A program made the position numbers and the translations under genes. From Sporomusa acidovorans (GTDB lineage: Bacteria; Bacillota; Negativicutes; Sporomusales; Sporomusaceae), in assembly GCF_900101845.1 (NCBI RefSeq), contig NZ_FNAM01000023.1, positions 1 through 64,000 of the forward strand: a DNA stretch of 64,000 nt. The letters are read 5' to 3'. Shown here one piece after another: positions 1 to 64,000 of the stretch; positions within the stretch are counted from its first letter, which is position 1; each line of letters begins with the position of its first letter. The notes beneath the pieces were generated by a model. That model was not told where the DNA came from. It saw only the letters and a list, made by a program, of their open reading frames with translations, and made no database searches.

Positions 1-1
1 C

Positions 2-214
2 CTGGAATTAAAGACCGAGCACCGTTACAGCATCGGAAAACTCCTGGAATCTCTTTCCCAAGCAAACTGTACCCATGTAAAAGAGAACCTATACTTGTTC
101 AGTTATTATGATGAAGTATTAGAACTGATTGGGGAAAAGACAGCCATTCCATTCAATCGCAAAATGATGTCTCTGGGTGAGATAAAAAAAGTTTTAGGAG
201 ATACCAAAAAATAA
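2..214 (+). CDS. Transposase C-terminal end (IS4/IS1634-like), cut by the window edge
   Basis: An open frame enters from the left edge and ends at TAA 212-214, giving 70 residues. The stretch with CTHVKENLYLFSYYDEVL followed by a basic SLGEIKKVLGDTKK tail resembles the C-terminus of DDE transposases of the IS4/IS1634 type, as I recall that family. The catalytic part lies outside the window, so completeness cannot be judged. No terminal inverted repeat of an insertion sequence is recognisable after the stop; a terminator hairpin follows. It could be another DDE family. Confidence 0.55.
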   Translation: MELKTEHRYSIGKLLESLSQANCTHVKENLYLFSYYDEVLELIGEKTAIPFNRKMMSLGEIKKVLGDTKK

Positions 215-247
215 GCTGTTACACGATAACTCTGTGACAAAATGAAA

Positions 248-292
248 AGGCCGCTAACCCAGTATATTGTCTGGGCTAACGGCCTCTTTTTA
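248..292 (+). terminator. Rho-independent terminator after the transposase
   Basis: Two arms of 15 nt (starting AGGCCGCTAACCCAG) pair with only two G-T wobbles around a short AT-rich loop and are followed by CTTTTTATT. It would end the transposase transcript. Confidence 0.8.
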
Positions 293-383
293 TTCATTTT
301 TGCTGCAGAATTCAGGATACTAATAGTTTATCTTACATCCGGCGTTTCAGTCAAGAACGAATAGGAATCGTTAATAGAAATAA

Positions 384-412
384 ACGCTTATAAGATAACA
401 TCTCATAAGCGT
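384..412 (-). terminator. Terminator downstream of tRNA-Ala
   Basis: Inverted repeat ACGCTTATAAGA / TCTCATAAGCGT. Read on the minus strand it follows the tRNA 3' end by a few bases and leads into a T-rich stretch (TTTATTTCTATT). Confidence 0.65.
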
Positions 413-415
413 CCT

Positions 416-491
<76 letters not shown>

Positions 492-511
492 AAATATATT
501 ATTACATACAA

Positions 512-540
512 ATTATACTTAGACCGTCACATAATGTCAA
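512..540 (-). promoter_or_regulatory. Sigma-A promoter for tRNA-Ala
   Basis: On the minus strand TTGACA and TATAAT are separated by exactly 17 nt, with the -10 box about 20 nt before the tRNA 5' end. Both boxes match the consensus perfectly. Confidence 0.9.
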
Positions 541-629
541 GAATTTTTCATTAGTTTCTCTATGGCGGCAGGACTTACCTCTATCATGCAGAATACTTTG
601 AGATTAGTGTAAGGAAGAGGGAATTAGAA

Positions 630-1823
630 ATGCATCTATTAAAGATAGGCTTGTTAATTGATGGAACTGGCCTTACGCCACGGGAGTCATGCTATTTGGC
701 GATTGAGGAAGGGTACATTGCCGGTATCGGTAAGGCGTCTGACTTTGGCGCCGAGCAGGTTGCGGCGGCTGTTGATTATTCGCAGTACGCAGTTATTCCA
801 GGTCTTATCGACCCGCATGTGCATTTGTTTTTAGAGGGAATTTCCGATCTAAAGACACGTACTTTGCGCTGGAAAGATGATAGAGATACAACTCTGCTGC
901 GAGCTGTTAATAATCTGGCATCGACCATACGCCAAGGAGTTACAACGGTTCGTGATCTTGGTGGCTCTTTTGGTATTAACACACTTTTTAAAAAGGCAGT
1001 TAAACAAGGTATTATTAAAGGCCCGCGGATACTTACCGCCAGACAGGCTATCTCGATTACCGGCGGGCATTTTCATTATGCAGGCGGACGGGAGGCCGAT
1101 GGGCCGGAAAATATAATAAGGGCTGTGCGTGAACAGGTTAAAGGTGGGGCGGACTGTATAAAGATTATGATGACAGGCTGCGTGAATTTTGTCCGTCATG
1201 ATGCCGGGGTTGTTGAACTGTCACTGCCTGAGGCACAGGCGGCGGTGAATGAAGCACGTCACCTAAAAAGGACGGTTTCCGCACATGCTAATGGGATAGA
1301 CGGTGTGCGGCAAGCGTTGGCTGTCGGGGTAACCACTCTGGAGCACGCGGCGTTGATTGATGAGAATATTGTCGAAAAAATTGCGGACAGTGAAGTGTTT
1401 TGGATACCGACTTTAGTGCCTTTTGAACGCATGCTGGACTATGGGCGCACTCATCAAAGCAAGACACTCCCGGCGCAAGGTGTTGAGAATGTTTATGTAC
1501 AGCATCAGGCAATGGTTAGGAAAGGCTATCAGGCGGGAGCAAAAATTGTTGCCGGCACCGATGCCGGTGCCTTAGGTGTAGAACATGGGGATATTTGGCG
1601 CGAGCTTGCTCTGTTGGTTGAATGCGGTCTGCCTGCCGCCGCCGCTATTCATGCCGCTACCGGACTTGCGGCTAAAGCAATAGGCATGGAGCCGGAGATT
1701 GGAACTGTCGCCGTAGGCAAGCGGGCGGATTTGGTTGTTTTGGCCGGCAATCCGCTATTAAATATCGCCGATATTAGAAAAGTGGTTAAGGTATTTATCA
1801 ACGGGAAAGCATACTATGGATAA
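630..1823 (+). CDS. Metal-dependent amidohydrolase (imidazolonepropionase/prolidase-like)
   Basis: A cytosolic hydrolase of 397 residues in the amidohydrolase superfamily, which binds one or two metals in a TIM barrel. Visible metal ligands are H63 and H65 in DPHVHL, a candidate carboxylated K178 in DCIKIMMTG, H219 in SAHANG, H239 in LEHA and D311 in GTDAG. The C-terminal segment (GKRADLVVLAGNPL...INGK) is the usual beta-sandwich return. The start ATG follows GGAAGAGGG. Members of this COG1228-type group act on Xaa-Pro peptides, imidazolonepropionate or chlorohydrolase-type substrates, and the sequence does not tell which. It stands just before, and in the same direction as, a MoxR/VWA pair with a 60-nt gap. 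No histidine-utilisation genes are nearby, so hutI is not supported. Confidence 0.88.
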   Translation: MHLLKIGLLIDGTGLTPRESCYLAIEEGYIAGIGKASDFGAEQVAAAVDYSQYAVIPGLIDPHVHLFLEGISDLKTRTLRWKDDRDTTLLRAVNNLASTIRQGVTTVRDLGGSFGINTLFKKAVKQGIIKGPRILTARQAISITGGHFHYAGGREADGPENIIRAVREQVKGGADCIKIMMTGCVNFVRHDAGVVELSLPEAQAAVNEARHLKRTVSAHANGIDGVRQALAVGVTTLEHAALIDENIVEKIADSEVFWIPTLVPFERMLDYGRTHQSKTLPAQGVENVYVQHQAMVRKGYQAGAKIVAGTDAGALGVEHGDIWRELALLVECGLPAAAAIHAATGLAAKAIGMEPEIGTVAVGKRADLVVLAGNPLLNIADIRKVVKVFINGKAYYG

Positions 1824-1883
1824 AGTTCTTTGGGAAAAAACCAGATTATTTAGTTCCCGAATCAAAGTAACGGAGTTGGTAAT

Positions 1884-2747
1884 GTGATAGAAGCAATCGA
1901 AGAGCTTAAAATCCAACTTGGTCTACATGGCTATCTTACCGAAGATAACTTGGCTGCCGCCCTGTATTTGGCGGAGAACCTGGAAAAGCCGCTGTTACTG
2001 GAGGGACCGGCCGGTGTCGGCAAAACCGAATTGGCCAAGGCATGGTCGCGCCTGCGTAAACGGCAGCTTATCCGGCTGCAGTGTTATGAAGGACTTGATG
2101 AAAGCAAAGCTCTGTATGAATGGAATTATCAAAAACAACTGCTCTATATTCAAATTGCGGCCTTAACGGAAAAAGGCTGGGAAACAGGGCGCAAGCAAAT
2201 TTTTGACCAGGAGTTCCTGCTCAAACGACCCTTGTTAACTGCGCTTACCAGTCCTGCTCCTGTGGTGCTTTTAATTGATGAGATCGATAAAAGTGACCAG
2301 GAGTTTGAAAGCTTTTTGTTAGAGGCTTTATCGGACTGGCAGGTAACCATTCCTGAATTGGGCACAATCAGCGCAGTCAACCGGCCTTATGTTGTTCTGA
2401 CTTCTAATAGCACGCGAGAACTGGGTGATGCGTTGCGGCGCCGGTGTTTACATTTTCACATTGATTATCCGGACTTTGACCGCGAACTGGCGATTATTGA
2501 ACAGAATGCGCCGGATATTGATCGTAAGTTTGCCGGTCAGCTTGTCGAATTTATCCAAAATATAAGAAAACAGCCTCTCAAGAAACCGCCAAGTGTTACC
2601 GAAAGTATTGATTGGGTGTTATCTATGAATATGCTTGGTGGCGAGTTAACGGCAGATGCGGTTCGGGCCACACTAAGCGCTTTGCTCAAATACACGAAGG
2701 ATCGTGAGTATGTTGTCGATAAACTGCCGTTTTTACTTAAACCATGA
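1884..2747 (+). CDS. MoxR-family AAA+ ATPase
   Basis: A single AAA+ domain of 287 residues. Walker A is GPAGVGKTE at 41-49, Walker B is LIDEID at 130-135, and a sensor-1-like TSNS is followed by an arginine-rich ELGDALRRR. The start is GTG after CGGAGTTGGT; no ATG fits the N-terminus better. MoxR proteins are chaperone-like ATPases that insert cofactors or activate complexes together with a VWA partner. That partner is encoded immediately downstream with a 4-nt ATGA overlap, so the two are translationally coupled. The client is unknown: no carbon monoxide dehydrogenase or methanol dehydrogenase genes are nearby. Confidence 0.9.
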   Translation: MIEAIEELKIQLGLHGYLTEDNLAAALYLAENLEKPLLLEGPAGVGKTELAKAWSRLRKRQLIRLQCYEGLDESKALYEWNYQKQLLYIQIAALTEKGWETGRKQIFDQEFLLKRPLLTALTSPAPVVLLIDEIDKSDQEFESFLLEALSDWQVTIPELGTISAVNRPYVVLTSNSTRELGDALRRRCLHFHIDYPDFDRELAIIEQNAPDIDRKFAGQLVEFIQNIRKQPLKKPPSVTESIDWVLSMNMLGGELTADAVRATLSALLKYTKDREYVVDKLPFLLKP

Positions 2748-4117
2748 AACAGTTGATTGTTGATTTTGTGCGGTTACTGCGCCAAGCCGGGTTAACGGTG
2801 ACAACTATGGAAGCTGTTGACGCGGTAAAGGCAGCGGAGCTTACCGAATTTGATCCGAGCCTGCTTCGCGGCGTCATGGAAACTACCCTGGTAAAAAGCA
2901 CCTGGGAACGCCCGGTATTTGATGCTTTATTTGCATTATATTTTGATCTTTCCTTAAACCAGGAACCACAGACTCAACCGGCAGGGAATATCCTTACGAT
3001 AAAAGGCGCCACCGCTGACGGCAGCGGCCGCAGTTCGGCCGGGGCTGGCGGTGATGCCCAGGGGCTGTTGGAAGGCATTGAGAATCAACCGGCTGCGGTC
3101 TTGGAAGAATTGGCAAGAAATTTGCTAGCGGACATAGCGGTTGGGCGCGATGAGCCTGGAGAAGTAGCCAAGAAGCTGCGTCAGATCCAAGTGGATTTGC
3201 GTTGGTTTGAAGCTGTCAACAAAGTGGAACGGAAATACGTTACCGGGCAGATGAAGGAAACGGCTTTTCAAAAATGGCAGAAGACATTTTCCCAGCTTGA
3301 GGCATTTTTGCGGCGCGAGTTGGAGCGGAAGGTCGTCAAACAGTTTGGTCGTCAAAGCATTCTTAAATTGGTAGAATATGCGAATGTCCGCCGGCGGGGA
3401 TTTGACTGCCTGGCCGCAGGCGAAATCATCGCTGTTGAGCAGGAAATCGGCAAATTGGCCAAAAAACTGGCCGAGAGACCGGGCATACGTTTGCGGCGGG
3501 CTAAACATGGTAAGATTGATATACGCCGCACCTTTCAGGAAGTCGTTCGGACCGGTGGCTGTCCGTTAATGCTAAAATACCGGGACAAGATCAAAAGCAA
3601 GGTGGATCTATGGCTGTTATGTGATGTCTCCAATTCCGTTGAACGATTCAGCCGGTTTATGTTGCAATTGGTACAGGCGGCACAGCGCCGGTACGCTACT
3701 GTCCGATCCTTTGTTTTTATTGATGAAGCCGTCGAGGTAACCGAGTGGTTTAAAACTCAGGATGTCAATGCTTTTTTACAGGCCAGACATCTGCGAGACC
3801 GGTTCAACCGGCGGGTGGGGTTGTCGCGCTACGACTTGGTGTTTGAACAAATAGCGCGCTATGAGCTTCCGGCCATAAGCGGCCGGACTAAGCTCATTAT
3901 TTTAGGCGATGGCCGTAATAACTGGCATCCGGGCGGAGCGGATGAACTAGCCAAAATTGCCGAACGGGCGCAGGCTATCTATTGGCTTAATCCCTTGCCG
4001 GCAAGCGAGTGGCTTGAGGGTGACTGCCTCATGAAGGAATATCAGGCCTATTGTCAACAAGTCTTTGAATGCCGGAATTTAGAACAATTAACAGAAGTAG
4101 CCAACCGTATTTTATGA
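2744..4117 (+). CDS. VWA-domain protein, CoxE-like partner of MoxR
   Basis: 457 residues. The N-terminal half is helical and basic. The C-terminal half is a von Willebrand A fold with the metal-site motif DVSNS near residue 293 and a later ILGDGRNN strand. This is the COG3552 (CoxE-like) architecture. The start overlaps the end of the MoxR ATPase gene by four bases, typical for this pair. As known for the family, the ATPase remodels a target presented by the VWA protein through its metal site. A glycine/serine-rich linker (about residues 87-105) separates the N-terminal region from the core. The stop codon sits inside the loop of a terminator hairpin. Confidence 0.85.
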   Translation: MKQLIVDFVRLLRQAGLTVTTMEAVDAVKAAELTEFDPSLLRGVMETTLVKSTWERPVFDALFALYFDLSLNQEPQTQPAGNILTIKGATADGSGRSSAGAGGDAQGLLEGIENQPAAVLEELARNLLADIAVGRDEPGEVAKKLRQIQVDLRWFEAVNKVERKYVTGQMKETAFQKWQKTFSQLEAFLRRELERKVVKQFGRQSILKLVEYANVRRRGFDCLAAGEIIAVEQEIGKLAKKLAERPGIRLRRAKHGKIDIRRTFQEVVRTGGCPLMLKYRDKIKSKVDLWLLCDVSNSVERFSRFMLQLVQAAQRRYATVRSFVFIDEAVEVTEWFKTQDVNAFLQARHLRDRFNRRVGLSRYDLVFEQIARYELPAISGRTKLIILGDGRNNWHPGGADELAKIAERAQAIYWLNPLPASEWLEGDCLMKEYQAYCQQVFECRNLEQLTEVANRIL

Positions 4118-4137
4118 TAACGGTTGGCTACTTTTGT
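4096..4137 (+). terminator. Terminator overlapping the end of the VWA gene
   Basis: Perfect 13-nt arms AGTAGCCAACCGT / ACGGTTGGCTACT flank a loop that contains the TGA stop codon. A TTTTG tail follows. Confidence 0.85.
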
Positions 4138-4181
4138 TAGGAGCGGTTTCTTGCAAAGCTGGTAATACTAAGATTGATCAT

Positions 4182-4309
4182 CTGTATTAAAGAAGCTTGC
4201 AGGCACAGGCGTGCGGTGTATTGACAACGCTCCACCACTAGCGTTTGACTTCCGCTTTTGCCAACACACCACCCGCCTGCAAAAATCTTTAGCACGTTAT
4301 ATATATATT
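4182..4309 (+). repeat. Structured intergenic repeat, copy A (upstream of terC)
   Basis: Member of a six-copy family in this window. Outer arms are TTAAAGAAG-TTGCAGGC and GCCTGCAAAAATCTTTA. An inner stem is ACGCT-loop-AGCGT with the conserved core CACTAGCGTTTGACTT, then CCGCTTTTGCCAACACACC. The copy ends 17 nt before the terC start and the SD lies just outside it. The right arm can be read as MPTHHPPAKIF, which would wrongly extend the downstream gene. Confidence 0.85.
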
Positions 4310-4326
4310 ATCCTGGGGGTGAATTC

Positions 4327-5007
4327 GTGGAGTGGACCATCACATTAATGAGTATTATAACTGTAAATTTGCTTTTAAGTGGTGACAATGCCTTGGTTAT
4401 TGCCTTAGCGAGCCGGAAGCTGCCGCCCAAGCAGCAAAAACAGGCAGTTTTATGGGGCGGGGCCGGGGCAATTGTATTAAGAATTATCCTAACCTTTGTC
4501 GCTGTTATCTTGTTGCAAATTCCTTTTCTGCAACTGCTTGGCAGCTTAGCACTGCTATGGATCGCCATAAAACTTTTGTCTAACGAAGAAAATAAACAGA
4601 AACTGGAAGCCAAGAAAAGCCTGGCAGGAGCGGTTAAGACCATCATTTTTGCCGATTTGATCATGAGCGTTGATAACGTAATTGCTATTGCCGGCGTCGC
4701 CAAAGGAAATATTACTCTCTTGATTGTCGGGTTGGGGATTAGCATTCCGATTATTATTTGGGGCAGTAACCTTATTCATATGCTGATGGAACGATGGCCC
4801 ATTATTATTACTATCGGTGCGGCCTTTTTAGGCTGGACTGCCGGCGATATGGCAACTTCCGACCAAAAAATTATGCTTTTGCTGGAGCCGTATCCTTGGA
4901 CACACTGGGCTGTGCCGGCAGCGTTCGCCGTCGTTGTCGTCGTCATTGGCTCAGCGCTTGCTAATCGCAAGCAGCCCGGGAAGCAGGAACCTCAGCGCAA
5001 CGGCTAG
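4327..5007 (+). CDS. TerC-family integral membrane protein (first copy)
   Basis: 226 residues with about seven membrane segments and the family signature NLLLSGDNALVIALA near residues 14-28, repeated in mirrored form as ADLIMSVDNVIAIAG. The buried acidic residues of these two motifs are the probable metal-binding site. TerC/YkoY proteins are known or proposed manganese exporters that also help metallate secreted proteins. I chose GTG 4327 because GGGGGTGA lies just before it and because the encoded MEWTITLMS aligns with MELLIALGS of the second TerC at 6940. Upstream in-frame codons come from the repeat. Unlike the second copy it has no Mn riboswitch; repeat copy A takes that place. Its end is 5 nt from a convergent remnant gene. 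Confidence 0.9.
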   Translation: MEWTITLMSIITVNLLLSGDNALVIALASRKLPPKQQKQAVLWGGAGAIVLRIILTFVAVILLQIPFLQLLGSLALLWIAIKLLSNEENKQKLEAKKSLAGAVKTIIFADLIMSVDNVIAIAGVAKGNITLLIVGLGISIPIIIWGSNLIHMLMERWPIIITIGAAFLGWTAGDMATSDQKIMLLLEPYPWTHWAVPAAFAVVVVVIGSALANRKQPGKQEPQRNG

Positions 5008-5011
5008 TTTG

Positions 5012-5386
5012 CTACAGGCTGAACTCTCCGCCCATATACCAGCCTTGTTGCACCTTGTCGGCTTTTGTCCATGTTATTTGATCACTGGTGTTTTCTGAAC
5101 CGGTATATAACGCATAATGCTGATAGCGATAACCCGCTGTAAGTACTTGGTCACGACGCCCTACGACCTGATACTGCAACCCGACGTTTCCGTCCAGCAT
5201 CCGGCCTGTTCCCAAATGCTGAAAGTCCAAATTGCGCAGATTCCACCAGCCATGACCTTGTACCAGGGAAAGCGGGGAATAAGTAAAGCTGCCGACTAAT
5301 GCCAAGTTTGGAGTGAGTTGTCTGGAACTTGCCAAACCGACATGAGGGCCGTGATACACCAGTGAGTAAGTGGAATGTATAAACAA
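5012..5386 (-). pseudogene. C-terminal remnant of an outer-membrane beta-barrel protein
   Basis: The frame encodes alternating polar/hydrophobic strands with many aromatic residues (VGLASSRQLTPNLALVGSF, VLTAGYRYQHYALYTG) and ends in GEFSL. That pattern fits the last strands of an outer-membrane beta barrel. The only start is TTG inside the terminator hairpin of the upstream gene; there is no Shine-Dalgarno site and no signal peptide. I therefore read it as the 3' remnant of a larger gene whose front was lost. The exact family is not recognisable. It could still be a short coding gene, but nothing supports its expression. Confidence 0.5.
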
Positions 5387-5418
5387 GCTAAGATCGCAGC
5401 CGATAATCTTAGCTTGTT
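5382..5418 (-). terminator. Terminator of the membrane hydrolase gene
   Basis: Perfect 13-nt arms AACAAGCTAAGAT / ATCTTAGCTTGTT. On the minus strand the hairpin overlaps the TAA of the upstream gene and runs into TTTATAC. The T tail is short. Confidence 0.7.
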
Positions 5419-6364
5419 AACAAGGTACTCTTATTTTGCGGCCATGCGTCTCGATGTAGGAATCGCAAGGCTGCTCATTATAGCTAAATACAATGGTGGC
5501 ACTATGAAGAAAATCCTCGTTCAAAAAGTAGCGTAAATCGTAAATACGCACAAGTTTACCGGCCTGTTCGCTGTCCTGCTGTTCAGTTATATAGCTGAAC
5601 GGGGTAAATGAGCTGAAAAATTTACCTAACACCGTGTTATGGGCTTCCTGTACAGCCGGAGATAATTCCTGCTTTTTTAATTCCGTATATAGTGTTAAAT
5701 TTTGTTGCAGAATACCAATTTGTCCGACATAGTAGCAGGCGCTGGTTTCAATGACAAAATCCCAGCCTAATATGCTTTTAAGTGATGGCATAACCAGCAT
5801 ACGGGCAACAGCGCGGTCGGTAAAATATTGCTGCAGGCGAATCGTAGCTCGTATTTTTAACAGCCAGCGAATGCCGCTATACGCTCCTAATGTGGCAAAA
5901 AACAGCAGTGAGGTTTCGCGGACAGGCAGCTGTTGAATAAATACGGAAAACATAAGGGTCAGCAAGATAGGATCAAACACATTGAGCAAGCCAAAACTTT
6001 TGCGTTCCCGGCTGAACGGCCATAAAATCGCCGCTCCGTGAGCGTTGAAAAAGTCAATAATAATGTGTGACAGCCCGCCGAAAAAAGACCAAAAAAATAC
6101 TTCAGCAAGTATTGCTGTAGGGGAAAATAAGAAAAAAGCGACAGTAATTAAGCTGGACCACATGATGAGACCCGGAATGGAGTGAGAGAAGGCCCGGTGT
6201 TGTCTTAACAAAGAAAAATTACCGCGGATAATGGCAATGATATCAAAGTCAGGTGCCTGAGCGCCGATTACACTTGCCCAATATATTGGGTCTTGAAAGT
6301 TTGGCGGATGACCGGATAACCCGGCAACAGCAATTCCGCATAAAGCATGGGATAAAGCGTCCAT
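5417..6364 (-). CDS. Membrane-bound metal-dependent hydrolase (YdjM/COG1988 type)
   Basis: About 315 residues. The N-terminus MDALSHALCG...GAQAPDFD...HRAFSHS carries the histidine/aspartate motifs of the DUF457/YdjM membrane hydrolases. Several membrane helices follow, among them the GGLSHIIIDFFNAHG segment. The C-terminal third is soluble. ATG at 6364 is preferred over a TTG nine bases upstream, because AAGGAGGA would be only one base from the TTG but ten from the ATG. YdjM homologues are linked to SOS control in some bacteria, but no LexA box is apparent here. The substrate is unknown. Repeat copy B lies upstream in the same orientation as this gene. Confidence 0.82.
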   Translation of the reverse strand: MDALSHALCGIAVAGLSGHPPNFQDPIYWASVIGAQAPDFDIIAIIRGNFSLLRQHRAFSHSIPGLIMWSSLITVAFFLFSPTAILAEVFFWSFFGGLSHIIIDFFNAHGAAILWPFSRERKSFGLLNVFDPILLTLMFSVFIQQLPVRETSLLFFATLGAYSGIRWLLKIRATIRLQQYFTDRAVARMLVMPSLKSILGWDFVIETSACYYVGQIGILQQNLTLYTELKKQELSPAVQEAHNTVLGKFFSSFTPFSYITEQQDSEQAGKLVRIYDLRYFLNEDFLHSATIVFSYNEQPCDSYIETHGRKIRVPC

Positions 6365-6478
6365 CGGATGCAAGTCCTCCTTAACTAGGTGACATAATAT
6401 TACCGACTAATTATATCACAATTAGTGGGGAGGCGGTCGATGGTAATTGCTGGAGTCGGCAAATCTTTGTTGGATATA

Positions 6479-6609
6479 CTGTATATTCCGTTTTAAAGAA
6501 TATTGCAGGCGGGCGGCGTATTGGCGCGCAAGTCAAACGCTAGTGGTGAAGCGTTGTCAATACGCCGCCCGCCTGTGCCTGCAAACTTCTTTAATGCGGA
6601 ATATATATA
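6479..6609 (-). repeat. Structured intergenic repeat, copy B (upstream of the membrane hydrolase)
   Basis: On the minus strand it matches copies A and E: TATATATTCCGCATTAAAGAAG at the left, inner stem ACGCT/AGCGT, core CACTAGCGTTTGACTT. Its main stem is perfect over 18 bp (CAGGCGGGCGGCGTATTG with its complement at 6506-6523 and 6558-6575). Both arms differ from those of A and E at paired positions (GGCGGCGT against GGTGGTGT), so pairing is kept. Confidence 0.88.
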
Positions 6610-6614
6610 ATATA

Positions 6615-6643
6615 TTGACGGGAGCAAAGTTTTATATTATGAT
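6615..6643 (+). promoter_or_regulatory. Sigma-A promoter for the Mn-riboswitch/terC transcript
   Basis: TTGACG, a 17-nt spacer, then TATGAT. It stands about 15-20 nt upstream of the first paired bases of the riboswitch. Confidence 0.7.
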
Positions 6644-6659
6644 AATCTCAGTTCTAAAT

Positions 6660-6853
6660 ACCCAAGTGAATACCCTAAAGGGGAGTAACTGTCAGACATA
6701 ATCAACAATTCTGTACAGCGTGCATGGTTATGTCGTTGGAGCTAGTCCAATAGTGAGACCTTTAGTATATTATGCATATATACTACATCAAGGTCTTATT
6801 ATCGTTTAACAGGGACCTTGCCGGTTAAAACGGAAAGGTCCTTATTTATTTTG
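6660..6853 (+). promoter_or_regulatory. yybP-ykoY manganese riboswitch with terminator
   Basis: The leader contains the family landmarks CCTAAAGGGGAGTAACTG near 6674 and TGAGACCTTTAGTAT near 6754, the two conserved loops that form the Mn site in yybP-ykoY RNAs. It ends in a terminator stem (GGGACCTTGCCGG...CGGAAAGGTCC, 6812-6842) with a TTATTTATTTT tail. Mn2+ binding is known to favour read-through in this class. It controls the terC at 6940, a known target of this riboswitch. Confidence 0.9.
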
Positions 6854-6939
6854 GGGGTGAAGACTAAGAAAGAGTTGGCGGCAAGCGATGGGTAAGTATT
6901 AGCTAATAAAAATTAAAATAATCTGAGGGGGTATTTTCA

Positions 6940-7635
6940 ATGGAACTATTGATAGCGTTAGGCAGTATTACGTTAATAAATCTAATACTGAGTGGCGATA
7001 ATGCTGTTGTCATAGCTCTGGCTAGTAGAAATTTGCCTCATGATCAGCGAAAAAAAGCCGTGCTATGGGGTAGTGCGGGAGCTGTGGTTCTAAGAATTCT
7101 GCTTACGATGATTGCCGCATTTTTGCTTAAGATTCCGTATGTGCAATTTTTGGGTGGGATCGCCCTCGTATATATTGCCGTAAATTTGCTTGGTGATGAA
7201 CACAAAGAAGTCGCCTGCGAAGGGGCCGAAAGTTTTTGGGAAGCAATTAAAATTATTATATTTGCTGACTTAATCATGAGTCTGGATAATGTCTTGGCCA
7301 TTGCCGGCGTTGCTAACGGACATATCGGCTTATTAATATTCGGACTGGCCTTAAGTGTGCCGTTGGTAGTATTCGGCAGTCAGATGCTAATGAAACTTAT
7401 GGATAGATACCCTATTATTATTTATTTAGGGGCAGCTATTCTAGCGTGGACGGCTGCTAAGATGATGGTAGCTGATGCGGTGCTGGGGGTGTGGCTTCAA
7501 CCTTATGCAGTTTTGCTGGAGATTGGTGTGACAGCGGCGGCTTTGCTTATTGGTTATTGGCGTAAAAAACAGGGGCTTGAACCTGTACGCAGAGAAAATA
7601 AAGCGGCCTCCGGCGAACACCACCACGAAGCCTAA
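6940..7635 (+). CDS. TerC-family manganese exporter (second copy)
   Basis: 231 residues, closely similar to the TerC at 4327. The motif NLILSGDNAVVIALA (near 14-28) and its mirror ADLIMSLDNVLAIAG carry the acidic residues thought to bind metal, and about seven hydrophobic helices are present. The tail is short, basic and histidine-containing (GEHHHEA). The start ATG follows GAGGGGG. The Mn riboswitch upstream argues that this copy exports manganese when the cell is overloaded. The tail histidines may bind metal, but that is a guess. The gene ends at a terminator and stands alone. Confidence 0.93.
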   Translation: MELLIALGSITLINLILSGDNAVVIALASRNLPHDQRKKAVLWGSAGAVVLRILLTMIAAFLLKIPYVQFLGGIALVYIAVNLLGDEHKEVACEGAESFWEAIKIIIFADLIMSLDNVLAIAGVANGHIGLLIFGLALSVPLVVFGSQMLMKLMDRYPIIIYLGAAILAWTAAKMMVADAVLGVWLQPYAVLLEIGVTAAALLIGYWRKKQGLEPVRRENKAASGEHHHEA

Positions 7636-7673
7636 TTCTTTAGGGTACCAAAGAAAAATAGTGATATATGTAA

Positions 7674-7720
7674 ACAGAAAACAAGGGGAAGATAATCTCC
7701 GTGTTTTCTGTTTTCTTTGT
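7674..7720 (+). terminator. Terminator after the second terC
   Basis: Arms ACAGAAAACA / TGTTTTCTGT enclose an 18-nt loop and are followed by TTTCTTTGT. Confidence 0.75.
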
Positions 7721-7823
7721 ATATTATTTATTCTCATGATTCTGTTAATTATGTAAATTGTATAATTTAAACTTTTGGTATCACCCCATGCTCGTGGTAT
7801 GATATAATACAAAATTGTTACCT

Positions 7824-7943
7824 ATATGAAATCCAATAAAGATTTCATCTGACATGACAGGGTGTTAGTAAACGCCCCACACTGGCGCTTGACTTTCCCT
7901 ATACTAACACCTGCCTGTAAATCGTTATTGGATACTATATATT
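7824..7943 (+). repeat. Structured intergenic repeat, copy C (upstream of the hydrogenase-4 operon)
   Basis: A divergent copy with the same plan: outer arms ATCCAATAA / TTATTGGAT, main stem GGTGTTAGTA / TACTAACACC (perfect, 10 bp), inner stem CGCC/GGCG and core CACTGGCGCTTGACTT. The arm sequences differ from copies A, B, E and F, yet pairing is kept. It ends about 25 nt before the TTG start of hyfB; the SD GGAGG lies outside it. Confidence 0.8.
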
Positions 7944-7967
7944 TACAATATACCGGAGGCGAATATT

Positions 7968-9997
7968 TTGTTTGTTGATTATTTACTGTATTTTTTGCTG
8001 ATTTTCTTTGGTATAGGTGTACTGTCTCCTTTCCTTATCAGTAAAAATCATATCGTAAACTATGTTGCACATGGAATGGCAGCGCTGGGATGTCTGGCGG
8101 CCGTACTGTGTGCAATTATTGTTTTTAACAATGGGAAGATGGCGTTAATTACGTCTTTTATGCTATTTACCGAGCCTGTTTATATTCGCTTGGACTATTT
8201 GGCAGCGTTTTTTTTGTTGCTTATCGGGGGGATAGGCTGCGTCACCAGTCTTTATGCTATTGGCTACAGCCGAGAATATCTTGAAGATGGCTGCCGTTAC
8301 CGGGTAATGGCGGCACTGTATAATGCCTTTTTACTATCCATGCTAGTGGTAGTTTCCGTCGGCCATGTGGCGGCCTTTATTATTGCCTGGGAAATAATGG
8401 CACTGACATCGTTCCTTTTGGTTAATTATGAACATGAGAAGAATGAAGTTGGCAGGGCAGCTTTTATTTATATTGTGATGACCCATGTAGGCACAGCTTT
8501 ATTATTACCGCTTTTTTTCTATTGGCTAGTGTGGCCGGAAGTTTGGATTTTTTGCGTTTAAGGCAGTCGGTCGGTAGTATTGATCCTTCTACTCAAAATA
8601 TTGTTTTTCTCTGTGCGTTCATTGGTTTTGGGGCTAAAGCCGGGATGATACCTTTGCATATTTGGTTACCAAAGGCTCATCCGGCAGCGCCTACTCATGT
8701 GTCGGCGCTTATGTCCGGCGTTATGATAGAAACGGCAATCTATGGGTTATGCCGCTTTTGCCTTGATTTTTTGGGAGCCGGTCCGGCATGGTGGGGCGTT
8801 ATTGTTCTTATCCTGGCGATCGTTTCTTCCGTTTTAGGCGTATTATATGCAGTAATGGAACATGATGTAAAACGTTTGCTTGCCTATTCCAGTGTCGAAA
8901 ATATCGGGATTATTCTTTTAGGGGTCGGAGCCGGCCTGGTATTTGCGGCAAAGGGGCAAAGCGGGCTGGCTGCTGTCGCCTGGGTAGCAGCACTTTATCA
9001 TGTAATGAGTCACGCGATATGTAAGTCATTATTATTTATGGGAGCAGGGGCCGTACTCCAGTCAACGCATACCAAAGATATGGAGTGTTTGGGCAGACTT
9101 ATCCGTAAGATGCCTTCTACGGCTGTGTTTTTTTTGACAGGGGCAGCTGCCATTTCCGCTTTGCCTGCTCTCAATGGTTTTGTCAGCGAATGGATGACTT
9201 TCCAAGCCTTGTTTTACCTGCCGCAAAGTATGGCAGGAGCTTTAGGCAAAGTGTTTAGTGCTTTTTTATTGGCTTCGCTTGGCCTTACGAGGGCACTGGC
9301 GGCTGCCTGTTTTGTTAAGGCATTTGGTATTGCTTTTTTGGCCAAGCCACGGAGTATCCAGGCAGAACAGGCCCGGGAAGTTAATCACCCGATGCTTTTT
9401 TCGATGGCGGTACTTGCCGGACTTTGCCTAGTACTCGGGTTATGGCCTGCACCTCTGCTTACTATTCTCGGCCAGGCTTTATCAGGCAGAGGAGTAATTG
9501 AGCCTGCACAAGCTTTTGCCGGATTTAATTGGCAGGTGATTGCGATTCGGGCAGGCTCTGCCAGTGGTGATCTGCAAATGCCTGTTGTGGCTGTGCTGCT
9601 GCTATTGGGAGGAGCTTTGGCATGGGGAATTACCAGACTATATGGAAGGTCGCAAACGGCTCAAGGCGAAACCTGGACTTGCGGTATGGTGCCGAGCGCC
9701 AGGATGGAGTATACGGCTACTGGTTTTTCCAAGCCGATTAGACTGGCCTTTAAAGCTATTCTGCGGCCGCAGCACGAAACAATCGCCGACTTGACGCCAA
9801 ATCGTTATTTCGGCCGGCGACTCCATTATCATGTAAGCTTTACTGATATCTTTAGCGCAGTTTATCGACCAATAAACTGTGGAATTATTCGCGCTGCCCA
9901 ATTTATGAAGGTTATCCAGGCCGGCAGCGTTCAGCTTTATATCGGGTATATTACGGCGATTACCGTGCTAGCCCTCATTTTGAGCACCAGGTGGTGA
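7968..9997 (+). pseudogene. hyfB: Hydrogenase-4 subunit B-like membrane protein, frameshifted
   Basis: The first frame (TTG start after CGGAGGC) and the second frame join into one protein of about 675 residues, the usual HyfB length. It is an antiporter-like NuoL/M/N subunit with many helices; HDVKRLLAYSSVENIG and the proton-path segment IWLPKAHPAAPTHVSALMSG are both in the second frame. The frames meet at CTTTTTTTCTA (8511-8521). The run has seven T where eight would keep the frame. The local heptamer T TTT TTC is also a classic -1 slippery site, and a -1 shift there yields LFFLLASVAGS as expected. So this is a frameshift mutation, a sequencing error or programmed frameshifting; damage to the next two genes favours decay. 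Confidence 0.85.
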
Positions 9998-10005
9998 GTA
10001 ATAAT

Positions 10006-10788
10006 ATGGAACAATGGACAATGACAGTCTCGTTCGGCTATGCGCTTGCCCTTGTACTTTTTGCGCCATTAGTTGCGGGACTCATCAAAGCAAGTAAAGC
10101 AAGGCTGCTTATTGTGCAAGGTGCCGTTGGGCCCGCTTTTCCTGAACAGTTTCTAATAGGCTTCGGTTTATTATCCATAAGTGTTGCAGTGCCGTTTATT
10201 TTGGTACAGCATGATCTTAAACGCTTATTAGCCTATTCGAGCATTGAACACATGGGACTTATTACTCTGGGGCTTGGTTTGGGGACGCCGCTTGCAGTGT
10301 ATGGCGCACTTTTGCATATTATTAATCATGCCGTAACCAAGTCATCCCTTTTTTATCTGGCAGGGGCTGTTATTCAGCATTATGGGACAAAGAACATGTT
10401 GCGGATTAAAGGTTTAGTGAGCGCTATGCCGGTTATAGGAACCATGTTCGTGGCTGCTGTGCTGGCCATTGCAGGACTGCCGCCATTCAGTGTTTTTTCT
10501 AGCAAACTTACGATTGTCTGGGCCGCATTTCAAGCAGGAAATTCCTTTTTATGGGTGATTGTACTATTGTTGATGGCCGCCATTTTTGCCGGTATAATTT
10601 ACTATACCTTAAAGCTTGGCTTTGGTCCGATACCAAACAAGGCTGCGGGCGACTACCAGCTGGGCAAACCGGCTTTAGCAGCCGTAGCGGTCTCGCTGGT
10701 GATCATGATTTTGGGTGGAATCTATCTGCCGGACTGGCTGGACACGCTTATTACCCAGGCGGCAGCTATAATAGGAGGGAAAGTATGA
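10006..10788 (+). pseudogene. Deletion fusion: HyfC N-terminus joined to HyfF C-terminal half
   Basis: Residues 1-40 (MEQWTMTVSFGYALALVLFA...KARLLIVQGA) match the start of a HyfC/NuoH-type subunit. From VGPAFPEQF onward the protein is the second half of a HyfF/NuoN-type subunit (HDLKRLLAYSSIEHMGLI, INHAVTKSSLFYLAGAVI, GLPPFSVF). Most of hyfC, all of hyfE and the first half of hyfF, probably some 2 kb, are missing, and the join happens to stay in frame. The ATG overlaps the context of the hyfB stop and uses its AGGTGGTGA. The product is unlikely to work as either subunit. The normal gene order hyfB-C-E-F-G explains the fusion as one deletion. Confidence 0.82.
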
Positions 10789-12086
10789 CAGGGGCATTAC
10801 AGATTATAACGGCAGCAACCTTGAGAGCTGCTGCTACGGTAGTTAATCATGGCGGGCGTTATCGGTTAACAGCCATGTTTGCTAATGACGAGCGCAGAAT
10901 CAACGATGCATTTGCTGTGTATGCAATATTTTTCAGTAAGGAAGAAGCAGCTTTTAAAACGGTTAAGGCAGTTATTAAACAAGCGGAGCCACCTGAGTTT
11001 CCCTCACTTACGCCGCTTTTTGCGGGGCCGCCTGGTATGAACGCGAATTATTGAGCCCGGCCATTTTTGTTTCAGCCAGGCAGGTGAACATATCATCAAC
11101 CTGGAAACGAAACTGTTTTTTACCCATCGCGGCATTGAAAAAACAGTGGAGGGGCTCTCGTTCAGTCAGGCTTTATTTCAGGCAGAACGTATTTGTGGCG
11201 CTTGCTCTGTGGCTAATACGCTGTCTTATGTCCAGGCAGTCGAGCTTCTTGCCAGTACCAAGGTTCCGGTAAGAGCCGAATTTTTAAGAGTACTGGCGGC
11301 TGAACTGGAACGGCTGTACAATCATATTGGTGATATTGGAAATTTGTGCGCCGGGTTAGGGTTTGCTCCGGGTACCAGCCAGGGGTCCCGTCTAAAAGAG
11401 CAGCTTATGCGGCTTAATGAGCGATTGACCGGCAGCCGCTTTTTGCGGGGCTGGATTACCCTTGGTGGTGTGACTATGGATGTAACGCGCGATATGGTGC
11501 ATGACATTTCGCGGACACTGGCCGGGATTAGCCATGAGCTTGCCGAACTGCTTGGCCTTTTACGTGACAACGACGCGTTTTTAGACAGGGTTAATACGAC
11601 CGGTATTTTGCCGCAGCAAGCCGCACTTGAACTGGGAGCCGTCGGTGTGGCGGCGCGTGCGTCCGGGATTGACTGTGATGTGCGGCGTGATTTTCCCTAT
11701 GCTGCCTACCGCAGCCTTCATTTCGACGTTCCCGTATATGCAAGTGGTGATGTAGCCGCCCGACTGTGGGTGAGGGCGGAGGAAGCAGACGAGTCCCTGC
11801 GAATTATAGGGCAGGTGCTTGACGGATTACCAAGCGGTAATCTTAAGTCCGAACTGCATTCGATTGAGCCTTACCGGCGGCGTTCTCTGTCACGGAATCG
11901 GCGCGTGGGTCCAATTTACACTGGCTTATGGCTGGTGAAAATAACACCCTTTACCGCTATTTTGTCCGCTCTGCTTCTTATTCAAATTGGCCGGCGCTCA
12001 CTGTGGCCGTTCCCGGGAATATTATTCCGGATTTTCCTTTAATTAATAAGAGTTTTGAATTATGCTATGCGTGTCTTGATCGATAA
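10785..12086 (+). pseudogene. hyfG: Hydrogenase-4 large subunit (HyfG/HycE-like), three lesions
   Basis: The gene should encode a NuoC-like domain followed by the [NiFe] catalytic NuoD-like domain. Pieces lie in three frames. Frame one gives the NuoC start (MTGALQIITAATL...FPSLTPLFAG). One G appears missing in GGGG 11024-11027, after which AAWYERELL continues in another frame. At about 11053 roughly 70 codons are absent, and EPGHFCFSQAGEH...ERICGACS resumes in a third frame. A further one-base loss near 11880 shifts into VTESARG...NLHWLMAGENN...ELCYACLDR, which ends at TAA 12084-12086. Both CxxC pairs that would hold Ni-Fe are still spelled out, so decay looks recent or part of it is sequence error. 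Confidence 0.85.
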
Positions 12087-12097
12087 GGAGGGATACT

Positions 12098-12820
12098 ATG
12101 CTTAACCTTCTAAAAAAAATTATTAAAACAGGTTGTGTTACTGAGGCTTATCATGCCGATAGCGTGCCGCCACGTTTTCGGGGCGGGATGTTGTGGGAAC
12201 CGGGCCGCTGTCAACATTGCCAAAGCTGTCGCGATGCCTGTCCAACCGGTGCGATTGGGTTTAGCGACGGAATGTTGACAGTTGATCAGCAGGCCTGCGC
12301 CTTTTGCGGACGCTGCGAAGCTGTTTGTGAACACCAGGCATTGTCTCATGGCGGCGAATACCAATTGGCGGAAATGAAAAGCCGGTTGTCAGGTAAGATT
12401 AGGTCGATAGTCAAACGTTCTCTTCATATCCGGCATGTTGATGCCGGTTCTTGTAATGGCTGTGACTGGGAAATGGCTGCCCTTAATAATCCGATTTATG
12501 ACTTGCAGCAATATGGGATTGATTTTGTACCTTCGCCGCGGCATGCCGACATGCTCATGATTACCGGTGTGGTAACACGCAACTTAGAGCAAGCGCTTAC
12601 ATTGACCTATGAGGCAACACCGTCTCCCAAACTGGTTATGGCAGTAGGGGCGTGCGCCGCCACTGGTAAAGTTTTTGGAAAAAGTTATGCAATTTGCGGT
12701 GCAGCTGATACAATAGTACCTGTAGATATTTATGTGCCAGGCTGCCCGCCGCGTCCGGCTGCACTTCTTTACGGACTGCTGTTGGCGCTTGACCGATTAG
12801 GAGGAAACCGCAAGGCATGA
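12098..12820 (+). CDS. Hydrogenase-4 small subunit fused to a 2[4Fe-4S] ferredoxin domain (HyfH/HyfI-like)
   Basis: 240 residues. The N-terminal part has two ferredoxin clusters, CQHCQSCRDACPTG and CAFCGRCEAVC (about 38-78). The C-terminal part is a NuoB-like small subunit with SCNGCDWE, VGACAATGKVF and PGCPPRP supplying the cysteines of the proximal [4Fe-4S] cluster. Separate HyfH and HyfI proteins are the usual state; here they are one chain. It would pass electrons between the [NiFe] site and soluble carriers. The start follows AAGGAGGGATACT. This is the only intact gene of the locus, and without a working large subunit its purpose is unclear. Its stop overlaps the sdaAB start. Confidence 0.85.
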   Translation: MLNLLKKIIKTGCVTEAYHADSVPPRFRGGMLWEPGRCQHCQSCRDACPTGAIGFSDGMLTVDQQACAFCGRCEAVCEHQALSHGGEYQLAEMKSRLSGKIRSIVKRSLHIRHVDAGSCNGCDWEMAALNNPIYDLQQYGIDFVPSPRHADMLMITGVVTRNLEQALTLTYEATPSPKLVMAVGACAATGKVFGKSYAICGAADTIVPVDIYVPGCPPRPAALLYGLLLALDRLGGNRKA

Positions 12821-13482
12821 ATATTTTTGACATTATTGGGCCGGTTATGGTTGGCCCGTCAAGTTCTCATACTGCCGGAGCCGTCCGCTTAGGTAATGCC
12901 GCCCTGGCTATATTGGGAGAAGCAGTGGCGGAAGCTGCCGTTGGCTTGCATGGTTCTTTTGCTCAGACAGGCCGTGGTCATGGTACTGATCTGGCGTTAG
13001 TCGCAGGGCTTATGGGCTGGTCGACTGACGATATACGGATTCCCCAGGCATTTGCGTATGCCCGGGAAATTGGCCTGAAGTATTGCCTAAAGAACATCAA
13101 TGCCGGTGATGCCGCCCATCCCAACTTTGTCAAAATTCATTTGAAAGGGCGCAAAGGCGGCGAAAGTGAGATGGCCGGGGCCTCTGTGGGCGGCGGTCAA
13201 ATCATAATCAAGGAAGTGGATGGTTTTCCCCTTGAGTTTACGGGGGATTTTCCTACTATTTTGACGCTGCATGAAGACCGGCCCGGTGCGGTGGCGGAGG
13301 TGACCGGCATACTGTCAAGGCGCGGCGTTAATATTGCTCAAATGCGCGTATTTCGCAGAAATAAGGGTGGACTGGCCAGTATGGTGCTGGAAACCGATCA
13401 GCCGGTAGACGATGCCGATATCGCTGCCGTGGCGGCTCTGCCGTTAATCCGCTCTGTCCGGCATATTCCGGCAATAAGCTAA
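12817..13482 (+). CDS. sdaAB: L-serine dehydratase, iron-sulfur-dependent, beta subunit
   Basis: 221 residues. The N-terminal domain has the GPSSSHTAGAVRLG motif of iron-sulfur serine dehydratases. The C-terminal 75 residues form an ACT domain (EDRPGAVAEVTGILSRRG), a small regulatory module. With the alpha subunit it deaminates L-serine to pyruvate and ammonia in the cytosol, a common route in amino-acid-using anaerobes. The ATG overlaps the last four bases of the hydrogenase small-subunit gene and uses the AGGAGG inside that gene. The alpha subunit follows 15 nt later. Confidence 0.95.
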   Translation: MNIFDIIGPVMVGPSSSHTAGAVRLGNAALAILGEAVAEAAVGLHGSFAQTGRGHGTDLALVAGLMGWSTDDIRIPQAFAYAREIGLKYCLKNINAGDAAHPNFVKIHLKGRKGGESEMAGASVGGGQIIIKEVDGFPLEFTGDFPTILTLHEDRPGAVAEVTGILSRRGVNIAQMRVFRRNKGGLASMVLETDQPVDDADIAAVAALPLIRSVRHIPAIS

Positions 13483-13497
13483 AATAGGGGTGAGCAG

Positions 13498-14385
13498 ATG
13501 TCACTAGCTAAATTATCGTTAGAGGAATGGATGCAAACCGCCGCCGGGCAAGCGGTTTCGTTTGCCGACTTTTGCGTCGAATTTCAGAGTAAGCAGTTGG
13601 AACTGCCTCCCGATAAGGTAATTGCCCGCATGGCAGCAATGCTGGCGGTGATGGAAGAATCAATAACCACCGGGCTTAAGGGGCCTCGTTCCAAAGGTGG
13701 CTTAGTCGGCGGCGACGCTCAAAAGTTACAGAAATATCTGAGTGGCAAAAAGCGGAGCATATTGGGAAATGTTGTCGGCAAAGCGGTGATGTATTCACTG
13801 GCGGTAGGCGAAGCCAATGCTGCCATGGGGCGGATCGTCGCCGCTCCCACCGCCGGTTCGAGCGGTGTACTTCCGGCTGTTCTGTTTACTATGAAAGAAG
13901 AGTTGCATCTTTCTCAAAGTGAACTGGCCAAAGGACTGGTAGTGGCGGGTGCCATTGGCATGGTTATTGCATCCAGGGCATCGCTTGCCGGCGCTGCCGG
14001 CGGCTGCCAGGCCGAATGCGGTTCTGCCGGGGCTATGGCCGCAGGCGCCATGGTATCCTTATTGGGCGGGACACCGGCGCAAGTAGGACATGCTGTCGCC
14101 ATTACCATTAAAAATATGCTAGGCTTAGTGTGCGACCCGGTTGCCGGTTTAGTGGAAGTGCCTTGCGTTAAACGCAACGCCGGAGCAGTGGCGCAGGCTA
14201 TGGTTGCTGCCGAAATGGCTCTTGCCGGGATTGAAAGTGTAATCCCGCCGGATGAAGTAATTGACGCTATGGATGCGGTCGGCCAGTCAATGCATTGTTC
14301 CCTTAAAGAAACCGCCCAGGGCGGTTTGGCGGTAACACCCACTGCCTTGGCGTTGACTGAAAAAATATTTGGTCATACGATATGA
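13498..14385 (+). CDS. sdaAA: L-serine dehydratase, iron-sulfur-dependent, alpha subunit
   Basis: 295 residues, the usual length of the catalytic subunit. Cysteines in GGCQAECGSAGA and in LVCDPVAGLVEVPCVKRNA are placed to hold the [4Fe-4S] cluster that activates the serine hydroxyl. Glycine-rich PTAGSSGVLPAVLF is also typical. A clear AGGGGTGAGCAG precedes the ATG. The stop TGA directly abuts repeat copy D, which separates this gene from ridA. The link to ridA makes sense: RidA removes the reactive enamine/imine made by serine and threonine dehydratases, especially the PLP-dependent ones. Confidence 0.96.
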   Translation: MSLAKLSLEEWMQTAAGQAVSFADFCVEFQSKQLELPPDKVIARMAAMLAVMEESITTGLKGPRSKGGLVGGDAQKLQKYLSGKKRSILGNVVGKAVMYSLAVGEANAAMGRIVAAPTAGSSGVLPAVLFTMKEELHLSQSELAKGLVVAGAIGMVIASRASLAGAAGGCQAECGSAGAMAAGAMVSLLGGTPAQVGHAVAITIKNMLGLVCDPVAGLVEVPCVKRNAGAVAQAMVAAEMALAGIESVIPPDEVIDAMDAVGQSMHCSLKETAQGGLAVTPTALALTEKIFGHTI

Positions 14386-14482
14386 TCCTTCCGCCAGGGT
14401 GTTAGCAGCGTTCCGGCACTGGCGCGTGATCGCCGCTTTTACCAACACTCTGTCTGGAAATCTTTATTAGCTATTATATAAT
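14386..14482 (+). repeat. Structured intergenic repeat, copy D (between sdaAA and ridA)
   Basis: The most divergent copy. Main stem AGGGTGTTAG against CCAACACTCT pairs with wobbles, the core is CACTGGCGCGTGATCGCCGC, and the right end CTGGAAATCTTTATTAGC matches the family. The outer left arm is not recognisable. It begins right after the sdaAA stop and lies about 65 nt before the ridA start. Confidence 0.7.
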
Positions 14483-14546
14483 TAAGCAGGTTTTTTCTGA
14501 TAAATGTAGAAAAATCAAGAAGAATAAATATTTGGAGGACTGCAGC

Positions 14547-14927
14547 ATGAAAACAGTTGTTTCTTCTGATCGTGCCCCGCAGGCTATTGGTCCCTATTCT
14601 CAGGCTATTAAGGCCAATGGTTTCTTGTTTGTTTCTGGGCAAATTCCGCTTGACCCAATTACCGGACAGATTGTCTATGGCGGGATAGAAGGCCAGACAT
14701 ATCAGGTACTTGCCAACCTGCAGGCAATTTTGGAAAAAGAGGGTCTCAGTTTTGACGATGTCGTGAAGACCACCGTATTTTTGAAGGATATGGATGATTT
14801 TGCGGTAATGAATAAAATTTATAGTCAATCCTTTACTACGAATCCGCCGGCCCGCGCATGTGTGCAAGTTGCCAAGCTGCCGCGCGATGTCAGTGTGGAA
14901 ATTGAAATAATAGCCGTATATCCTTAA
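14547..14927 (+). CDS. ridA: RidA/YjgF-family imine deaminase
   Basis: 126 residues, the usual length for this trimeric family. Signatures are [25 protein letters not shown], and the C-terminal arginine-bearing [21 protein letters not shown]. The enzyme hydrolyses 2-aminoacrylate and related imines formed by PLP enzymes. ATG 14547 has GGAGG eight bases before it; an earlier in-frame TTG would overlap that site and is rejected. Its position right behind the serine dehydratase genes suggests a related role in serine breakdown, although the Fe-S dehydratase itself does not use PLP. It ends at a strong bidirectional terminator. Confidence 0.95.
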
Positions 14928-14930
14928 CAT

Positions 14931-14967
14931 AAGAAAAGCCGAAACCGGAAGGGTTTCGGCTTTTCTT
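14931..14967. terminator. Bidirectional terminator between ridA and lgt
   Basis: Perfect 16-nt arms AAGAAAAGCCGAAACC and its complement around a short loop, with A-rich and T-rich ends on both sides. The two flanking genes converge here. Confidence 0.9.
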
Positions 14968-14970
14968 ACA

Positions 14971-15762
14971 TTATTTTTTGCTATTCATACCAATACGTTC
15001 ACCATAGTAACTTTGCCTTACAAACAAGACAAGTCCGACAAGAATAACAGCCAGGCTTGTAAGCTGAGCTGATTTTAGGCCAAATAGCAATGTGCCATAG
15101 TCTCCGCGGAGAAATTCCAGAAAAAAGCGGGCAGTAGAATATAGTATGGCATACAGGATGAAAACCTGCCCTTTGGCATGGTTGGTTGTTCTAAAAATCA
15201 ATAACAGTACAAAGATAACGACATCAATTTGGCCCTCCCAAATTTCCGCCGGCCATAACGGTTGGTTGCCATATACCTGGTGAGCCAAAGTGGTAGAGGG
15301 ATAGAGGATGCCAAAATTGCCGCCTGTTGGGTGGCCGAAGGCATCGCCGTTCATTAAATTAGCCATTCGCCCAATGGCTTGTCCCATGATGATTGCCGGA
15401 GCGGCCACAATATCGGCAAATGCCCAGGTATCAATTTTATGAACTTTTGTGTAGATAATACCGGCAATAGCGCCTAATAAAACACCGCCCTGAATGGCCA
15501 TGCCGCCCTGCCAGACGAAAGGGATCTCCAGTAAATGGTGTTGATAATATTCCCAATCGAAAAAGAAAACATCCCATAAACGGGCGCCGACAATGCCGGC
15601 CAAGCCACAGTAAATGCCAATGTCAGGCACATGTTGGTGCCAGCGGCCATCCTGTTTGGCCAGAAAATAAGCGGTGCCTGTCGCCAAAATAATACTCAGG
15701 CTTAAGATTAAACCATAAGCCCGGATCGGAAAATCCCCGATAAAAAAGAGGTACTGATGCAT
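14971..15762 (-). CDS. lgt: Prolipoprotein diacylglyceryl transferase
   Basis: 263 residues with about seven membrane helices. The Lgt signature GQAIGRMANLMNGDAFGHPT contains the arginine and asparagine that bind phosphatidylglycerol. Early RAYGLILSLSI and WQGGMAIQGGVLLGA are also typical. The enzyme moves diacylglycerol onto the lipobox cysteine of prelipoproteins at the inner membrane, the first step of lipoprotein maturation. An AGGTTTC-like site precedes the ATG weakly. It is transcribed alone and diverges from the thiol-redox genes. Confidence 0.96.
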   Translation of the reverse strand: MHQYLFFIGDFPIRAYGLILSLSIILATGTAYFLAKQDGRWHQHVPDIGIYCGLAGIVGARLWDVFFFDWEYYQHHLLEIPFVWQGGMAIQGGVLLGAIAGIIYTKVHKIDTWAFADIVAAPAIIMGQAIGRMANLMNGDAFGHPTGGNFGILYPSTTLAHQVYGNQPLWPAEIWEGQIDVVIFVLLLIFRTTNHAKGQVFILYAILYSTARFFLEFLRGDYGTLLFGLKSAQLTSLAVILVGLVLFVRQSYYGERIGMNSKK

Positions 15763-15834
15763 AATGTGTTGAAACCTCCATAGTAATTAGTAGTAGCCAA
15801 CCCTAACGCATAGAAACGTAAGGAAGGGGATCAA

Positions 15835-16371
15835 ATGTCAAAAAGATTTATCGTTTTAGCCATTGCAATCATTGCCATGACGGTGGCAATCGGTTTTATT
15901 GCTATGCAGCCCGAAAATTTTCTGAGAACTCAACCTGACAAACCGGCGGTTGACTCAGGGGTAACGGTAGGCAAACAACTGCCGGAATTTACACTTTCGA
16001 CCCTTAACGGAAAAATGACGAAAGTATCTCCCGCTGCCCAGCAAGTCACTATTCTTAATTTTTGGGCAACCTGGTGTCCGCCTTGTCGCCAGGAGATGCC
16101 TGAACTTGAGAAGTTTGCCCAACAGTATAGCGGCAAAGTAGGTTTTTATGCGATTAATATTCAGGAGCCGGTTGCAACAGTGAACGAATTTTTGGCACAT
16201 AATAAATATACCATGAATGTGCTCAGCGATAAAACGGGTGAGGTATCCCAGAATTTTCGTATTAATAGTATTCCAACCACGTTGGTTATTGATAAACAGG
16301 GTATCATTAAATATCGAAAGTCAGGTCCTGTTACAGTAGCTGAACTGGAAGGAGTGCTACATGGATTATAA
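15835..16371 (+). CDS. TlpA/ResA-like membrane-anchored thiol-disulfide oxidoreductase
   Basis: 178 residues. One N-terminal hydrophobic helix (about residues 5-25) acts as an anchor or uncleaved signal. The periplasmic thioredoxin fold follows, with WATWCPPC (C81, C84) and the cis-proline segment SIPTTLVID. Proteins of this type reduce disulfides outside the cytoplasm, for example in cytochrome c or spore assembly. The start follows AAGGAAGGGG. The next gene, ccdA, overlaps its end by 11 nt and would supply electrons, so the two form one pathway. Confidence 0.93.
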   Translation: MSKRFIVLAIAIIAMTVAIGFIAMQPENFLRTQPDKPAVDSGVTVGKQLPEFTLSTLNGKMTKVSPAAQQVTILNFWATWCPPCRQEMPELEKFAQQYSGKVGFYAINIQEPVATVNEFLAHNKYTMNVLSDKTGEVSQNFRINSIPTTLVIDKQGIIKYRKSGPVTVAELEGVLHGL

Positions 16372-17065
16372 CCTTACGCTGGTAACCGTTTTCGGGGCGG
16401 GAGTCGTTTCTTTTTTATCACCTTGTGTATTGCCCATGCTGCCAACCTATGCAGCACTGTTAGCCGGTACGGGTACTCAGACACAATCTGGTTTAAGACA
16501 ATGGCTTTTTATCGTGAATGCCCTCAGCTTTTTAAGCGGGTTTGCGTTGACCTTTATTGCCATGGGGGCAACAGCATCCCTTATTGGTGAGTTTTTCTTT
16601 TATTATCAGGAGGTTATCCGTAAGGTTGGCGCAGTTTTTATGGCGATTATGGGCTTACAGCTGCTTGGCTTAATAAAGATCCCCTGTCTTGACCGTGAAT
16701 ATCGCCCTTTATTACAGGGAGCTTTTGCCGGACCATTCGGAGCTTTCTTACTTGGATTGGCGTTTACGGCCGGTTGGACACCGTGTACGGGGCCGATACT
16801 TGCTACCGTGCTTATGTATGCCGGCTCGGCGGCTACGGTCGTTCAGGGAGCTTTTTTATTGTTTGTATATGCTATGGGTTTTTGTTTGCCCTTTTTGTTT
16901 CTGGCTTTGGTGTTAAACCGTTACCTGGATCAGATTAAGGGACTGTATAAATGGCTGCCGCTTATTCAACAGGCAGCGGGAGCCGTACTCGTGGCGGCCG
17001 GTATTCTCATTTATTTTGATTGGCTGCAAAAAGCAGTAGGCTTGGTATGGGGAATTTTCAATTAG
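16361..17065 (+). CDS. ccdA: CcdA/DsbD-type membrane electron carrier
   Basis: 234 residues, six membrane helices. The two redox cysteines lie in SFLSPCVLPML (C22) and AGWTPCTGP (near residue 144), the pattern of CcdA. It carries electrons from cytosolic thioredoxin across the membrane to proteins such as the TlpA-like partner encoded just upstream. The genes overlap, so expression is coupled. Its stop overlaps the stop of the convergent phosphoesterase gene by four bases, so no terminator fits between them. Confidence 0.94.
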   Translation: MDYNLTLVTVFGAGVVSFLSPCVLPMLPTYAALLAGTGTQTQSGLRQWLFIVNALSFLSGFALTFIAMGATASLIGEFFFYYQEVIRKVGAVFMAIMGLQLLGLIKIPCLDREYRPLLQGAFAGPFGAFLLGLAFTAGWTPCTGPILATVLMYAGSAATVVQGAFLLFVYAMGFCLPFLFLALVLNRYLDQIKGLYKWLPLIQQAAGAVLVAAGILIYFDWLQKAVGLVWGIFN

Positions 17066-17757
17066 ATAATTTGTTTTACGGTAAACCCTAGTGCATCGCA
17101 GGATACCAGTTCGTAGAATGTCCCGTTAATCATGCCGGTAGCGGCGGCTTTGATTGAGGATTCACTGTGCAGATGACCATAAATACAGATAGCTACCTCG
17201 TACTTATTAATTAAGTCGGAAAAGCCTGTGCCTATTTGCTGGTTGTATAACGGAGGAAAGTGGAGCATAAGGATAATCCGGGTAAAACCGGCGTCGCGGG
17301 CGGCACTGAGAGAAGCCTCAACCCGCAGAAGCTCCCGCTTAAAAATGGCTTGATCCGGTGTTTTAAACAGCGGGTCTTCCGGGCATATCCAGCCTCTACT
17401 GCCACAAATTGCCCACTGCCCGGCAGTAGAAAAATTATTATTAAGAAATTCAAATTTATCTTCAGTGGCTTTCTTCATTTTGCTTACTGTCTGCCACCAG
17501 TAATCATGATTGCCGCGAATCATGATTTTTCTACCAGGAAGATCGGCAATGGCGTTCAGGTCGACAAGTGCGTCGGCCAATTTCATAGCCCAGGAAATGT
17601 CGCCGGCGATAAGGACGACGTCCTCGGCGGTGACCTGTTCCTGCCAACTTGTTTTTATTTTTTCCCAGTGACCTTCCCAGTGTTTGCCAAACACGCTCAT
17701 TGGCTTGGTTGGCGGCTGGCCTGATAAATGGGTGTCCGCTATGGCAAATATCTTCAT
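17062..17757 (-). CDS. Calcineurin-like metallophosphoesterase
   Basis: 231 residues with the metal-binding series IADTHL (D7, H9), GDISW, RGNHDYWW, MLHFPP and YGHLHSES. This matches the COG1768-type group of cytosolic phosphohydrolases whose natural substrates are unknown. The two-metal site is complete, so it should be active on phosphate esters. No partner genes point to a pathway. The Shine-Dalgarno region GAAAGGATAC-type is weak. Confidence 0.88.
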   Translation of the reverse strand: MKIFAIADTHLSGQPPTKPMSVFGKHWEGHWEKIKTSWQEQVTAEDVVLIAGDISWAMKLADALVDLNAIADLPGRKIMIRGNHDYWWQTVSKMKKATEDKFEFLNNNFSTAGQWAICGSRGWICPEDPLFKTPDQAIFKRELLRVEASLSAARDAGFTRIILMLHFPPLYNQQIGTGFSDLINKYEVAICIYGHLHSESSIKAAATGMINGTFYELVSCDALGFTVKQII

Positions 17758-17856
17758 ATTAGAAAGTATCCTTTTTATTTTCTTTATGGCTATGGTAATG
17801 CCTGGAATCTATTTTATCCAATATTTAAGTGAATAGCAAATAAAAAGTATGAGTTA

Positions 17857-20800
17857 CTATACAGTAAACAATTCTCTGATTTCAGCTTCGGTCATCTTGG
17901 TCAGAAGGCTTTCGCCAGGCCGGATGAGGGAGTCAATGATTTCCTTTTTTTTCTGCTGCAGCAAATATATTTTTTCTTCAATCGTATTTTTCGTAATCAG
18001 CTTATAAACATGTACGGAATTTTTCTGTCCAATGCGGTAAGCACGATCGGTAGCCTGATCTTCGACAGCCGGATTCCACCATGGATCATAGTGAATAACC
18101 ATGTCGGCACCGGTAAGGTTAAGGCCGGTACCGCCTGCCTTTAGTGAAATAAGGAAGACATCCTTTTCACCGGCGTTAAAGGCGTTAACCAGTCTGATCC
18201 GGTCTTCAGCTTTGGTGGTTCCATCTAAATAGTGGTAACTGATCTTCATGGCCGTAAGTTCTTCTTTAATTATGGCCAACATACCGGTAAACTGCGAAAA
18301 TAACAGTAGCCTATGGCCGCCGCCGGTAGCATCTTTTATTAATTCCTGCAGCATTGCTAGTTTGCCGCTGCTACCCTGATAATTTTCAATAAAGAGGGAA
18401 GGGTGGGAGCAGATTTGTCTAAGCCGGGTTAACAACGAAAGTATTTTAATTTGACTTTTTTCAAAACCCTTGTTGCTGATTTCGGTTTCGAATTCCTGCC
18501 TGGCTTTTAGAAGCCAGGCAGTATATAGCCTGGCCTGCTCCGCCGTCATTTCACTAACCATTTTACTTTCAATTTTTTCCGGCAGTTCTTTTAGAACTGT
18601 TTTTTTCATACGTCGCAAAATAAACGGTTTAATATGGCGGCCCAGCTCTTTGAGAGCCTGAGTATCGCCATTTTTAACAATGGGAATCTCAAATCGTTTT
18701 GTAAAAACCTTATGGGTACGCAGATAGCCGGGCATTAGAAAATCAAAAATAGACCATAATTCTGTCAGTGTGTTTTCAATGGGTGTGCCGGTAAGGGCAA
18801 AATAGCTTCTTGCTTTAATTTGTTTAACAGAGCGGGCGTTTAATGTATTGGGGTTTTTAATGTGTTGTGCTTCATCAAGAAAACAATACGCAAAATTTCT
18901 TTTTTCGTAGAATGCAATATCTCGTTTTATAAGAGCGTACGAGGTTATGATTATATCGTTGCCGTCAATTTCTTTAAGCTGTTCCAGACGCTCCGCCGGC
19001 TGACCGCAAATAACGAGTGCTTTTAAACCAGGCGCAAATTTCGCTACCTCTTCCTGCCAGTTAAATATCAATGTAGTTGGCGCAATGACCAGAGAAGGTT
19101 CGGATAAATTTTTCTTTTCGGCAAGAATAAATGTGATTACCTGCAAAGTCTTTCCCAGACCCATGTCGTCGGCCAAAATACCTCCCAAACCGTAATGCGC
19201 CAGTGCCTTAAGCCATTTTACGCCTGTTTTCTGGTAGTCGCGTAGCTTTCCCTGAATCCCGGCAGGGACAGCGTATTCAAAATCCTGGGGCTCACGAATA
19301 TCCTGTACCATACGTTTAAAGGCGCTGTTTCTTTCCAAGGAACAAGCGGGTGCTTCCCGCGTTATGCTGTCCAAGTACAAAGCATGGTATTTAGGCAGCT
19401 CAACTACCTGTTTTTTTATATCGGCCGGGCGAAGGCCTAATTCCTCAATAAGCCCGGCGACTGTCTGGAATTCAGGGGAATCGAGCGGTATAAATGCGCC
19501 TGTGGAGAGGCGGTGATAGCGTTTTTTTAGTTTATAGGCAGCTAGTAATTCAATAAGCTCCTGTGGAGATATATCGTCAAGGTTGAGGGAAAATTCCAGC
19601 ATGTCGGTACTGGTATTCAATCTAATACCGGCGGTAATTTTTCCGGGTGGCTGGAGTTTCATATTCATAAAAGCATCGGAGTAAAAAACTTCTGCAGTAG
19701 CCTCAAGTTCCGGCAGTGCCTGCTGTAAGAAATCGTAAGCAGCTTCTTCTTCGGCTAATACCAGCTTGTCTGTTGACCGAACAAAACCGTGGCGATAAAA
19801 AATATTCAATAGCATTTTTTCTTCGATAGTTGACCGCAGCAGCCAGTGATCATTAGCGACAGTTTCTGCTGGCTTAGTGTCAGCATGGGGATCAATTATC
19901 AGGTTGCCATAACAAAATTCAATTCTTGCACTTATTCCTGCGGCAAATTTATCGAGATATACCCGTTTTAGTAATTCTTCTTTACGAATTTTTCTATGGA
20001 CAGCGGATTCAATGGTAACGGTTGCAATGGTCTCCAATGCAGGTAAAGTAGCTGATACAAATTCGGACACTGCTGTCGCCGGAATATTTACTTCCTGGTT
20101 ACGGTTCTCACTGAAGCAATTTAGCAATTGTTTCAGATACTGTGCAAAGACAGTGTCGACATGGTAGATTGCGTTATGATAATAAATATAATGAAACTCG
20201 GAGTCAAGTCCGTAGAATTCGTCATCGGCTAAGTCCATGACCAGTTTTAAGCCGCCTTTTATCGTTTGGATAGTAAGCCTGACAGGTGGTCTGGCATTAA
20301 TAATACGAACACCTGCTGTTTTTTTGCCGTTAATTGCGACCGCAAAGGGCTGATCCCCCATTGCCGCCAGAAAACGCAGCAGGTTAGTATTCGTGAGTTT
20401 AAGTTGCCGGGAATCACTAAAAGCCGAATGGAATAAAGGGCCGGAAAAAGAGTTGGGATACCAAAAAGTTCGTTCATTTTCTTCTTTATAAGCCTGGCGT
20501 AATAGGGTGATTAACTTAGCCGACAAGTCGTCAAACTCAATATGTTGAGGTCTTATTGTCAAATTTTTTCCAAAAATAATTTCTTGGTTGGTATCGAGCG
20601 CGGATAGTAATTGGGGAATATCTTTTACTACATACATACGGTCAGAACCGATGGTAAACTCTACATAGTTTGTTTTTCGCGTATTGTTTCCCGAAAACCC
20701 ATAAATAGGAGTAAGCTTTATTAAACAAGCTGTTATTTTTTTGTCAGAAGTTATTTTGATCGCTTGGTTTTGAAAAAAGTCAAGCAGTTTCCGGGTAGTT

Positions 20801-21123
20801 TGTGTAAGCGGCACCGGTTTAAGTATGCCAAAGTATTGTGGCCAAACGTGTTGAATGGCTTTTAATACGGCAACAATATGTTTGCAGGCACCCTTGTTGC
20901 TGTGAAATGCAGGGCAATCACAGGAATATTGCTTAATTTTTTGTTGACCGTTAAAGGTTACCGATACTATATAAAAATATTGGCTGCGTACCCGTGCTTC
21001 AAAGGTGTTGTCACAGTTCGATAAATGTAAATTATCAACGCAATTGTTATAATAATAGTGACAGCCTTTCATATAAGCGGCATCAGACTCTGCCTCCGCT
21101 CTAATTATTTCATCGGCTAACAT
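17857..21123 (-). CDS. SWIM zinc-finger SNF2-family helicase
   Basis: 1088 residues. A SWIM finger lies at the N-terminus (C68, C70, C80, H82 in SCDCPAF...CKHIVA). A long middle region follows, then an SNF2 motor: DDMGLGKT near residue 652, DEAQH, LTGTPIENTL, and the C-terminal lobe with DPWWNPAVEDQATDRAYRIGQ. Such proteins move along double-stranded DNA using ATP; bacterial members are poorly understood and linked to transcription recycling or DNA repair. The start ATG has a weak GGAAG-type site. It is a lone gene, not part of a visible defence island. Confidence 0.93.
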   Translation of the reverse strand: MLADEIIRAEAESDAAYMKGCHYYYNNCVDNLHLSNCDNTFEARVRSQYFYIVSVTFNGQQKIKQYSCDCPAFHSNKGACKHIVAVLKAIQHVWPQYFGILKPVPLTQTTRKLLDFFQNQAIKITSDKKITACLIKLTPIYGFSGNNTRKTNYVEFTIGSDRMYVVKDIPQLLSALDTNQEIIFGKNLTIRPQHIEFDDLSAKLITLLRQAYKEENERTFWYPNSFSGPLFHSAFSDSRQLKLTNTNLLRFLAAMGDQPFAVAINGKKTAGVRIINARPPVRLTIQTIKGGLKLVMDLADDEFYGLDSEFHYIYYHNAIYHVDTVFAQYLKQLLNCFSENRNQEVNIPATAVSEFVSATLPALETIATVTIESAVHRKIRKEELLKRVYLDKFAAGISARIEFCYGNLIIDPHADTKPAETVANDHWLLRSTIEEKMLLNIFYRHGFVRSTDKLVLAEEEAAYDFLQQALPELEATAEVFYSDAFMNMKLQPPGKITAGIRLNTSTDMLEFSLNLDDISPQELIELLAAYKLKKRYHRLSTGAFIPLDSPEFQTVAGLIEELGLRPADIKKQVVELPKYHALYLDSITREAPACSLERNSAFKRMVQDIREPQDFEYAVPAGIQGKLRDYQKTGVKWLKALAHYGLGGILADDMGLGKTLQVITFILAEKKNLSEPSLVIAPTTLIFNWQEEVAKFAPGLKALVICGQPAERLEQLKEIDGNDIIITSYALIKRDIAFYEKRNFAYCFLDEAQHIKNPNTLNARSVKQIKARSYFALTGTPIENTLTELWSIFDFLMPGYLRTHKVFTKRFEIPIVKNGDTQALKELGRHIKPFILRRMKKTVLKELPEKIESKMVSEMTAEQARLYTAWLLKARQEFETEISNKGFEKSQIKILSLLTRLRQICSHPSLFIENYQGSSGKLAMLQELIKDATGGGHRLLLFSQFTGMLAIIKEELTAMKISYHYLDGTTKAEDRIRLVNAFNAGEKDVFLISLKAGGTGLNLTGADMVIHYDPWWNPAVEDQATDRAYRIGQKNSVHVYKLITKNTIEEKIYLLQQKKKEIIDSLIRPGESLLTKMTEAEIRELFTV

Positions 21124-21281
21124 GTTGGCTTCCTTTCAGCTTTCAGTACTTATTGTTTAATTAGTCTGCCTCAGATAAAAATCCTGCTTTGTTGTGTTCC
21201 CAACGCAATAATCTTAAGCATACATTATAGTAGCGCCAGATATATACTTATAATTACTATAATGTAAAGCGGGGTTAAAAC

Positions 21282-22664
21282 ATGAAGCATCGTAATAAGC
21301 CGGAAGCTTATTTCCGCAGCCTGGTGGCGGGGGCAGAAACAATGATACCACTGGCAAATGGCAAGTACGTTACCGCCATTAACTTTGATAATGCGGCTAC
21401 CACACCACCGTTTTGCTCCGTGTTAAAAAAAATTGTTCAATTTTCTCCCTGGTATGCTTCTGTTCACCGGGGTAAAGGTTATAAATCCATTCTTACTTCC
21501 AAGCTATATGAGCATAGCCGGGAGGTAGTGAGACAGTTTGTTCATGCTGATAAGCGCGATGTGGTTATTTTTACTAACAACACTACCGAGTCTATTAATA
21601 TGCTAGCCTACGCGCTTGCAGACCAAGATGAAAAGCAAGTTGTTTTGTCAACAAGTATGGAACACCTGGCTAATGATATGCCGTGGCGGGATAAATATAA
21701 AATAGAATATGTGGCGTTAACTGGATCCGGACAATTATTACTAAAAGACTTGGAGGCAAAACTGCAGTTATATGAGAATAAGGTTAAGCTTGTCACGGTA
21801 ACAGGTGCTTCCAATGTAACCGGCTACGTCAACCCCATCAGCAAGATTGCCCGGCTGGCTCACCAATACGGAACTAAGATTTTGGTGGACGGAGCCCAAT
21901 GGGTGCCGCATATGCCGGTTGATATGAAACCGTATACTTCGCCCGAGCATATTGACTATTTAGCATTTTCCGCACATAAAATGTACGCGCCTTTTGGTGC
22001 CGGGGTCCTCATAGGACCGAAAGAGACCTTTAGCAAAGCTGTGCCTGTATATCAGGGAGGGGGAGCTGTTGGGCTGGTTTCTCACCAGGCGATTGAATGG
22101 GATGAGCCGCCTGCAAAATATGAGGCCGGAACTCCCAACATAATGGGTGTGTTGGCACTTACTACAGCAATAGAAACATTAAATAATCTGAATCTTCATG
22201 ATGTATGTCAATACGAACGCGGATTGATTGACTATGCAATAGACGGTTTGTCAAAAATACCCGGGGTTACCCTTTACAGTGCTGACGATGGCAACGAAGA
22301 GAGGGTAAGTTTGATATCCTTTGCCATGGAGGGGCTGCACCATAGCCAAATTGCAGAGGCATTATCCCAAGAAGCCGGGATTGCTGTCCGTAACGGCTTG
22401 TTCTGCGCTCATCCTTATGTGGAAAAGTTACTAAATGTAAGCGAGAAAGAAATTGAATATTATCAGACTCATGACGATACTACTATTCCGGGAATCGTTC
22501 GGATCAGCTTCGCGCTGTATAATAATTTCGACGAAATAAATATTTTTTTAAACCTTTTGGAGCATATCGCTAAGCATCTTCAATACTATGCTTGGAAATA
22601 TCGTTATGTGCTGGAACCTGAGCGTTGCGGCAAACGGCAAGCCCCAAATTATCCGTACTGCTAG
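21282..22664 (+). CDS. Class V aminotransferase, cysteine desulfurase-like
   Basis: 460 residues, PLP fold type I. The Schiff-base lysine lies in SAHKMYAPFGAG (near residue 232). DGAQWVPHMPVD supplies the aspartate that binds the PLP ring, and FTNNTTESINML is the phosphate-binding turn. NFDNAATTPP at the N-terminus matches cysteine desulfurases and SufS relatives. The loop bearing the catalytic cysteine seems replaced by RNGLFCAHPYVEKLL. No Fe-S scaffold gene is adjacent, so an IscS/SufS role is not established. An unusually long C-terminal tail (YAWKYRYVLEPERC) is present. Confidence 0.88.
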   Translation: MKHRNKPEAYFRSLVAGAETMIPLANGKYVTAINFDNAATTPPFCSVLKKIVQFSPWYASVHRGKGYKSILTSKLYEHSREVVRQFVHADKRDVVIFTNNTTESINMLAYALADQDEKQVVLSTSMEHLANDMPWRDKYKIEYVALTGSGQLLLKDLEAKLQLYENKVKLVTVTGASNVTGYVNPISKIARLAHQYGTKILVDGAQWVPHMPVDMKPYTSPEHIDYLAFSAHKMYAPFGAGVLIGPKETFSKAVPVYQGGGAVGLVSHQAIEWDEPPAKYEAGTPNIMGVLALTTAIETLNNLNLHDVCQYERGLIDYAIDGLSKIPGVTLYSADDGNEERVSLISFAMEGLHHSQIAEALSQEAGIAVRNGLFCAHPYVEKLLNVSEKEIEYYQTHDDTTIPGIVRISFALYNNFDEINIFLNLLEHIAKHLQYYAWKYRYVLEPERCGKRQAPNYPYC

Positions 22665-22676
22665 TCCCGGCGGTAA

Positions 22677-22728
22677 ACACAAAAACCACCCAGACTTCAT
22701 TGTTTGAGTTTACGGGTGGTTCTTGTGT
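22677..22728. terminator. Hairpin after the class V aminotransferase
   Basis: Arms ACACAAAAACCACCC / GGGTGGTTCTTGTGT with a 20-nt loop, between two converging genes. A T tail is lacking on the plus strand, so the terminator role is probable but not certain. Confidence 0.55.
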
Positions 22729-22858
22729 ATAAGTTGACTTTGCCTTCATTTACATAACAAAACTGACTGATTTAATCCATTTCTTAAGGTTGGTCGCAAA
22801 TATTATTTGTGCAGATTTCGCTAAATCGGGCCATTCGAGGCGTGTCCATATACGCAAG

Positions 22859-23269
22859 TTATGTATGGGCTTGCGTGTTTTGCTCATAGATCCACTCCTC
22901 TAATTTTTTTAACACTTCCTTGCGGGCCAGCTCGCATTCTTCTCCCCGCCATTCTTGTCCGGTTTGATTGTCAAACCAGGAATCTTTTTCAGAAAAAGTA
23001 CCGGTTGGATATAACTTTTCTTTGGCGGCATCCAAAATGCCATCAAGCATACTTTGCTTAATGTTTTTTCTGATCATACGGCAACCGGCTTTTTCAGTAG
23101 TAGAAACCTCTATGCCGTCCGGACCAGTACTTAATCCAACATGAGAAAGCAGCTTTCCTTGCAGACCTGCGGCGGAAATAGCCTGTTTGGCATAAGCGGC
23201 AGCCTGATCACGTTTGATGCTGTCATCATCAACGGTGACTCTTACATTGCCGATAATAAGCTTATACAT
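22859..23269 (-). CDS. Hypothetical protein, 136 residues
   Basis: I do not recognise a family. AAGGAGGTGCGTC immediately before the ATG is a strong ribosome site, so the gene is very likely real. The protein is hydrophilic with no signal peptide or membrane segment. It begins MYKLIIGNVRVTVDDDS, has an alanine-rich helix (AAAYAKQAISAAG), a segment around AGCRMIRKNIKQSML, and an acidic, lysine-rich C-terminal helix. It is read toward the aminotransferase and away from leuS. No function can be inferred. Confidence 0.75.
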   Translation of the reverse strand: MYKLIIGNVRVTVDDDSIKRDQAAAYAKQAISAAGLQGKLLSHVGLSTGPDGIEVSTTEKAGCRMIRKNIKQSMLDGILDAAKEKLYPTGTFSEKDSWFDNQTGQEWRGEECELARKEVLKKLEEWIYEQNTQAHT

Positions 23270-23341
23270 GACGCACCTCCTTATGAATTATTGTATGAAG
23301 GTTTGCTTGAGATAGAACTATTTTTAGCACTGGCTGATAAG

Positions 23342-23370
23342 TTGACTTTTGTAATTTGTTGCTATATAAT
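23342..23370 (+). promoter_or_regulatory. Sigma-A promoter of the leuS T-box leader
   Basis: TTGACT, 17-nt spacer, TATAAT. It stands immediately upstream of the first T-box stem. Confidence 0.88.
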
Positions 23371-23375
23371 GGGAT

Positions 23376-23604
23376 AAGCAAATCTGAAGAGGCAGAGTAG
23401 TAAGCTTTTATGGCAGTTCAGAAAGTTGGCGGCGGTTGCGAGCCAATTGGCATGATAGCTGAACTCGCTGCGGAGGAGTGACTGTGAATTGCAAGTAGCG
23501 GTCGACGCCAGCCAGCGTTACAGGCAATGAGTGGATGACAATTGTCATCAAACAGGGTGGTACCGCGAGAATCTCGTCCCTGGCGTCAGCCACGGGACTT
23601 TTTT
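23376..23604 (+). promoter_or_regulatory. T-box riboswitch (leucine) upstream of leuS
   Basis: The invariant T-box AGGGTGGTACCGCGAGA lies at 23554-23570. The terminator GTCCCTGGC...GCCACGGGAC with TTTTTT follows at 23576-23604. Upstream stem I has the AGTTCAG/CTGAACT pairing near 23415 and 23458. A CTC triplet (23464-23466) after GAA could be the leucine specifier; that assignment is inferred. Uncharged tRNA-Leu should stabilise the antiterminator and switch on leuS. The start codon is still about 190 nt further on, because another element (23605-23715) lies in between. Confidence 0.92.
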
Positions 23605-23715
23605 GCATTATCAGAAAGTAACCCCTTTCTGATAATCAGTAAAACAGCCAGGACTTCTGCCCGTGGCCTAAGGGTTTGGTCAAACCGGACTTTACTGCCA
23701 TACCACACGGGTATA
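23605..23715 (-). repeat. Hairpin-rich element in the leuS leader, related to 31501-31613
   Basis: On the minus strand it has a small hairpin GGTTTGACCAAACC, then GGGCAGAAG, then a strong hairpin ATTATCAGAAAG...CTTTCTGATAAT. The same order appears on the plus strand between the hydrogenase genes at 31501-31613. The outer boundaries are uncertain. It probably inserted between the T-box terminator and leuS. Confidence 0.45.
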
Positions 23716-23797
23716 AGTGCAACACCGGCTTCCGCTTTCGTCAATAGCATGGCGAAAGCTGTGTTTTCTTTACTATTTGTCCGAGGGGGATTACTTG

Positions 23798-26278
23798 ATG
23801 AACGAGAAATACACGCCGCGCGAAATTGAAGCTAAATGGCAAAAAAATTGGGCTGAAAATGATGCATTTTGTACAACAATTAACCGTCAGCGACCGGAAT
23901 ACTATGTGCTGGAAATGTTTCCGTATCCGTCAGGCAATTTGCACATGGGTCATGTGCGCAATTATTCGATTGGTGATGTTATTGCCAGATTTAAAGTAAT
24001 GCAAGGGTATAACGTATTGCATCCGATGGGGTGGGATGCTTTTGGCATGCCGGCCGAAAATGCCGCTATTAAACATGGCATTCATCCTTCGTCCTGGACT
24101 TGGGACAATATCGCCAATATGCGCCGGCAGCAGCAAGAACTGGGCCTATCTTACGACTGGGACCGTGAGGTAGCTACTTGCCATCCTAATTATTATCATT
24201 GGACGCAATGGCTGTTTTTGCTGTTTTTTGAACGTGGTTTGGCTTATAAAAAGAAAGCGGCGGTAAATTGGTGTAACGAATGTAATACTGTGCTGGCAAA
24301 CGAACAGGTTGTTGATGGTCGCTGCTGGCGCTGTGACTCGGTTGTCGTTAAAAAAGACCTTGAACAATGGTTTTTGAAAATAACAGATTATGCTGACCGC
24401 CTATTGGCAGATTTAAATGAGCTCAAAGGTTGGCCTGAACGGGTCAAAACAATGCAAGAAAACTGGATAGGCCGTAGTGAAGGTGCCGAGTTTAGCTTTG
24501 AAGTGCCGGAAATTGACGGAAGAATTGCTGTATACACAACCCGTCATGACACGGTATTCGGTGTTAGTTATATTGTGTTGGCACCAGAACATGCTTTGGT
24601 GGACAAGCTTATTACCGGCAAACCGGAAGAGGCGGCAGTCAGAGCTTTCGTTGAACGGGTCCGCAACCAGAGCGATATAGACCGGACCTCCAATGAAGCG
24701 GAAAAGGAAGGCATCTTTACCGGCGCTTATGCCATTCATCCGTTTACCGGCGAAAAAGTGCCTATATGGATTGCCAATTATGTTTTAGTGGAATATGGCA
24801 CAGGGGCAGTTATGGGTGTGCCTGCACATGACCAGCGTGACTGGGATTTTGCGGGAAAATATGGATTACCGAAAAAAGTTGTTGTTCAGCCTGTCGATAG
24901 AGAGCTTGTGCTTGATAAAATGACCGGTGCCTATGACGGACAAGGAATTATGGTCAACTCTGGAGAGTTCAGCGGCCTGGACAATGAAACCGGCAAAATA
25001 AAAATTGCCCAGTGGTTTGAACAGAAAGGCATTGGTAAACGCCGTGTTAACTACCGCTTACGGGATTGGCTTATTTCCCGTCAGCGTTATTGGGGCGCGC
25101 CGATTCCTATCATCTATTGTCCGAAGTGTGGTACCGTGCCTGTGCCCAAAGAACAGCTTCCGGTTATGTTACCGGAAAATGTTGACTTTGCCGGCGGTTC
25201 TGTATCGCCCTTGGCTAAAGCAGAGGATTTTGTAAATTGCACATGCCCTAAATGCGGTGGAAAAGCACGCCGGGAAACCGACACTATGGATACTTTTATT
25301 TGCTCGTCCTGGTATTACTTCCGTTATACCAGCCCGCATAGTGCGGACGAACCTTTTGATCCTGACAAGGCGAATTACTGGATGCCTGTTGATCAGTATA
25401 TCGGCGGTATTGAACATGCTATTTTGCATCTTTTATATTCGAGATTCTTTACCAAAGTACTGAAGGATGCCGGGTTGGTTAACGTAAATGAGCCGTTCAA
25501 AAACCTGTTGACGCAGGGAATGGTTATTAAAGACGGCTCCAAGATGTCTAAATCAAAAGGCAACGTCGTTTCGCCTGAAGAAATTATCGGCAAATATGGT
25601 GCTGATACCGCTAGGCTGTTTATCCTGTTCGCCGCACCGCCTGAACGCGATCTGGAGTGGAGCGATCAGGGCGTAGAGGGAGCGTACCGCTTCTTAGGGC
25701 GGCTATGGCGGATTATTGAGCATTACGTGCCACTGGTTAAAGCCTCCGTGCCGGAGGGGGACTCTATTGAACTCACCAAGCCGGAAAAAGAACTGCGCCG
25801 TATTTTACATATCACGATTAAACGTGTTACGGAGGATATTGGTCAGCGCTTCAATTTCAATACCGCGATTAGCGCCATAATGGAATTAGTCAATGCGATG
25901 TACGCACTTAAGGAGCAAGGGGTAACCCCGAATGCGGCCTTGGCCCGGGAAGTGGTTTCCGGTCTGTTACGAATGCTTGCACCATTTGCGCCGCATATTA
26001 CGGAAGAACTTTGGCAGGAAACAATTGCCGAAGGCAGTGTTCATAAGCAATTTTGGCCGACATTCGATGCTGCTGCTACCGAAGTGGAAGAAGTCGAGAT
26101 TGTTCTGCAGATTAATGGCAAAGTTCGGGATAAAGTTGTTGTTCCGGTAGGCTTAACGGCCAAAGAACTTGAAAAGACAGCTCTCGAACAACCGAAAGTT
26201 CAGGAACACATTGCCGGCAAACAAGTGGTAAAAGTTATTTCGGTACCGCAGAAACTGGTTAATATTGTTGTCAAATAG
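23798..26278 (+). CDS. leuS: Leucyl-tRNA synthetase
   Basis: 826 residues, bacterial type. HMGH (49-52, in [12 protein letters not shown]) and KMSKS (near residue 582) are the class I signatures. Between them lies the editing (CP1) domain with [11 protein letters not shown] and [20 protein letters not shown]. Zinc-type cysteine pairs (CNECN...CWRC and CPKCGTVP...CPKCGGKA) are also present. It charges tRNA-Leu and clears mischarged products. ATG 23798 fits GAGGGGG; an in-frame upstream extension to 23717 comes from leader sequence and is rejected. Regulation is by the T-box upstream. Confidence 0.98.
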
Positions 26279-26319
26279 GGATAATATATATGTATATGCT
26301 TGAGGAGGCGAAAAAACGT

Positions 26320-26637
26320 ATGCTTACTATTAAAAATGCAGCTGAGTTTAATGAATCGGTACTTAAGTCTGATAAACCGTCATTGGTTGATTTTTGGGCT
26401 CCTTGGTGCGGCCCCTGCAAGATGGTGGCACCGGAAGTCGAGGCTGTTGCCCAAAAATTTGAAGGGCGGGCTGTTGTCGCCAAAGTTAATGTTGACGAAC
26501 AGCAAGAGCTGGCTAGCCAGTATAATGTGATGAGTATTCCTACATTAGTGGTTTTTAAAAACGGCAACGAAGTTGGTCGGATTACAGGTTATCGCCCGCA
26601 AAAGGACATTGGCGATATATTAGAAAAGGCGCTGTAG
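26320..26637 (+). CDS. trxA: Thioredoxin
   Basis: 105 residues. Active site WAPWCGPCK (C30, C33), cis-proline in MSIPTLVVFKNG, and the usual end GDILEKAL. It reduces protein disulfides in the cytosol and could feed the CcdA system at 16361. ATG 26320 has GAGGAGG ten bases upstream; earlier in-frame ATGs overlap that site and are rejected. It lies 41 nt after leuS and ends at its own terminator, so leuS-trxA may share a transcript. Confidence 0.97.
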   Translation: MLTIKNAAEFNESVLKSDKPSLVDFWAPWCGPCKMVAPEVEAVAQKFEGRAVVAKVNVDEQQELASQYNVMSIPTLVVFKNGNEVGRITGYRPQKDIGDILEKAL

Positions 26638-26642
26638 AACAA

Positions 26643-26675
26643 AACTCCCGGAATTATCCGGGAGTTTATTTTATT
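26643..26675 (+). terminator. Terminator after trxA
   Basis: Arms AACTCCCGG / CCGGGAGTT around a short loop, then TATTTTATT. Confidence 0.9.
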
Positions 26676-26761
26676 AGAGAAATTATTGGCATAAAACTTG
26701 TATTTATTAGGATGTTTTGTCATAATTGAAAATGCCTGATAAGAGAGGAGGGTATAAATTA

Positions 26762-28324
26762 ATGCCAATTAAGAAACTGGGGCTATTTATTGCAGTCCTT
26801 TGTATGCATTTATTTTGTTTTTTGCCGGCTGTTTCTGCAGAAGAAGCAATTGAAGAAGTAGAGATCAGCGTATTGTCAATCAATGATTTTCATGGTGCCT
26901 TGTCTGAAAATGGAAAGAATCCCGGGCTGGCAAAGCTGGCAGCTTTCTTAAAGGAGGAAGTGTCGAAAAATCCTGCCGGGACAATTCTTGTCAGTGCGGG
27001 TGATATGTTTCAGGGAACCCCAGAATCAAACATGCTTTACGGACAACCTGTTGTTGAGGCGATGAACGAATTAGGATTTTCAGCGATGGCCGTAGGCAAT
27101 CATGAATTTGACTGGGGTATCCGGGTGCTCAAGGAACGTATTGCGCAATCCAAATTTCCCTACCTTGCGGCCAATATCATTGATAAAACTACCGGCAAGC
27201 CTGTGAGCTTTGTTAAACCGTATACAATAATTGAAAAAAACGGTGTAAAAATTGCCGTAATCGGCTTGGCGACCCCGGAAACAGCTTTTAAGACAAATCC
27301 GAAATACATAAGAAATTATCGCTTTGCCGATCCTGCTAAAACTGTAACTAAACTCATTCCTGAGGTAAAACAGCAGGGGGCCGATATAATCGTCATATTA
27401 TCTCATTTGGGCAGTGAAGTTGAACCGCTGACCCAGGAAGTGAAAGGTGAAGCAGCCGATTTGGCGCATAACGCGGCCAATATGGATGCAATTATCTCCG
27501 GCCATACTCATTTGATGGTCGATGGCCTGGTAAATTCTGTGCCGATTGTTCAGGCGGCTTATAATGGACGGGCAGTGGCGGAAGTCACATTTACCTATTC
27601 TAAAAATGCCAGGAAAATTGTAGCTGTTAAGACCCGTGTTGCCGAACTTGCGCTCACTAAACTGAATGCAGACGAGAAGGTAGCGGCGATTATCGACAAG
27701 GCCAAAGAAGAAGTAGCTCCATTAAAAAACAAGGTTCTAGGCCAGACGGTATACGACTTACAGCATGAAAAATTTTCCCTTTCGGTCTTAGGGCAGTGGG
27801 TAACAGACAGTATGCTTTACAAAGCACATGCTGATATTGCTTTCGAAAATGGCGGCGGTCTGCGCTCCGGTATTCCGGCAGGAAAAATTACCTTGGGTAG
27901 TTTGTATCAGGTCGTGCCTTTTGACAACACCCTGGTTACCATGGAACTGACCGGAAGACAGGTCATGGAGGTTCTTGAACATGGTATTGATAATAAGCAA
28001 ATAGGGATGCTGCAGTTTTCCGGCCTTGTTGTGGAGGTTGAGCGGTCATTGCCGGCAAGTATGAAGATTACCCGGGTGCGACTTACCGATGGAAGCAAAC
28101 TAAGTCTGACTAAAACCTATAAAGTTGTCATAAATGATTTTATGGCCCAGGGGGGCGACGGTTTTACCGTATTTGCCCAAGGAAAACATAAAATGGATAC
28201 TCAGATTCCTTTGCGTGATTGCCTTATTGAGGCTGTAGAAAAGGCAAAAACACTTAACGTTGTTGAGGATCATCGTTTTGTTGAGGCGTTCACGCAAGCT
28301 AAGATCAAAAGGCCTGCTGCTTAA
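26762..28324 (+). CDS. Exported 5'-nucleotidase / 2',3'-cyclic phosphodiesterase (UshA-like)
   Basis: 520 residues. A signal peptide (KKLGLFIAVLCMHLFCFLP) has a likely cut after AVSA. The metallophosphoesterase domain shows INDFHG, SAGDMFQG, VGNHEFDWG and SGHTHLM. The C-terminal nucleotidase domain shows ENGGGLRSGIPAG and a substrate-stacking region with GGDGFTVF. The enzyme hydrolyses nucleotides outside the cytoplasm to scavenge nucleosides and phosphate. ATG 26762 follows GAGGAGGG; an upstream in-frame ATG would place extra charged residues before the signal peptide. It appears to be a single-gene unit. Confidence 0.94.
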   Translation: MPIKKLGLFIAVLCMHLFCFLPAVSAEEAIEEVEISVLSINDFHGALSENGKNPGLAKLAAFLKEEVSKNPAGTILVSAGDMFQGTPESNMLYGQPVVEAMNELGFSAMAVGNHEFDWGIRVLKERIAQSKFPYLAANIIDKTTGKPVSFVKPYTIIEKNGVKIAVIGLATPETAFKTNPKYIRNYRFADPAKTVTKLIPEVKQQGADIIVILSHLGSEVEPLTQEVKGEAADLAHNAANMDAIISGHTHLMVDGLVNSVPIVQAAYNGRAVAEVTFTYSKNARKIVAVKTRVAELALTKLNADEKVAAIIDKAKEEVAPLKNKVLGQTVYDLQHEKFSLSVLGQWVTDSMLYKAHADIAFENGGGLRSGIPAGKITLGSLYQVVPFDNTLVTMELTGRQVMEVLEHGIDNKQIGMLQFSGLVVEVERSLPASMKITRVRLTDGSKLSLTKTYKVVINDFMAQGGDGFTVFAQGKHKMDTQIPLRDCLIEAVEKAKTLNVVEDHRFVEAFTQAKIKRPAA

Positions 28325-28453
28325 ATTGCTAGTGAGGTACTTTTTTACTAAATAATTATTATTTTATATGATTCATTAACAGGAAACTGACGATAAAAGC
28401 AGAATAATCAATTAAGGATTTATTTGGTACTGCCAATTTTAGGGGGGGCGACA

Positions 28454-29581
28454 ATGGAAAAACGGGACACTCTTTGGGGGTTATTCCAAAAAAAGAATAT
28501 TAGCAGACGGGATTTTATCAAAACTTGCGTAGCGTTAACCAGTATAATGGGGTTGTCCGCCGATCTGATACCACAAGTCATTGAAGCAGCGGAGAAAAAA
28601 ACGCTGCCGCCGGTTATTTGGCTTCATGGTCATGAGTGTACAGGCTGTGACGAATCGTTCATTCGCTCACAGACACCATTAGCTTCTGATTTAATTCTCA
28701 ATATGATAGCCCTTGAATATATGGATGTATTGGCTGCTGCTGCCGGTGAACCGCTAGAGCATCACCTGGAGGAGGTAATAAAAGCCTATGCCGGTCAGTA
28801 TCTTCTAATTTTTGAAGGGGCTGTACCGGCAGCGGAAAACGGTATCTATTGCATGGTAGGCGGCAAACCAATTCTTGAGACCTTAAAGCATGTAGCTAAA
28901 GATGCTGCCGCTATTATTGAAAATGGTTCCTGCGCCGCTTGGGGCGGCATTCAGGCGGCCAGGCCCAATCCGACTAAATCAGTGGCCGTTAGCGAAGTAA
29001 TCAGCGGCAAGCCGATTATTAAAGTTCCCGGTTGTCCGCCGATACCGGAAGTACTGACAGGCACGGTTATGCATTATGCTTTATTCGGTCAGTTACCGCC
29101 TGTTGATAGTCAGGGGCGTCCTAAACAGTTTTTTGGCAATCGGATCCATGATACTTGTTACCGGCGTCCATTTTTTGATTCGGGTATGTTTGTTGAAAAA
29201 TTTGATGACATGGCCAGTAAGGCGGGCTGGTGTTTATACAAGGTAGGCTGCCGGGGGCCGGAGGCCTACAATTCCTGTGGTAATATGCGCTGGTGGAATG
29301 GTATGAGTTATCCCATTCAGTCAGGCGCACCCTGTGTAGCCTGTGCGTCTAACAATTTCTGGGATAATGATCCGTTCTACGAACGATTACCCAATATTCC
29401 GCTGCCGAATACCATTGCGAATGCTGATAAAGTTGGCGCTGTATTGGCTGGTGTCACTACTGCCGGCGTAGTGGCACACGGCATAGCTTCTTATGTTCAG
29501 CATAGCCGGCATGAAGCAAAAACGGAAAAAGAACGGCAGGACAGTGAACAACCTAAGCCTCAGCAAGACCAGGACGAATAA
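28454..29581 (+). CDS. Group 1 [NiFe] uptake hydrogenase, small subunit
   Basis: 375 residues. The twin-arginine signal SRRDFIKTC (R18, R19) sends the folded heterodimer out through Tat. Cluster ligands are seen in ECTGCDESF, GSCAAWGG, PGCPPIPE, DTCYRRPFF, GWCLYKVGCRGP and PCVACASN, which give the proximal, medial and distal clusters. A C-terminal hydrophobic helix (VLAGVTTAGVVAHGIASY) anchors it to the membrane and is followed by a charged tail. ATG 28454 follows AGGGGGGG. The operon continues with the large subunit, cytochrome b and maturation protease, so electrons from H2 pass to the quinone pool. Often called hydA/hupS/hyaA. Confidence 0.95.
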   Translation: MEKRDTLWGLFQKKNISRRDFIKTCVALTSIMGLSADLIPQVIEAAEKKTLPPVIWLHGHECTGCDESFIRSQTPLASDLILNMIALEYMDVLAAAAGEPLEHHLEEVIKAYAGQYLLIFEGAVPAAENGIYCMVGGKPILETLKHVAKDAAAIIENGSCAAWGGIQAARPNPTKSVAVSEVISGKPIIKVPGCPPIPEVLTGTVMHYALFGQLPPVDSQGRPKQFFGNRIHDTCYRRPFFDSGMFVEKFDDMASKAGWCLYKVGCRGPEAYNSCGNMRWWNGMSYPIQSGAPCVACASNNFWDNDPFYERLPNIPLPNTIANADKVGAVLAGVTTAGVVAHGIASYVQHSRHEAKTEKERQDSEQPKPQQDQDE

Positions 29582-29603
29582 AGGACGAGGAGGAACGGCA
29601 TAG

Positions 29604-31496
29604 ATGAAGAGAATCGTTGTTGACCCTATAAACCGGATTGAGGGCCATCTGCGGGTTGAAGTTAAAGTAGATGAGGCTACCGGCAAAGTTGAAGATGCAC
29701 TGTCAAGCGGTACTGCCTGGCGGGGTATCGAATTGGTACTAAAAGGACGTGACCCGCGGGATGCCTGGCTGTTTGCTCAACGCATCTGCGGAGTCTGTAC
29801 AACCGTACATGCCTTGGCCTGCCTGCGATCCGTCGAGGACGCACTAGGTATTGAAATCCCTAAAAACGCTAACTATATTCGTAATATCATTGCCGCTGCG
29901 CAAATGGTACATGACCACGTAGTTCATTTTTACCACTTGCACGCTTTGGACTGGGTAAGCCCGGTTGCGGCCCTCAAAGCCAATCCGGCGGCTACCGCTG
30001 CTCTGCAAAATACAGTGCTGGAGACATATAGTCTTAAGGCTGAAGGCCCCAAAAGTTTTACTACCAGTGCTTATCCCAAAGATTTCCCCAAAGCAACTGC
30101 CGCTTATTTTACCGAAATCCAGAACAAGATCAAAGCCATTGTTGAGAGCGGGCAGTTGGGGATCTTTGCCGGTCACTATTGGGAACATCCTGATTATAAT
30201 GTGCTGCCGCCGGAAGCACATCTCATGGCCGTATCACATTATTTGAATATGCTGGACCGCCAACGGGACATTGTTATTCCTCATATTATCTTTGGCGGAA
30301 AAAATCCCCATCCTCATTATATTGTCGGTGGTATGCCCTGTTCTATTTCGATGAATGATATGAATGCGCCGGTTAACACCGAGCGATTAGCCGTTGTTGA
30401 CAATTCAGTAAATTTAACAATTGATCTCGTTAATAATTTTTATATACCAGATGCGCTGGTCATTGGCGATTTGTTTGTTAAGGCCGGTTATGTTGACGGT
30501 GGCGGTCTTGCCGGGCAGCGGGTATTGTCATTTGGCGATTTCCCGGAGGAACGCTATAGCGGAATTTCCAATGGTGACTATTTTAATAACTTGTTGATCC
30601 GTTCCAACGGTGTAGTGGAGAATTTTGGCCAGGGAGTGGACAAGGCTATTTTCCATCCACTGGCGGGAAAAGATTTGAGCGATCCCAATGTACTGGCCGA
30701 AGGTGTTGAGCATGCTTGGTACAATTACCCCGAGAGCGGCAAGGATCTGCATCCCTGGAACGGTGTTACGGCTCCGCAGTATACCGGACCTAAGGAAGGG
30801 ACTAAAACAAACTGGAAATACCTTGACGAAGACGGCAAATATTCCTGGATTAAGACGCCCAAATGGAATGGCAAGACAGCTGAAGTCGGGCCGCTGGCCA
30901 AATATATCATTGTGTATACCAAGATAAAGCAGGGTGTTATTCAGCAGCCTACCTGGGCAGAAAAATTTATTGTCGATCAGATTGAAGCGGTGTCAAAATT
31001 ATTGAATTTGCCAGCGGAAAAATGGCTGCCCACCACGGTCGGCAGGACTGCGGCCCGCGCCCTGGACGCCCAACTGCATGCCTATATCAGCAAATATTTC
31101 TTTGATAAACTGTTAAACAACATTAAAGCAGGGGACACGACGGTCGCTAATACGGCTAATTGGGATCCGGCCAGCTGGCCTAAGGAAGCTAAGGGTGTTG
31201 GTTTACATGAAGCGCCGCGTGGCGGTCTGAGCCATTGGGTAACCATTAAGAACGGAAAAATTGACAATTATCAGGCCATTGTTCCTTCTACCTGGAACGC
31301 CTGCCCGCGCGATGGAAAAGCCGGTCATGGCGCCTATGAGTCCAGTATGATCGATACAAAAGTTAAGATTGCCGAACAACCTCTGGAAATATTGCGAGTT
31401 GTTCATTCGTTTGATCCGTGCTTGGCGTGTGCCACTCATTTATTTGATAACGAAGGCAAGGAAATTGCTGTCGTCCGTACAGATCCGTATTTTTAA
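29604..31496 (+). CDS. Group 1 [NiFe] uptake hydrogenase, large subunit
   Basis: 630 residues, catalytic subunit. The Ni-Fe site cysteines are in RICGVC (C62, C65) and DPCLACATH (C606, C609). Cleavage after H612 by the maturation protease would remove the last 18 residues, as in this family. RIEGHLR at the N-terminus is typical. It has no signal of its own and is carried out with the Tat-tagged small subunit. The start follows GAGGAGGAACGGC. The gene is followed by a hairpin-rich spacer of about 135 nt, unusual inside such an operon. It contrasts with the broken hydrogenase-4 at 7968-12820. Confidence 0.96.
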   Translation: MKRIVVDPINRIEGHLRVEVKVDEATGKVEDALSSGTAWRGIELVLKGRDPRDAWLFAQRICGVCTTVHALACLRSVEDALGIEIPKNANYIRNIIAAAQMVHDHVVHFYHLHALDWVSPVAALKANPAATAALQNTVLETYSLKAEGPKSFTTSAYPKDFPKATAAYFTEIQNKIKAIVESGQLGIFAGHYWEHPDYNVLPPEAHLMAVSHYLNMLDRQRDIVIPHIIFGGKNPHPHYIVGGMPCSISMNDMNAPVNTERLAVVDNSVNLTIDLVNNFYIPDALVIGDLFVKAGYVDGGGLAGQRVLSFGDFPEERYSGISNGDYFNNLLIRSNGVVENFGQGVDKAIFHPLAGKDLSDPNVLAEGVEHAWYNYPESGKDLHPWNGVTAPQYTGPKEGTKTNWKYLDEDGKYSWIKTPKWNGKTAEVGPLAKYIIVYTKIKQGVIQQPTWAEKFIVDQIEAVSKLLNLPAEKWLPTTVGRTAARALDAQLHAYISKYFFDKLLNNIKAGDTTVANTANWDPASWPKEAKGVGLHEAPRGGLSHWVTIKNGKIDNYQAIVPSTWNACPRDGKAGHGAYESSMIDTKVKIAEQPLEILRVVHSFDPCLACATHLFDNEGKEIAVVRTDPYF

Positions 31497-31500
31497 GAAA

Positions 31501-31613
31501 AGACTTGGCTTGTGCCAAGTCCTTCAGAACGCCGGCAGAAGCCACCTGTACCCCTTTAGGGGGTATAGTCGTTCTTACTTATTATCAGAAAGGTTATATT
31601 TTCTGATAATGTA
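31501..31613 (+). repeat. Hairpin-rich spacer in the hydrogenase operon, related to 23605-23715
   Basis: Three hairpins in order: GACTTGGC-TTGT-GCCAAGTC, ACCCCTTTAGGGGGT, and ATTATCAGAAAGG...TTTTCTGATAAT. CGGCAGAAG lies between the first and second. The last hairpin and the CAGAAG segment recur in the leuS leader on the other strand. It could set transcript levels between large subunit and cytochrome b. Boundaries are approximate. Confidence 0.45.
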
Positions 31614-31633
31614 AAAAAAGGAGGATACTGTCT

Positions 31634-32353
31634 ATGCGTCAAGGCGCCATGCAACGGTATTATCTGTTTAGCCCATGGCTGCGGATTTTCCATTGGGTGA
31701 TGGTAATATGCGTGTTTATATTGTTTGTCACAGGCCTATATATTGGCAATCCCTTTTTTCTGGGGAACCAGGGAATAGACCCCACTTTTGCCGTTGCTAA
31801 CGGTTTGTCTATGGAAACGATACGCTATATTCACTTTATTGCTGCCTATATTTTGGTACTTTCGTTTATACCGCGCATTTACGGCTTTATTATTAATCCC
31901 GGCGACAGGCTGCTTCCCCGGTTTTGGACCAAGCTCTACTGGACAGGGATTATGGATACGCAGCTGCATTATATGTTTCTGAGAGGAAGGCATCGGCCGT
32001 ATCTAAGGAACTCATTGGCAAGGTCAGGCTATTTAGCGGTCTATTTTATGTTTTTGATCGAGATGATAACAGGTTTTGCTATGTACTATATGGTTGAGCC
32101 CAATCGGTTGTTAGCTAAAATATTCGGGCCGTTCAATAACCTGCTTGTTAACGAATATGTTGTTCACCTCATTCACCATTTTGTTGCCTGGTTTATTATT
32201 CTATTTGTAATCGTGCATGTTTATATGGCTGTAAGGGCTGATTTTACAGAAAAGGGCGGCGAAATCTCAGCCATGTTTTCGGGGGTCAAATACCTGGAGG
32301 AAGAACCTGACGATGTAGGGGACATACTAGTTAAGAAAGCTAAGGCAGAGTAG
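31634..32353 (+). CDS. Hydrogenase cytochrome b subunit (HyaC/HydC-like)
   Basis: 239 residues, four membrane helices. Heme-ligand histidines are likely in RIFHWVMV, YIHFIAAYI and VVHLIHHFVAWFIILFVIVHVYM. This is the Ni/Fe-hydrogenase b-type cytochrome family. It anchors the exported hydrogenase dimer and passes electrons from H2 to menaquinone. ATG 31634 has GGAGG eight bases before it. Gene order small-large-cytochrome-protease is the standard one. Confidence 0.94.
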   Translation: MRQGAMQRYYLFSPWLRIFHWVMVICVFILFVTGLYIGNPFFLGNQGIDPTFAVANGLSMETIRYIHFIAAYILVLSFIPRIYGFIINPGDRLLPRFWTKLYWTGIMDTQLHYMFLRGRHRPYLRNSLARSGYLAVYFMFLIEMITGFAMYYMVEPNRLLAKIFGPFNNLLVNEYVVHLIHHFVAWFIILFVIVHVYMAVRADFTEKGGEISAMFSGVKYLEEEPDDVGDILVKKAKAE

Positions 32354-32368
32354 GGGAGTTTTTTACCT

Positions 32369-32851
32369 ATGGAGAAAACCATTGTTTTAGGAGTCGGCAA
32401 TATCCTGATGCAGGATGAAGGGTTTGGAGTCCGTGTTGTGGAAGAGATTTCACGGCGCTATACATTCCCGAAAAATGTCCAGGCTTTGGACGGTGGAACC
32501 CTTGGCATGGAACTGCTGAACTTTATTAAAGGGGCCGAATATCTGTTGATCATTGATGCAGTAAATGGCGGCGGTCAGCCTGGCGATCTATATCAGCTTA
32601 CCGGTGAAGAGGTTAAGGCTTATTTTAAGCAGAAAGTATCTATGCATGAAATAGGCATTCAGGATGTGCTGACCGCACTCGAGCTTTTAGAGCAGCCGGT
32701 AAAAAAGGTGGTTGTTGTAGGGGTTCAGCCGGCTGTTATTGATATCGGACTTGAATTAACTGAGGTTGTGCAGGCAAGAATGGATGATATCGTCAAGCTG
32801 GTTGTTGGTGTTTTGGATTCTTGGGGTATAAACTGCCAAACGCATACATAG
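32369..32851 (+). CDS. Hydrogenase maturation protease (HyaD/HybD family)
   Basis: 160 residues. GVGNILMQDEGFGVRVVEE holds the nickel-sensing acidic residue (E17), IIDAVNGGGQPGD the second aspartate, and SMHEIGIQDVL the histidine. The enzyme checks nickel insertion and then removes the C-terminal peptide of the large subunit after H612. It lies 15 nt after the cytochrome gene. The start follows GGGGAGTTTTTTACCT. Confidence 0.95.
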   Translation: MEKTIVLGVGNILMQDEGFGVRVVEEISRRYTFPKNVQALDGGTLGMELLNFIKGAEYLLIIDAVNGGGQPGDLYQLTGEEVKAYFKQKVSMHEIGIQDVLTALELLEQPVKKVVVVGVQPAVIDIGLELTEVVQARMDDIVKLVVGVLDSWGINCQTHT

Positions 32852-32878
32852 TAATTTACAAATGCGGGAGGTGGCGCT

Positions 32879-33193
32879 GTGAATTACAGTGTTCTTTATG
32901 TTATTTTTACCCTGCGTGAAGAACCTGAAGTTTTTCCGGCCGAAGATTACCGGTACAACCAGGAACAGGCCTGTCATGAATTATTAATTACAATATTTAA
33001 TCAAAAACTGTGGGTTGACACCCGTGCTGTCCGACTGAAGAAAATTGCGGGAGCAGCCTTTTGTTGGAAGGAGTATGAAGAAGGAAAATATATCGAACTT
33101 AATCAGGCAAATGCCGTTTGTCCTGAATGTGGCTGGTGGCGATGCCATGTTTGTGATTCCTGTCACTGTAATAAACCTAAAAAGCAAGACTAA
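32879..33193 (+). CDS. Small cysteine-rich protein at the end of the hydrogenase operon
   Basis: 104 residues, family not recognised. The N-terminal 80 residues look like a small alpha/beta fold (NYSVLYVIFTLREEPEVFP). The C-terminus has five cysteines within 20 residues, in CPECGWWRCHVCDSCHCNK, a zinc-ribbon or metal-binding tail. A further cysteine lies at FCWKE. The start is GTG after GGGAGGTGGCGCT, a strong site. Because it is 27 nt behind the maturation protease it may help hydrogenase assembly or metal delivery, but that is only context. It is shorter than, and not clearly related to, HypA. Confidence 0.75.
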   Translation: MNYSVLYVIFTLREEPEVFPAEDYRYNQEQACHELLITIFNQKLWVDTRAVRLKKIAGAAFCWKEYEEGKYIELNQANAVCPECGWWRCHVCDSCHCNKPKKQD

Positions 33194-33288
33194 TTAAAAA
33201 AATTACAATGATGGCAGGAAAAATGCTATTTTATACGTAAATTGTATACTGATAATTATTTTATTCTGCGTATCAAGGAGTGGTAATT

Positions 33289-33648
33289 ATGCTACGCGGC
33301 ATTCGTGGCGCAACAACTGTTACAACTAATAACCGGGAAGAGATTTTTGATCGCGTGGCTGAACTCCTTGCGGTAATTGTTCAGGAAAATGCTCTGCGCA
33401 TTGAGGACATCGGTGCGGTAATATTTAGTTCAACCCCGGACTTAAATGCGGCTTTTCCGGCTGCCGGCGCGAGAAAGGCCGGCTGGCTGCAGGTACCGCT
33501 GTTCGGGACACAGGAAATCGAATGTCCGGATGCACCAAAACGTTGTATTCGTGTACTGATCTTGTGGAATACTGATCTTGGACAGCAAGACATTAAACAT
33601 GTATATCTGCATGATGCGGTTTGCTTGCGTCAGGATATCAAGCTATAA
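33289..33648 (+). CDS. aroH: Chorismate mutase, AroH class
   Basis: 119 residues, the length of the trimeric Bacillus-type enzyme. MLRGIRGATTV at the start, SSTPDLNAAFPAAGAR in the middle, and CIRVLILWNT followed by HVYLHDAVCLR carry the arginines and glutamate of the active site. It converts chorismate to prephenate toward phenylalanine and tyrosine. ATG 33289 has AAGGAG eight bases upstream. Further shikimate genes (aroE, aroC, aroK, aroB) lie within the pilus region downstream. Confidence 0.95.
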   Translation: MLRGIRGATTVTTNNREEIFDRVAELLAVIVQENALRIEDIGAVIFSSTPDLNAAFPAAGARKAGWLQVPLFGTQEIECPDAPKRCIRVLILWNTDLGQQDIKHVYLHDAVCLRQDIKL

Positions 33649-33690
33649 GAGAAGCTGGGTGTCAGAGCGGCTAACTGCTCGGTGATCAAC

Positions 33691-33727
33691 AAAGTCTGCT
33701 TTGTGTTTGCAAAGCAGACTTTTTATT
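33691..33727 (+). terminator. Terminator after aroH
   Basis: Perfect 12-nt arms AAAGTCTGCTTT / AAAGCAGACTTT, then TTTATTT. Confidence 0.9.
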
Positions 33728-33875
33728 TACGTTGGATAATGGAGATTATTGGCTGATACTGTCATTGTATATACGGTATATATGTTGAATTTTGGCGAAT
33801 TTGTAGTAAGTTTAATTGCAATCACCGGCCGGTAGTGTAATAATATAGAAAGAAATAAGGAGGCTTAACGATCAG

Positions 33876-34835
33876 ATGTTTGCGAATAACTGTTTGATAT
33901 CAATTGTTGTGCCAGTGTATAATGAGCAGGATAATATCGACATGTTTTATCAGGAAGTTGTAAAATATATGGAACAACTGGCCTATTGTTTTGAACTCAT
34001 CTTTGTCGATGACGGATCAAGTGATGCCACGCCCTTTATTGTAGAGCGCTTAGCTGTTGCCGATAAACGGGTGAGAGGACTGATTATGGCGCGTAATTTT
34101 GGTCATCAGATAGCTCTGACTTGTGGCTTGTATCACGCTAAAGGCAATGCAGTCATTACCATGGACGGTGATATGCAGCATCCTCCGGAAATGCTGCCGT
34201 TATTAATTAGCAAATGGGAGGAAGGTTTCCAGGTTGTTCAAACTGTCCGGATAAATACGGAAGGCGCTTCTTGGTTTAAAAGCTTTACTTCGAACATGTT
34301 TTACAAGCTGATGAATGCTATGTCCAATGTTCAGGTAACAGAAGGCGGTTCTGATTTTAGATTGCTGGACAAGCAGGTAGTGGCGAGTTTCCGCCGGTTT
34401 CGGGAACGGGCCCGCTTTATTCGCGGTATGATCAGTGCGATTGGTTATCGCCAAACGAAAATTGAATTTGTGGCTCCTAGACGCTTTGCGGGAAAATCCA
34501 AGTTTTCGCTGAAGAAAATGCTCCATTTTGCGTTGGATGGTATTACCGCCTATTCCAAAACACCGCTCCGTTTTGCTTTTTATATTGGGATTATTATGGG
34601 ATTTAGCAGCATAGTTTTGACCTTGCATGTTCTTTATATAAAGTTATTTACGGTAGAGGCGGTTCCCGGCTGGGCGACGATAACGGCAAGCATTCTTCTT
34701 CTCGGCGGGCTGCAGTTAGCGGGAATTGGTATTATTGGCGAATATATTGGACGGATATTTGAGGAAGTAAAACAGCGGCCGCTTTACTGGCTGCGTGCTG
34801 AATTTGGGCAGCACAAAGAAAGGAATAAAGAGTAA
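33876..34835 (+). CDS. Family 2 glycosyltransferase, GtrB/polyprenyl-phosphate type
   Basis: 319 residues. A GT-A domain with FVDDGSSD and MDGDMQHPPE (DXD-type metal site) is followed by two membrane helices (FAFYIGIIMGFSSIVLT and ITASILLLGGLQLAGIGIIG). This is the layout of GtrB/DPM1-like enzymes that put a sugar onto undecaprenyl or dolichyl phosphate at the cytoplasmic face. The start follows AAGGAGGCTTAACGATCAG. No partner flippase is adjacent, so the sugar and the target polymer are unknown. Confidence 0.92.
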   Translation: MFANNCLISIVVPVYNEQDNIDMFYQEVVKYMEQLAYCFELIFVDDGSSDATPFIVERLAVADKRVRGLIMARNFGHQIALTCGLYHAKGNAVITMDGDMQHPPEMLPLLISKWEEGFQVVQTVRINTEGASWFKSFTSNMFYKLMNAMSNVQVTEGGSDFRLLDKQVVASFRRFRERARFIRGMISAIGYRQTKIEFVAPRRFAGKSKFSLKKMLHFALDGITAYSKTPLRFAFYIGIIMGFSSIVLTLHVLYIKLFTVEAVPGWATITASILLLGGLQLAGIGIIGEYIGRIFEEVKQRPLYWLRAEFGQHKERNKE

Positions 34836-34894
34836 TATTTTGCAAGAAAAACAAAATTTTGACCTAATAAATGTAAAAAAAATCGATATAGAGG

Positions 34895-35068
34895 AAGGAT
34901 TTTTCAGGATTAGGCCGAATAAGTAATTTTGAGCGCTATAGAAATGCCGAATCCTGCTCAGGTACGGGGGAACCAATTTAGGGGGTGAAACTTGATCAAC
35001 ACGGCTTTTTCAAGTAGGGTGCCTGCAACCCTAACCCGTCAGCTAACCTCGGAGGCCAGTGAGGGGAG
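34895..35068 (+). promoter_or_regulatory. ydaO/yuaA c-di-AMP riboswitch
   Basis: Conserved blocks occur in order: GCCGAATCCTGCTCAGGTAC, GGGGGAACCAATTT, GGGGGTGAA, GTAGGGTGCC...AACCCTAACCCGTCAGC and TAACCTCGGAGGCCAGTGA. These match the ydaO RNA class, which binds two c-di-AMP molecules and turns genes off. The gene it controls is an NlpC/P60 wall hydrolase, a classic target. Confidence 0.95.
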
Positions 35069-35076
35069 AATCAAAT

Positions 35077-35745
35077 TTGCATAAGTTTTTGAGGTTTATT
35101 GTCACGTTATGCCTCATTTTTGGCATAACTACGTTTGCTCAAGCTTCGGGTACATACGAGGTTGGTGACCAGGGCGATGATGTGGCCGGTATTCAGGCAC
35201 AGCTAAATAATCTGGGTTTTAATGCTGGTGCTGTGGACGGCGATTTTGGATCCTTAACGGCTAATGCTGTTAAAGCTTTTCAAAGATCACGTGGTCTTGA
35301 AGCAGACGGTGTGGTTGGAATGCAAACCTATCGTGCTTTGATGGGACGGGATATCCCGGCCAGCCGTGATTCTTCCACTGCTTCGGTAAGGCGTATCGTT
35401 CAGACTTCCATGCGTTATATGGGTGTACCTTATGTATTTGGTGGTACAAGCCCGAGCGGTTTTGATTGTTCCGGATTCACTCGTTATATTTTTGCTCAAA
35501 GCGGGATTTACTTGCCGCGAATGGCCGATGAACAATTTGAAGTTGGGCGGTATGTGTCCTATGGTCGTCTCCAACCGGGAGACTTGGTGTTTTTCAGCAC
35601 CTATACCTCAGGCGTATCTCATAGCGGAATCTATATTGGCGATGGTAGATTTATCAGTGCTACTTCTAGCCGTGGTGTAGCAATTGACAGTATGGATAGC
35701 AGCTATTGGGGTCCGCGGTATATCGGGGCTCGCCGAGTAATCTAA
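35077..35745 (+). CDS. Exported NlpC/P60 endopeptidase with peptidoglycan-binding domain
   Basis: 222 residues. A signal peptide (FLRFIVTLCLIFGITTF, cut after AQAS) is followed by a PG_binding_1 domain (VGDQGDDVAGIQAQLNNLGF...GVVGMQTYRAL). The NlpC/P60 domain has the catalytic cysteine in FDCSGFTRYIF and the histidine in VSHSGIYIGDG. It cuts peptide stems of peptidoglycan. I chose TTG 35077 because AGGGGAG stands seven bases before it; the earlier in-frame GTG lies inside the riboswitch end. c-di-AMP control ties wall cutting to osmotic state. Confidence 0.93.
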   Translation: MHKFLRFIVTLCLIFGITTFAQASGTYEVGDQGDDVAGIQAQLNNLGFNAGAVDGDFGSLTANAVKAFQRSRGLEADGVVGMQTYRALMGRDIPASRDSSTASVRRIVQTSMRYMGVPYVFGGTSPSGFDCSGFTRYIFAQSGIYLPRMADEQFEVGRYVSYGRLQPGDLVFFSTYTSGVSHSGIYIGDGRFISATSSRGVAIDSMDSSYWGPRYIGARRVI

Positions 35746-35753
35746 ATTAAGAA

Positions 35754-35783
35754 GGGAAGGCGTTGTCGGCCTTCCCATTTTTA
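35754..35783 (+). terminator. Terminator after the NlpC/P60 gene
   Basis: GGGAAGGC / GCCTTCCC arms, then ATTTTTATTTT. Confidence 0.88.
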
Positions 35784-35899
35784 TTTTAAATTAAATTAAC
35801 TTTGTAGCAGGAGTTTTACATAAAGGATTGTATTTTACTATAGGAAATGAGACAATAGAGAAGATCAAAGTTAAGCATTCTTTACAGCGGAGATAAATT

Positions 35900-37630
35900 A
35901 TGTTTAGTTTTTACTGGCGAAAGTTCATAGTCCCTTACTGGCTGTTGGCCTTGACAGCAGTGCTTTGTTTCATTGTTGCAAGTTTAGCCGGTTTGGCTGC
36001 GCCGTTGGTCGTTAAACTGCTTATTGACGATGCTTTGGCGGCAGGCAATATTAAATTTTTGCATTTCATTACGGCAAGTATTGTATTACTATACCTGATC
36101 CGGGGTTTATTTTCTTATTTTTACGGATACGGTATGGCTAAAGCCGGTAATAAAATGCTCGCTAAATTACGGCAGGATATGTTTACTAAACTGCAGTCAT
36201 TGGATTATGCCTATTTTATGAAAACTCCTTCCGGTGATCTTATTTCTTTGTTTACCAATGACATGTTATTTATTCAACAGGCAATTACTGTCGGCATTCC
36301 TGATGCTATCGTTGAATCGATGAATCTCTTGGCTATTATGGCGATTATGATTTATTTTGACTGGGAATTAGCTATGGTGACCTTTGCCACTTTACCATTT
36401 ATTATTGTGGCCATAAGCTTTTTTAACAATAAAATAGGCCGACTGGGACTGCTTGTCGAACATACTTTGGCTAAAGTTACGGCTATTATTCAACAGTCGC
36501 TTGTATCCGTTATGATTGTGCAGAGCTATGTGCGGGAAGAATACGAATATCGAAAATTTAGCGACAAGATACACCAAGCCGCTGATGATTTACTGAAAAC
36601 CCAGCGTTTAAGCGCAATTTTAGTATCCTTGGTTGAATTTCTCGCAGCTATTGGTTTAACAATTATTATTTGGTACGGCGGCCGTGAGGTGATTAACGGT
36701 CATTTGAGTATTGGCGGAATGTTTGCCTTTCTTGTCTATATCATCAATGTTCCCATGCCAATACGCAAAATTAGTCAAGCTATGACCTACCTGAAACTTG
36801 GTGCGATTGCCTGGAAACGGATTAATAGTTTGCTTAATGAGCAAATCCCATCAATTGTTGATGGTTATTTACCAATGCCTGTAGCAAAAGGTTTTGTCGA
36901 ATTTAAGGATGTTTCCTTTGCTTACCAACCAGGTAAATCTGTTTTGCAAAACATTAATATTGCGGCCAAACCAGGCGAGATTATTGCCATTGTCGGTCCC
37001 AGCGGCGCGGGTAAATCCTCGTTTGCTAATTTGCTTTTACGTTTTTACGATCCTGATAAGGGGACTATTTACGTAGACGGAATGGATATAAAAAATCTGA
37101 AACTTAACGCTTTAAGGCAGCATATCGGCTTTATTCAGCAAGAGCCCATCCTATTTAATGCTACGATTAGGGAAAATATTCGTTATGGATGTCTTGACGC
37201 GACAGACAGTCAGATTCAGCGAGCGGCTCAGTTATCCAATGCGGACGACTTCATCGGGTCTTTGCCGCAAGGCTATGATACAGTGGTAAGCGAATTGGGA
37301 GGGAATTTATCAGGAGGACAGCGGCAAAGAATTGCCATGGCCAGAGCGATCATTGCTGAACCTGCCATATTGCTTTTTGATGAGCCGACTGCTGCTCTTG
37401 ATGCGCAAACTGAAAAGCTGGTTATGGCTGATATACGGAAAGTGAGTGCCGGGAGAACGACTTTTATCATTACGCATAATATGTCTACCATAGCGGCTTC
37501 CGACCGAGTTGTTTATTTAATGGGTGGCCGGGTAGTCGAAACAGGTACGCACCAGGAACTTATTGATAAGGGTGGTTTGTATGCCAGGGCGGTTCAACTG
37601 GGTGAACTCGAACTATGCATAACCCATTAG
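35900..37630 (+). CDS. ABC exporter, fused membrane and ATPase domains (MsbA-like)
   Basis: 576 residues. Six membrane helices lie in the first 310 residues, then the ATPase domain: GPSGAGKSS (Walker A, near 366), LSGGQRQRIAMARA (signature), ILLFDEPTAALD (Walker B) and the switch histidine in FIITHNMS. It works as a homodimer or with a partner and exports lipids, lipid A-like compounds or drugs. There is no neighbour to specify the cargo. A diderm cell would need an MsbA-type flippase, but the sequence does not separate that from a multidrug exporter. A weak GCGGAG precedes the ATG. Confidence 0.93.
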   Translation: MFSFYWRKFIVPYWLLALTAVLCFIVASLAGLAAPLVVKLLIDDALAAGNIKFLHFITASIVLLYLIRGLFSYFYGYGMAKAGNKMLAKLRQDMFTKLQSLDYAYFMKTPSGDLISLFTNDMLFIQQAITVGIPDAIVESMNLLAIMAIMIYFDWELAMVTFATLPFIIVAISFFNNKIGRLGLLVEHTLAKVTAIIQQSLVSVMIVQSYVREEYEYRKFSDKIHQAADDLLKTQRLSAILVSLVEFLAAIGLTIIIWYGGREVINGHLSIGGMFAFLVYIINVPMPIRKISQAMTYLKLGAIAWKRINSLLNEQIPSIVDGYLPMPVAKGFVEFKDVSFAYQPGKSVLQNINIAAKPGEIIAIVGPSGAGKSSFANLLLRFYDPDKGTIYVDGMDIKNLKLNALRQHIGFIQQEPILFNATIRENIRYGCLDATDSQIQRAAQLSNADDFIGSLPQGYDTVVSELGGNLSGGQRQRIAMARAIIAEPAILLFDEPTAALDAQTEKLVMADIRKVSAGRTTFIITHNMSTIAASDRVVYLMGGRVVETGTHQELIDKGGLYARAVQLGELELCITH

Positions 37631-37643
37631 GAATAATGAAAAA

Positions 37644-37673
37644 ATTAGCGGCACAGTTGCCGCTAATTTTTTT
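37644..37673 (+). terminator. Terminator after the ABC exporter
   Basis: ATTAGCGGC / GCCGCTAAT arms with a 6-nt loop, then TTTTTTTG. Confidence 0.92.
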
Positions 37674-37819
37674 GATGTAATAGTTTGACACGGTGGTATT
37701 GAACACATGGCCAAAATTATAAATTGCTGGGGCAGCTTAACGGTACTTTAGGCGTTAACTTGTAATATTTCGATCATTTGCTATAATGATGATAAAATTA
37801 CATAATCAGGAGGACTATC

Positions 37820-38389
37820 ATGGACTATTCTAGATCACAAGCTTGGACGTTATTGCGTCAACATGTAAAAAGTGAAGTGCTTTTAAAACATTGTTTAGCT
37901 GTTGAAATTGCCATGCGGGCCTATGCAGCTAAATTTGACCAAAATGTAGAATACTGGGGAGCCGTAGGACTTCTCCATGATATTGATTTTGAGAAATACC
38001 CGGATGACCATCCCAATCATGTTAGACAGATTCTTACTGCCGCCGGTTATGATGGCCAGTTTGCCACAAATGTTGAATCTCATGCCCGCGATTGGCCTAA
38101 AGAGCGAACGTTGTTGCAAAAAACGTTGTTGGCGGTGGATGAATTGACCGGGTTTGTCATTGCCTGTGCATTAGTACGGCCGGACAAGAATCTGGACAAC
38201 CTGGAAGTTAAATCGGTTATGAAGAAATTTAAAGATAAAGCCTTTGCCCGCGCCGTTAACCGTGAAACATTGACGACAAGTGCACAAGACATGAATGTAG
38301 ATTTTAAGGAGCACATTGCCTTTGTTACCAAGGCATTAGCTCAGGCAGTGAAATTGCCTGAATATCAGGAGTTTCCGCTGGTAGGTTAA
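37820..38389 (+). CDS. HD-domain hydrolase
   Basis: 189 residues. The HD motif is in GLLHDIDFEKYP, with earlier KHCLAVEIAMRAYA and later VESHARDW, the usual order of metal ligands. Small stand-alone HD proteins of this type are phosphohydrolases of nucleotides, with unknown substrate. The start follows CAGGAGGACTATC. A TTGTAA/TATAAT pair with a 16-nt spacer lies near 37760-37788. Confidence 0.85.
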   Translation: MDYSRSQAWTLLRQHVKSEVLLKHCLAVEIAMRAYAAKFDQNVEYWGAVGLLHDIDFEKYPDDHPNHVRQILTAAGYDGQFATNVESHARDWPKERTLLQKTLLAVDELTGFVIACALVRPDKNLDNLEVKSVMKKFKDKAFARAVNRETLTTSAQDMNVDFKEHIAFVTKALAQAVKLPEYQEFPLVG

Positions 38390-38454
38390 GGCGGACATAA
38401 AAAGGACAAAAGGTGCATATAGATTAACGGAGGATAGCTAAGAGGAGAGAGAGA

Positions 38455-39048
38455 ATGGTAAAAAACGTTCTGAATAAACTTACTGTTAATCTAGATGACA
38501 CCAATGTCCGGGAAAAACTTTATGAACACCTAACAGCATTATTAAAACGTCAAGAAGGCATAAGCTTGCGGCCTATTGTGGCACTTTGTATTGGTTCGGA
38601 CCGTTATACGGGTGATGCCCTGGGGCCGTTAGTCGGAACCTATCTGGAAGAAAACACAGAGTGTAATGTATATGGTACACTGGAACACCCCATTCATGCG
38701 GGTAACTTTGTTGAGGCCTTAAATATCATTACGCACCGCCACCACCATCCACTCATTATTGCCATTGATGCCTGTCTTGGCAAAAGTCATGAAATTGGCA
38801 ATATTGAAATCTGGCAGGGAGGTTTGGCTGCGGGGATTGCGGTAGGCAATCGATTACCTACTGTCGGTGATATCTCGATTATCGGTGTCGTTAATGCCCA
38901 AAGTCAGATTGGCTATCTTGATTTGCAAAGTACCTCACTCGCTAAAGTGATGAAACTTAGTAAAGCCATTGGCGAAGCCATTGCTGATACTATGAATGTA
39001 TTGGTTATGGAATCTATCCCTGCCTGTACACAATCAGTCGCTAAATAG
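38455..39048 (+). CDS. yyaC: Spore protease YyaC
   Basis: 197 residues. LRPIVALCIGSDRYTGDALGPLVG, GTLEHPIHAGNF and IIAIDACLGKSHEIGNI are hallmarks of the YyaC/DUF1256 family of spore proteins, related in fold to the germination protease and to hydrogenase maturation proteases. The family is restricted to endospore formers, so it is good evidence that this organism sporulates. The start follows AGGAGAGAGAGA. It precedes the sigK locus by about 450 nt. No clear sigma-E, F or G promoter was found by eye. Confidence 0.95.
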   Translation: MVKNVLNKLTVNLDDTNVREKLYEHLTALLKRQEGISLRPIVALCIGSDRYTGDALGPLVGTYLEENTECNVYGTLEHPIHAGNFVEALNIITHRHHHPLIIAIDACLGKSHEIGNIEIWQGGLAAGIAVGNRLPTVGDISIIGVVNAQSQIGYLDLQSTSLAKVMKLSKAIGEAIADTMNVLVMESIPACTQSVAK

Positions 39049-39148
39049 TGATTAGAGAGCTCAGCTAATAGCGCTAAACCCTGGAAGGTTCTGACTGATA
39101 GCTCATTTATGTCAAAAAATTCAGTTCTATATTTTGGTTGACTAGAAA

Positions 39149-39221
39149 ACGAGATTGCAGTTCCAGCAACTGATGGGTAGTTAAAAAACTGCCTGTTGTC
39201 CTAGCTGAAATGCAATCTCGT
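39149..39221. terminator. Bidirectional terminator between yyaC and a small minus-strand gene
   Basis: Perfect 11-nt arms ACGAGATTGCA / TGCAATCTCGT with TTTT runs on both outer sides. Two converging genes meet here. Confidence 0.7.
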
Positions 39222-39239
39222 CTTTTGGTGTTGAAAATG

Positions 39240-39332
39240 TTACTCCTCTGGAAATAATTTATCCCAAAGCATATAGAGTACGACTAATGCACCGGCAAAG
39301 AATATGCCAATATCGGCAATATAGCGATCCAT
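39240..39332 (-). CDS. Single-helix membrane microprotein, 30 residues
   Basis: The product begins MDRYIADIGIFFAGALVVLY and ends MLWDKLFPEE: one hydrophobic helix with acidic ends. GGGAGGCTGAAAAGC places a good Shine-Dalgarno site nine bases before the ATG. It lies between the yyaC terminator and the sigK region and is read away from sigK, so both could share the 160-nt divergent control region. The protein is too short for family assignment. Its place beside sporulation genes hints at a spore role, but nothing proves it. Confidence 0.65.
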   Translation of the reverse strand: MDRYIADIGIFFAGALVVLYMLWDKLFPEE

Positions 39333-39501
39333 GCTTTTCAGCCTCCCGGATTAACATCTATTCTTATTTGGATTATATGCTACTTGCCTTGCTGGTGCAA
39401 GGACGAAAAGGGCAATTAAGAAATATTTTTATTGCCAGGCACATTCGGCTCGTCCTTGCCATAAGATTTAAGCGACAGATTTTTCGGGGGTGTATGACGT
39501 A

Positions 39502-39933
39502 ATGACTCTTTCGTTTTTTACGGTTCTGGCAACGTCAATTATTAAAGGCATCACCCTGCTTGTTTCGTACATAGCCAATAATACATTTCCTCTGCCATTA
39601 TCAGAAAAAGATGAGCAAATCTATTTACAAAGGCTTAAAGAAGGGGATGAGGTTGCCCGTAATGTGTTAATTGAACGCAACCTTAGACTAGTGGCTCATA
39701 TTGTAAAGAAATTTGATAATACCGGTGAGGACGTGGATGATCTAATTTCCATCGGCACCATTGGTCTTATCAAGGCCATTAATACTTTTGATCCGGCTAA
39801 AAAAATTAGATTAGCTACCTATGCTGCCCGTTGCATTGAAAATGAAATTCTCATGCATTTAAGGAGCACCCGGCGTATTCGTACTGAAGTGAGTTTATAT
39901 GATCCAATTGGTGTCGACAAAGAAGGAAATGAA
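39502..39933 (+). CDS. sigK: Sporulation sigma factor K, N-terminal part (interrupted by skin element)
   Basis: 144 codons of pro-sigma-K. The hydrophobic pro-peptide [16 protein letters not shown] resembles the region cut by SpoIVFB. Region 2 is present ([46 protein letters not shown]). The reading frame runs on through [14 protein letters not shown], where sigma-K sequence stops at AATGAA; the inserted DNA then adds unrelated residues up to a stop at 40009-40011. Excision joins codon GAA directly to ATT at 43648, giving a protein of about 237 residues, the normal length. ATG 39502 follows GGGGGTG; a GTG 12 nt earlier is possible. This is the mother-cell late sigma factor. Confidence 0.95.
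39928..39933 (+). other. Left attachment core of the skin element
   Basis: AATGAA inside GGAAATGAATTTACC. The match to the right core continues as TTAC after one mismatch. The B. subtilis skin uses AATGA, as I recall. Confidence 0.82.
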
Positions 39934-39976
39934 TTTACCCTAACCCTTTATCTGTTTTATCCCTCAATTAGGCGAT

Positions 39977-41554
39977 TTACTGGGGCAATCGAGGGTAAAG
40001 TACCAACGTGAAATCATCGTCGCGTTGGTCTTTTTCTTTTCGGTAGGTGGCATACTCTAGCACGGATTTTAGTATTCGGTTTTTTGCAGCAGGATCTTTG
40101 GTCTTGGAAAATACCGACAACGATTTTTTGAATTTGGGGATAATATCTTTCCTGGCTTTTTCTCGCTTGGTTTCATTCTTGATCACTAATTTCATATCTG
40201 CTATTGCTTTTTCCGTTTCTGCAACCCGTTTAGATAATTTCTGTGAACGTTCAAGGTAAGTAGCTTCATCATATATTCGTCTTTCAAGCAACTCGGGAAG
40301 ACGATCTTTCTGTTGGCCTAGTGTTGCTAATTCCTTTTCGAGAGTATGTAATATTTTTTTATAGATGCTGATCGTGTTTTCTTTTTTATTTTGGGGCTGA
40401 TATTTGCTCCACTGATTTTGATACTCTTCAACCCATGCTTCCAAGCCATCAAGCAATTGCTTCTCTATATACTCAAAACGGCTGCTCTTATTTGAGCATT
40501 GCGGATTGTAGCATATGAGATGAGGATATTGTTGACGCTTATACGGACGGTATACCATAGAACTGCCGCAAATGTCACATTTAACCAGCCCTGCCAGCGG
40601 ATTAGTAATACCATTACCATGGTGATAGGGGACGTGATATTTTCCTTTTAGAATGGCCTGTGTTTTGGCAAAAAGTTCTTTGGATACAAGCGGTTCATGC
40701 TTTCCCTCGACATCAATCCATTCTTCCCGAGGACGTGTCCTGGTATCGCGTCTTTTGTCCGGGTCGGCTGATTTCTTGCTTTCTTTCTTTTTCCACTGCA
40801 GCCGGCCAATGTATACTTCATTTTTTATGATATTTAAGACCATGGAGGATGCCCAAGGCCTTCCACTGTACGTTTTCTTGCCCATACGGTTTAATTCTGC
40901 GGCAATCTTATGCGCTCCCATTCTGCCGTCCATAGAATCATTTGTATATAACTCAAAAATAAGCTTTACTACCGGGGCTTGTTCGGGGTGGGGGACTAAC
41001 ATTCTATCCCGTCCTTTTTTTTCAATTTGATAGCCGTATGGCGGTCTTGTGCCAATATAATTGCCGTCTTGCACTGAACGGATTCTGCCGCCCTGCAACC
41101 GCCGGGTAATGATTTTTAATTCTTTGCGCGCCATAAATGCCTCGAATTCGGTGTATTCTTCATCGAACTCATCATTAAGATCGTAAATTTTTCTTTGGGT
41201 TACAATGTAAGTACCTGAGTTTTTAAAAGTCTTTAGTATAAGGCCCTGGTCTTCCATATCACCACGGCCAAGACGGTCAACTTCCATACACCATACAGAT
41301 TTCCATTTACCCTCGCCGACTTCTTTTAAAAGCTGCATCATCTCCGGACGATGGATAACACTTTCACCGGATACAATTTCCTCAAATACTGTTGTTATCT
41401 TGACGTTATTTTCTTTTGCAAGTCTAAAAAGTGCTTTTTTATGTTTGGCTAGGGTTTCACCTTCGCCGCGTGCTTCGGCTTCCTGATCCTCGCGTGACTT
41501 GCGCAGATAAAAACAAGCCGGTTCTAAATCCTGTTGTAAGCGTTGTTTCTTCAT
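39977..41554 (-). CDS. Large serine recombinase (SpoIVCA-like) of the skin element
   Basis: 525 residues. The N-terminal resolvase domain has the catalytic serine in [11 protein letters not shown] (S20) and [15 protein letters not shown]. The recombinase domain follows, then a zinc ribbon ([12 protein letters not shown]...CYNPQCSN). A coiled-coil stretch near residues 390-470 ([17 protein letters not shown] and after) and a basic end complete the fold. It should cut at the AATGAA sites and join the two parts of sigK. It is read opposite to sigK and ends 44 nt from the left core, as in other skin elements. GAGGTGAGACC gives its ribosome site. Mother-cell promoter sequences were not clear to me. 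Confidence 0.95.
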
Positions 41555-41797
41555 GGTCTCACCTCTAAGGCGTAGTTATATAACAAAAATAGTAATCAAA
41601 GCGATAAAATATTCCTGATACGTTTTGTTTTAATGCTGCTTTGCGTTTCGTTCTTACAGTATTTAAGAGGTATTATAAAAAGTTCGATGCTAGGACAATT
41701 CAAATGTCAAAAAGGGATCATTATTACATTGATAGGTACTTCCGTTCAGATATATTTACGAAGAATTTAACATTATTATAGGGCAGTCCACGTTAAT

Positions 41798-41820
41798 CCC
41801 CGGCATATAAATTACCGGGG
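41798..41820 (+). promoter_or_regulatory. Hairpin covering the ribosome site of the 64-residue gene
   Basis: CCCCGG / CCGGGG with an 11-nt loop. The right arm contains most of the GGGGTGA Shine-Dalgarno site, so it could hold translation back. Confidence 0.5.
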
Positions 41821-41827
41821 TGATACT

Positions 41828-42022
41828 GTGGAATGCAAGTACGCGGCTACCTATCGTTTTCCTGGCAGAAAAGGTGTAGTTCATGTGGTAGCTCCACCGC
41901 CAATGTCTGAAGAAGAAAAAGAGAGAAGAGTCCGTATATACTATGAAGCTTGTTGGGATGCATGGAATTCCCTTTCTGTTGAGGAGCGACTAAGATTTAA
42001 TGCCGAATGCAAAGCCGAGTAA
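41828..42022 (+). CDS. Hypothetical protein in the skin element, 64 residues
   Basis: No family recognised. The protein is MECKYAATYRFPGRKGVVH followed by a proline stretch (VAPPPMSEEEKERRV) and a helical end (YYEACWDAWNSLSVEERLR). It is soluble and slightly acidic. The start is GTG just after GGGGTGATACT, which lies in a hairpin. It is read divergently from the recombinase gene, so both may share the 270-nt control region between them. Confidence 0.65.
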   Translation: MECKYAATYRFPGRKGVVHVVAPPPMSEEEKERRVRIYYEACWDAWNSLSVEERLRFNAECKAE

Positions 42023-42109
42023 AATCGGCTGCAATAAACAGGGACAAGCCGGGAAGTGACTACATGGAGATTCACAACATCCGCTTGTCCTGGATAAAAA
42101 AATAGACAA

Positions 42110-42132
42110 TAAAAAATCCCGACTAGCGGGAT
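42110..42132 (-). terminator. Terminator of the 48-residue gene
   Basis: ATCCCG / CGGGAT arms; on the minus strand the stem starts at the stop codon and ends in TTTTTTATTG. Confidence 0.75.
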
Positions 42133-42278
42133 TATGAAGGTAACCAAGCATCGTCTCCAACGTTTGGAGGTACGGACTCTTCTTTTTTGGGAACCTTGGG
42201 CGAGTCGGTTTCTTTAGCCTTTTTAGCTTCTTTTTGTCGTTGTATACTGCGAAATTGATCAAGAGTTCTACCGCCCAT
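42132..42278 (-). CDS. Small charged protein in the skin element, 48 residues
   Basis: The protein starts MGGRTLDQFRSIQRQKEAK and continues with lysine/glutamate repeats (KAKETDSPKVPKKEE) to an acidic end DDAWLPS. AAGGAGGATGAATC before the ATG is a perfect ribosome site and a terminator overlaps the stop, so it is a real gene although too short for automatic calls. It is probably disordered. No function is evident. Confidence 0.7.
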   Translation of the reverse strand: MGGRTLDQFRSIQRQKEAKKAKETDSPKVPKKEESVPPNVGDDAWLPS

Positions 42279-42459
42279 GATTCATCCTCCTTAGTATTTT
42301 TATGAGAATATACTTACCCAATATATGATATGCACGTAAGATATATATTATTCATAAATTTACAGGTAGAGGGACTTTTATGCAGATTGATTGGGTATGG
42401 GGTACGCTGGGTAAATCTTTGGCAAAAGTCTGGTGAACAAGTTGGATGCATTTTACTGG

Positions 42460-42948
42460 TTAAATTTTTTTGCTGAAATAAATACATCCCCTGCGGTAGA
42501 AAGTAACAAAAATTTTTGAAACTAGTAATGACAGCGTAAGTGTGGAAAAGGTAGCAAACCAGCTCCAGCCGCTGTACTTAATAAGGTTGGTATAGAGTTC
42601 AAGAGGATATTCTATTGCTGTAATCCCGGCACTGAACAGTAGCGCATGACCGATTATGCCGCCTAGACCCCGTGTGCGGGTAGTTTGGTTATACAAAATG
42701 CACAAAACCGGGAATGCCCATATCTCAAAAAGTATACTGGTTTCAAAATATTTTGGCAGTAGACGAACCGGATATTCTAAGAGCCTGAGACTATGAACTG
42801 TGGATCCTAAAATAAAATCTAGGGTACATTGAAAAAAGAAGACAGCAACCCAAATTCGGAAATATTGCCAGTCAATTACATAAATCACTAATAACAAAGT
42901 GATTATGAACGACAGTATCATAATAAGTTGGTCCCAATAAAGACTCAT
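42460..42948 (-). CDS. CBO0543-family membrane protein
   Basis: 162 residues, five hydrophobic helices. Conserved features I associate with the CBO0543 family of clostridia and bacilli are LEYPVRLLPKYFETSILFEIWAFP near the middle and AIEYPLELYTNLIKYSGWSW later. The function of the family is unknown; it is common in spore formers. It is the largest passenger gene of the skin element. If it is expressed from the chromosome it would be lost from the mother cell after excision but kept in the spore. The ribosome site is weak (GGAGAAATCTA). Confidence 0.75.
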   Translation of the reverse strand: MSLYWDQLIMILSFIITLLLVIYVIDWQYFRIWVAVFFFQCTLDFILGSTVHSLRLLEYPVRLLPKYFETSILFEIWAFPVLCILYNQTTRTRGLGGIIGHALLFSAGITAIEYPLELYTNLIKYSGWSWFATFSTLTLSLLVSKIFVTFYRRGCIYFSKKI

Positions 42949-43326
42949 TAGATTTCTCCATTAAATATCCATAAAAGCTCTTAGCTTTTTACTGATAAGA
43001 AGTAACTACCGGCCGGGGAGGGATAATTTTTAACTGGATTACAAGTCCTGTCCAAACCCAATGATCCAAACAATTATGAAACGCACAATATAAAACATCG
43101 TTAACCACTAAAATAGCATAGCTTGAAAATGTAATTTTAATACCAACGAAAAGGAGATATCATGACAGTAGCAGGCCTGCTAACAACACGCCGAATGACT
43201 GCGTGTAGTTGAATATGTTAAAAGCGGTAGGCCGGGATAGATGGCGTGATATTAATAACAGCCATTTAAACTATTTAAAGGAAATAATTTCCTTATGTCG
43301 AAATAACCAAAGAAGGAGTTGATGTA
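42949..43326. other. Gap within the skin element
   Basis: Nothing certain. AAGGAGATATC precedes an ATG at 43162 that opens a frame of only 16 codons (MTVAGLLTTRRMTACS); a one-base shift would extend it to VVEYVKSGRPG, so it may be the relic of a small gene. The rest is AT-rich without recognisable structure. Confidence 0.4.
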
Positions 43327-43488
43327 ATGAAATGCTTAATTTGTGATAAGGCTATGCCATTTGATTGTACGTGTTCTGATATGGGGAAACGAATTCAGCT
43401 TGTTAGAGATGCTAAGCAATTAATAGATAACGAGGAAACCTTTAAAACGTTTATCAAAGCTAAGCTAAATGTTGATTTGGAACAATAA
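43327..43488 (+). CDS. Small cysteine-rich protein in the skin element, 53 residues
   Basis: MKCLICDKAMPFDCTCSDMG at the start has CxxC and CxC, a likely zinc site, followed by a helical, lysine-rich tail (LVRDAKQLIDNEETFKTFIK). AAGGAGTTGATGTA before the ATG is a good ribosome site and a terminator follows. It resembles small zinc-finger proteins of phages and plasmids in size only. It is read in the same direction as sigK. Confidence 0.65.
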   Translation: MKCLICDKAMPFDCTCSDMGKRIQLVRDAKQLIDNEETFKTFIKAKLNVDLEQ

Positions 43489-43552
43489 CCTATGAATTGG
43501 GCCCTTGGCAGGTGAGAATTGGAAGGCCAACTGACCTTGAGGTAGGACGATA

Positions 43553-43583
43553 AACTCCTGGTGTGATACCGGGGGTTATTTTT
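43553..43583 (+). terminator. Terminator before the right end of the skin element
   Basis: AACTCCTGGT / ACCGGGGGTT arms (wobbles included) and a TATTTTTAT tail. It would stop skin transcripts from entering the second part of sigK. Confidence 0.75.
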
Positions 43584-43641
43584 ATATAAATACAATATTA
43601 TATGGAAGAAATTTATAAAATACAGATAAACACTAAGTGTT

Positions 43642-43647
43642 AATGAA
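43642..43647 (+). other. Right attachment core of the skin element
   Basis: AATGAA inside TGTTAATGAAATTACATT. Read in the sigK frame it gives N-E followed by ITLIDVLGT, the expected continuation. Confidence 0.82.
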
Positions 43648-43929
43648 ATTACATTGATAGACGTATTGGGAACGGCGCCGGATGTTGTGGGGGAGGCCGT
43701 AGAAAGTTTGTGTGAACAGGAACGGTTAAATCGGGAAATTCACCGGCTGACTGCCAGGGAAAAATGGGTACTAGAAATGCGCTTCGGACTGCCTGACGGC
43801 AGTCGCAAAACCCAGCGTGATATTGCCAAAATACTAGGGATTTCACGAAGTTACGTTAGTAGAATAGAAAAACATGCGATTACTAAGTTGGGAAAGACAT
43901 TATCTGCGGGTGACACTCCCCATAAGTAG
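43642..43929 (+). CDS. sigK: Sporulation sigma factor K, C-terminal part
   Basis: This frame lacks a start and ribosome site of its own. It encodes ITLIDVLGTAPD followed by sigma region 4 (LTAREKWVLEMRFGL, TQRDIAKILGISRSYVSRIEK), which binds the -35 box. It is continuous with the first part only after the 3714-bp element is removed. The protein ends KTLSAGDTPHK. In B. subtilis the equivalent fragment was named spoIIIC. In cells with the element present no working sigma-K can be made. Confidence 0.95.
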   Translation, partial: NEITLIDVLGTAPDVVGEAVESLCEQERLNREIHRLTAREKWVLEMRFGLPDGSRKTQRDIAKILGISRSYVSRIEKHAITKLGKTLSAGDTPHK

Positions 43930-43963
43930 GCTAGGATAAACCAATGGGATTATAGTAATGAGG

Positions 43964-44008
43964 AAAAGAGGCTGTTTTGTGTGTAGCGGGCAATCTCTTT
44001 TGTTTTTA
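43964..44008 (+). terminator. Possible terminator after sigK
   Basis: AAAAGAG / CTCTTTT arms with a long loop, then GTTTTTAC. The stem is short, so this is tentative. Confidence 0.4.
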
Positions 44009-44061
44009 CGATGACCATGTTATAATTTTTGGTAATCGATATTAACAAACCGGAGGAGAAA

Positions 44062-44565
44062 TTGTTCAAATTATTAGTACCCTGTCGAGTAGTCAACACT
44101 TTATTTGAAATTAATTTTGCCGAATTGCGTCAGCGGGGAATGCAAGGAATCGTTTTTGATCTTGATAATACAATCATTCCCTGGAGTAGTCCGGATATCT
44201 GTCCGGAGATGTTACAATGGTTGAAAGATTTGCCTGCACAGGACTTCAGACTTTGTTTAGTATCTAATAATGGCAAAGAACGGGTAAAAAAGATAGCTTT
44301 TCAATGCGGCGTACCTTTTGTAGCCCAGGCCCGCAAGCCTTTGCGCCGCGGTTTTCGTCAAGCGGCCCGGGTGATGGGCTTAAGTCCGGATGTTGTTGCG
44401 GTTGTGGGTGACCAGCTATTTACCGATGTTTTGGGCGGTAACCGGCTTGGCATGTTTACTATTTGGGTAAAACCACTAACTACCCAAGAATTTATCGGCA
44501 CAAAAATTACCCGTCAATTTGAAAAACTAGCGGTACGTTTGCTAAAAGCTACCGGAAGACTTTAA
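44062..44565 (+). CDS. yqeG: YqeG-family HAD phosphatase
   Basis: 167 residues, HAD superfamily subclass IIIA. Nucleophile motif FDLDNTIIPW, then LVSNNGKERV, the motif-III lysine region ARKPLRRGF, and VVGDQLFTDVLGGNR with the metal-binding acids. This matches YqeG of Firmicutes, usually found next to aroE and other housekeeping genes as here; a phosphatidylglycerophosphate phosphatase role has been shown for some relatives. TTG 44062 follows CGGAGGAGAAA closely; the earlier TTG 44029 has no ribosome site. Confidence 0.9.
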   Translation: MFKLLVPCRVVNTLFEINFAELRQRGMQGIVFDLDNTIIPWSSPDICPEMLQWLKDLPAQDFRLCLVSNNGKERVKKIAFQCGVPFVAQARKPLRRGFRQAARVMGLSPDVVAVVGDQLFTDVLGGNRLGMFTIWVKPLTTQEFIGTKITRQFEKLAVRLLKATGRL

Positions 44566-44625
44566 AATGAGTCAGTGAAAAAACATATTTAATTTTCTGC
44601 AAATAACAGAGGGAGTCCTTACATC

Positions 44626-45480
44626 ATGATGATAACTGCTAAAACCCAAAAGGTAGGCCTGCTAGGCTGGCCGCTTGGTCATTCCTTATCACCCGTAATG
44701 CAGAATGCGGCATTTGCGGCAAGCAACTTGGACTATGTCTATTTACCGCTGCCCACACCGCCTGAACTGCTGCCGCAAGCGGTTCAGGGACTTAAAGCAT
44801 TAGGGTTCGCGGGTGTGAATGTAACGATCCCGCACAAAGTCGCGATAATGGAATACCTGGACGAAATTGACAGTAGCGCTAAATCAGTCGGCGCTGTTAA
44901 TACGATTCTATGTCAGGGAGACCGTTTAATCGGACATAATACAGATGCCGGAGGCTATATCCGCTCTCTTAAGCAGGTCGGTATTAGCGTGACTGGCCGC
45001 TCGGCCGTAATTTTCGGGGCAGGAGGTGCCGCAAGGGCTGTTATAGCTGGATTCGCCGCTGCTCATGTAGCGGCAATAACTGTTGGCGCGCGAGATAAAA
45101 ACAAGGCCGAACATATGGCGCATTTATTTGACGGAACTATCCCGGTAAGCGGTGTCTGCTGGGATAGCGACGAGTTTGCAGCGGCATTGTCTAATGCCGA
45201 TATTGTGGTTAATGCAACGCCTTTAGGAATGTATCCGTCTACTGTCAATCAGCCGCCGGTGCGCTGGGACCTTTTGCAACAGTCAGCAGTAATTTCCGAT
45301 TTAATCTATAATCCGCTAATAACCGGGTTTATGGCCGAGGGTATTCGCCGAGGCCATATCGTTGTCGGCGGTGAGGGAATGTTGCTTGAACAGGGAGCAC
45401 TGGCTTTTGAATTATGGACAGGTCGTAAGGCGCCCGCAAGCGTGATGCGCCAGGCGCTTATGCGGGAGTTAAAAAGATAA
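44626..45480 (+). CDS. aroE: Shikimate dehydrogenase
   Basis: 284 residues. The shikimate-binding motif LGHSLSPVMQNAAF, the catalytic lysine in NVTIPHKVAIM, NTDAGGYIRSL, and the NADP-binding loop VIFGAGGAARAVI are all present. DLIYNPLITGF and GGEGMLLEQGALAFELWTG close the fold. It reduces 3-dehydroshikimate to shikimate. ATG 44626 or the next ATG codon is the start, after AGAGGGAGTCC. It stands directly before the pilus operon, whose later part holds aroC, aroK and aroB. Confidence 0.96.
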   Translation: MMITAKTQKVGLLGWPLGHSLSPVMQNAAFAASNLDYVYLPLPTPPELLPQAVQGLKALGFAGVNVTIPHKVAIMEYLDEIDSSAKSVGAVNTILCQGDRLIGHNTDAGGYIRSLKQVGISVTGRSAVIFGAGGAARAVIAGFAAAHVAAITVGARDKNKAEHMAHLFDGTIPVSGVCWDSDEFAAALSNADIVVNATPLGMYPSTVNQPPVRWDLLQQSAVISDLIYNPLITGFMAEGIRRGHIVVGGEGMLLEQGALAFELWTGRKAPASVMRQALMRELKR

Positions 45481-45518
45481 CAAAAATTAACAAAATATTT
45501 TAAGATTATTAATTTTAT

Positions 45519-45676
45519 GGCAGGAATACTCTTGCCGGAATGCGAATATACTCCTTATCGGTCATATTCAGCAATATTATGGGGGGATAGCGATCTCCCA
45601 CAGATCAAGTAGAGTAAACAATGCAACCGGACCAGGCAAAATATATAATTTTTTGCTACGTCGGTTGTTTTTTTAT
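45519..45676 (+). promoter_or_regulatory. Structured leader with intrinsic terminator before the pilus operon
   Basis: Successive hairpins are visible: GGCAGG/CTTGCC (45519-45536), GAATAT/ATATTC (about 45543-45573), and GGGGGAT/ATCTCCC (about 45583-45600). Then a long terminator stem CAACCG...CGGTTG (45624-45667) is followed by seven T. It ends 20 nt before the pilB start codon. An attenuation device is likely; I could not match it to a known riboswitch. Confidence 0.6.
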
Positions 45677-45695
45677 TATTCAACGGAGAGAAACA

Positions 45696-47222
45696 ATGCT
45701 GCAAAATAATAAACGTCCGGGAGACGTACCTCATGTAGATTTAGCCACTGCCCATATTAGTCAAGAAGCCGTGTCTGCGATCTCCGAGTCCTTGGCCAAG
45801 CGGTATCAAGTTATTCCTATCGAAAAAGAAAACCAGGAATTAACACTGGCTATGGCGGACCCTACAAACTTTTTTGCCATTGATGATGTGAGAAGGGTGA
45901 CTGGCTGTGAGGTTAAGCCGGTAATTGCCGCCGAACAAGCCATAATGCAGGCTATTAGCCAGTACTATGGCGTACATGACTTAGTTAAAAAAGCTGTAAA
46001 AAAGTTTAATCAGGAAGAGCACTCCGCAGTGGCGCAAGTACATACGGAAGACGACGCACCCATTATCGGCATCGTTAGTTCCCTTTTAGCTCAGGCAGTA
46101 AGGGAACGCGCCAGTGATATTCATATTGAGCCACAGGAGAACTTGCTGCGGATTCGATTCCGGGTTGATGGCATACTTAGAGAAGTAGTTTCATTTACCC
46201 GCAATATTCACTCAGCGATCGTGTCGCGAATCAAGATTATGGCTAATATGGACATTACGGAAAAGCGTCTTCCGCAAGATGGACGAATCGATACCCTGGA
46301 ACAAGGGCGTGAGGTCAATATCCGGGTATCAACTTTACCGACAATTGACGGCGAAAAGGTTGTCATGCGGCTGCTTGATAAAAGGGCGGTTATTCTCGAT
46401 ATAACTAAATTGGGATTTACAACTAGCAATCTAGCATGTTACCGCCAGTTATATTCGCAGTCACACGGGATGATACTCGTGACGGGACCAACCGGCTCCG
46501 GCAAGACGACAACCTTATATTCGACGTTGGCGCAAATTAATACGATTGACCGTAATACGATCACAATTGAAGATCCTGTCGAATATCGTCTTGCAGGCAC
46601 AAACCAAGTGCAAGTCAATCCGAGAGCGGGGCTGACTTTTGCCAAAGGCTTGCGTTCTATTCTACGGCAAGATCCGAATGTGATTATGATAGGCGAGATT
46701 CGAGATGGTGAGACGGCTGATATAGCAATCAGAGCCGCACTTACCGGGCATTTGGTATTGAGTACCCTGCATACGAATGACGCAGCGGGAGCAATAACCA
46801 GGTTGATCGATATGGGCGTGGAGCCTTTCTTGATAGCCTCGTCGGTATTGGGGGTGCTGGCCCAACGGCTGGTGCGGGTAAATTGCCCTGAATGCAAAAA
46901 AATATATACACCGGTATATGGTTCAGGGGAACAATTATTTGTAAATCAGGACAAGCCTGTTTCGTTGTATAAGGGGTTAGGCTGTGCCAACTGCGCGTTT
47001 ACCGGCTACCGGGGACGAATGGCTATTCAGGAAGTTATGCCTGTCAGTTCACAGATTAGGAAACTGATCAATCGTCGCGCATCAACCGATGAAATCGGTG
47101 CTGTAGCTAGAAGTGAGGGGATGCTGTCCATGCGGGAAGATGGGATACAAAAAGCGCTGGCGGGGTTTACCACAATGAACGAAGTTATGCGTGGCACATA
47201 TGTTTACAATAAATCCGATTAA
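45696..47222 (+). CDS. pilB: Type IV pilus extension ATPase
   Basis: 508 residues, GspE/PilB family. The N-terminal domain (ISQEAVSAISESLAKRYQVIP) is of the GspE-N type. The motor shows GPTGSGKTTTLY (Walker A), the Asp box TIEDPVEYRL, Walker B IMIGEIRDGETADIA, the His box LSTLHTNDA, and a zinc-binding set CPECKK...CANCAFTGYRG. It powers pilin assembly at the inner membrane. ATG 45696 follows CGGAGAG; the frame reaching back to 45621 crosses the terminator and is rejected. It is the first gene of the operon. Confidence 0.96.
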   Translation: MLQNNKRPGDVPHVDLATAHISQEAVSAISESLAKRYQVIPIEKENQELTLAMADPTNFFAIDDVRRVTGCEVKPVIAAEQAIMQAISQYYGVHDLVKKAVKKFNQEEHSAVAQVHTEDDAPIIGIVSSLLAQAVRERASDIHIEPQENLLRIRFRVDGILREVVSFTRNIHSAIVSRIKIMANMDITEKRLPQDGRIDTLEQGREVNIRVSTLPTIDGEKVVMRLLDKRAVILDITKLGFTTSNLACYRQLYSQSHGMILVTGPTGSGKTTTLYSTLAQINTIDRNTITIEDPVEYRLAGTNQVQVNPRAGLTFAKGLRSILRQDPNVIMIGEIRDGETADIAIRAALTGHLVLSTLHTNDAAGAITRLIDMGVEPFLIASSVLGVLAQRLVRVNCPECKKIYTPVYGSGEQLFVNQDKPVSLYKGLGCANCAFTGYRGRMAIQEVMPVSSQIRKLINRRASTDEIGAVARSEGMLSMREDGIQKALAGFTTMNEVMRGTYVYNKSD

Positions 47223-47238
47223 GCGGGGTGACAGACCG

Positions 47239-48291
47239 ATGATTGAGACACTGTTACATACGGCAGTAACTCAAAAAGCTTCAGATATTCACCTATCTGT
47301 AGGGGTGCCACCCATTTTCCGAATAAACGGGAGTTTAATTACAACCGATAATTCTCCGCTCACCCAGGAAGATACGCTGGCTATATTTCAGGCAATAACG
47401 TCTGTTGACCAGCAGGCTCGTTTTCAGGAAAATGGTGAACTTGACTTTGCTTTTGCGATTAACGGCCTTAGTCGTTTTCGCGTTAATGCCTACCGTCAAC
47501 GCGGTTTTGTGGCTATTGCTGTTCGTGTGTTGAATGAATCGATTGTTTCCTTGGATGAGTTAGGCCTGCCGACAGTAGTCAAGTCCCTGGCCCGGATGCC
47601 CCGCGGCTTAGTTCTTATTACCGGTCCGACAGGTAGTGGAAAATCAACAACGTTGGCTGCAATGGTCGATTTAATTAATTATGAACGTTCATTCCATATA
47701 TTGACTTTGGAGGACCCTATCGAATATTTACATCAACACCGTAAATGCGTTATTAGTCAGCGAGAAGTACCAACCGATAGTACAACTTTTGCAAGTGGCC
47801 TTAAGGCAGCCCTGCGTGAAGATCCGGATGTCATCATGGTTGGGGAGATGCGGGATGCTGAAACTATTGGCATTGCGGTTACTGCTGCCGAAACAGGGCA
47901 TTTGGTGTTGGCTTCTCTCCACACCTGTGATGCTGCGAGGACGGTTGACCGGATTATCGATGTTTTTCCTCCTTATCAGCAACAGCAAATCCGTATTCAA
48001 CTTGCTTTGACGCTCCAAGGCATTATATCACAGCAACTTATACCGCGATGTGATGGGAATGGAAGGACAGTGGCGGTCGAGATCCTCATGGCAACGCCTG
48101 CAGTACGCAATCTTATTCGTGAAGGCAAGACTCATCAAATTTCATCGGTTATTCAGACCGGTACTAAATTCGGTATGCAATCTATGGATTTTTCTTTAAA
48201 AATGTTGTATCAGCGAGGGGTTATTTCTTATCAGGATGCATTAGCGTATTCGCTAAATCAGGAGAATTTTATTTTTTTGGCAGATAGGTAG
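47239..48291 (+). CDS. pilT: Type IV pilus retraction ATPase
   Basis: 350 residues. GPTGSGKSTTLAAM (Walker A), TLEDPIEYLH, VIMVGEMRDAETIGIA, LASLHTCDAARTVDRIIDVFP and the PilT-typical AIRNLIREGKTHQ-like segment (AVRNLIREGKTHQI) are seen. It depolymerises pili for twitching motility and DNA uptake. ATG 47239 follows GCGGGGTGACAG, 17 nt after pilB. The presence of a retraction motor separates this system from plain type II secretion. Confidence 0.96.
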   Translation: MIETLLHTAVTQKASDIHLSVGVPPIFRINGSLITTDNSPLTQEDTLAIFQAITSVDQQARFQENGELDFAFAINGLSRFRVNAYRQRGFVAIAVRVLNESIVSLDELGLPTVVKSLARMPRGLVLITGPTGSGKSTTLAAMVDLINYERSFHILTLEDPIEYLHQHRKCVISQREVPTDSTTFASGLKAALREDPDVIMVGEMRDAETIGIAVTAAETGHLVLASLHTCDAARTVDRIIDVFPPYQQQQIRIQLALTLQGIISQQLIPRCDGNGRTVAVEILMATPAVRNLIREGKTHQISSVIQTGTKFGMQSMDFSLKMLYQRGVISYQDALAYSLNQENFIFLADR

Positions 48292-48353
48292 TACGCTATA
48301 ACACCCTGTCAGAAAGAATGTATTTTCTATAGCTAAGACCGGGAGAGAAAAAA

Positions 48354-49580
48354 GTGGTTAAGACTTATACTTATAAGGCCAAGAACCGGAAGGGAAAACT
48401 TATGACAGGCACTCTTCTGGCCGACAGCGAGAACGCTGTAGCTTTACATATACGTAAAAAAGACGGCTTTGTTTTACAAATAAAAGAAAAAAAGACAGGC
48501 AAAAACCTGTATGCGGTCGTACGGAAACAATTAAACACTGTTAAAATAAAAGATTTAGCACTGATTTGTCGTCTGCTTGCCACGATGATTGAGGCAGGTT
48601 TGCCATTACTTACCTGTCTTAAGATTGTCATCGATCAAAGTGAAAATGCCTACATCAAAACCGTACTGCAAAGTGTGTATGAGAATGTACAGGCAGGTGA
48701 GACGTTTTCCTGGGCACTTGCTCAACATCGCCACGTATTTCCGGCTATTATGATCAATATGGTCGAAGCCGGTGAGCTAGGCGGTGTGCTTGCAACCGTT
48801 CTTGAGCGCCTGGCTATCCATTTTGAAAAAGAACATAAGCTTGGCGAAAAAATTAAATCGGCCATGACCTATCCTGCTGTTGTGATAACGATGGCGGTAC
48901 TGGCTGTTATATTTATTTTTATTTTTGTATTACCGGTTTTTATAGCCGTGTTTGTCGATATGAAAGTGGAGTTACCTTGGCCAACAAGGATGCTGCTGCT
49001 AGTTAGTGAATTTCTTCAAGACTATTGGCTGTTTTTACTAATAGGCATTATTGGCGTAAGTTTGTTTGGCAAATTAGCGTTAACCCGGCCTGACATAGGC
49101 AGGATACGGGATAAAGTGGTACTTGCCATACCGCTTGTTGGCAAACTTGTTCAAAAAGTTGCCATCGCCCGGTTTAGCCGCACTCTAAGTACACTGATCC
49201 GGGGAGGGGTGCCCATTATCGCCGCCCTTGATGTCGTAAAAAAAGTGATTGATAATTTGAGCATGATGGAGGCTGTGACTGTGGCGCAAGCAAACTTAAA
49301 AGCAGGAATTACGCTTGCCGAAACGCTTGCTGCCAGCAGAGTATTTACGCCTATGGTTATTCAGATGGTGGCTATTGGCGAAGAAAGCGGCGCTATCGAT
49401 AAGATGCTGGAAAAAGTCGCTGATTATTATGAAAGTGAAGTTGATGATATCGTTACAAGAATGAGCAGTATTATGGAACCTGTTATTGTCGGGATATTAG
49501 GTGTATTCATTGGCTTTATTGTTATCGCGATTATCTTACCTATGTTTGACATTATTGCCAATGTCGGCAGTAGCATGTAA
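48354..49580 (+). CDS. pilC: Type IV pilus inner-membrane platform protein
   Basis: 408 residues, GspF/PilC family. Two homologous cytoplasmic domains each precede a membrane region; GLPLLTCLKIV...AGETFSWAL and GVPIIAALDVV...AGITLAETL are the paired signatures. It connects the ATPases to pilin. The start is GTG following CGGGAGAGAAAAAA. The gap before it (48298-48335) contains AACACCCTGTCAGAAAG, faintly like ends of the window's repeats. Its stop is followed at once by repeat copy E. Confidence 0.95.
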   Translation: MVKTYTYKAKNRKGKLMTGTLLADSENAVALHIRKKDGFVLQIKEKKTGKNLYAVVRKQLNTVKIKDLALICRLLATMIEAGLPLLTCLKIVIDQSENAYIKTVLQSVYENVQAGETFSWALAQHRHVFPAIMINMVEAGELGGVLATVLERLAIHFEKEHKLGEKIKSAMTYPAVVITMAVLAVIFIFIFVLPVFIAVFVDMKVELPWPTRMLLLVSEFLQDYWLFLLIGIIGVSLFGKLALTRPDIGRIRDKVVLAIPLVGKLVQKVAIARFSRTLSTLIRGGVPIIAALDVVKKVIDNLSMMEAVTVAQANLKAGITLAETLAASRVFTPMVIQMVAIGEESGAIDKMLEKVADYYESEVDDIVTRMSSIMEPVIVGILGVFIGFIVIAIILPMFDIIANVGSSM

Positions 49581-49713
49581 CTATGTATTCCGCATTAAAG
49601 AAGTTTGCCGACGCAGGCGGATGGTGTATGAAGAGCGCTCCACCACTAGCGTTTGACTTCCGCTTTTGCCAACACACCACCCGCCTGCAAAAATCTTCGC
49701 ACGTTGTATATAT
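49581..49713 (+). repeat. Structured intergenic repeat, copy E (between pilC and the pilin gene)
   Basis: Left end TATGTATTCCGCATTAAAGAAG, main stem GCAGGCGGATGGTGT / ACACCACCCGCCTGC with one mismatch, inner stem GCGCT/AGCGT, core CACTAGCGTTTGACTT, right end GCAAAAATCTTCGCACGTTG. It sits inside an operon, directly after a stop codon, and ends about 20 nt before the pilin start. Confidence 0.9.
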
Positions 49714-49734
49714 CTATCAAGGAAAGTGAATAGT

Positions 49735-50154
49735 ATGATGTTAACTATAAAAAAACAAATAAGCAATGCCCAAGGATTTACATTAGTTGAGTTGATGGTG
49801 GTTATCGCCATTCTTGGCATTCTGGCATCAATTGCCCTGCCGAGACTTGCAGGTTCAATAACATTGGCTAAAGCCGCTAAACTTCAGGCTGACTTGCGAA
49901 CAATAGGCACTGCCATCGCGTTATACGAGGTCGATAATGGCAAGTTGCCGGAAGCAGAGCTTGATGCCGCCTTAGTTCCAACGTCGGGGAAAAAGTATCT
50001 GCAAGCCATGCCTGCGCCACCTGACAGTTCAGATCCTGCCAGCTATAAAGCCGGCTATGATGCTTCTACCGGTGTTGTAACGATCAAGTTTGCAGGAAAG
50101 ACTTATAAGTCGGATGGTTCTAATCCTGTGGACAATCCTGTGGACGTCAAATAA
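49735..50154 (+). CDS. Type IV pilin / major pseudopilin (GspG-like)
   Basis: 139 residues. The prepilin site QG^FTLVELMVVIAILGIL has phenylalanine at +1 and glutamate at +5. A long hydrophobic helix and a small C-terminal domain with YEVDNGKLPEAELD and a glycine-rich end follow. After cutting by PilD it is likely the main fibre subunit. ATG 49735 has AGGAAAGTGA before it; an upstream extension to 49666 is repeat sequence. The ATG doublet leaves the exact start open by one codon. Confidence 0.92.
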   Translation: MMLTIKKQISNAQGFTLVELMVVIAILGILASIALPRLAGSITLAKAAKLQADLRTIGTAIALYEVDNGKLPEAELDAALVPTSGKKYLQAMPAPPDSSDPASYKAGYDASTGVVTIKFAGKTYKSDGSNPVDNPVDVK

Positions 50155-50214
50155 CTTCTCTAAAGTGTAAGACAATATGTATTTTTTCCGTATTATTATT
50201 CGAGGGAGAAGCAC

Positions 50215-50961
50215 ATGCTCAGCTTACTTTTATTCTTAGCAGGGCTGATTGTCGGCAGTTTTTTAAATATATGTATTGACAGGATACCTCTAAAGCAGTC
50301 GTTGATACGGCCACGGTCATATTGTATGGCGTGTAAGGAGCCGTTGCCGGTTCAAGATATCCTACCGGTTATAAGTTTTTTGCTTTTACGGCGGCGATGC
50401 CGGTTTTGTGCTGCGTTACTCTCCTGGCGTTATATCGGAGTTGAATTGTTGACAGGCTGTTTATTTATATGGTGCTATTTTATTTTGGGGGTAACATTAG
50501 CTTGTAGTAAGGCGCTCATTCTTACATCCTTTCTTATTTGTATTACCTTTATTGATCTTCGACATCAGCTTATTCTGGATAAAATACTGGTGTGGTTTGC
50601 TGCCTTGGCTGTCATTAGCAACTTGTTCGAGCCTGTACTCTCCTGCGGGGACATGGTAAGTGCGGCCGTAGCCGGCGGGGGTATTTTCCTTGTAATTGCC
50701 GTTATTACCAGAGGGGGGATGGGAGGCGGTGATATTAAGTTTGTAGCTGCATTAGGGTTATGGCTGGGATTTAAGCTGACAATGCTTACCGTCTTTTTGG
50801 CTTTTCTCCTTGGTGGTTTAGGGGGATTATTGCTGATTATTGCCGGTCTAAAGAAACGGAAAGACTTTATTCCGTTTGGCCCCTTTATTGCCGCAAGTGC
50901 CTGGATTAGTTTGCTGTATGGGGAACAACTTATCATTTGGTATCTATATATTCCGCAGTAA
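50215..50961 (+). CDS. pilD: Prepilin peptidase / methyltransferase
   Basis: 248 residues, about seven membrane helices. The N-terminal part shows GSFLNICIDRIPLKQSL and two cysteine pairs (CMACKEPLP and CRFCAALLSW) of the methyltransferase/zinc domain. The catalytic aspartates lie in FIDLRHQLILD and GMGGGDIKF. It cuts the leader of prepilins and methylates the new N-terminus. ATG 50215 follows CGAGGGAGAAGCAC. The last residues (YLYIPQ and stop) are encoded by the left arm of repeat copy F, so the repeat has set the C-terminus. Confidence 0.95.
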   Translation: MLSLLLFLAGLIVGSFLNICIDRIPLKQSLIRPRSYCMACKEPLPVQDILPVISFLLLRRRCRFCAALLSWRYIGVELLTGCLFIWCYFILGVTLACSKALILTSFLICITFIDLRHQLILDKILVWFAALAVISNLFEPVLSCGDMVSAAVAGGGIFLVIAVITRGGMGGGDIKFVAALGLWLGFKLTMLTVFLAFLLGGLGGLLLIIAGLKKRKDFIPFGPFIAASAWISLLYGEQLIIWYLYIPQ

Positions 50962-51065
50962 AGAATTTGCAGACTCAGGTAGGTGGTGCATGAAGAGCGC
51001 TCCACCGCTGGCGCTTGACTTCCGCTTTTGCCAACACACCACTCGCCTGCAAAAATTTTTACTAC
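50943..51065 (+). repeat. Structured intergenic repeat, copy F (between pilD and the next pseudopilin gene)
   Basis: Left end CTATATATTCCGCAGTAAAGAA overlaps the last codons of pilD. Main stem AGGTGGTG / CACCACTC, inner stem GCGCT/GGCGC, core CGCTGGCGCTTGACTT, then CCGCTTTTGCCAACACACC. Compared with copy E both sides of the inner stem have changed while pairing is retained. Confidence 0.88.
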
Positions 51066-51135
51066 CAGTTTGAAATGTACAGTTCGCTTGAGAATTTAAG
51101 GGGACTCGCAGCACCTTGTATGCATAGCTAGGCTG

Positions 51136-51627
51136 GTGACAGGCTGGAGCGTGGTCGTTGTGCAAAAGGGATTTTCACTTATAGAGGTAATAATTGTTGT
51201 TGCGCTTGTTGGTGTTTTAGCCACCGGAGCGTTGCCGCGCATTGCAGATACCTTGGCAAATCAAGAATTGCAAACGGCTGCCGTTAATCTGGCGGCCGAT
51301 ATAAGAAGTATGCAACAACTGGCTATGAATGCCAATGGTGACAATTCTCCCCTTTACACACTGCGCTTTTCCCGGGATGAACATGGCTCCTATTATATAA
51401 TTCATAATGGCCGCCACGCCATTAAGACAGTGTACTTATCAAGGTTTGTTCAAGTGACTGGCGAGCCGGATTATATTATGTTTTCTAATAAAGGTGCACC
51501 GCGCAGAGGGCAAAAAATTGAATTAAAAAGTATTCGCCACCGTTATTTTTTGTATATTTATATTGCCGGTGCAACAGGTCGGGTAAGGGTCTCTGCCAAC
51601 GGCAATACTGACGAAAAAGATTACTGA
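51136..51627 (+). CDS. Minor pseudopilin (GspH/FimT-like)
   Basis: About 155-163 residues. Prepilin site KG^FSLIEVIIVVALVGVLATGALP with phenylalanine +1 and glutamate +5, then a helix ending in RSMQQLAMNANGD, a feature of GspH/FimT proteins. The C-terminal domain is beta-rich. The start is uncertain: GTG codons at 51136, 51151 and 51160 are in frame, and the GGAG near 51144 favours 51151 or 51160. A minor pilin probably caps or primes the fibre. Confidence 0.85.
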   Translation: MTGWSVVVVQKGFSLIEVIIVVALVGVLATGALPRIADTLANQELQTAAVNLAADIRSMQQLAMNANGDNSPLYTLRFSRDEHGSYYIIHNGRHAIKTVYLSRFVQVTGEPDYIMFSNKGAPRRGQKIELKSIRHRYFLYIYIAGATGRVRVSANGNTDEKDY

Positions 51628-51642
51628 AATAAGAATCTGAGC

Positions 51643-52059
51643 GTGATCCGTGTGATAATAAAAAAGCAGCAAGGTTATTTTTATATAGATGCGGTCATTG
51701 CCATAGCTATTTTGGCTGTTGCCTTGGTTTCCACTGCGGGCATGTTTTTTTCTTCAACAAAAGCGAGTGCCAGTGCTGCGCATTATACGGCAGCTACGAA
51801 CATTGGCAGACAGCAAATGGAGTTCCTGAAAAAGTGGAAAGCAAGCGATTGGAGTGACCCCAATCTTCCTAGCACGCTTCCATGGCAGGGTGATTTTAAT
51901 GATTTAATTGTTAATAAAATGGCCTTTGAGGTTAAAACAGACGTTATTCAGCTAAACGCAATTGACCCCAGTTTAATTCAGGTAAATGTCGTGGTTTCCT
52001 GGCGGGAGGCCGAAGGGGTAAAAACTATTCAATTTACTACTTTTTTCTCGAAGGCGTAG
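51643..52059 (+). CDS. Minor pseudopilin (PilV/GspI-like) with unusual cleavage site
   Basis: 138 residues. The site reads QQG^YFYIDAVIAIAILAVALV: the glycine is present, but tyrosine is at +1 and aspartate, not glutamate, at +5. The helix and the GRQQMEFLKKWKASDW region match PilV/GspI. The start is GTG with a poor ribosome site, so translation may couple to the gene before (15-nt gap). The acid at +5 normally aids assembly and methylation; aspartate may still serve. Confidence 0.82.
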   Translation: MIRVIIKKQQGYFYIDAVIAIAILAVALVSTAGMFFSSTKASASAAHYTAATNIGRQQMEFLKKWKASDWSDPNLPSTLPWQGDFNDLIVNKMAFEVKTDVIQLNAIDPSLIQVNVVVSWREAEGVKTIQFTTFFSKA

Positions 52060-52085
52060 TTTGTCATTATGTATCAGGAGGAGCT

Positions 52086-52622
52086 ATGAATTTAGTCAGA
52101 ATCATAGCCAATAGGAAGGGGTTCACTCTTGTAGAATTGATCATCGGTATGGGGCTAACCATGTTACTGACATCAGTTCTTGTCATTAGCGTAGCAAACT
52201 CATTAACTGTTTGGCAGGCAGGAAAGAACCGCAGTGAAATTGAACAAACTGCACGCTATGTGTTAGATACAATGGCGCGGGAAATACGTTATGCCAATAC
52301 GATTAACATAAACTCGAAATCATCCATAACGCTTACCCAATTTAGTCCCAGGACGAATAAGGTTCAAGAAAAGATTACATTTAGGTATGGCAGTAGTGAA
52401 TCGAAAACGATTTATAAAATTACCGATAAGACGGCATCCGGCGGCGGTATTGGCACGAATCCGTTAACTCCCGCGGTAATCAAGAATTTAGAATTCCAAG
52501 CGGCGCCAGCCGCTGACCATAATGAGGTTACCATAGTTCTACAGGCAAGCGGCTATCGGGGGGACATTTTGGAATACCGTTCATCAGTAAGATGTCTTAA
52601 TGTATTATTCGTTAATGAGTAG
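52086..52622 (+). CDS. Minor pseudopilin (PilW/GspJ-like)
   Basis: 178 residues. Site RKG^FTLVELIIGMGLTMLLTSVLV, glutamate at +5, and the helix end EIEQTARYVLDTMAREIRYANTI, typical for PilW/GspJ. The C-terminal beta domain ends in EYRSSVRCLNVLFVNE. ATG 52086 follows CAGGAGGAGCT, a strong site. It belongs to the set of four minor pilins that start fibre growth. Confidence 0.88.
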   Translation: MNLVRIIANRKGFTLVELIIGMGLTMLLTSVLVISVANSLTVWQAGKNRSEIEQTARYVLDTMAREIRYANTININSKSSITLTQFSPRTNKVQEKITFRYGSSESKTIYKITDKTASGGGIGTNPLTPAVIKNLEFQAAPAADHNEVTIVLQASGYRGDILEYRSSVRCLNVLFVNE

Positions 52623-52634
52623 GTGGTGGCCCCT

Positions 52635-53693
52635 ATGTTTACCAGTCAACGAGGAGCCGCTGCACTAATGGCTATTCTGGTCATGACCTTATTGCTGGTT
52701 ATTGGTAGCGGTTTGGCAAGATTAAGCTTGACAGATGTGGGAACCGCCGGGAATTATCGGGATGGCCTGGCGGCTCAGTATTTGGCAGAGGCTGGTGCCA
52801 AACGGGCGCTTAGTGAAATTAGAAGATCTGAGACAGGAGAATGGCCCGGCGAAACTAGAGAATTTGATATGGGTAATTATGAGGTTAAAGCCAATTATGA
52901 GGTTAAGCCGGTTGTAAATCAAGGCATGTACCGGATCATCACCGCAATCGGTACCGTTAATCGCGCGACGAGGACTGTAGTTGTTACAGTGACGTCTGAC
53001 TCCCCTTTTCACTATGCTGCTTTTTCCGGGAAGCATATGCGGTTATCAGGCGTAGCTGTCGATGGGGACATTGGGAGTAATGGCGACATTACACTTACTG
53101 GGGGGAAGATTACGGGCAGGGCTGATGCGACAGGTGAGATTTATGCCTATGATGTTGATGCGGCTAGGCTAAACCCGGGTGTTTCCCCCAAGGATTTGCC
53201 TCCTTTTACCTCGCAGATAAGACAAAATTATAAAGCAATAGGTAAAATGGCAAATATCCGCGAAGATGATTCGCAAAGGTATGTTACCTGGGGGGATTTT
53301 AGCAATCTTAATAAAAATGTATTTTATGTTGAAGCACAATATCCGCTATTATTGGCGACCGGGCATATAACGGGGCCGGGGGTTATTTATTGCACCGAAG
53401 AAATACGGATAGCAGGTGCGACAATTTCTAATAATGTAGCCTTGATATCAGAAAAAAATATTAAAATTTCTGAAGGGATTATGGATAAATCCTTGCTAAT
53501 TGCAGGCGGCGATGTGGAAATTAACATAGCGGATTATCGTGGCGGCACTATTGCTTACGGTAATTTATCTATAGCCGGGAATGGCTATGGAGATCCAAAA
53601 TTAGAGGCGGCAGAGATCTTGAATAATGCCTATTTACCTTTTGCCTGGGCTTCTGGTAAAATTCAAATAATGGCGTGGAATTCACATGAATAA
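52635..53693 (+). CDS. PilX-like pilus assembly protein
   Basis: 352 residues. The short N-terminus SQRGAAALMAILVMTLLLVIGSGL is a PilX-type helix without the usual cleavage glutamate. YLAEAGAKRALSEIRR is the common PilX_N motif. The long C-terminal part (from about residue 130) has regular glycine-rich turns with VDGDIGSNGDITLTGG and later NNVALISEKNIKISEG, suggesting a right-handed beta helix like bactofilins or adhesive pilus tips. ATG 52635 follows GGTGGTGG. It may form the exposed tip of the pilus; this is inference. Confidence 0.8.
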   Translation: MFTSQRGAAALMAILVMTLLLVIGSGLARLSLTDVGTAGNYRDGLAAQYLAEAGAKRALSEIRRSETGEWPGETREFDMGNYEVKANYEVKPVVNQGMYRIITAIGTVNRATRTVVVTVTSDSPFHYAAFSGKHMRLSGVAVDGDIGSNGDITLTGGKITGRADATGEIYAYDVDAARLNPGVSPKDLPPFTSQIRQNYKAIGKMANIREDDSQRYVTWGDFSNLNKNVFYVEAQYPLLLATGHITGPGVIYCTEEIRIAGATISNNVALISEKNIKISEGIMDKSLLIAGGDVEINIADYRGGTIAYGNLSIAGNGYGDPKLEAAEILNNAYLPFAWASGKIQIMAWNSHE

Positions 53694-53708
53694 TTGGGAG
53701 GTATCATC

Positions 53709-53987
53709 GTGCAATTAAAAAACTACATGGAAGATTTAGTCTGGCAGCGTTTAGATGAAGTTATGGTAGCAAATCCACAAGCGTGTAATTGTGAAAATTG
53801 CCGGTATGACATTGCGGCGTTGGCACTTAATTTTTTGCCGCCGCGTTATGTTGTTACCGATACAGGGGAGACGTATACAAGAATTAAGGCCTTGGAAAGT
53901 CAATTTAATATTGATATTGTAACAGCTATTACTCATGCCTTGCAGATAGTGAGCAGCAAACCCCATCACTATGCGGGCAAGAATTAG
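53709..53987 (+). CDS. Late competence protein ComFB family
   Basis: 92 residues. LKNYMEDLVWQRLDEVM and ACNCENCRYDIAALALNFLPPRYVV are the ComFB signature, with cysteines in CNCENC that probably bind zinc. In cyanobacteria ComFB-type proteins bind cyclic dinucleotides and act on pili and competence; in Bacillus the role is unknown. GTG 53709 follows GGGAGGTATCATC. Its place between the minor pilins and pilM suggests that it regulates this pilus. It overlaps the pilM start. Confidence 0.88.
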   Translation: MQLKNYMEDLVWQRLDEVMVANPQACNCENCRYDIAALALNFLPPRYVVTDTGETYTRIKALESQFNIDIVTAITHALQIVSSKPHHYAGKN

Positions 53988-55071
53988 CCAAATTAAAGCA
54001 GTTGTTAGCAGAGTTTTTCGGCGGCAGCCGGCTACTACTGTGGGGCTGGATATTGGTTCAGGATCAATTAAGGTTGCCGAAGTGGGGTGGAATCAGAACC
54101 AACCTGAACTTAGGGCGGCCGGCATCATAGAACTGCCGGTAAATACTTTTAAAGACGGTTATATAGTAAATGAACCCTTGCTGCTGGAAGCGCTGCGACA
54201 AATATTGACAATAAGTGGTGTAACAAGTAAAAATGTAGTACTGTCATTACGGGGACAGGCCTTGGTTATTCGGGAATTATTATTTCCGGATATGAGTGTT
54301 GAAGAATTGCAGCAGGCGATAAAATGGGATCTTGATAAGTATGTGACAACGGCAAATGCAAGTGATTATTATTTTGACTTTGCCACCATCGAGGCAAGTA
54401 AGGATACTCACGAGATTAGAGTATTATTGGTTGCCGCACCTTTAGCAATGATAACCGGTTTGGTGAGTTTAGCCAGAAAGCTTGGGTTAAAGCCTTTGGC
54501 TGTAGATATTGAGCCGCTGGCTTTGCAGCGAACTATGGAGCAGGCAAGCAACGTTATTATTATCGATATAGGTGCGGAATTTTGTCAGGTAAACTTATTT
54601 CAACAAGGATCTCCACTCGTTTCACGTCTTATTCCCCTTGGTGGCAATCGTTATACGGAAACGATTATGCGAGAATTGAAACTTAACTTTGCAGAAGCTG
54701 AACGGCTCAAGCAACAAAAAGAATTATTAGTCGCTGACAATCAAGCGGATGAGAGGTTAGCTTATCTTCAGCAATCATTACAGCTGTTAATCGAAGAACT
54801 GGCGCGTGAGGTTCGTCGTACGGTTGATTATTACCAAATGCAAAATCGTAATGCTATTATTGAAAAAATAATTTTAACCGGTGGCGGGACTAAGCTGAGT
54901 AATTTGGCATTTACATTAACGCAACAATTGCCTGACATTCCAGTAATTATCCACACGCCGTTACTGTCATTGCCAATATCGCCTTCCCTTGATGATAAAT
55001 GGCTTAAACGGATAGAACTGCAAATAGCGGTAGCTGTTGGGCTGGCATTGCGACGAGGTGGCGATGGTTAA
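53971..55071 (+). CDS. pilM: Type IV pilus assembly protein PilM
   Basis: 366 residues, actin-like. GLDIGSGSIKVAEVGW (phosphate 1), IIIDIGAEFCQVNLF (phosphate 2), and LTGGGTKLSNL (adenosine) are visible. It forms a cytoplasmic ring binding the N-terminus of PilN and linking the ATPases to the envelope parts. The start overlaps comFB by 17 nt and its stop overlaps the pilN start by one base, so the genes are tightly coupled. Confidence 0.94.
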   Translation: MRARISQIKAVVSRVFRRQPATTVGLDIGSGSIKVAEVGWNQNQPELRAAGIIELPVNTFKDGYIVNEPLLLEALRQILTISGVTSKNVVLSLRGQALVIRELLFPDMSVEELQQAIKWDLDKYVTTANASDYYFDFATIEASKDTHEIRVLLVAAPLAMITGLVSLARKLGLKPLAVDIEPLALQRTMEQASNVIIIDIGAEFCQVNLFQQGSPLVSRLIPLGGNRYTETIMRELKLNFAEAERLKQQKELLVADNQADERLAYLQQSLQLLIEELAREVRRTVDYYQMQNRNAIIEKIILTGGGTKLSNLAFTLTQQLPDIPVIIHTPLLSLPISPSLDDKWLKRIELQIAVAVGLALRRGGDG

Positions 55072-55613
55072 TGGCTGTTCAGATTAATTTATTGCCGCCG
55101 GAAGAGCGGCAATCGCTGGGAGCGTTAACTGGATTAATCGTCTTGATTATCCTAGTTGCAGTCGCGGCAGCGACTGTTTTCAGCTATAATTTATATACCA
55201 TTTACCGGTTGGAAAGGGAACTGACAGTGATACAACAGCAATTTTCCTTGCTACGGCCTACTCAGGAAAAAATGCTCTGGGCCAATGGTCAGAATCAGTT
55301 AGTGGCCAATAAGAATGCATTTTTGGTGAACCTTACGGCTGAACGCAAATCCTGGTACGCCATCCTTACTCGCTTGGGAGTCGTTACTCCGCCGCAAATT
55401 TGGTTAATTGAGGTAGAAAGCAGCGATAAAGGTGCATTAAAAATAAAGGGCAATGCATTGACGTATCCGGATTTGGCAGGCTTTATACAACTGCTTGAAC
55501 AAGAGGAACAAGTAACTGCGCCGCAATTAATTCAGGCTGAACAGGAGCCGGCATTAGGGGTTATTAGATTTGAACTGAGTGTAAAAACTAAGGGGAGCAG
55601 CCATGAAACTTAA
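55071..55613 (+). CDS. pilN: Type IV pilus assembly protein PilN
   Basis: 180 residues. The N-terminal INLLPPEER binds PilM in known systems and is well kept here. One membrane helix (LIVLIILVAVAAATVFSY) and a periplasmic coiled coil plus ferredoxin-like fold follow. It pairs with PilO to make the inner-membrane alignment complex. The TAATG junction with pilM and an 11-nt overlap with pilO show translational coupling. Confidence 0.92.
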   Translation: MAVQINLLPPEERQSLGALTGLIVLIILVAVAAATVFSYNLYTIYRLERELTVIQQQFSLLRPTQEKMLWANGQNQLVANKNAFLVNLTAERKSWYAILTRLGVVTPPQIWLIEVESSDKGALKIKGNALTYPDLAGFIQLLEQEEQVTAPQLIQAEQEPALGVIRFELSVKTKGSSHET

Positions 55614-56178
55614 TAGGACCTCATTATCCATATGGCACAAACTCCTCCTCGTTCTTGCCGGTTTATTTATTTTCATTTTTTTATTTTACACCTATGTACT
55701 TGAGCCGCAAAGAATACGAATAAGTGAACTATTCGCCGCGGAACAGGATATAAGGCAAAAAAACGCCGTTATCCAGGAATTCGCCAGAAAAAACCCAGAC
55801 ACAGAAAAGTATTTGGACGAGGTGAGAAAAAGGGTATCATTAGTAAATGTTATGATTCCTGATCAGACAGATCTCAGTAGTTTTCTTATTCAGCTCGAAC
55901 AGGCGGCAACTGCCTGCGGATTGCAGCTAAATGAAGTAAAACATGGCCAAATTATAATAAAAACAGGTTATCAGGAAATCCCAGTCGAAATAATGCTTAG
56001 GGGATCATTTGCCCAGACACTGGCTTTTTTGCAAAAGCTTGAAACGATGGCGAGATTTAATACTGTCAGCCATATTAGCATTCAATCCCGTCAAGGTGTA
56101 TTGGAGAGTAAGTTAAATTTGGTGATCTACAGTCATGGCGTGCCTGCCAGAGTTCAGGCCCAGCCTGCAAAAAGGTAA
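55603..56178 (+). CDS. pilO: Type IV pilus assembly protein PilO
   Basis: 191 residues. One helix (LLLVLAGLFIFIFLFYTYV) is followed by a coiled coil (EQDIRQKNAVIQEFARK) and the C-terminal domain with FLIQLEQAATACGLQL and LRGSFAQTLAFLQKLE, typical of PilO. It forms a heterodimer with PilN. AAGGGGAGCAGCC gives the ribosome site within the end of pilN. aroC follows after 17 nt. Confidence 0.92.
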   Translation: MKLNRTSLSIWHKLLLVLAGLFIFIFLFYTYVLEPQRIRISELFAAEQDIRQKNAVIQEFARKNPDTEKYLDEVRKRVSLVNVMIPDQTDLSSFLIQLEQAATACGLQLNEVKHGQIIIKTGYQEIPVEIMLRGSFAQTLAFLQKLETMARFNTVSHISIQSRQGVLESKLNLVIYSHGVPARVQAQPAKR

Positions 56179-56195
56179 TGTAAAGAGGTGGATTT

Positions 56196-57365
56196 ATGTT
56201 AAGGTTTATGACTGCCGGGGAGTCGCATGGTCCGGCACTTACAGCAATTCTTGAAGGTTTACCGGCAGGTATCACAGTTGATCTTAAGCAAATTAACACA
56301 GATCTGGCCCGGCGTCAGCAGGGATTTGGCCGCGGAGGCCGGATGTTAATTGAAAAAGACAAAGCTGAAATCATGTCAGGCGTTCGGTTTGGGCAGACGC
56401 TAGGCAGTCCCGTAACATTACAGATCAGTAATAGGGATTGGGCGAATTGGCAGGAACGTATGTCCCAGTTTGGCAAGCCTGCCGGCAGTATGATAACAGC
56501 GCCTCGCCCGGGACATGCCGATTTACCGGGAATATTAAAGTACGGCCGGAATGATGTCCGGGACATATTGGAACGTGCTAGTGCACGGGAAACAGCCGCA
56601 AGAGTGGCTGTCGGGGCAGTGTGTAAAGAGCTGTTGGCTGCTGTTGATATTAAGATCGGTTCTTATGTAGTCAATATTGGCGGCGTCAATGCTCAGGCAG
56701 TACCGGAAAGTTATGAAGATCTGCTGAAGCGGCGGCAACAGTCTGAACTGGGGTGCATTGACCCCGAGGCTGAAACTAAGATGAAAGCTGTGATTATAGA
56801 GGCCAAAGAGCAGGGCGATTCCCTTGGCGGCATATTTGAGGTCGTGGCTTATGGAGCAATGCCCGGGCTGGGGAGCCATGTTCAATGGGATCGGCGATTG
56901 GATACAAAATTAGCCGGGGCCTTGATGTCTATTCAGGCGATTAAGGGAGTTGAGTTAGGAGCCGGATTTGCCTGTGCGAATCTTCCCGGCAGCCAGATTC
57001 ATGATGAAATTTATTATGACAGCAATCGCGGGTATTGCCACCATACCAATAATGCCGGCGGCATTGAAGGCGGTATAACCAACGGGGAGCCTATTATCGT
57101 TCGGGCAGCCATGAAACCCATTCCTACACTTATGAAACCCCTATTATCTATTGATATTTCGTCAAAAGAACCACTTAAGGCAAATACGGAACGCAGTGAC
57201 GTATGTGCCGTGACGGCGGCGGCAGTTGTCGGCGAAGCCATGGCCGCGTTCGTGCTGGCAGACGCCTTGGTGGAAAAGTTTGGCGGAGATAGTATTGCTG
57301 AAATAATGAAGCGGGTTACAGAGTATCGGCAGTATGTCAGAAAAGGTTCGAGTGATTGTGGCTAA
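56196..57365 (+). CDS. aroC: Chorismate synthase
   Basis: 389 residues. GESHGPALTAILEGLPAG at the start and the conserved RPGHADLPG, RASARETAARVAVG and later PTLMKPL segments fit the FMN-dependent enzyme that makes chorismate from EPSP. All three classical signatures are seen and the length is normal. It is inserted between pilO and a pilP-like gene, and its 3' end overlaps the next gene, so it is expressed with the pilus. AGAGGTGG precedes the ATG. Confidence 0.97.
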   Translation: MLRFMTAGESHGPALTAILEGLPAGITVDLKQINTDLARRQQGFGRGGRMLIEKDKAEIMSGVRFGQTLGSPVTLQISNRDWANWQERMSQFGKPAGSMITAPRPGHADLPGILKYGRNDVRDILERASARETAARVAVGAVCKELLAAVDIKIGSYVVNIGGVNAQAVPESYEDLLKRRQQSELGCIDPEAETKMKAVIIEAKEQGDSLGGIFEVVAYGAMPGLGSHVQWDRRLDTKLAGALMSIQAIKGVELGAGFACANLPGSQIHDEIYYDSNRGYCHHTNNAGGIEGGITNGEPIIVRAAMKPIPTLMKPLLSIDISSKEPLKANTERSDVCAVTAAAVVGEAMAAFVLADALVEKFGGDSIAEIMKRVTEYRQYVRKGSSDCG

Positions 57366-57912
57366 CTTTTTTGCCGGTTTCGTGGAGCAATGTAAAAAAC
57401 TGACGACCGAAAAACAGAGATATGGGCTTGTTTGCACAGCTGGTTTGTTACTTATTGCCGTTGTGATAATGATTACGGGCTCACCCACTTCCCAGCAGGC
57501 GGCTTATGTGCAGTCGGAGCGGGAGGCGCATTCAGCAGATCAACAGCGTTATCAGGAATTTATACCGGCACCATCCAGCGGGATTCGGGATCCCTTTTCT
57601 GCGCCGGATAGCTTTACAGTAAAGCAAAAACAGGAAAAAGAATCTGCGAATCTACCTGCAATTGCTTCTTCGGAAAAATTGCCGGCTACGCCCCCGCTGC
57701 AGGAAAAAGCGCCTACGAATGACGAACTGCCGGTACTTATAGGTACTATCCGGGATAGTAAAACACAATTGGCGATTCTTTTATATAAAGGGACCAGTCG
57801 ATCATACCGTGTCGGCCAAAAAGTAGGTGTATACCAATTGGAGGAAATTTCCGATAAATCGGCGGTTATCCGGGGGGGGCAGGGAGAACGGGTCTTACAA
57901 GTAAGAAGGTGA
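57334..57912 (+). CDS. PilP/GspC-like pilus protein
   Basis: 192 residues. One membrane helix (YGLVCTAGLLLIAVVIMI) lies after a short cytoplasmic part. A long proline/glutamate/lysine-rich linker (about 80-130) leads to a small beta domain (PVLIGTIRDSKTQLAILLYKG...YRVGQKVGVYQLEEI...AVIRGG), the fold of PilP and the GspC HR domain that contacts the secretin. It has no lipobox, unlike many PilP proteins. The start is uncertain: ATG 57334 overlaps aroC by 32 nt; GTG 57352 or 57358 are alternatives. Confidence 0.8.
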   Translation: MSEKVRVIVANFFAGFVEQCKKLTTEKQRYGLVCTAGLLLIAVVIMITGSPTSQQAAYVQSEREAHSADQQRYQEFIPAPSSGIRDPFSAPDSFTVKQKQEKESANLPAIASSEKLPATPPLQEKAPTNDELPVLIGTIRDSKTQLAILLYKGTSRSYRVGQKVGVYQLEEISDKSAVIRGGQGERVLQVRR

Positions 57913-57919
57913 TAGTCGC

Positions 57920-59299
57920 ATGCAGGTACCAATTGTACGTTTTGTTTTAGCTTTACTACTAGCTGTTAGTGTATGTCTAACTGCTTTAGCTAATCAGTCG
58001 TTAGTGACCATGAATGTGGTAAATGGGGAAGTGCGCGACGTATTAACGGCATTGGCCGAGATTGGCCATGTTAACCTTGTTGTTGATGATTCGGTGACTG
58101 GCGGCATTACCATTCAGTTTAATAACGTTTTGTGGGAGACGGCATTGGAACTTGTGGCTCAAACCAAAGGGCTGGCGTATCATCATGTTAATAATGTCCT
58201 GATAGTGGGGAATCCTGAGCAAATCGGCCGGAGTTTCGGCAATGTGCATTTATTTAAATTAAAGTATATCAATCCCGATGCTCTACACGATACGGCCTTG
58301 TCAATTTTATTCGGCGAAACAAAAGGCGAAAAAAAGTTGGAATCAACTCAGGCCAATGATCAGCGCGATTTGGCTACTCCCAAAACGAACGGCAATTTTG
58401 CAAGAAAAGATCAGCAGAAGGCGAGTCAAAAGTCCACAGTGTTAGATCGTTTGACAATTGATTATGCAACGAATTCCCTGATTTTATACGGTACTATGCG
58501 GGAAGCTGAAAAAATTCAGAATTTGTTGGATAAAATTGATATACCTTACCAGCAAATTATCCTAGAGGCTGAAGTAGTGGCAATAAACAGGGAAGACGTA
58601 AAAAACATAGGGATTGAATGGAGTTGGGCCAATACGCCGCAGTATGCGGAAGTAACTCCGCCTAAGGTTACGGCGCTGCAAAATGACGCCGGTGAGATAG
58701 TCGGGCAAAATGTGGAACCCGGAAAGGTAACCCGTGAATCGCGCAGTGGCGTTATTCAGTATGGACGCACCCCGGAAGGCTATCCCTACGAATTTTATTA
58801 TCAGGCGCAGATTAATGCGCTCGTCAGCAAAGGCGATGCCAAAATACTGGCCAAGCCCAAAATTACGACGATTGACGGTAAGGAAGCGCAGATATTAATT
58901 GGTGACCGGATACCGGTCATTGAAGATGTAGTTACGAACGGCAAGACCACGACAACGACCAAATACGTTTTAGCCGGCATTAAGCTTAATTATACGCCGC
59001 GTATTAACACAGAAGGGCAGATTACCGCAACAGTTCATACTGAGGTAAGCAGCCCGACTTTGGTCACCGAAATGAAAGCTTACCGAATAACCACGCGGGA
59101 GGCGGAGACTACCGTGCGGCTGAAAGATGGTGAAACCATGGTTATTGGTGGCTTGATAGGCTCTCAGGACAGTCATTCGCATAAGGCAGTTCCTTTTTTA
59201 AGTAAACTGCCAATTATCGGAGCTTTATTTAAAAATTCAAATAACACAAAAACAGATACAGAAGTCATTATTTTTCTTACCCCTCGTATTGTAAAATAG
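57920..59299 (+). CDS. pilQ: Type IV pilus secretin
   Basis: 459 residues. A signal peptide (VLALLLAVSVCLTALA) is followed by an STN domain (VNGEVRDVLTALAEIGHVNLVVDDSV), an N1-type domain (VHLFKLKYINPDAL) and the secretin barrel (AEVVAINREDVKNIGIEW...VLAGIKLNYTPRI...VIGGLIGS...PFLSKLPIIGALFK). It forms the pore for pili in an outer membrane, so it is direct evidence for a diderm envelope. It is shorter than proteobacterial PilQ because it lacks AMIN domains. AAGGTGATAGTCGC precedes the ATG. Confidence 0.94.
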   Translation: MQVPIVRFVLALLLAVSVCLTALANQSLVTMNVVNGEVRDVLTALAEIGHVNLVVDDSVTGGITIQFNNVLWETALELVAQTKGLAYHHVNNVLIVGNPEQIGRSFGNVHLFKLKYINPDALHDTALSILFGETKGEKKLESTQANDQRDLATPKTNGNFARKDQQKASQKSTVLDRLTIDYATNSLILYGTMREAEKIQNLLDKIDIPYQQIILEAEVVAINREDVKNIGIEWSWANTPQYAEVTPPKVTALQNDAGEIVGQNVEPGKVTRESRSGVIQYGRTPEGYPYEFYYQAQINALVSKGDAKILAKPKITTIDGKEAQILIGDRIPVIEDVVTNGKTTTTTKYVLAGIKLNYTPRINTEGQITATVHTEVSSPTLVTEMKAYRITTREAETTVRLKDGETMVIGGLIGSQDSHSHKAVPFLSKLPIIGALFKNSNNTKTDTEVIIFLTPRIVK

Positions 59300-59326
59300 T
59301 TACGATATAAGGCTTCGGAGGCATAA

Positions 59327-59854
59327 ATGAAAAATATAGTATTAATTGGTTTTATGGGTACAGGTAAGACCAGTACCGGACGGCTGTTGGCGGGACGGCT
59401 TAACCGGCCTTTCATTGATATAGATAAAAAAATAGAGCAAGAAACAGGATTATCGATTAGTGACATCTTTCAGCTTTACGGAGAAGACCATTTTCGCCAG
59501 TTGGAACGTGAGGTTATTTCCCGGGTAGCGCGCTATACCAATACAGTGATTGCCACTGGCGGCGGAGTGGTGCTAAAGCAGGAAAATATGATTAGACTGA
59601 AAAATACCGGAATTATTGTTTCACTTACGGCATCTTTGGAAACCATTCTAGAAAGAACGTCGCGGCGTGGGGTTCGTCCTTTGCTGGACTGTGAAGACCG
59701 AGCAGAACGGGTTGCTAAGCTTTTTCACGACAGGGCAAATCTCTACATGAAGGCGGATTATACACTGGACACCACCTGTATGCCTCCGCACCAAGTGACG
59801 GAGAAGATTATTGCTTTATTGCGAGAAGGAGGACATTTGCGTGGCAGAAGTTAA
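59327..59854 (+). CDS. aroK: Shikimate kinase
   Basis: 175 residues. GFMGTGKTSTGRLL is the P loop; DIDKKIEQETG, ATGGGVVLKQENM and RRGVRPLLD carry shikimate-binding residues. It phosphorylates shikimate at O3. CGGAGGCATAA precedes the ATG. The order pilQ-aroK-aroB is the same as hofQ-aroK-aroB in enterobacteria, an old association. The 3' end overlaps the aroB start. Confidence 0.96.
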   Translation: MKNIVLIGFMGTGKTSTGRLLAGRLNRPFIDIDKKIEQETGLSISDIFQLYGEDHFRQLEREVISRVARYTNTVIATGGGVVLKQENMIRLKNTGIIVSLTASLETILERTSRRGVRPLLDCEDRAERVAKLFHDRANLYMKADYTLDTTCMPPHQVTEKIIALLREGGHLRGRS

Positions 59855-60923
59855 AGTAAATTTAAGAGAACATAGTTATACCATTCATATAAATCCCTGT
59901 GGGATTCATCAGGTTGGCGAGCTGATGAATACATTGCCGCTAGGGAAACGGGTTCTTATTGTGACCGATGAAAACGTTGCTCCTTTATATGCCGACCAAT
60001 TAGCTGACAGCCTTAAAGCTGCCGGTTTCAACTCCGCGGTTATTATTGTAGAACCTGGTGAAAGTTCAAAATCGTTGGCTACTGCGGATAAGGTATTTAC
60101 GGAGGCTATTGCCCGGGGGCTTGACCGAAAATCGCCTATTATCGCTTTAGGCGGCGGGGTTGTTGGCGATCTGGCCGGTTTTGTGGCGGCAAGTTATTTA
60201 CGTGGCGTGCCGCTTATTCAGGTACCGACATCATTATTGGCCCAGGTCGATTCCAGTGTCGGCGGAAAAACGGCTGTTAACCACAAGCTGGGAAAAAATT
60301 TGATTGGTGCTTTTTATCAGCCAAGCCTGGTCGTTATTGATCCCCAGGTACTTACCAGTTTGGATGACAGGCAGTTAAAGGCCGGTCTGGCGGAAGTCGT
60401 AAAATACGGCGTTATTGTCGACTATGATTTGTTCAATTATCTGCAAAATAATTCTGCAGCCCTGCTGGCCCGCGACCCGGCTGTACTTACGGCGGTTATC
60501 AGCCGGTGTTGCCAGCTTAAGGCCGGTGTCGTTGCCCAAGATGAGCGGGAAACCTCATTGCGCATGATCCTAAACTTTGGTCATACCATCGGTCACGCCG
60601 TTGAGGCAGAAGGGGGCTACTCTAAATACAATCATGGGGAAGCTGTGGCGATCGGTATGCATGGGGCGGCCCTTATCAGCCAAAAACTGGGATTTTGCGG
60701 ACAAGCTGATGTTGAGGCCTTGCAAGCTTTGCTCAAACGGCTGGGTTTGCCGCTGGCAGCCCCCAATTACCAGCCGGAAAAAATGTTGCATTATTTGCGG
60801 CGTGATAAAAAAGTGGTAAGTGGCCGAATAAATTGGGTACTGATGAAGGCGATCGGCCGAGTAGAGATAACCACCGAGGTTCCCGCGACCGCAATTGAGG
60901 CTGTGTTGCAACAAATTACCTAA
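59841..60923 (+). CDS. aroB: 3-Dehydroquinate synthase
   Basis: 360 residues. LGGGVVGDLAGFVAASYLRG and VPTSLLAQVDSSVGGKTAVNH form the NAD and substrate site, and the zinc ligands lie in GLAEVVKYG, NFGHTIGHAVEAE and YNHGEAVAIGM. It closes the first ring of the shikimate pathway. GTG 59841 with GGAGG ten bases before is preferred to the upstream in-frame TTG 59811. It is the last gene of the pil-aro operon and ends at a strong terminator. Confidence 0.96.
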   Translation: MAEVKVNLREHSYTIHINPCGIHQVGELMNTLPLGKRVLIVTDENVAPLYADQLADSLKAAGFNSAVIIVEPGESSKSLATADKVFTEAIARGLDRKSPIIALGGGVVGDLAGFVAASYLRGVPLIQVPTSLLAQVDSSVGGKTAVNHKLGKNLIGAFYQPSLVVIDPQVLTSLDDRQLKAGLAEVVKYGVIVDYDLFNYLQNNSAALLARDPAVLTAVISRCCQLKAGVVAQDERETSLRMILNFGHTIGHAVEAEGGYSKYNHGEAVAIGMHGAALISQKLGFCGQADVEALQALLKRLGLPLAAPNYQPEKMLHYLRRDKKVVSGRINWVLMKAIGRVEITTEVPATAIEAVLQQIT

Positions 60924-60940
60924 TTTTACCAAAAAAAGCA

Positions 60941-60996
60941 AAAAGAGATTGCTTCGCACAGACAGGGCAAGTTTTGCGAAGCAATCTCTTTTTTCG
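60941..60996 (+). terminator. Terminator after aroB
   Basis: Arms AAAAGAGATTGCTTCGCA / TGCGAAGCAATCTCTTTT, then TT. It ends the pil-aro transcript. Confidence 0.92.
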
Positions 60997-61103
60997 GTTA
61001 TTATCATGTTGTTTGTAAATTGTTAATTTTGTGTTAATAACGGCAGGATAAGGTAGTAACTTGTCGAAAAGAAGGGATATCTGAAACTTGGAGGAATGAG
61101 CAG

Positions 61104-62237
61104 TTGGTAAGCGGTAAGAAAAAGGCAATGATTATTGTTACAGTTATTGCACTAGCCTTGGCGGGGATTGTTGGTTACCGGATTTATAGCAATATGAAAG
61201 CAAATACGGAACGGGCCGGGCGTGTTGCCCAGGGGCAAGTCGTGGCGGTTGAAGTGGCGGCTATAGCCAGACGGGATGTTACACCTGTGTTGACTTTTTC
61301 CTCCAATCTGGAACCGGTATGGAGTGCGGAAATTGCCAGCAAAGTTGACGGACGTATTGATCGTCTGCTGGTTGATGAGGGAGACGGTGTTGCTGACGGA
61401 ATGACAGTAGCCATACTGGACATGGGCGAGCTTTCCGCCCAGGTCGTGCAGGCCGAGGGCAATTTATTGCAAGCCAGAGCCACTTTGGAGCAGGCTGAAA
61501 TGGATTTAAGTCGGATGGAGCAGCTTGCCAAACAGGGAGCCATTGCCAACCAAACACTGGACTCGGCCAGAACGAAACGGGAGTTGGCCGCTGGCCAGGT
61601 CAGGGCGGCTGAAGGTGCACTAGCCTTGTATGACAGCAAGTTAGCAGGTGCTAACGTGATAGCACCACGGGCGGGTGTGGTAGTTAAACGTTATCTGCAG
61701 TCAGGTTATTATGCTAAAGCGGGTACTCCCATTATTGCAGTGGCTGATATTAGCACTCTGCTGGCAAAGGCCACCGTTGGTGAAGCTGAGATTGCGCAAC
61801 TGGCAGTGGGGACGAAAGTAAAAGTCAAAATGGATGCACTTGCCGGTCAGGAATTTGCGGGAACCATTACCCGGCTGTCGCCGGTGGCTGTCATGCCTTC
61901 ACGGACGTTTACTGCCGAGATATCGATTCCTAATCCACAAAGTATTCTTAAGGGAGGAATGTTTGCTAAAGTAGAAGTTCCCGGTCAAGTGCATGCTCAG
62001 GCACTTGTGGTGCCGGAAACAGCATTGGTCATGCGGGAAGACATCAAGACAGTTTATGTTCTTACGGCTGACAATAAAGTACAGCAGCGTGTACTTAAAT
62101 TAGGCTATGTTGGTGATGGCTGGGCCGAGGTGCTTGATGGTGTTAACGATGGAGAGCAAATTGTAATTTCTGGCCAAAATAAACTACGAGACGGATCAAC
62201 GGTTCGCTTGGCAGCGCCCGGGGAGGCTGGCAAATAA
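61104..62237 (+). CDS. RND efflux membrane fusion protein
   Basis: 377 residues. The N-terminal helix (KAMIIVTVIALALAGIVGYRI) is a membrane anchor without lipobox. The barrel-sandwich domain (SNLEPVWSAEIASKVDGRID...VIAPRAGVVVKRYL), an alpha hairpin (AEGNLLQARATLEQAEMDLSR), and the beta-barrel part follow. It bridges the inner pump to an outer-membrane channel, which is not in this window. TTG 61104 has GGAGG nine bases before it. The pump gene starts immediately after its stop. Confidence 0.93.
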   Translation: MVSGKKKAMIIVTVIALALAGIVGYRIYSNMKANTERAGRVAQGQVVAVEVAAIARRDVTPVLTFSSNLEPVWSAEIASKVDGRIDRLLVDEGDGVADGMTVAILDMGELSAQVVQAEGNLLQARATLEQAEMDLSRMEQLAKQGAIANQTLDSARTKRELAAGQVRAAEGALALYDSKLAGANVIAPRAGVVVKRYLQSGYYAKAGTPIIAVADISTLLAKATVGEAEIAQLAVGTKVKVKMDALAGQEFAGTITRLSPVAVMPSRTFTAEISIPNPQSILKGGMFAKVEVPGQVHAQALVVPETALVMREDIKTVYVLTADNKVQQRVLKLGYVGDGWAEVLDGVNDGEQIVISGQNKLRDGSTVRLAAPGEAGK

Positions 62238-64000
62238 ATGATTGACGTTTTTATTAAACGCCCGGTATTTACCACGATGCTTGTCCTGCTGTTGGTGGTT
62301 TTCGGACTGAATTCGTAATCCAGGCCTGGGTGTTGATCTGTATCCGGATGTTGAATTTCCGATTATTACCATTACTGTCACCTATACGGGTGCTTCGCCG
62401 GAAGAAATGGAGAGCCTTATTACCAAGCCGATTGAGGATGCGGTAAGCTCGGTTGCGGGAATTAAGACATTATCGTCAGTTTCGCGGGAAGGTGTATCGC
62501 AGACAACGATTGAATTTGAACTTGGGACCAATCCCAAGTTAGCAGCCAATGATGTGCGTGAGAAGGTTGCCGGTGTTCGTAAGCGGCTGCCGGATCAAAT
62601 TGATGAACCGGTAGTGCAGCGCTATGATATAACGGCACAGTCGATTCTTACCTTTAGTCTGGCGTCAGATACCAGGCCACGGGGGGAGATTCGGAAAATT
62701 GCCGAGGATATTGTAAAAAATCAGCTCCAACAGTTGGAGGGCGTGGCTGAGGTTACCGTATATGGCGCAGCACAACGCGAGATTCAGATATTGGCTGACC
62801 CGCGCAAACTCGAAGCCTACGGTATTTCGCTGCAACAACTGCTTGATGCGGTGGATGCTAATAACATTAATACACCAGGCGGCCATGTGACAGAGAAAGG
62901 TATTGAATTAACCGTCAGAACAATCGGCAAATATCAAAGTATTGAAGATATAAGAAATATTATTGTACTTAACCAAGAAGGGCGTCTGGTGGCCCTAAAA
63001 GATGTTGCCGCTGTAGAAGATACCTGGGTTGAAGAACGGAATTATGCAAAAACCAATGGTGTACCAAGTGTTATTGTCTCCATTCAGAAACAATCTGGGA
63101 CGAATACGGTGGGGGTTGCGGAAAAGGTAAAGCAATCCATGCAAAATTTAGAGCAGAATGTTTTGCCGCCTGATATTAAAATTACAAAAGTTCGGGATAA
63201 TTCCGTCTATATTCGCGACAGTGTTGATGACGTTATGATGTCAATGGTCTTTGGCGGGTTATTGGCTGTAGCCATTACCTTTTTATTTTTACGCAATGCC
63301 AGGGCTACCATGATTGGTGCCATTGCCATACCGACTTCGGTTATTTCGACTTTCTTTTTAATGAAAGCCATGAATTTTACGTTAAATAATATGTCGCTCA
63401 TGGGGCTTAGTCTGGCGGTAGGCATACTGATTGACGACGCCATTGTTATTGTTGAGAATATTTTTCGCCATATGGAGCAGGGAAAAACCCCCAGGGAAGC
63501 GGCCGGTGTTGGGACGAAAGAAATATCACTGGCTGTTTTGGCGACAACTTTCTCAATTTTAGCCGTATTTGTGCCTGTGGGCAATATGGGCGAGATTATC
63601 GGCCAGTTTTTTAAACAATTTGGCCTGACAGTAGCTTTTGCCGTAGCATTTTCGCTTTTTGTAGCCTTTACACTTACGCCGATGCTGTCTGCTTATTGGT
63701 TGCAATCTGGTCACGAAAGACAGGATCGACGGCTACGCTGGCTTGAGTATCTATTGGATAAATGGGAACAAGGTTTTGAAGCTTTCCGAAATCTTTATCG
63801 GGAAATATTATACTGGGCATTGCGGCGTCCCAAAAAGCTAGTTGCCGTGGCCATTGTTTCTCTGTTTCTTAATGCATTGTTACTGCCTTTCCTTGGTTCG
63901 GAGTTTCAGCCCACCTATGATTCCGGTGAATTTATCATCAACATGTTGGCGCCGTCTGGAACGTCGATTGAACGTAATAAAGAATTAGTAGCCCAGGTTG
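62238..64000 (+). pseudogene. RND efflux pump (AcrB/MexB-like), frameshifted near its start, cut by window end
   Basis: ATG 62238 begins MIDVFIKRPVFTTMLVLLLV, the classic first helix of RND pumps, but at 62316-62318 a TAA ends it after 26 codons. Removing one A at 62317-62318 gives NSYPGLGVDLYPDVEFP, and the frame then stays open to the window end. The rest has VTYTGASPEEMESLI, the proton-relay helix GLSLAVGILIDDAIVIVENI, and FTLTPMLSAYW. Either the gene is inactive or the sequence has one extra base. The intact fusion protein upstream, and the otherwise clean frame, make sequence error quite possible. Confidence 0.85.

Follow-up and report, generated by a model that had tools for sequence, protein, structure and literature searches.

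What are the short, foldable sequences that recur between the genes of Sporomusa acidovorans, and what keeps their arms complementary when the letters of the arms differ from copy to copy? The question is raised by the window analysed here, i.e. the whole stretch of 64,000 nucleotides, in which a sequence-only reading had pointed to six structured repeats. Taken as a whole, the explanation that we consider probable, if well short of certain, is that they are mobile, non-autonomous repeats that carry a conserved hairpin signal.

The copies in the window

The six repeats share outer arms, a stem and a core, as proposed, and are all present near the places originally assigned to them, with the amendments that the core of the copy at 6479 lies on the minus strand and that three copies each lack one recognisable end. 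They split into two types, A (copies A, B, E and F, at 4182, 6479, 49581 and 50943) and C (copies C and D, at 7824 and 14386). The hairpin with its core was delimited by a covariance model of arms and core. Copy A (4182–4305, plus strand; hairpin 4210–4275) has a degenerate left end, no longer recognisable, and the right end CGTTATATATA at 4295–4305. Copy B (6479–6609, core on the minus strand; hairpin 6510–6571) has been palindromised, its two ends being both of the left (TTCCG) type and its arms pairing perfectly. Copy C (7823–7943, plus strand; hairpin 7854–7918) is bounded by TATATGAAATCC (7823–7834) and GGATACTATATA (7930–7941), while copy D (14386–14482, plus strand; hairpin 14391–14456), a degenerate member of the C type that has lost its left end, starts directly past the stop of an open reading frame ending at 14385. 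Copy E (49581–49713, plus strand; hairpin 49618–49683) runs from TATGTATTCC (49582–49591) to CGTTGTATATA (49702–49712) and has no counterpart between the corresponding genes of other Sporomusa genomes. In copy F (50943–51065, plus strand; hairpin 50980–51045) the left end TATATATTCC is found at 50945–50954 and the right end is degenerate beyond recognition. The model, built from 20 sequences, gives exactly six matches in the window, namely copies A to F, with E-values of 7.7e-17 to 6.8e-10, which are rough and also not independent, because copies C (7824) and D (14386) and close relatives of the other four are among the 20 sequences.

Two paralogous membrane-protein genes, predicted to be TerC-like, lie close behind copies A and B (4258–5007 and 6940–7635). 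Elsewhere in the window, a sporulation sigma factor gene (sigK-like, 39490–43929) appears to be split into an N-terminal part (39490–40011) and a C-terminal part (43654–43929), between which lies a minus-strand serine recombinase (39977–41554). The 9-bp word AATGAAATT occurs at both 39841 and 43642, and the arrangement resembles the sigK intervening (skin) element.

A miniature transposon of the IS630 family

Six is far too small a number for the family. In the genome of S. acidovorans (~6.0 Mb in 126 contigs) BLAST finds tens of copies of the A type and of the C type each, and 65 core-bearing copies were counted in the 1.15 Mb of sampled stretches. When all strands are counted, the termini amount to 164 against 5 in reversed-pattern controls (as listed, 121 against 2 for the A type and 43 against 1 for the C type). 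The same core occurs in S. sp. KB1, S. malonica, S. ovata and S. silvacetica. Many more copies are truncated or internally deleted, in the extreme case down to the two ends only (52 bp), and at one orthologous site the hairpin interior has been lost in S. sp. KB1 and kept in S. silvacetica and S. ovata.

Some further arrangements of repeats were met along the way. An A-type element is nested within a C-type element at CTAG (L118 1775–1946, i.e. G000:C54:55274–55445). In G011, a genome of a related genus, the hairpin copies of contig C1 at 35959, 61707 and 87455 and those at 39093, 64841 and 90589 show an exact spacing of 25,748 bp, which suggests a large tandem duplication near the chromosome start or an assembly artefact. 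A separate dispersed repeat of ~63–91 bp, partly tandem, is present in S. silvacetica, S. sp. KB1 and S. ovata (seen at the flank of L136 and on S. silvacetica contigs, e.g. G008:C73:40134–40778).

That the ~130-bp Sporomusa element is a non-autonomous miniature inverted-repeat transposon of the IS630 family (Tc1/mariner) can be regarded as close to settled as far as its mobility is concerned. The element is short and non-coding, and its terminal inverted repeats are CTATATA...TATATAG and TATATRRWATCCAATAAAGAT. Aligned copies have sharp ends, CTATATAttccgc-attaaagaa ... aaatctttagcacgttgTATATAG in the A type, where left and right ends differ consistently, and TATATgaaATCCAATAAAGAT ... ATCTTTATTGGATactATATA in the C type. 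At the left, C is the outermost base in 29 of 41 copies, and at the right G is so in 26 of 41, the two sides varying without apparent association; a CTAG target of which the TA alone is duplicated would give this pattern. Insertion in C-TA-G with duplication of the TA is visible base by base where a filled site of S. ovata (L064), TTACTC-TA-TATATTCC...GTTGTA-TA-GTAGAAAA, is set beside the empty site of S. silvacetica (L202), TTACTCTAGTAGAAAA, the flanks being 96–100% identical; with shorter flanks, ACTC-TA-TATATTCC...GTTGTA-TA-GTAG corresponds to ACTCTAGTAG. A second pair of sites (L131/L210) also fits C-TA-G and another (L085/L203) fits bar a one-base indel, and the empty sites L202 and L210 both read CTAG. 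It was the comparison of closer species that gave the duplication; in distant Sporomusa species the absence of the element is visible and the TA duplication is not. Both TA duplication and a preference for CTAG are established for IS630, as indicated by PMC2170065 and by the titles of Tenzen & Ohtsubo cited there.

The only match to DDE_3 (IS630 transposase) in the S. acidovorans genome, at C52:20885 (L147), contains one stop and shares 71% identity over 109 aa with intact transposases of the genome G009; it lies 530 bp from an independently found A-type terminus. The autonomous element of this genome is, thus, decayed, one of its ends being of the A type with 1 mismatch and the other degenerate, with 5 mismatches. 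It was located by the DDE_3 search after the search for terminus pairs had missed it, the loci with isolated termini having given only short or one-ended copies and no pair of A-type ends at the length of an insertion sequence. In G009 three identical IS630 copies have TATATANAATCTANTAAAGATTTACA at their termini, and in two of these the base beyond the left end is C; IS630 remnants in G021 and G007 have C-type and A-type-like termini, respectively. On the strength of these shared ends, the copies would have been moved by an IS630 transposase.

A conserved loop on a paired stem

Among A-type copies the core departs least from the consensus (4.3%), followed by the right arm (6.2%) and by the left arm and both ends (about 12–13%). 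The core is the best-kept part of the element, which is not what one would expect of a neutral interior.

The compensatory changes that had been noticed between the arms of the six copies are real. Pairing of the arms, examined in 46 A-type copies, amounts to 0.891 in cis and drops to 0.837 ± 0.006 when arms of different copies are combined; none of 2000 shuffles reached the cis value. An independently aligned set of 20 sequences from across families has two-sided changes in 15 of 24 pairs and a covariation of 0.308 against 0.133. Among 67 matches, nearly all from other genera, covariation is 0.810, against 0.165 after shuffling and at most 0.158 with slid partners, and all 16 outer pairs have changed on both sides; this last alignment was fitted to the model and so leans to structure, and the covariation is upheld because the 20-sequence set and the comparison of A-type arms in cis and in trans agree with it. 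The stems are, therefore, supported by covariation, and the selection on folding that had been proposed from the six copies has good support, chiefly from the class-wide data, in which stems have become all but unrecognisable and have stayed paired, and the loop has hardly changed. As far as such patterns tell, selection would act on the stem for its pairing and on the loop for its sequence.

The hairpin across the Negativicutes

The sequence-only reading had proposed a search for further copies, in this genome and in other Negativicutes, and both yielded them. The model of arms and core matches 31 of 380 Negativicutes genomes, from 16 genera and about a dozen families, with E-values outside the family of Sporomusa down to 1e-13, these counts being lower bounds, as genomes were sampled and up to 13 candidates were scored in each. 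The common plan is a loop of ~32 nt that approximates ACGCTYCGMCRYTRNCRCTTRACCTMCGCTTA and stands on a stem of mostly 16–23 bp (~20 bp). The stem sequence varies between genomes, and in G033 it differs among all four copies; a loop position carries on average 1.52 bits of information, an arm position 0.43. An origin of the G033 stems from inverted target duplication was considered and set aside, the inner stem bases being common to the copies.

Outside the family, inspection of up to 45 bp around the hairpins found no IS630-type TATATA...TAAAGA ends, and mobility there rests on dispersed, near-identical copies, because neither terminal repeats nor a target duplication were identified. The genome of S. 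acidovorans itself contains at least two class-type hairpins without transposon ends (L269 10439–10504 and L308 3733–3798), each with a TATAAGTTT-like motif. Since they lack IS630 ends and have flanking sequence in common, this genome harbours two hairpin lineages. The hairpin is, accordingly, much older and wider in its distribution than the Sporomusa transposon.

A strict loop pattern had no match in IMG/VR, and the loop pattern met only a 21-base chance match in plasmids; over genome contigs a pattern that was too strict matched Sporomusa only. With Rfam 15, the hairpins of the window and of the class-wide loci gave no match at gathering scores, and permissive thresholds returned only chance sub-threshold matches, mostly to eukaryotic families. 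The original remark that the repeats were not recognised as a known class, thus, no longer applies to the whole unit, which is an IS630-family miniature element with TA duplication, and still applies to the inner hairpin. A fixed loop on a free stem, distributed class-wide, has no counterpart in Rfam, and no description of it was found in the open-access papers searched. More tentatively, and with somewhat more doubt than confidence, it may be described as a new class-wide nucleic-acid signal of the Negativicutes, consisting of a fixed 32-nt loop on a free 20-bp stem, recognised on one strand by a putative host factor, located downstream of transcription units (among them rRNA operons) along both transcription and replication, dispersed, and captured in one family by an IS630 miniature transposon.

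Orientation and genomic place

In the S. acidovorans genome the core lies on the leading strand in 53 copies and on the lagging strand in 10 (84%). Where the flanking genes are in tandem and the GC skew is clear, it lies on the strand of the genes in 37 cases and on the opposite strand in 4, and between tandem genes it is also mostly in sense in S. sp. KB1 (12:0) and G004 (8:3). In such tandem contexts orientation relative to genes and orientation relative to replication are almost fully confounded. Throughout, gene neighbours were taken from a simple ORF caller, and skew was computed on 10–20-kb stretches in the S. acidovorans genome and on 3-kb stretches elsewhere.

A transcription-end signal, be it a terminator, a Rho-related element or an RNA that stabilises 3′ ends, would be found in sense behind genes and rRNA operons, and a good part of the class-wide picture is of this kind. 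In a set drawn mostly from other families, to which the Sporomusaceae contribute three loci of G009 and two of G003, 37 of 48 hairpins have their upstream gene in sense (37:11), and convergent sites outnumber divergent ones by 17:4. Hairpins are found 58–366 bp behind a 5S rRNA gene, always in sense, in G031, G129, G015, G044 and G003, and they may stand in series behind one rRNA operon, as do three in G044 and two in G015 (L393 317–720, L433 452–675). A number of hairpins outside the family follow an intrinsic terminator; where a terminator exists, however, the hairpin lies behind it, and inspection of the printed sequences found no T-run directly after the stem, i.e. no U-tract. Furthermore, Sporomusa copies are frequently found a short distance upstream of genes, and among them divergent sites are roughly as numerous as convergent ones. 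One-sided pair changes are more often A.C than G.T (43:16 in a tally of the A-type copies, 60:31 in the class-wide set), which does not favour a sense RNA with its wobble pairs; the sign of this excess is mixed between genomes and, therefore, no strand was assigned from wobble pairs. Folding energy was rejected as the cause of the bias, the antisense strand being the stabler in 63 of 64 A-type copies and the picture unclear in the C and G011 types. On balance, a transcription-end signal appears to be a rather unlikely account of the whole.

Replication could impose the same orientation if the hairpin were exposed on the lagging-strand template and bound there, in the manner of a leading-strand-oriented motif or of a single-strand initiation site. 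At convergent or divergent gene pairs of the S. acidovorans genome the core follows the GC skew 17:5 (P=0.017, on the assumption of independent insertions, although copies within a genome are related), and in other families the orientation follows the local skew 34:7. Genes, however, follow replication too, the gene-neutral test involves small numbers, and the copies are not known to have an even spacing or placement along the chromosome, so that a replication signal as the sole explanation is unlikely.

How the bias arises may be glimpsed from G011, which has at least 40 C-type copies that are nearly identical, hence young, and are oriented 10:13 between tandem genes (an all-plus run among G011 copies was an artefact of the candidates scored, the fuller list being mixed). 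Setting young, unbiased copies against older, biased ones, a comparison between different genera, the simplest reading would be that insertion is neutral to orientation and that copies lying the wrong way round disappear afterwards; an insertion bias particular to the lineage is possible instead.

Parasite, small RNA or host signal

The young unbiased copies would also be at home in a purely selfish IS630 miniature element without host function, whose core is needed for transposition and whose pairing results from templated correction. The latter predicts copies such as copy B, with ends of the same type and perfectly matched arms, and the deletion of internal hairpins down to 52 bp, one of them seen directly at an orthologous site, is likewise in favour of this reading. 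Part of the arm pairing may be due to templated correction of the palindrome, of which copy B (6479) is a good example. Yet the IS630 elements examined lack the core, a 9-base chance match aside, so that the transposase need not see it; the hairpin occurs without IS630 ends in many other families and in the S. acidovorans genome itself; and the consistent differences between left and right A-type ends indicate that correction is not general. Templated correction alone is insufficient, because it leaves the loop, these end differences and the orientation unexplained, and the purely selfish reading is improbable. A family of small RNAs in which each class-type copy has its own promoter (the TATAAGTTT-like motif upstream, which recurs in several families and in the S. 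acidovorans genome), the CCTCC-containing loop of the hairpin RNA pairing with mRNAs, is very unlikely, since neither a −35 box nor a terminator recurs consistently, the motif is missing from the Sporomusa transposon copies, and tens to more than 100 copies would be unusual for a small RNA.

The reading preferred here is that of mobile repeats carrying a conserved hairpin signal. Without IS630-type ends the hairpin is dispersed across the Negativicutes; in Sporomusa and a further two genera of the family it lies between IS630-type terminal inverted repeats, and the unit would be cut and pasted by an IS630 transposase (Tc1/mariner, DDE) into TA, with C-TA-G preferred. The ~20-bp stem, nearly free in sequence, displays the ~32-nt, nearly fixed loop, and would be kept by selection for pairing, in some copies aided by templated correction. 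A host protein would bind the loop in single-stranded form, be it in sense RNA 3′ of transcription units or on the exposed lagging-strand template; its most likely function is that of a protein-binding RNA or single-stranded-DNA hairpin. Insertion would occur either way round, with copies in the wrong orientation being lost later.

Bacterial miniature elements are usually read as parasites with an unimportant interior. In the present case no part is better conserved than the interior, which is common to families with differing ends and stems and has one orientation relative to transcription and replication. A conserved, shared and oriented interior, therefore, leads to two testable questions, namely what it is that binds a fixed loop irrespective of its stem, and whether the host keeps or purges mobile hairpins according to their orientation. 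With the covariance model and the loop consensus, the family can be followed in genomes and transcriptomes at once.

Comparison with known systems

REP sequences are shorter and have a conserved tetranucleotide beside the stem, whereas in the Sporomusa hairpin it is the loop that is conserved, and its mobility is of the DDE type. High-copy extragenic palindromes are, nevertheless, a trait that REP/BIME with their RAYT transposases (PMC2817692) share with the Sporomusa element. ERIC and Correia/NEMIS, as described in PMC2229807 and PMC3049150, are similarly intergenic, imperfect palindromes of about 100–160 bp, ERIC affecting mRNA in an orientation-dependent manner and NEMIS RNA being a target of RNase III; they differ in their ends and hosts, and loop-specific conservation on free stems does not figure in these descriptions.

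Among structured nucleic acids, the integron attC sites and the attC-like OTH-22-1 motif, according to the account in PMC8632094, resemble the hairpin in being structured DNA of variable sequence and conserved fold, but what defines attC are the core sites RYYYAAC/GTTRRRY at the ends of the stem, and none of these was seen by eye in the hairpin stems. The PBC-28-3 motif is described in PMC8632094 in words similar to those that fit the hairpin, the comparison being one of descriptions only; it differs in that its 21 examples are reported there to precede ahpC-like genes, adjoining the start codon.

The transposon side has closer parallels. TA duplication is a feature of ISY100 (PMC2170065) and, together with the 5′-CTAG-3′ target preference, of the Shigella IS630, going by the title of Tenzen & Ohtsubo 1991 in PMC2170065, both elements being autonomous, unlike the Sporomusa copies, which encode nothing. 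The repeat unit of pneumococcus, RUP, of 107 bp, has been proposed to be mobilised by IS630-Spn1 (PMC2229807, PMC3049150). From these accounts, RUP and the Sporomusa element have in common that they are short, non-coding and intergenic, with IS630-type ends, a TA target and about a hundred copies, and RUP, too, has a folded transcript and a leading-strand excess. The latter is given as 60.9% (PMC3049150), against the 84% of the Sporomusa hairpin, the pneumococcal RUP, BOX and SPRITE repeats being found on the leading strand in only 61–63% of cases by the same account (PMC3049150). A fixed loop on freely changing stems and a class-wide spread, absent from the description of RUP in these sources, set the Sporomusa hairpin apart; as a transposon, the Sporomusa element is closest to RUP.
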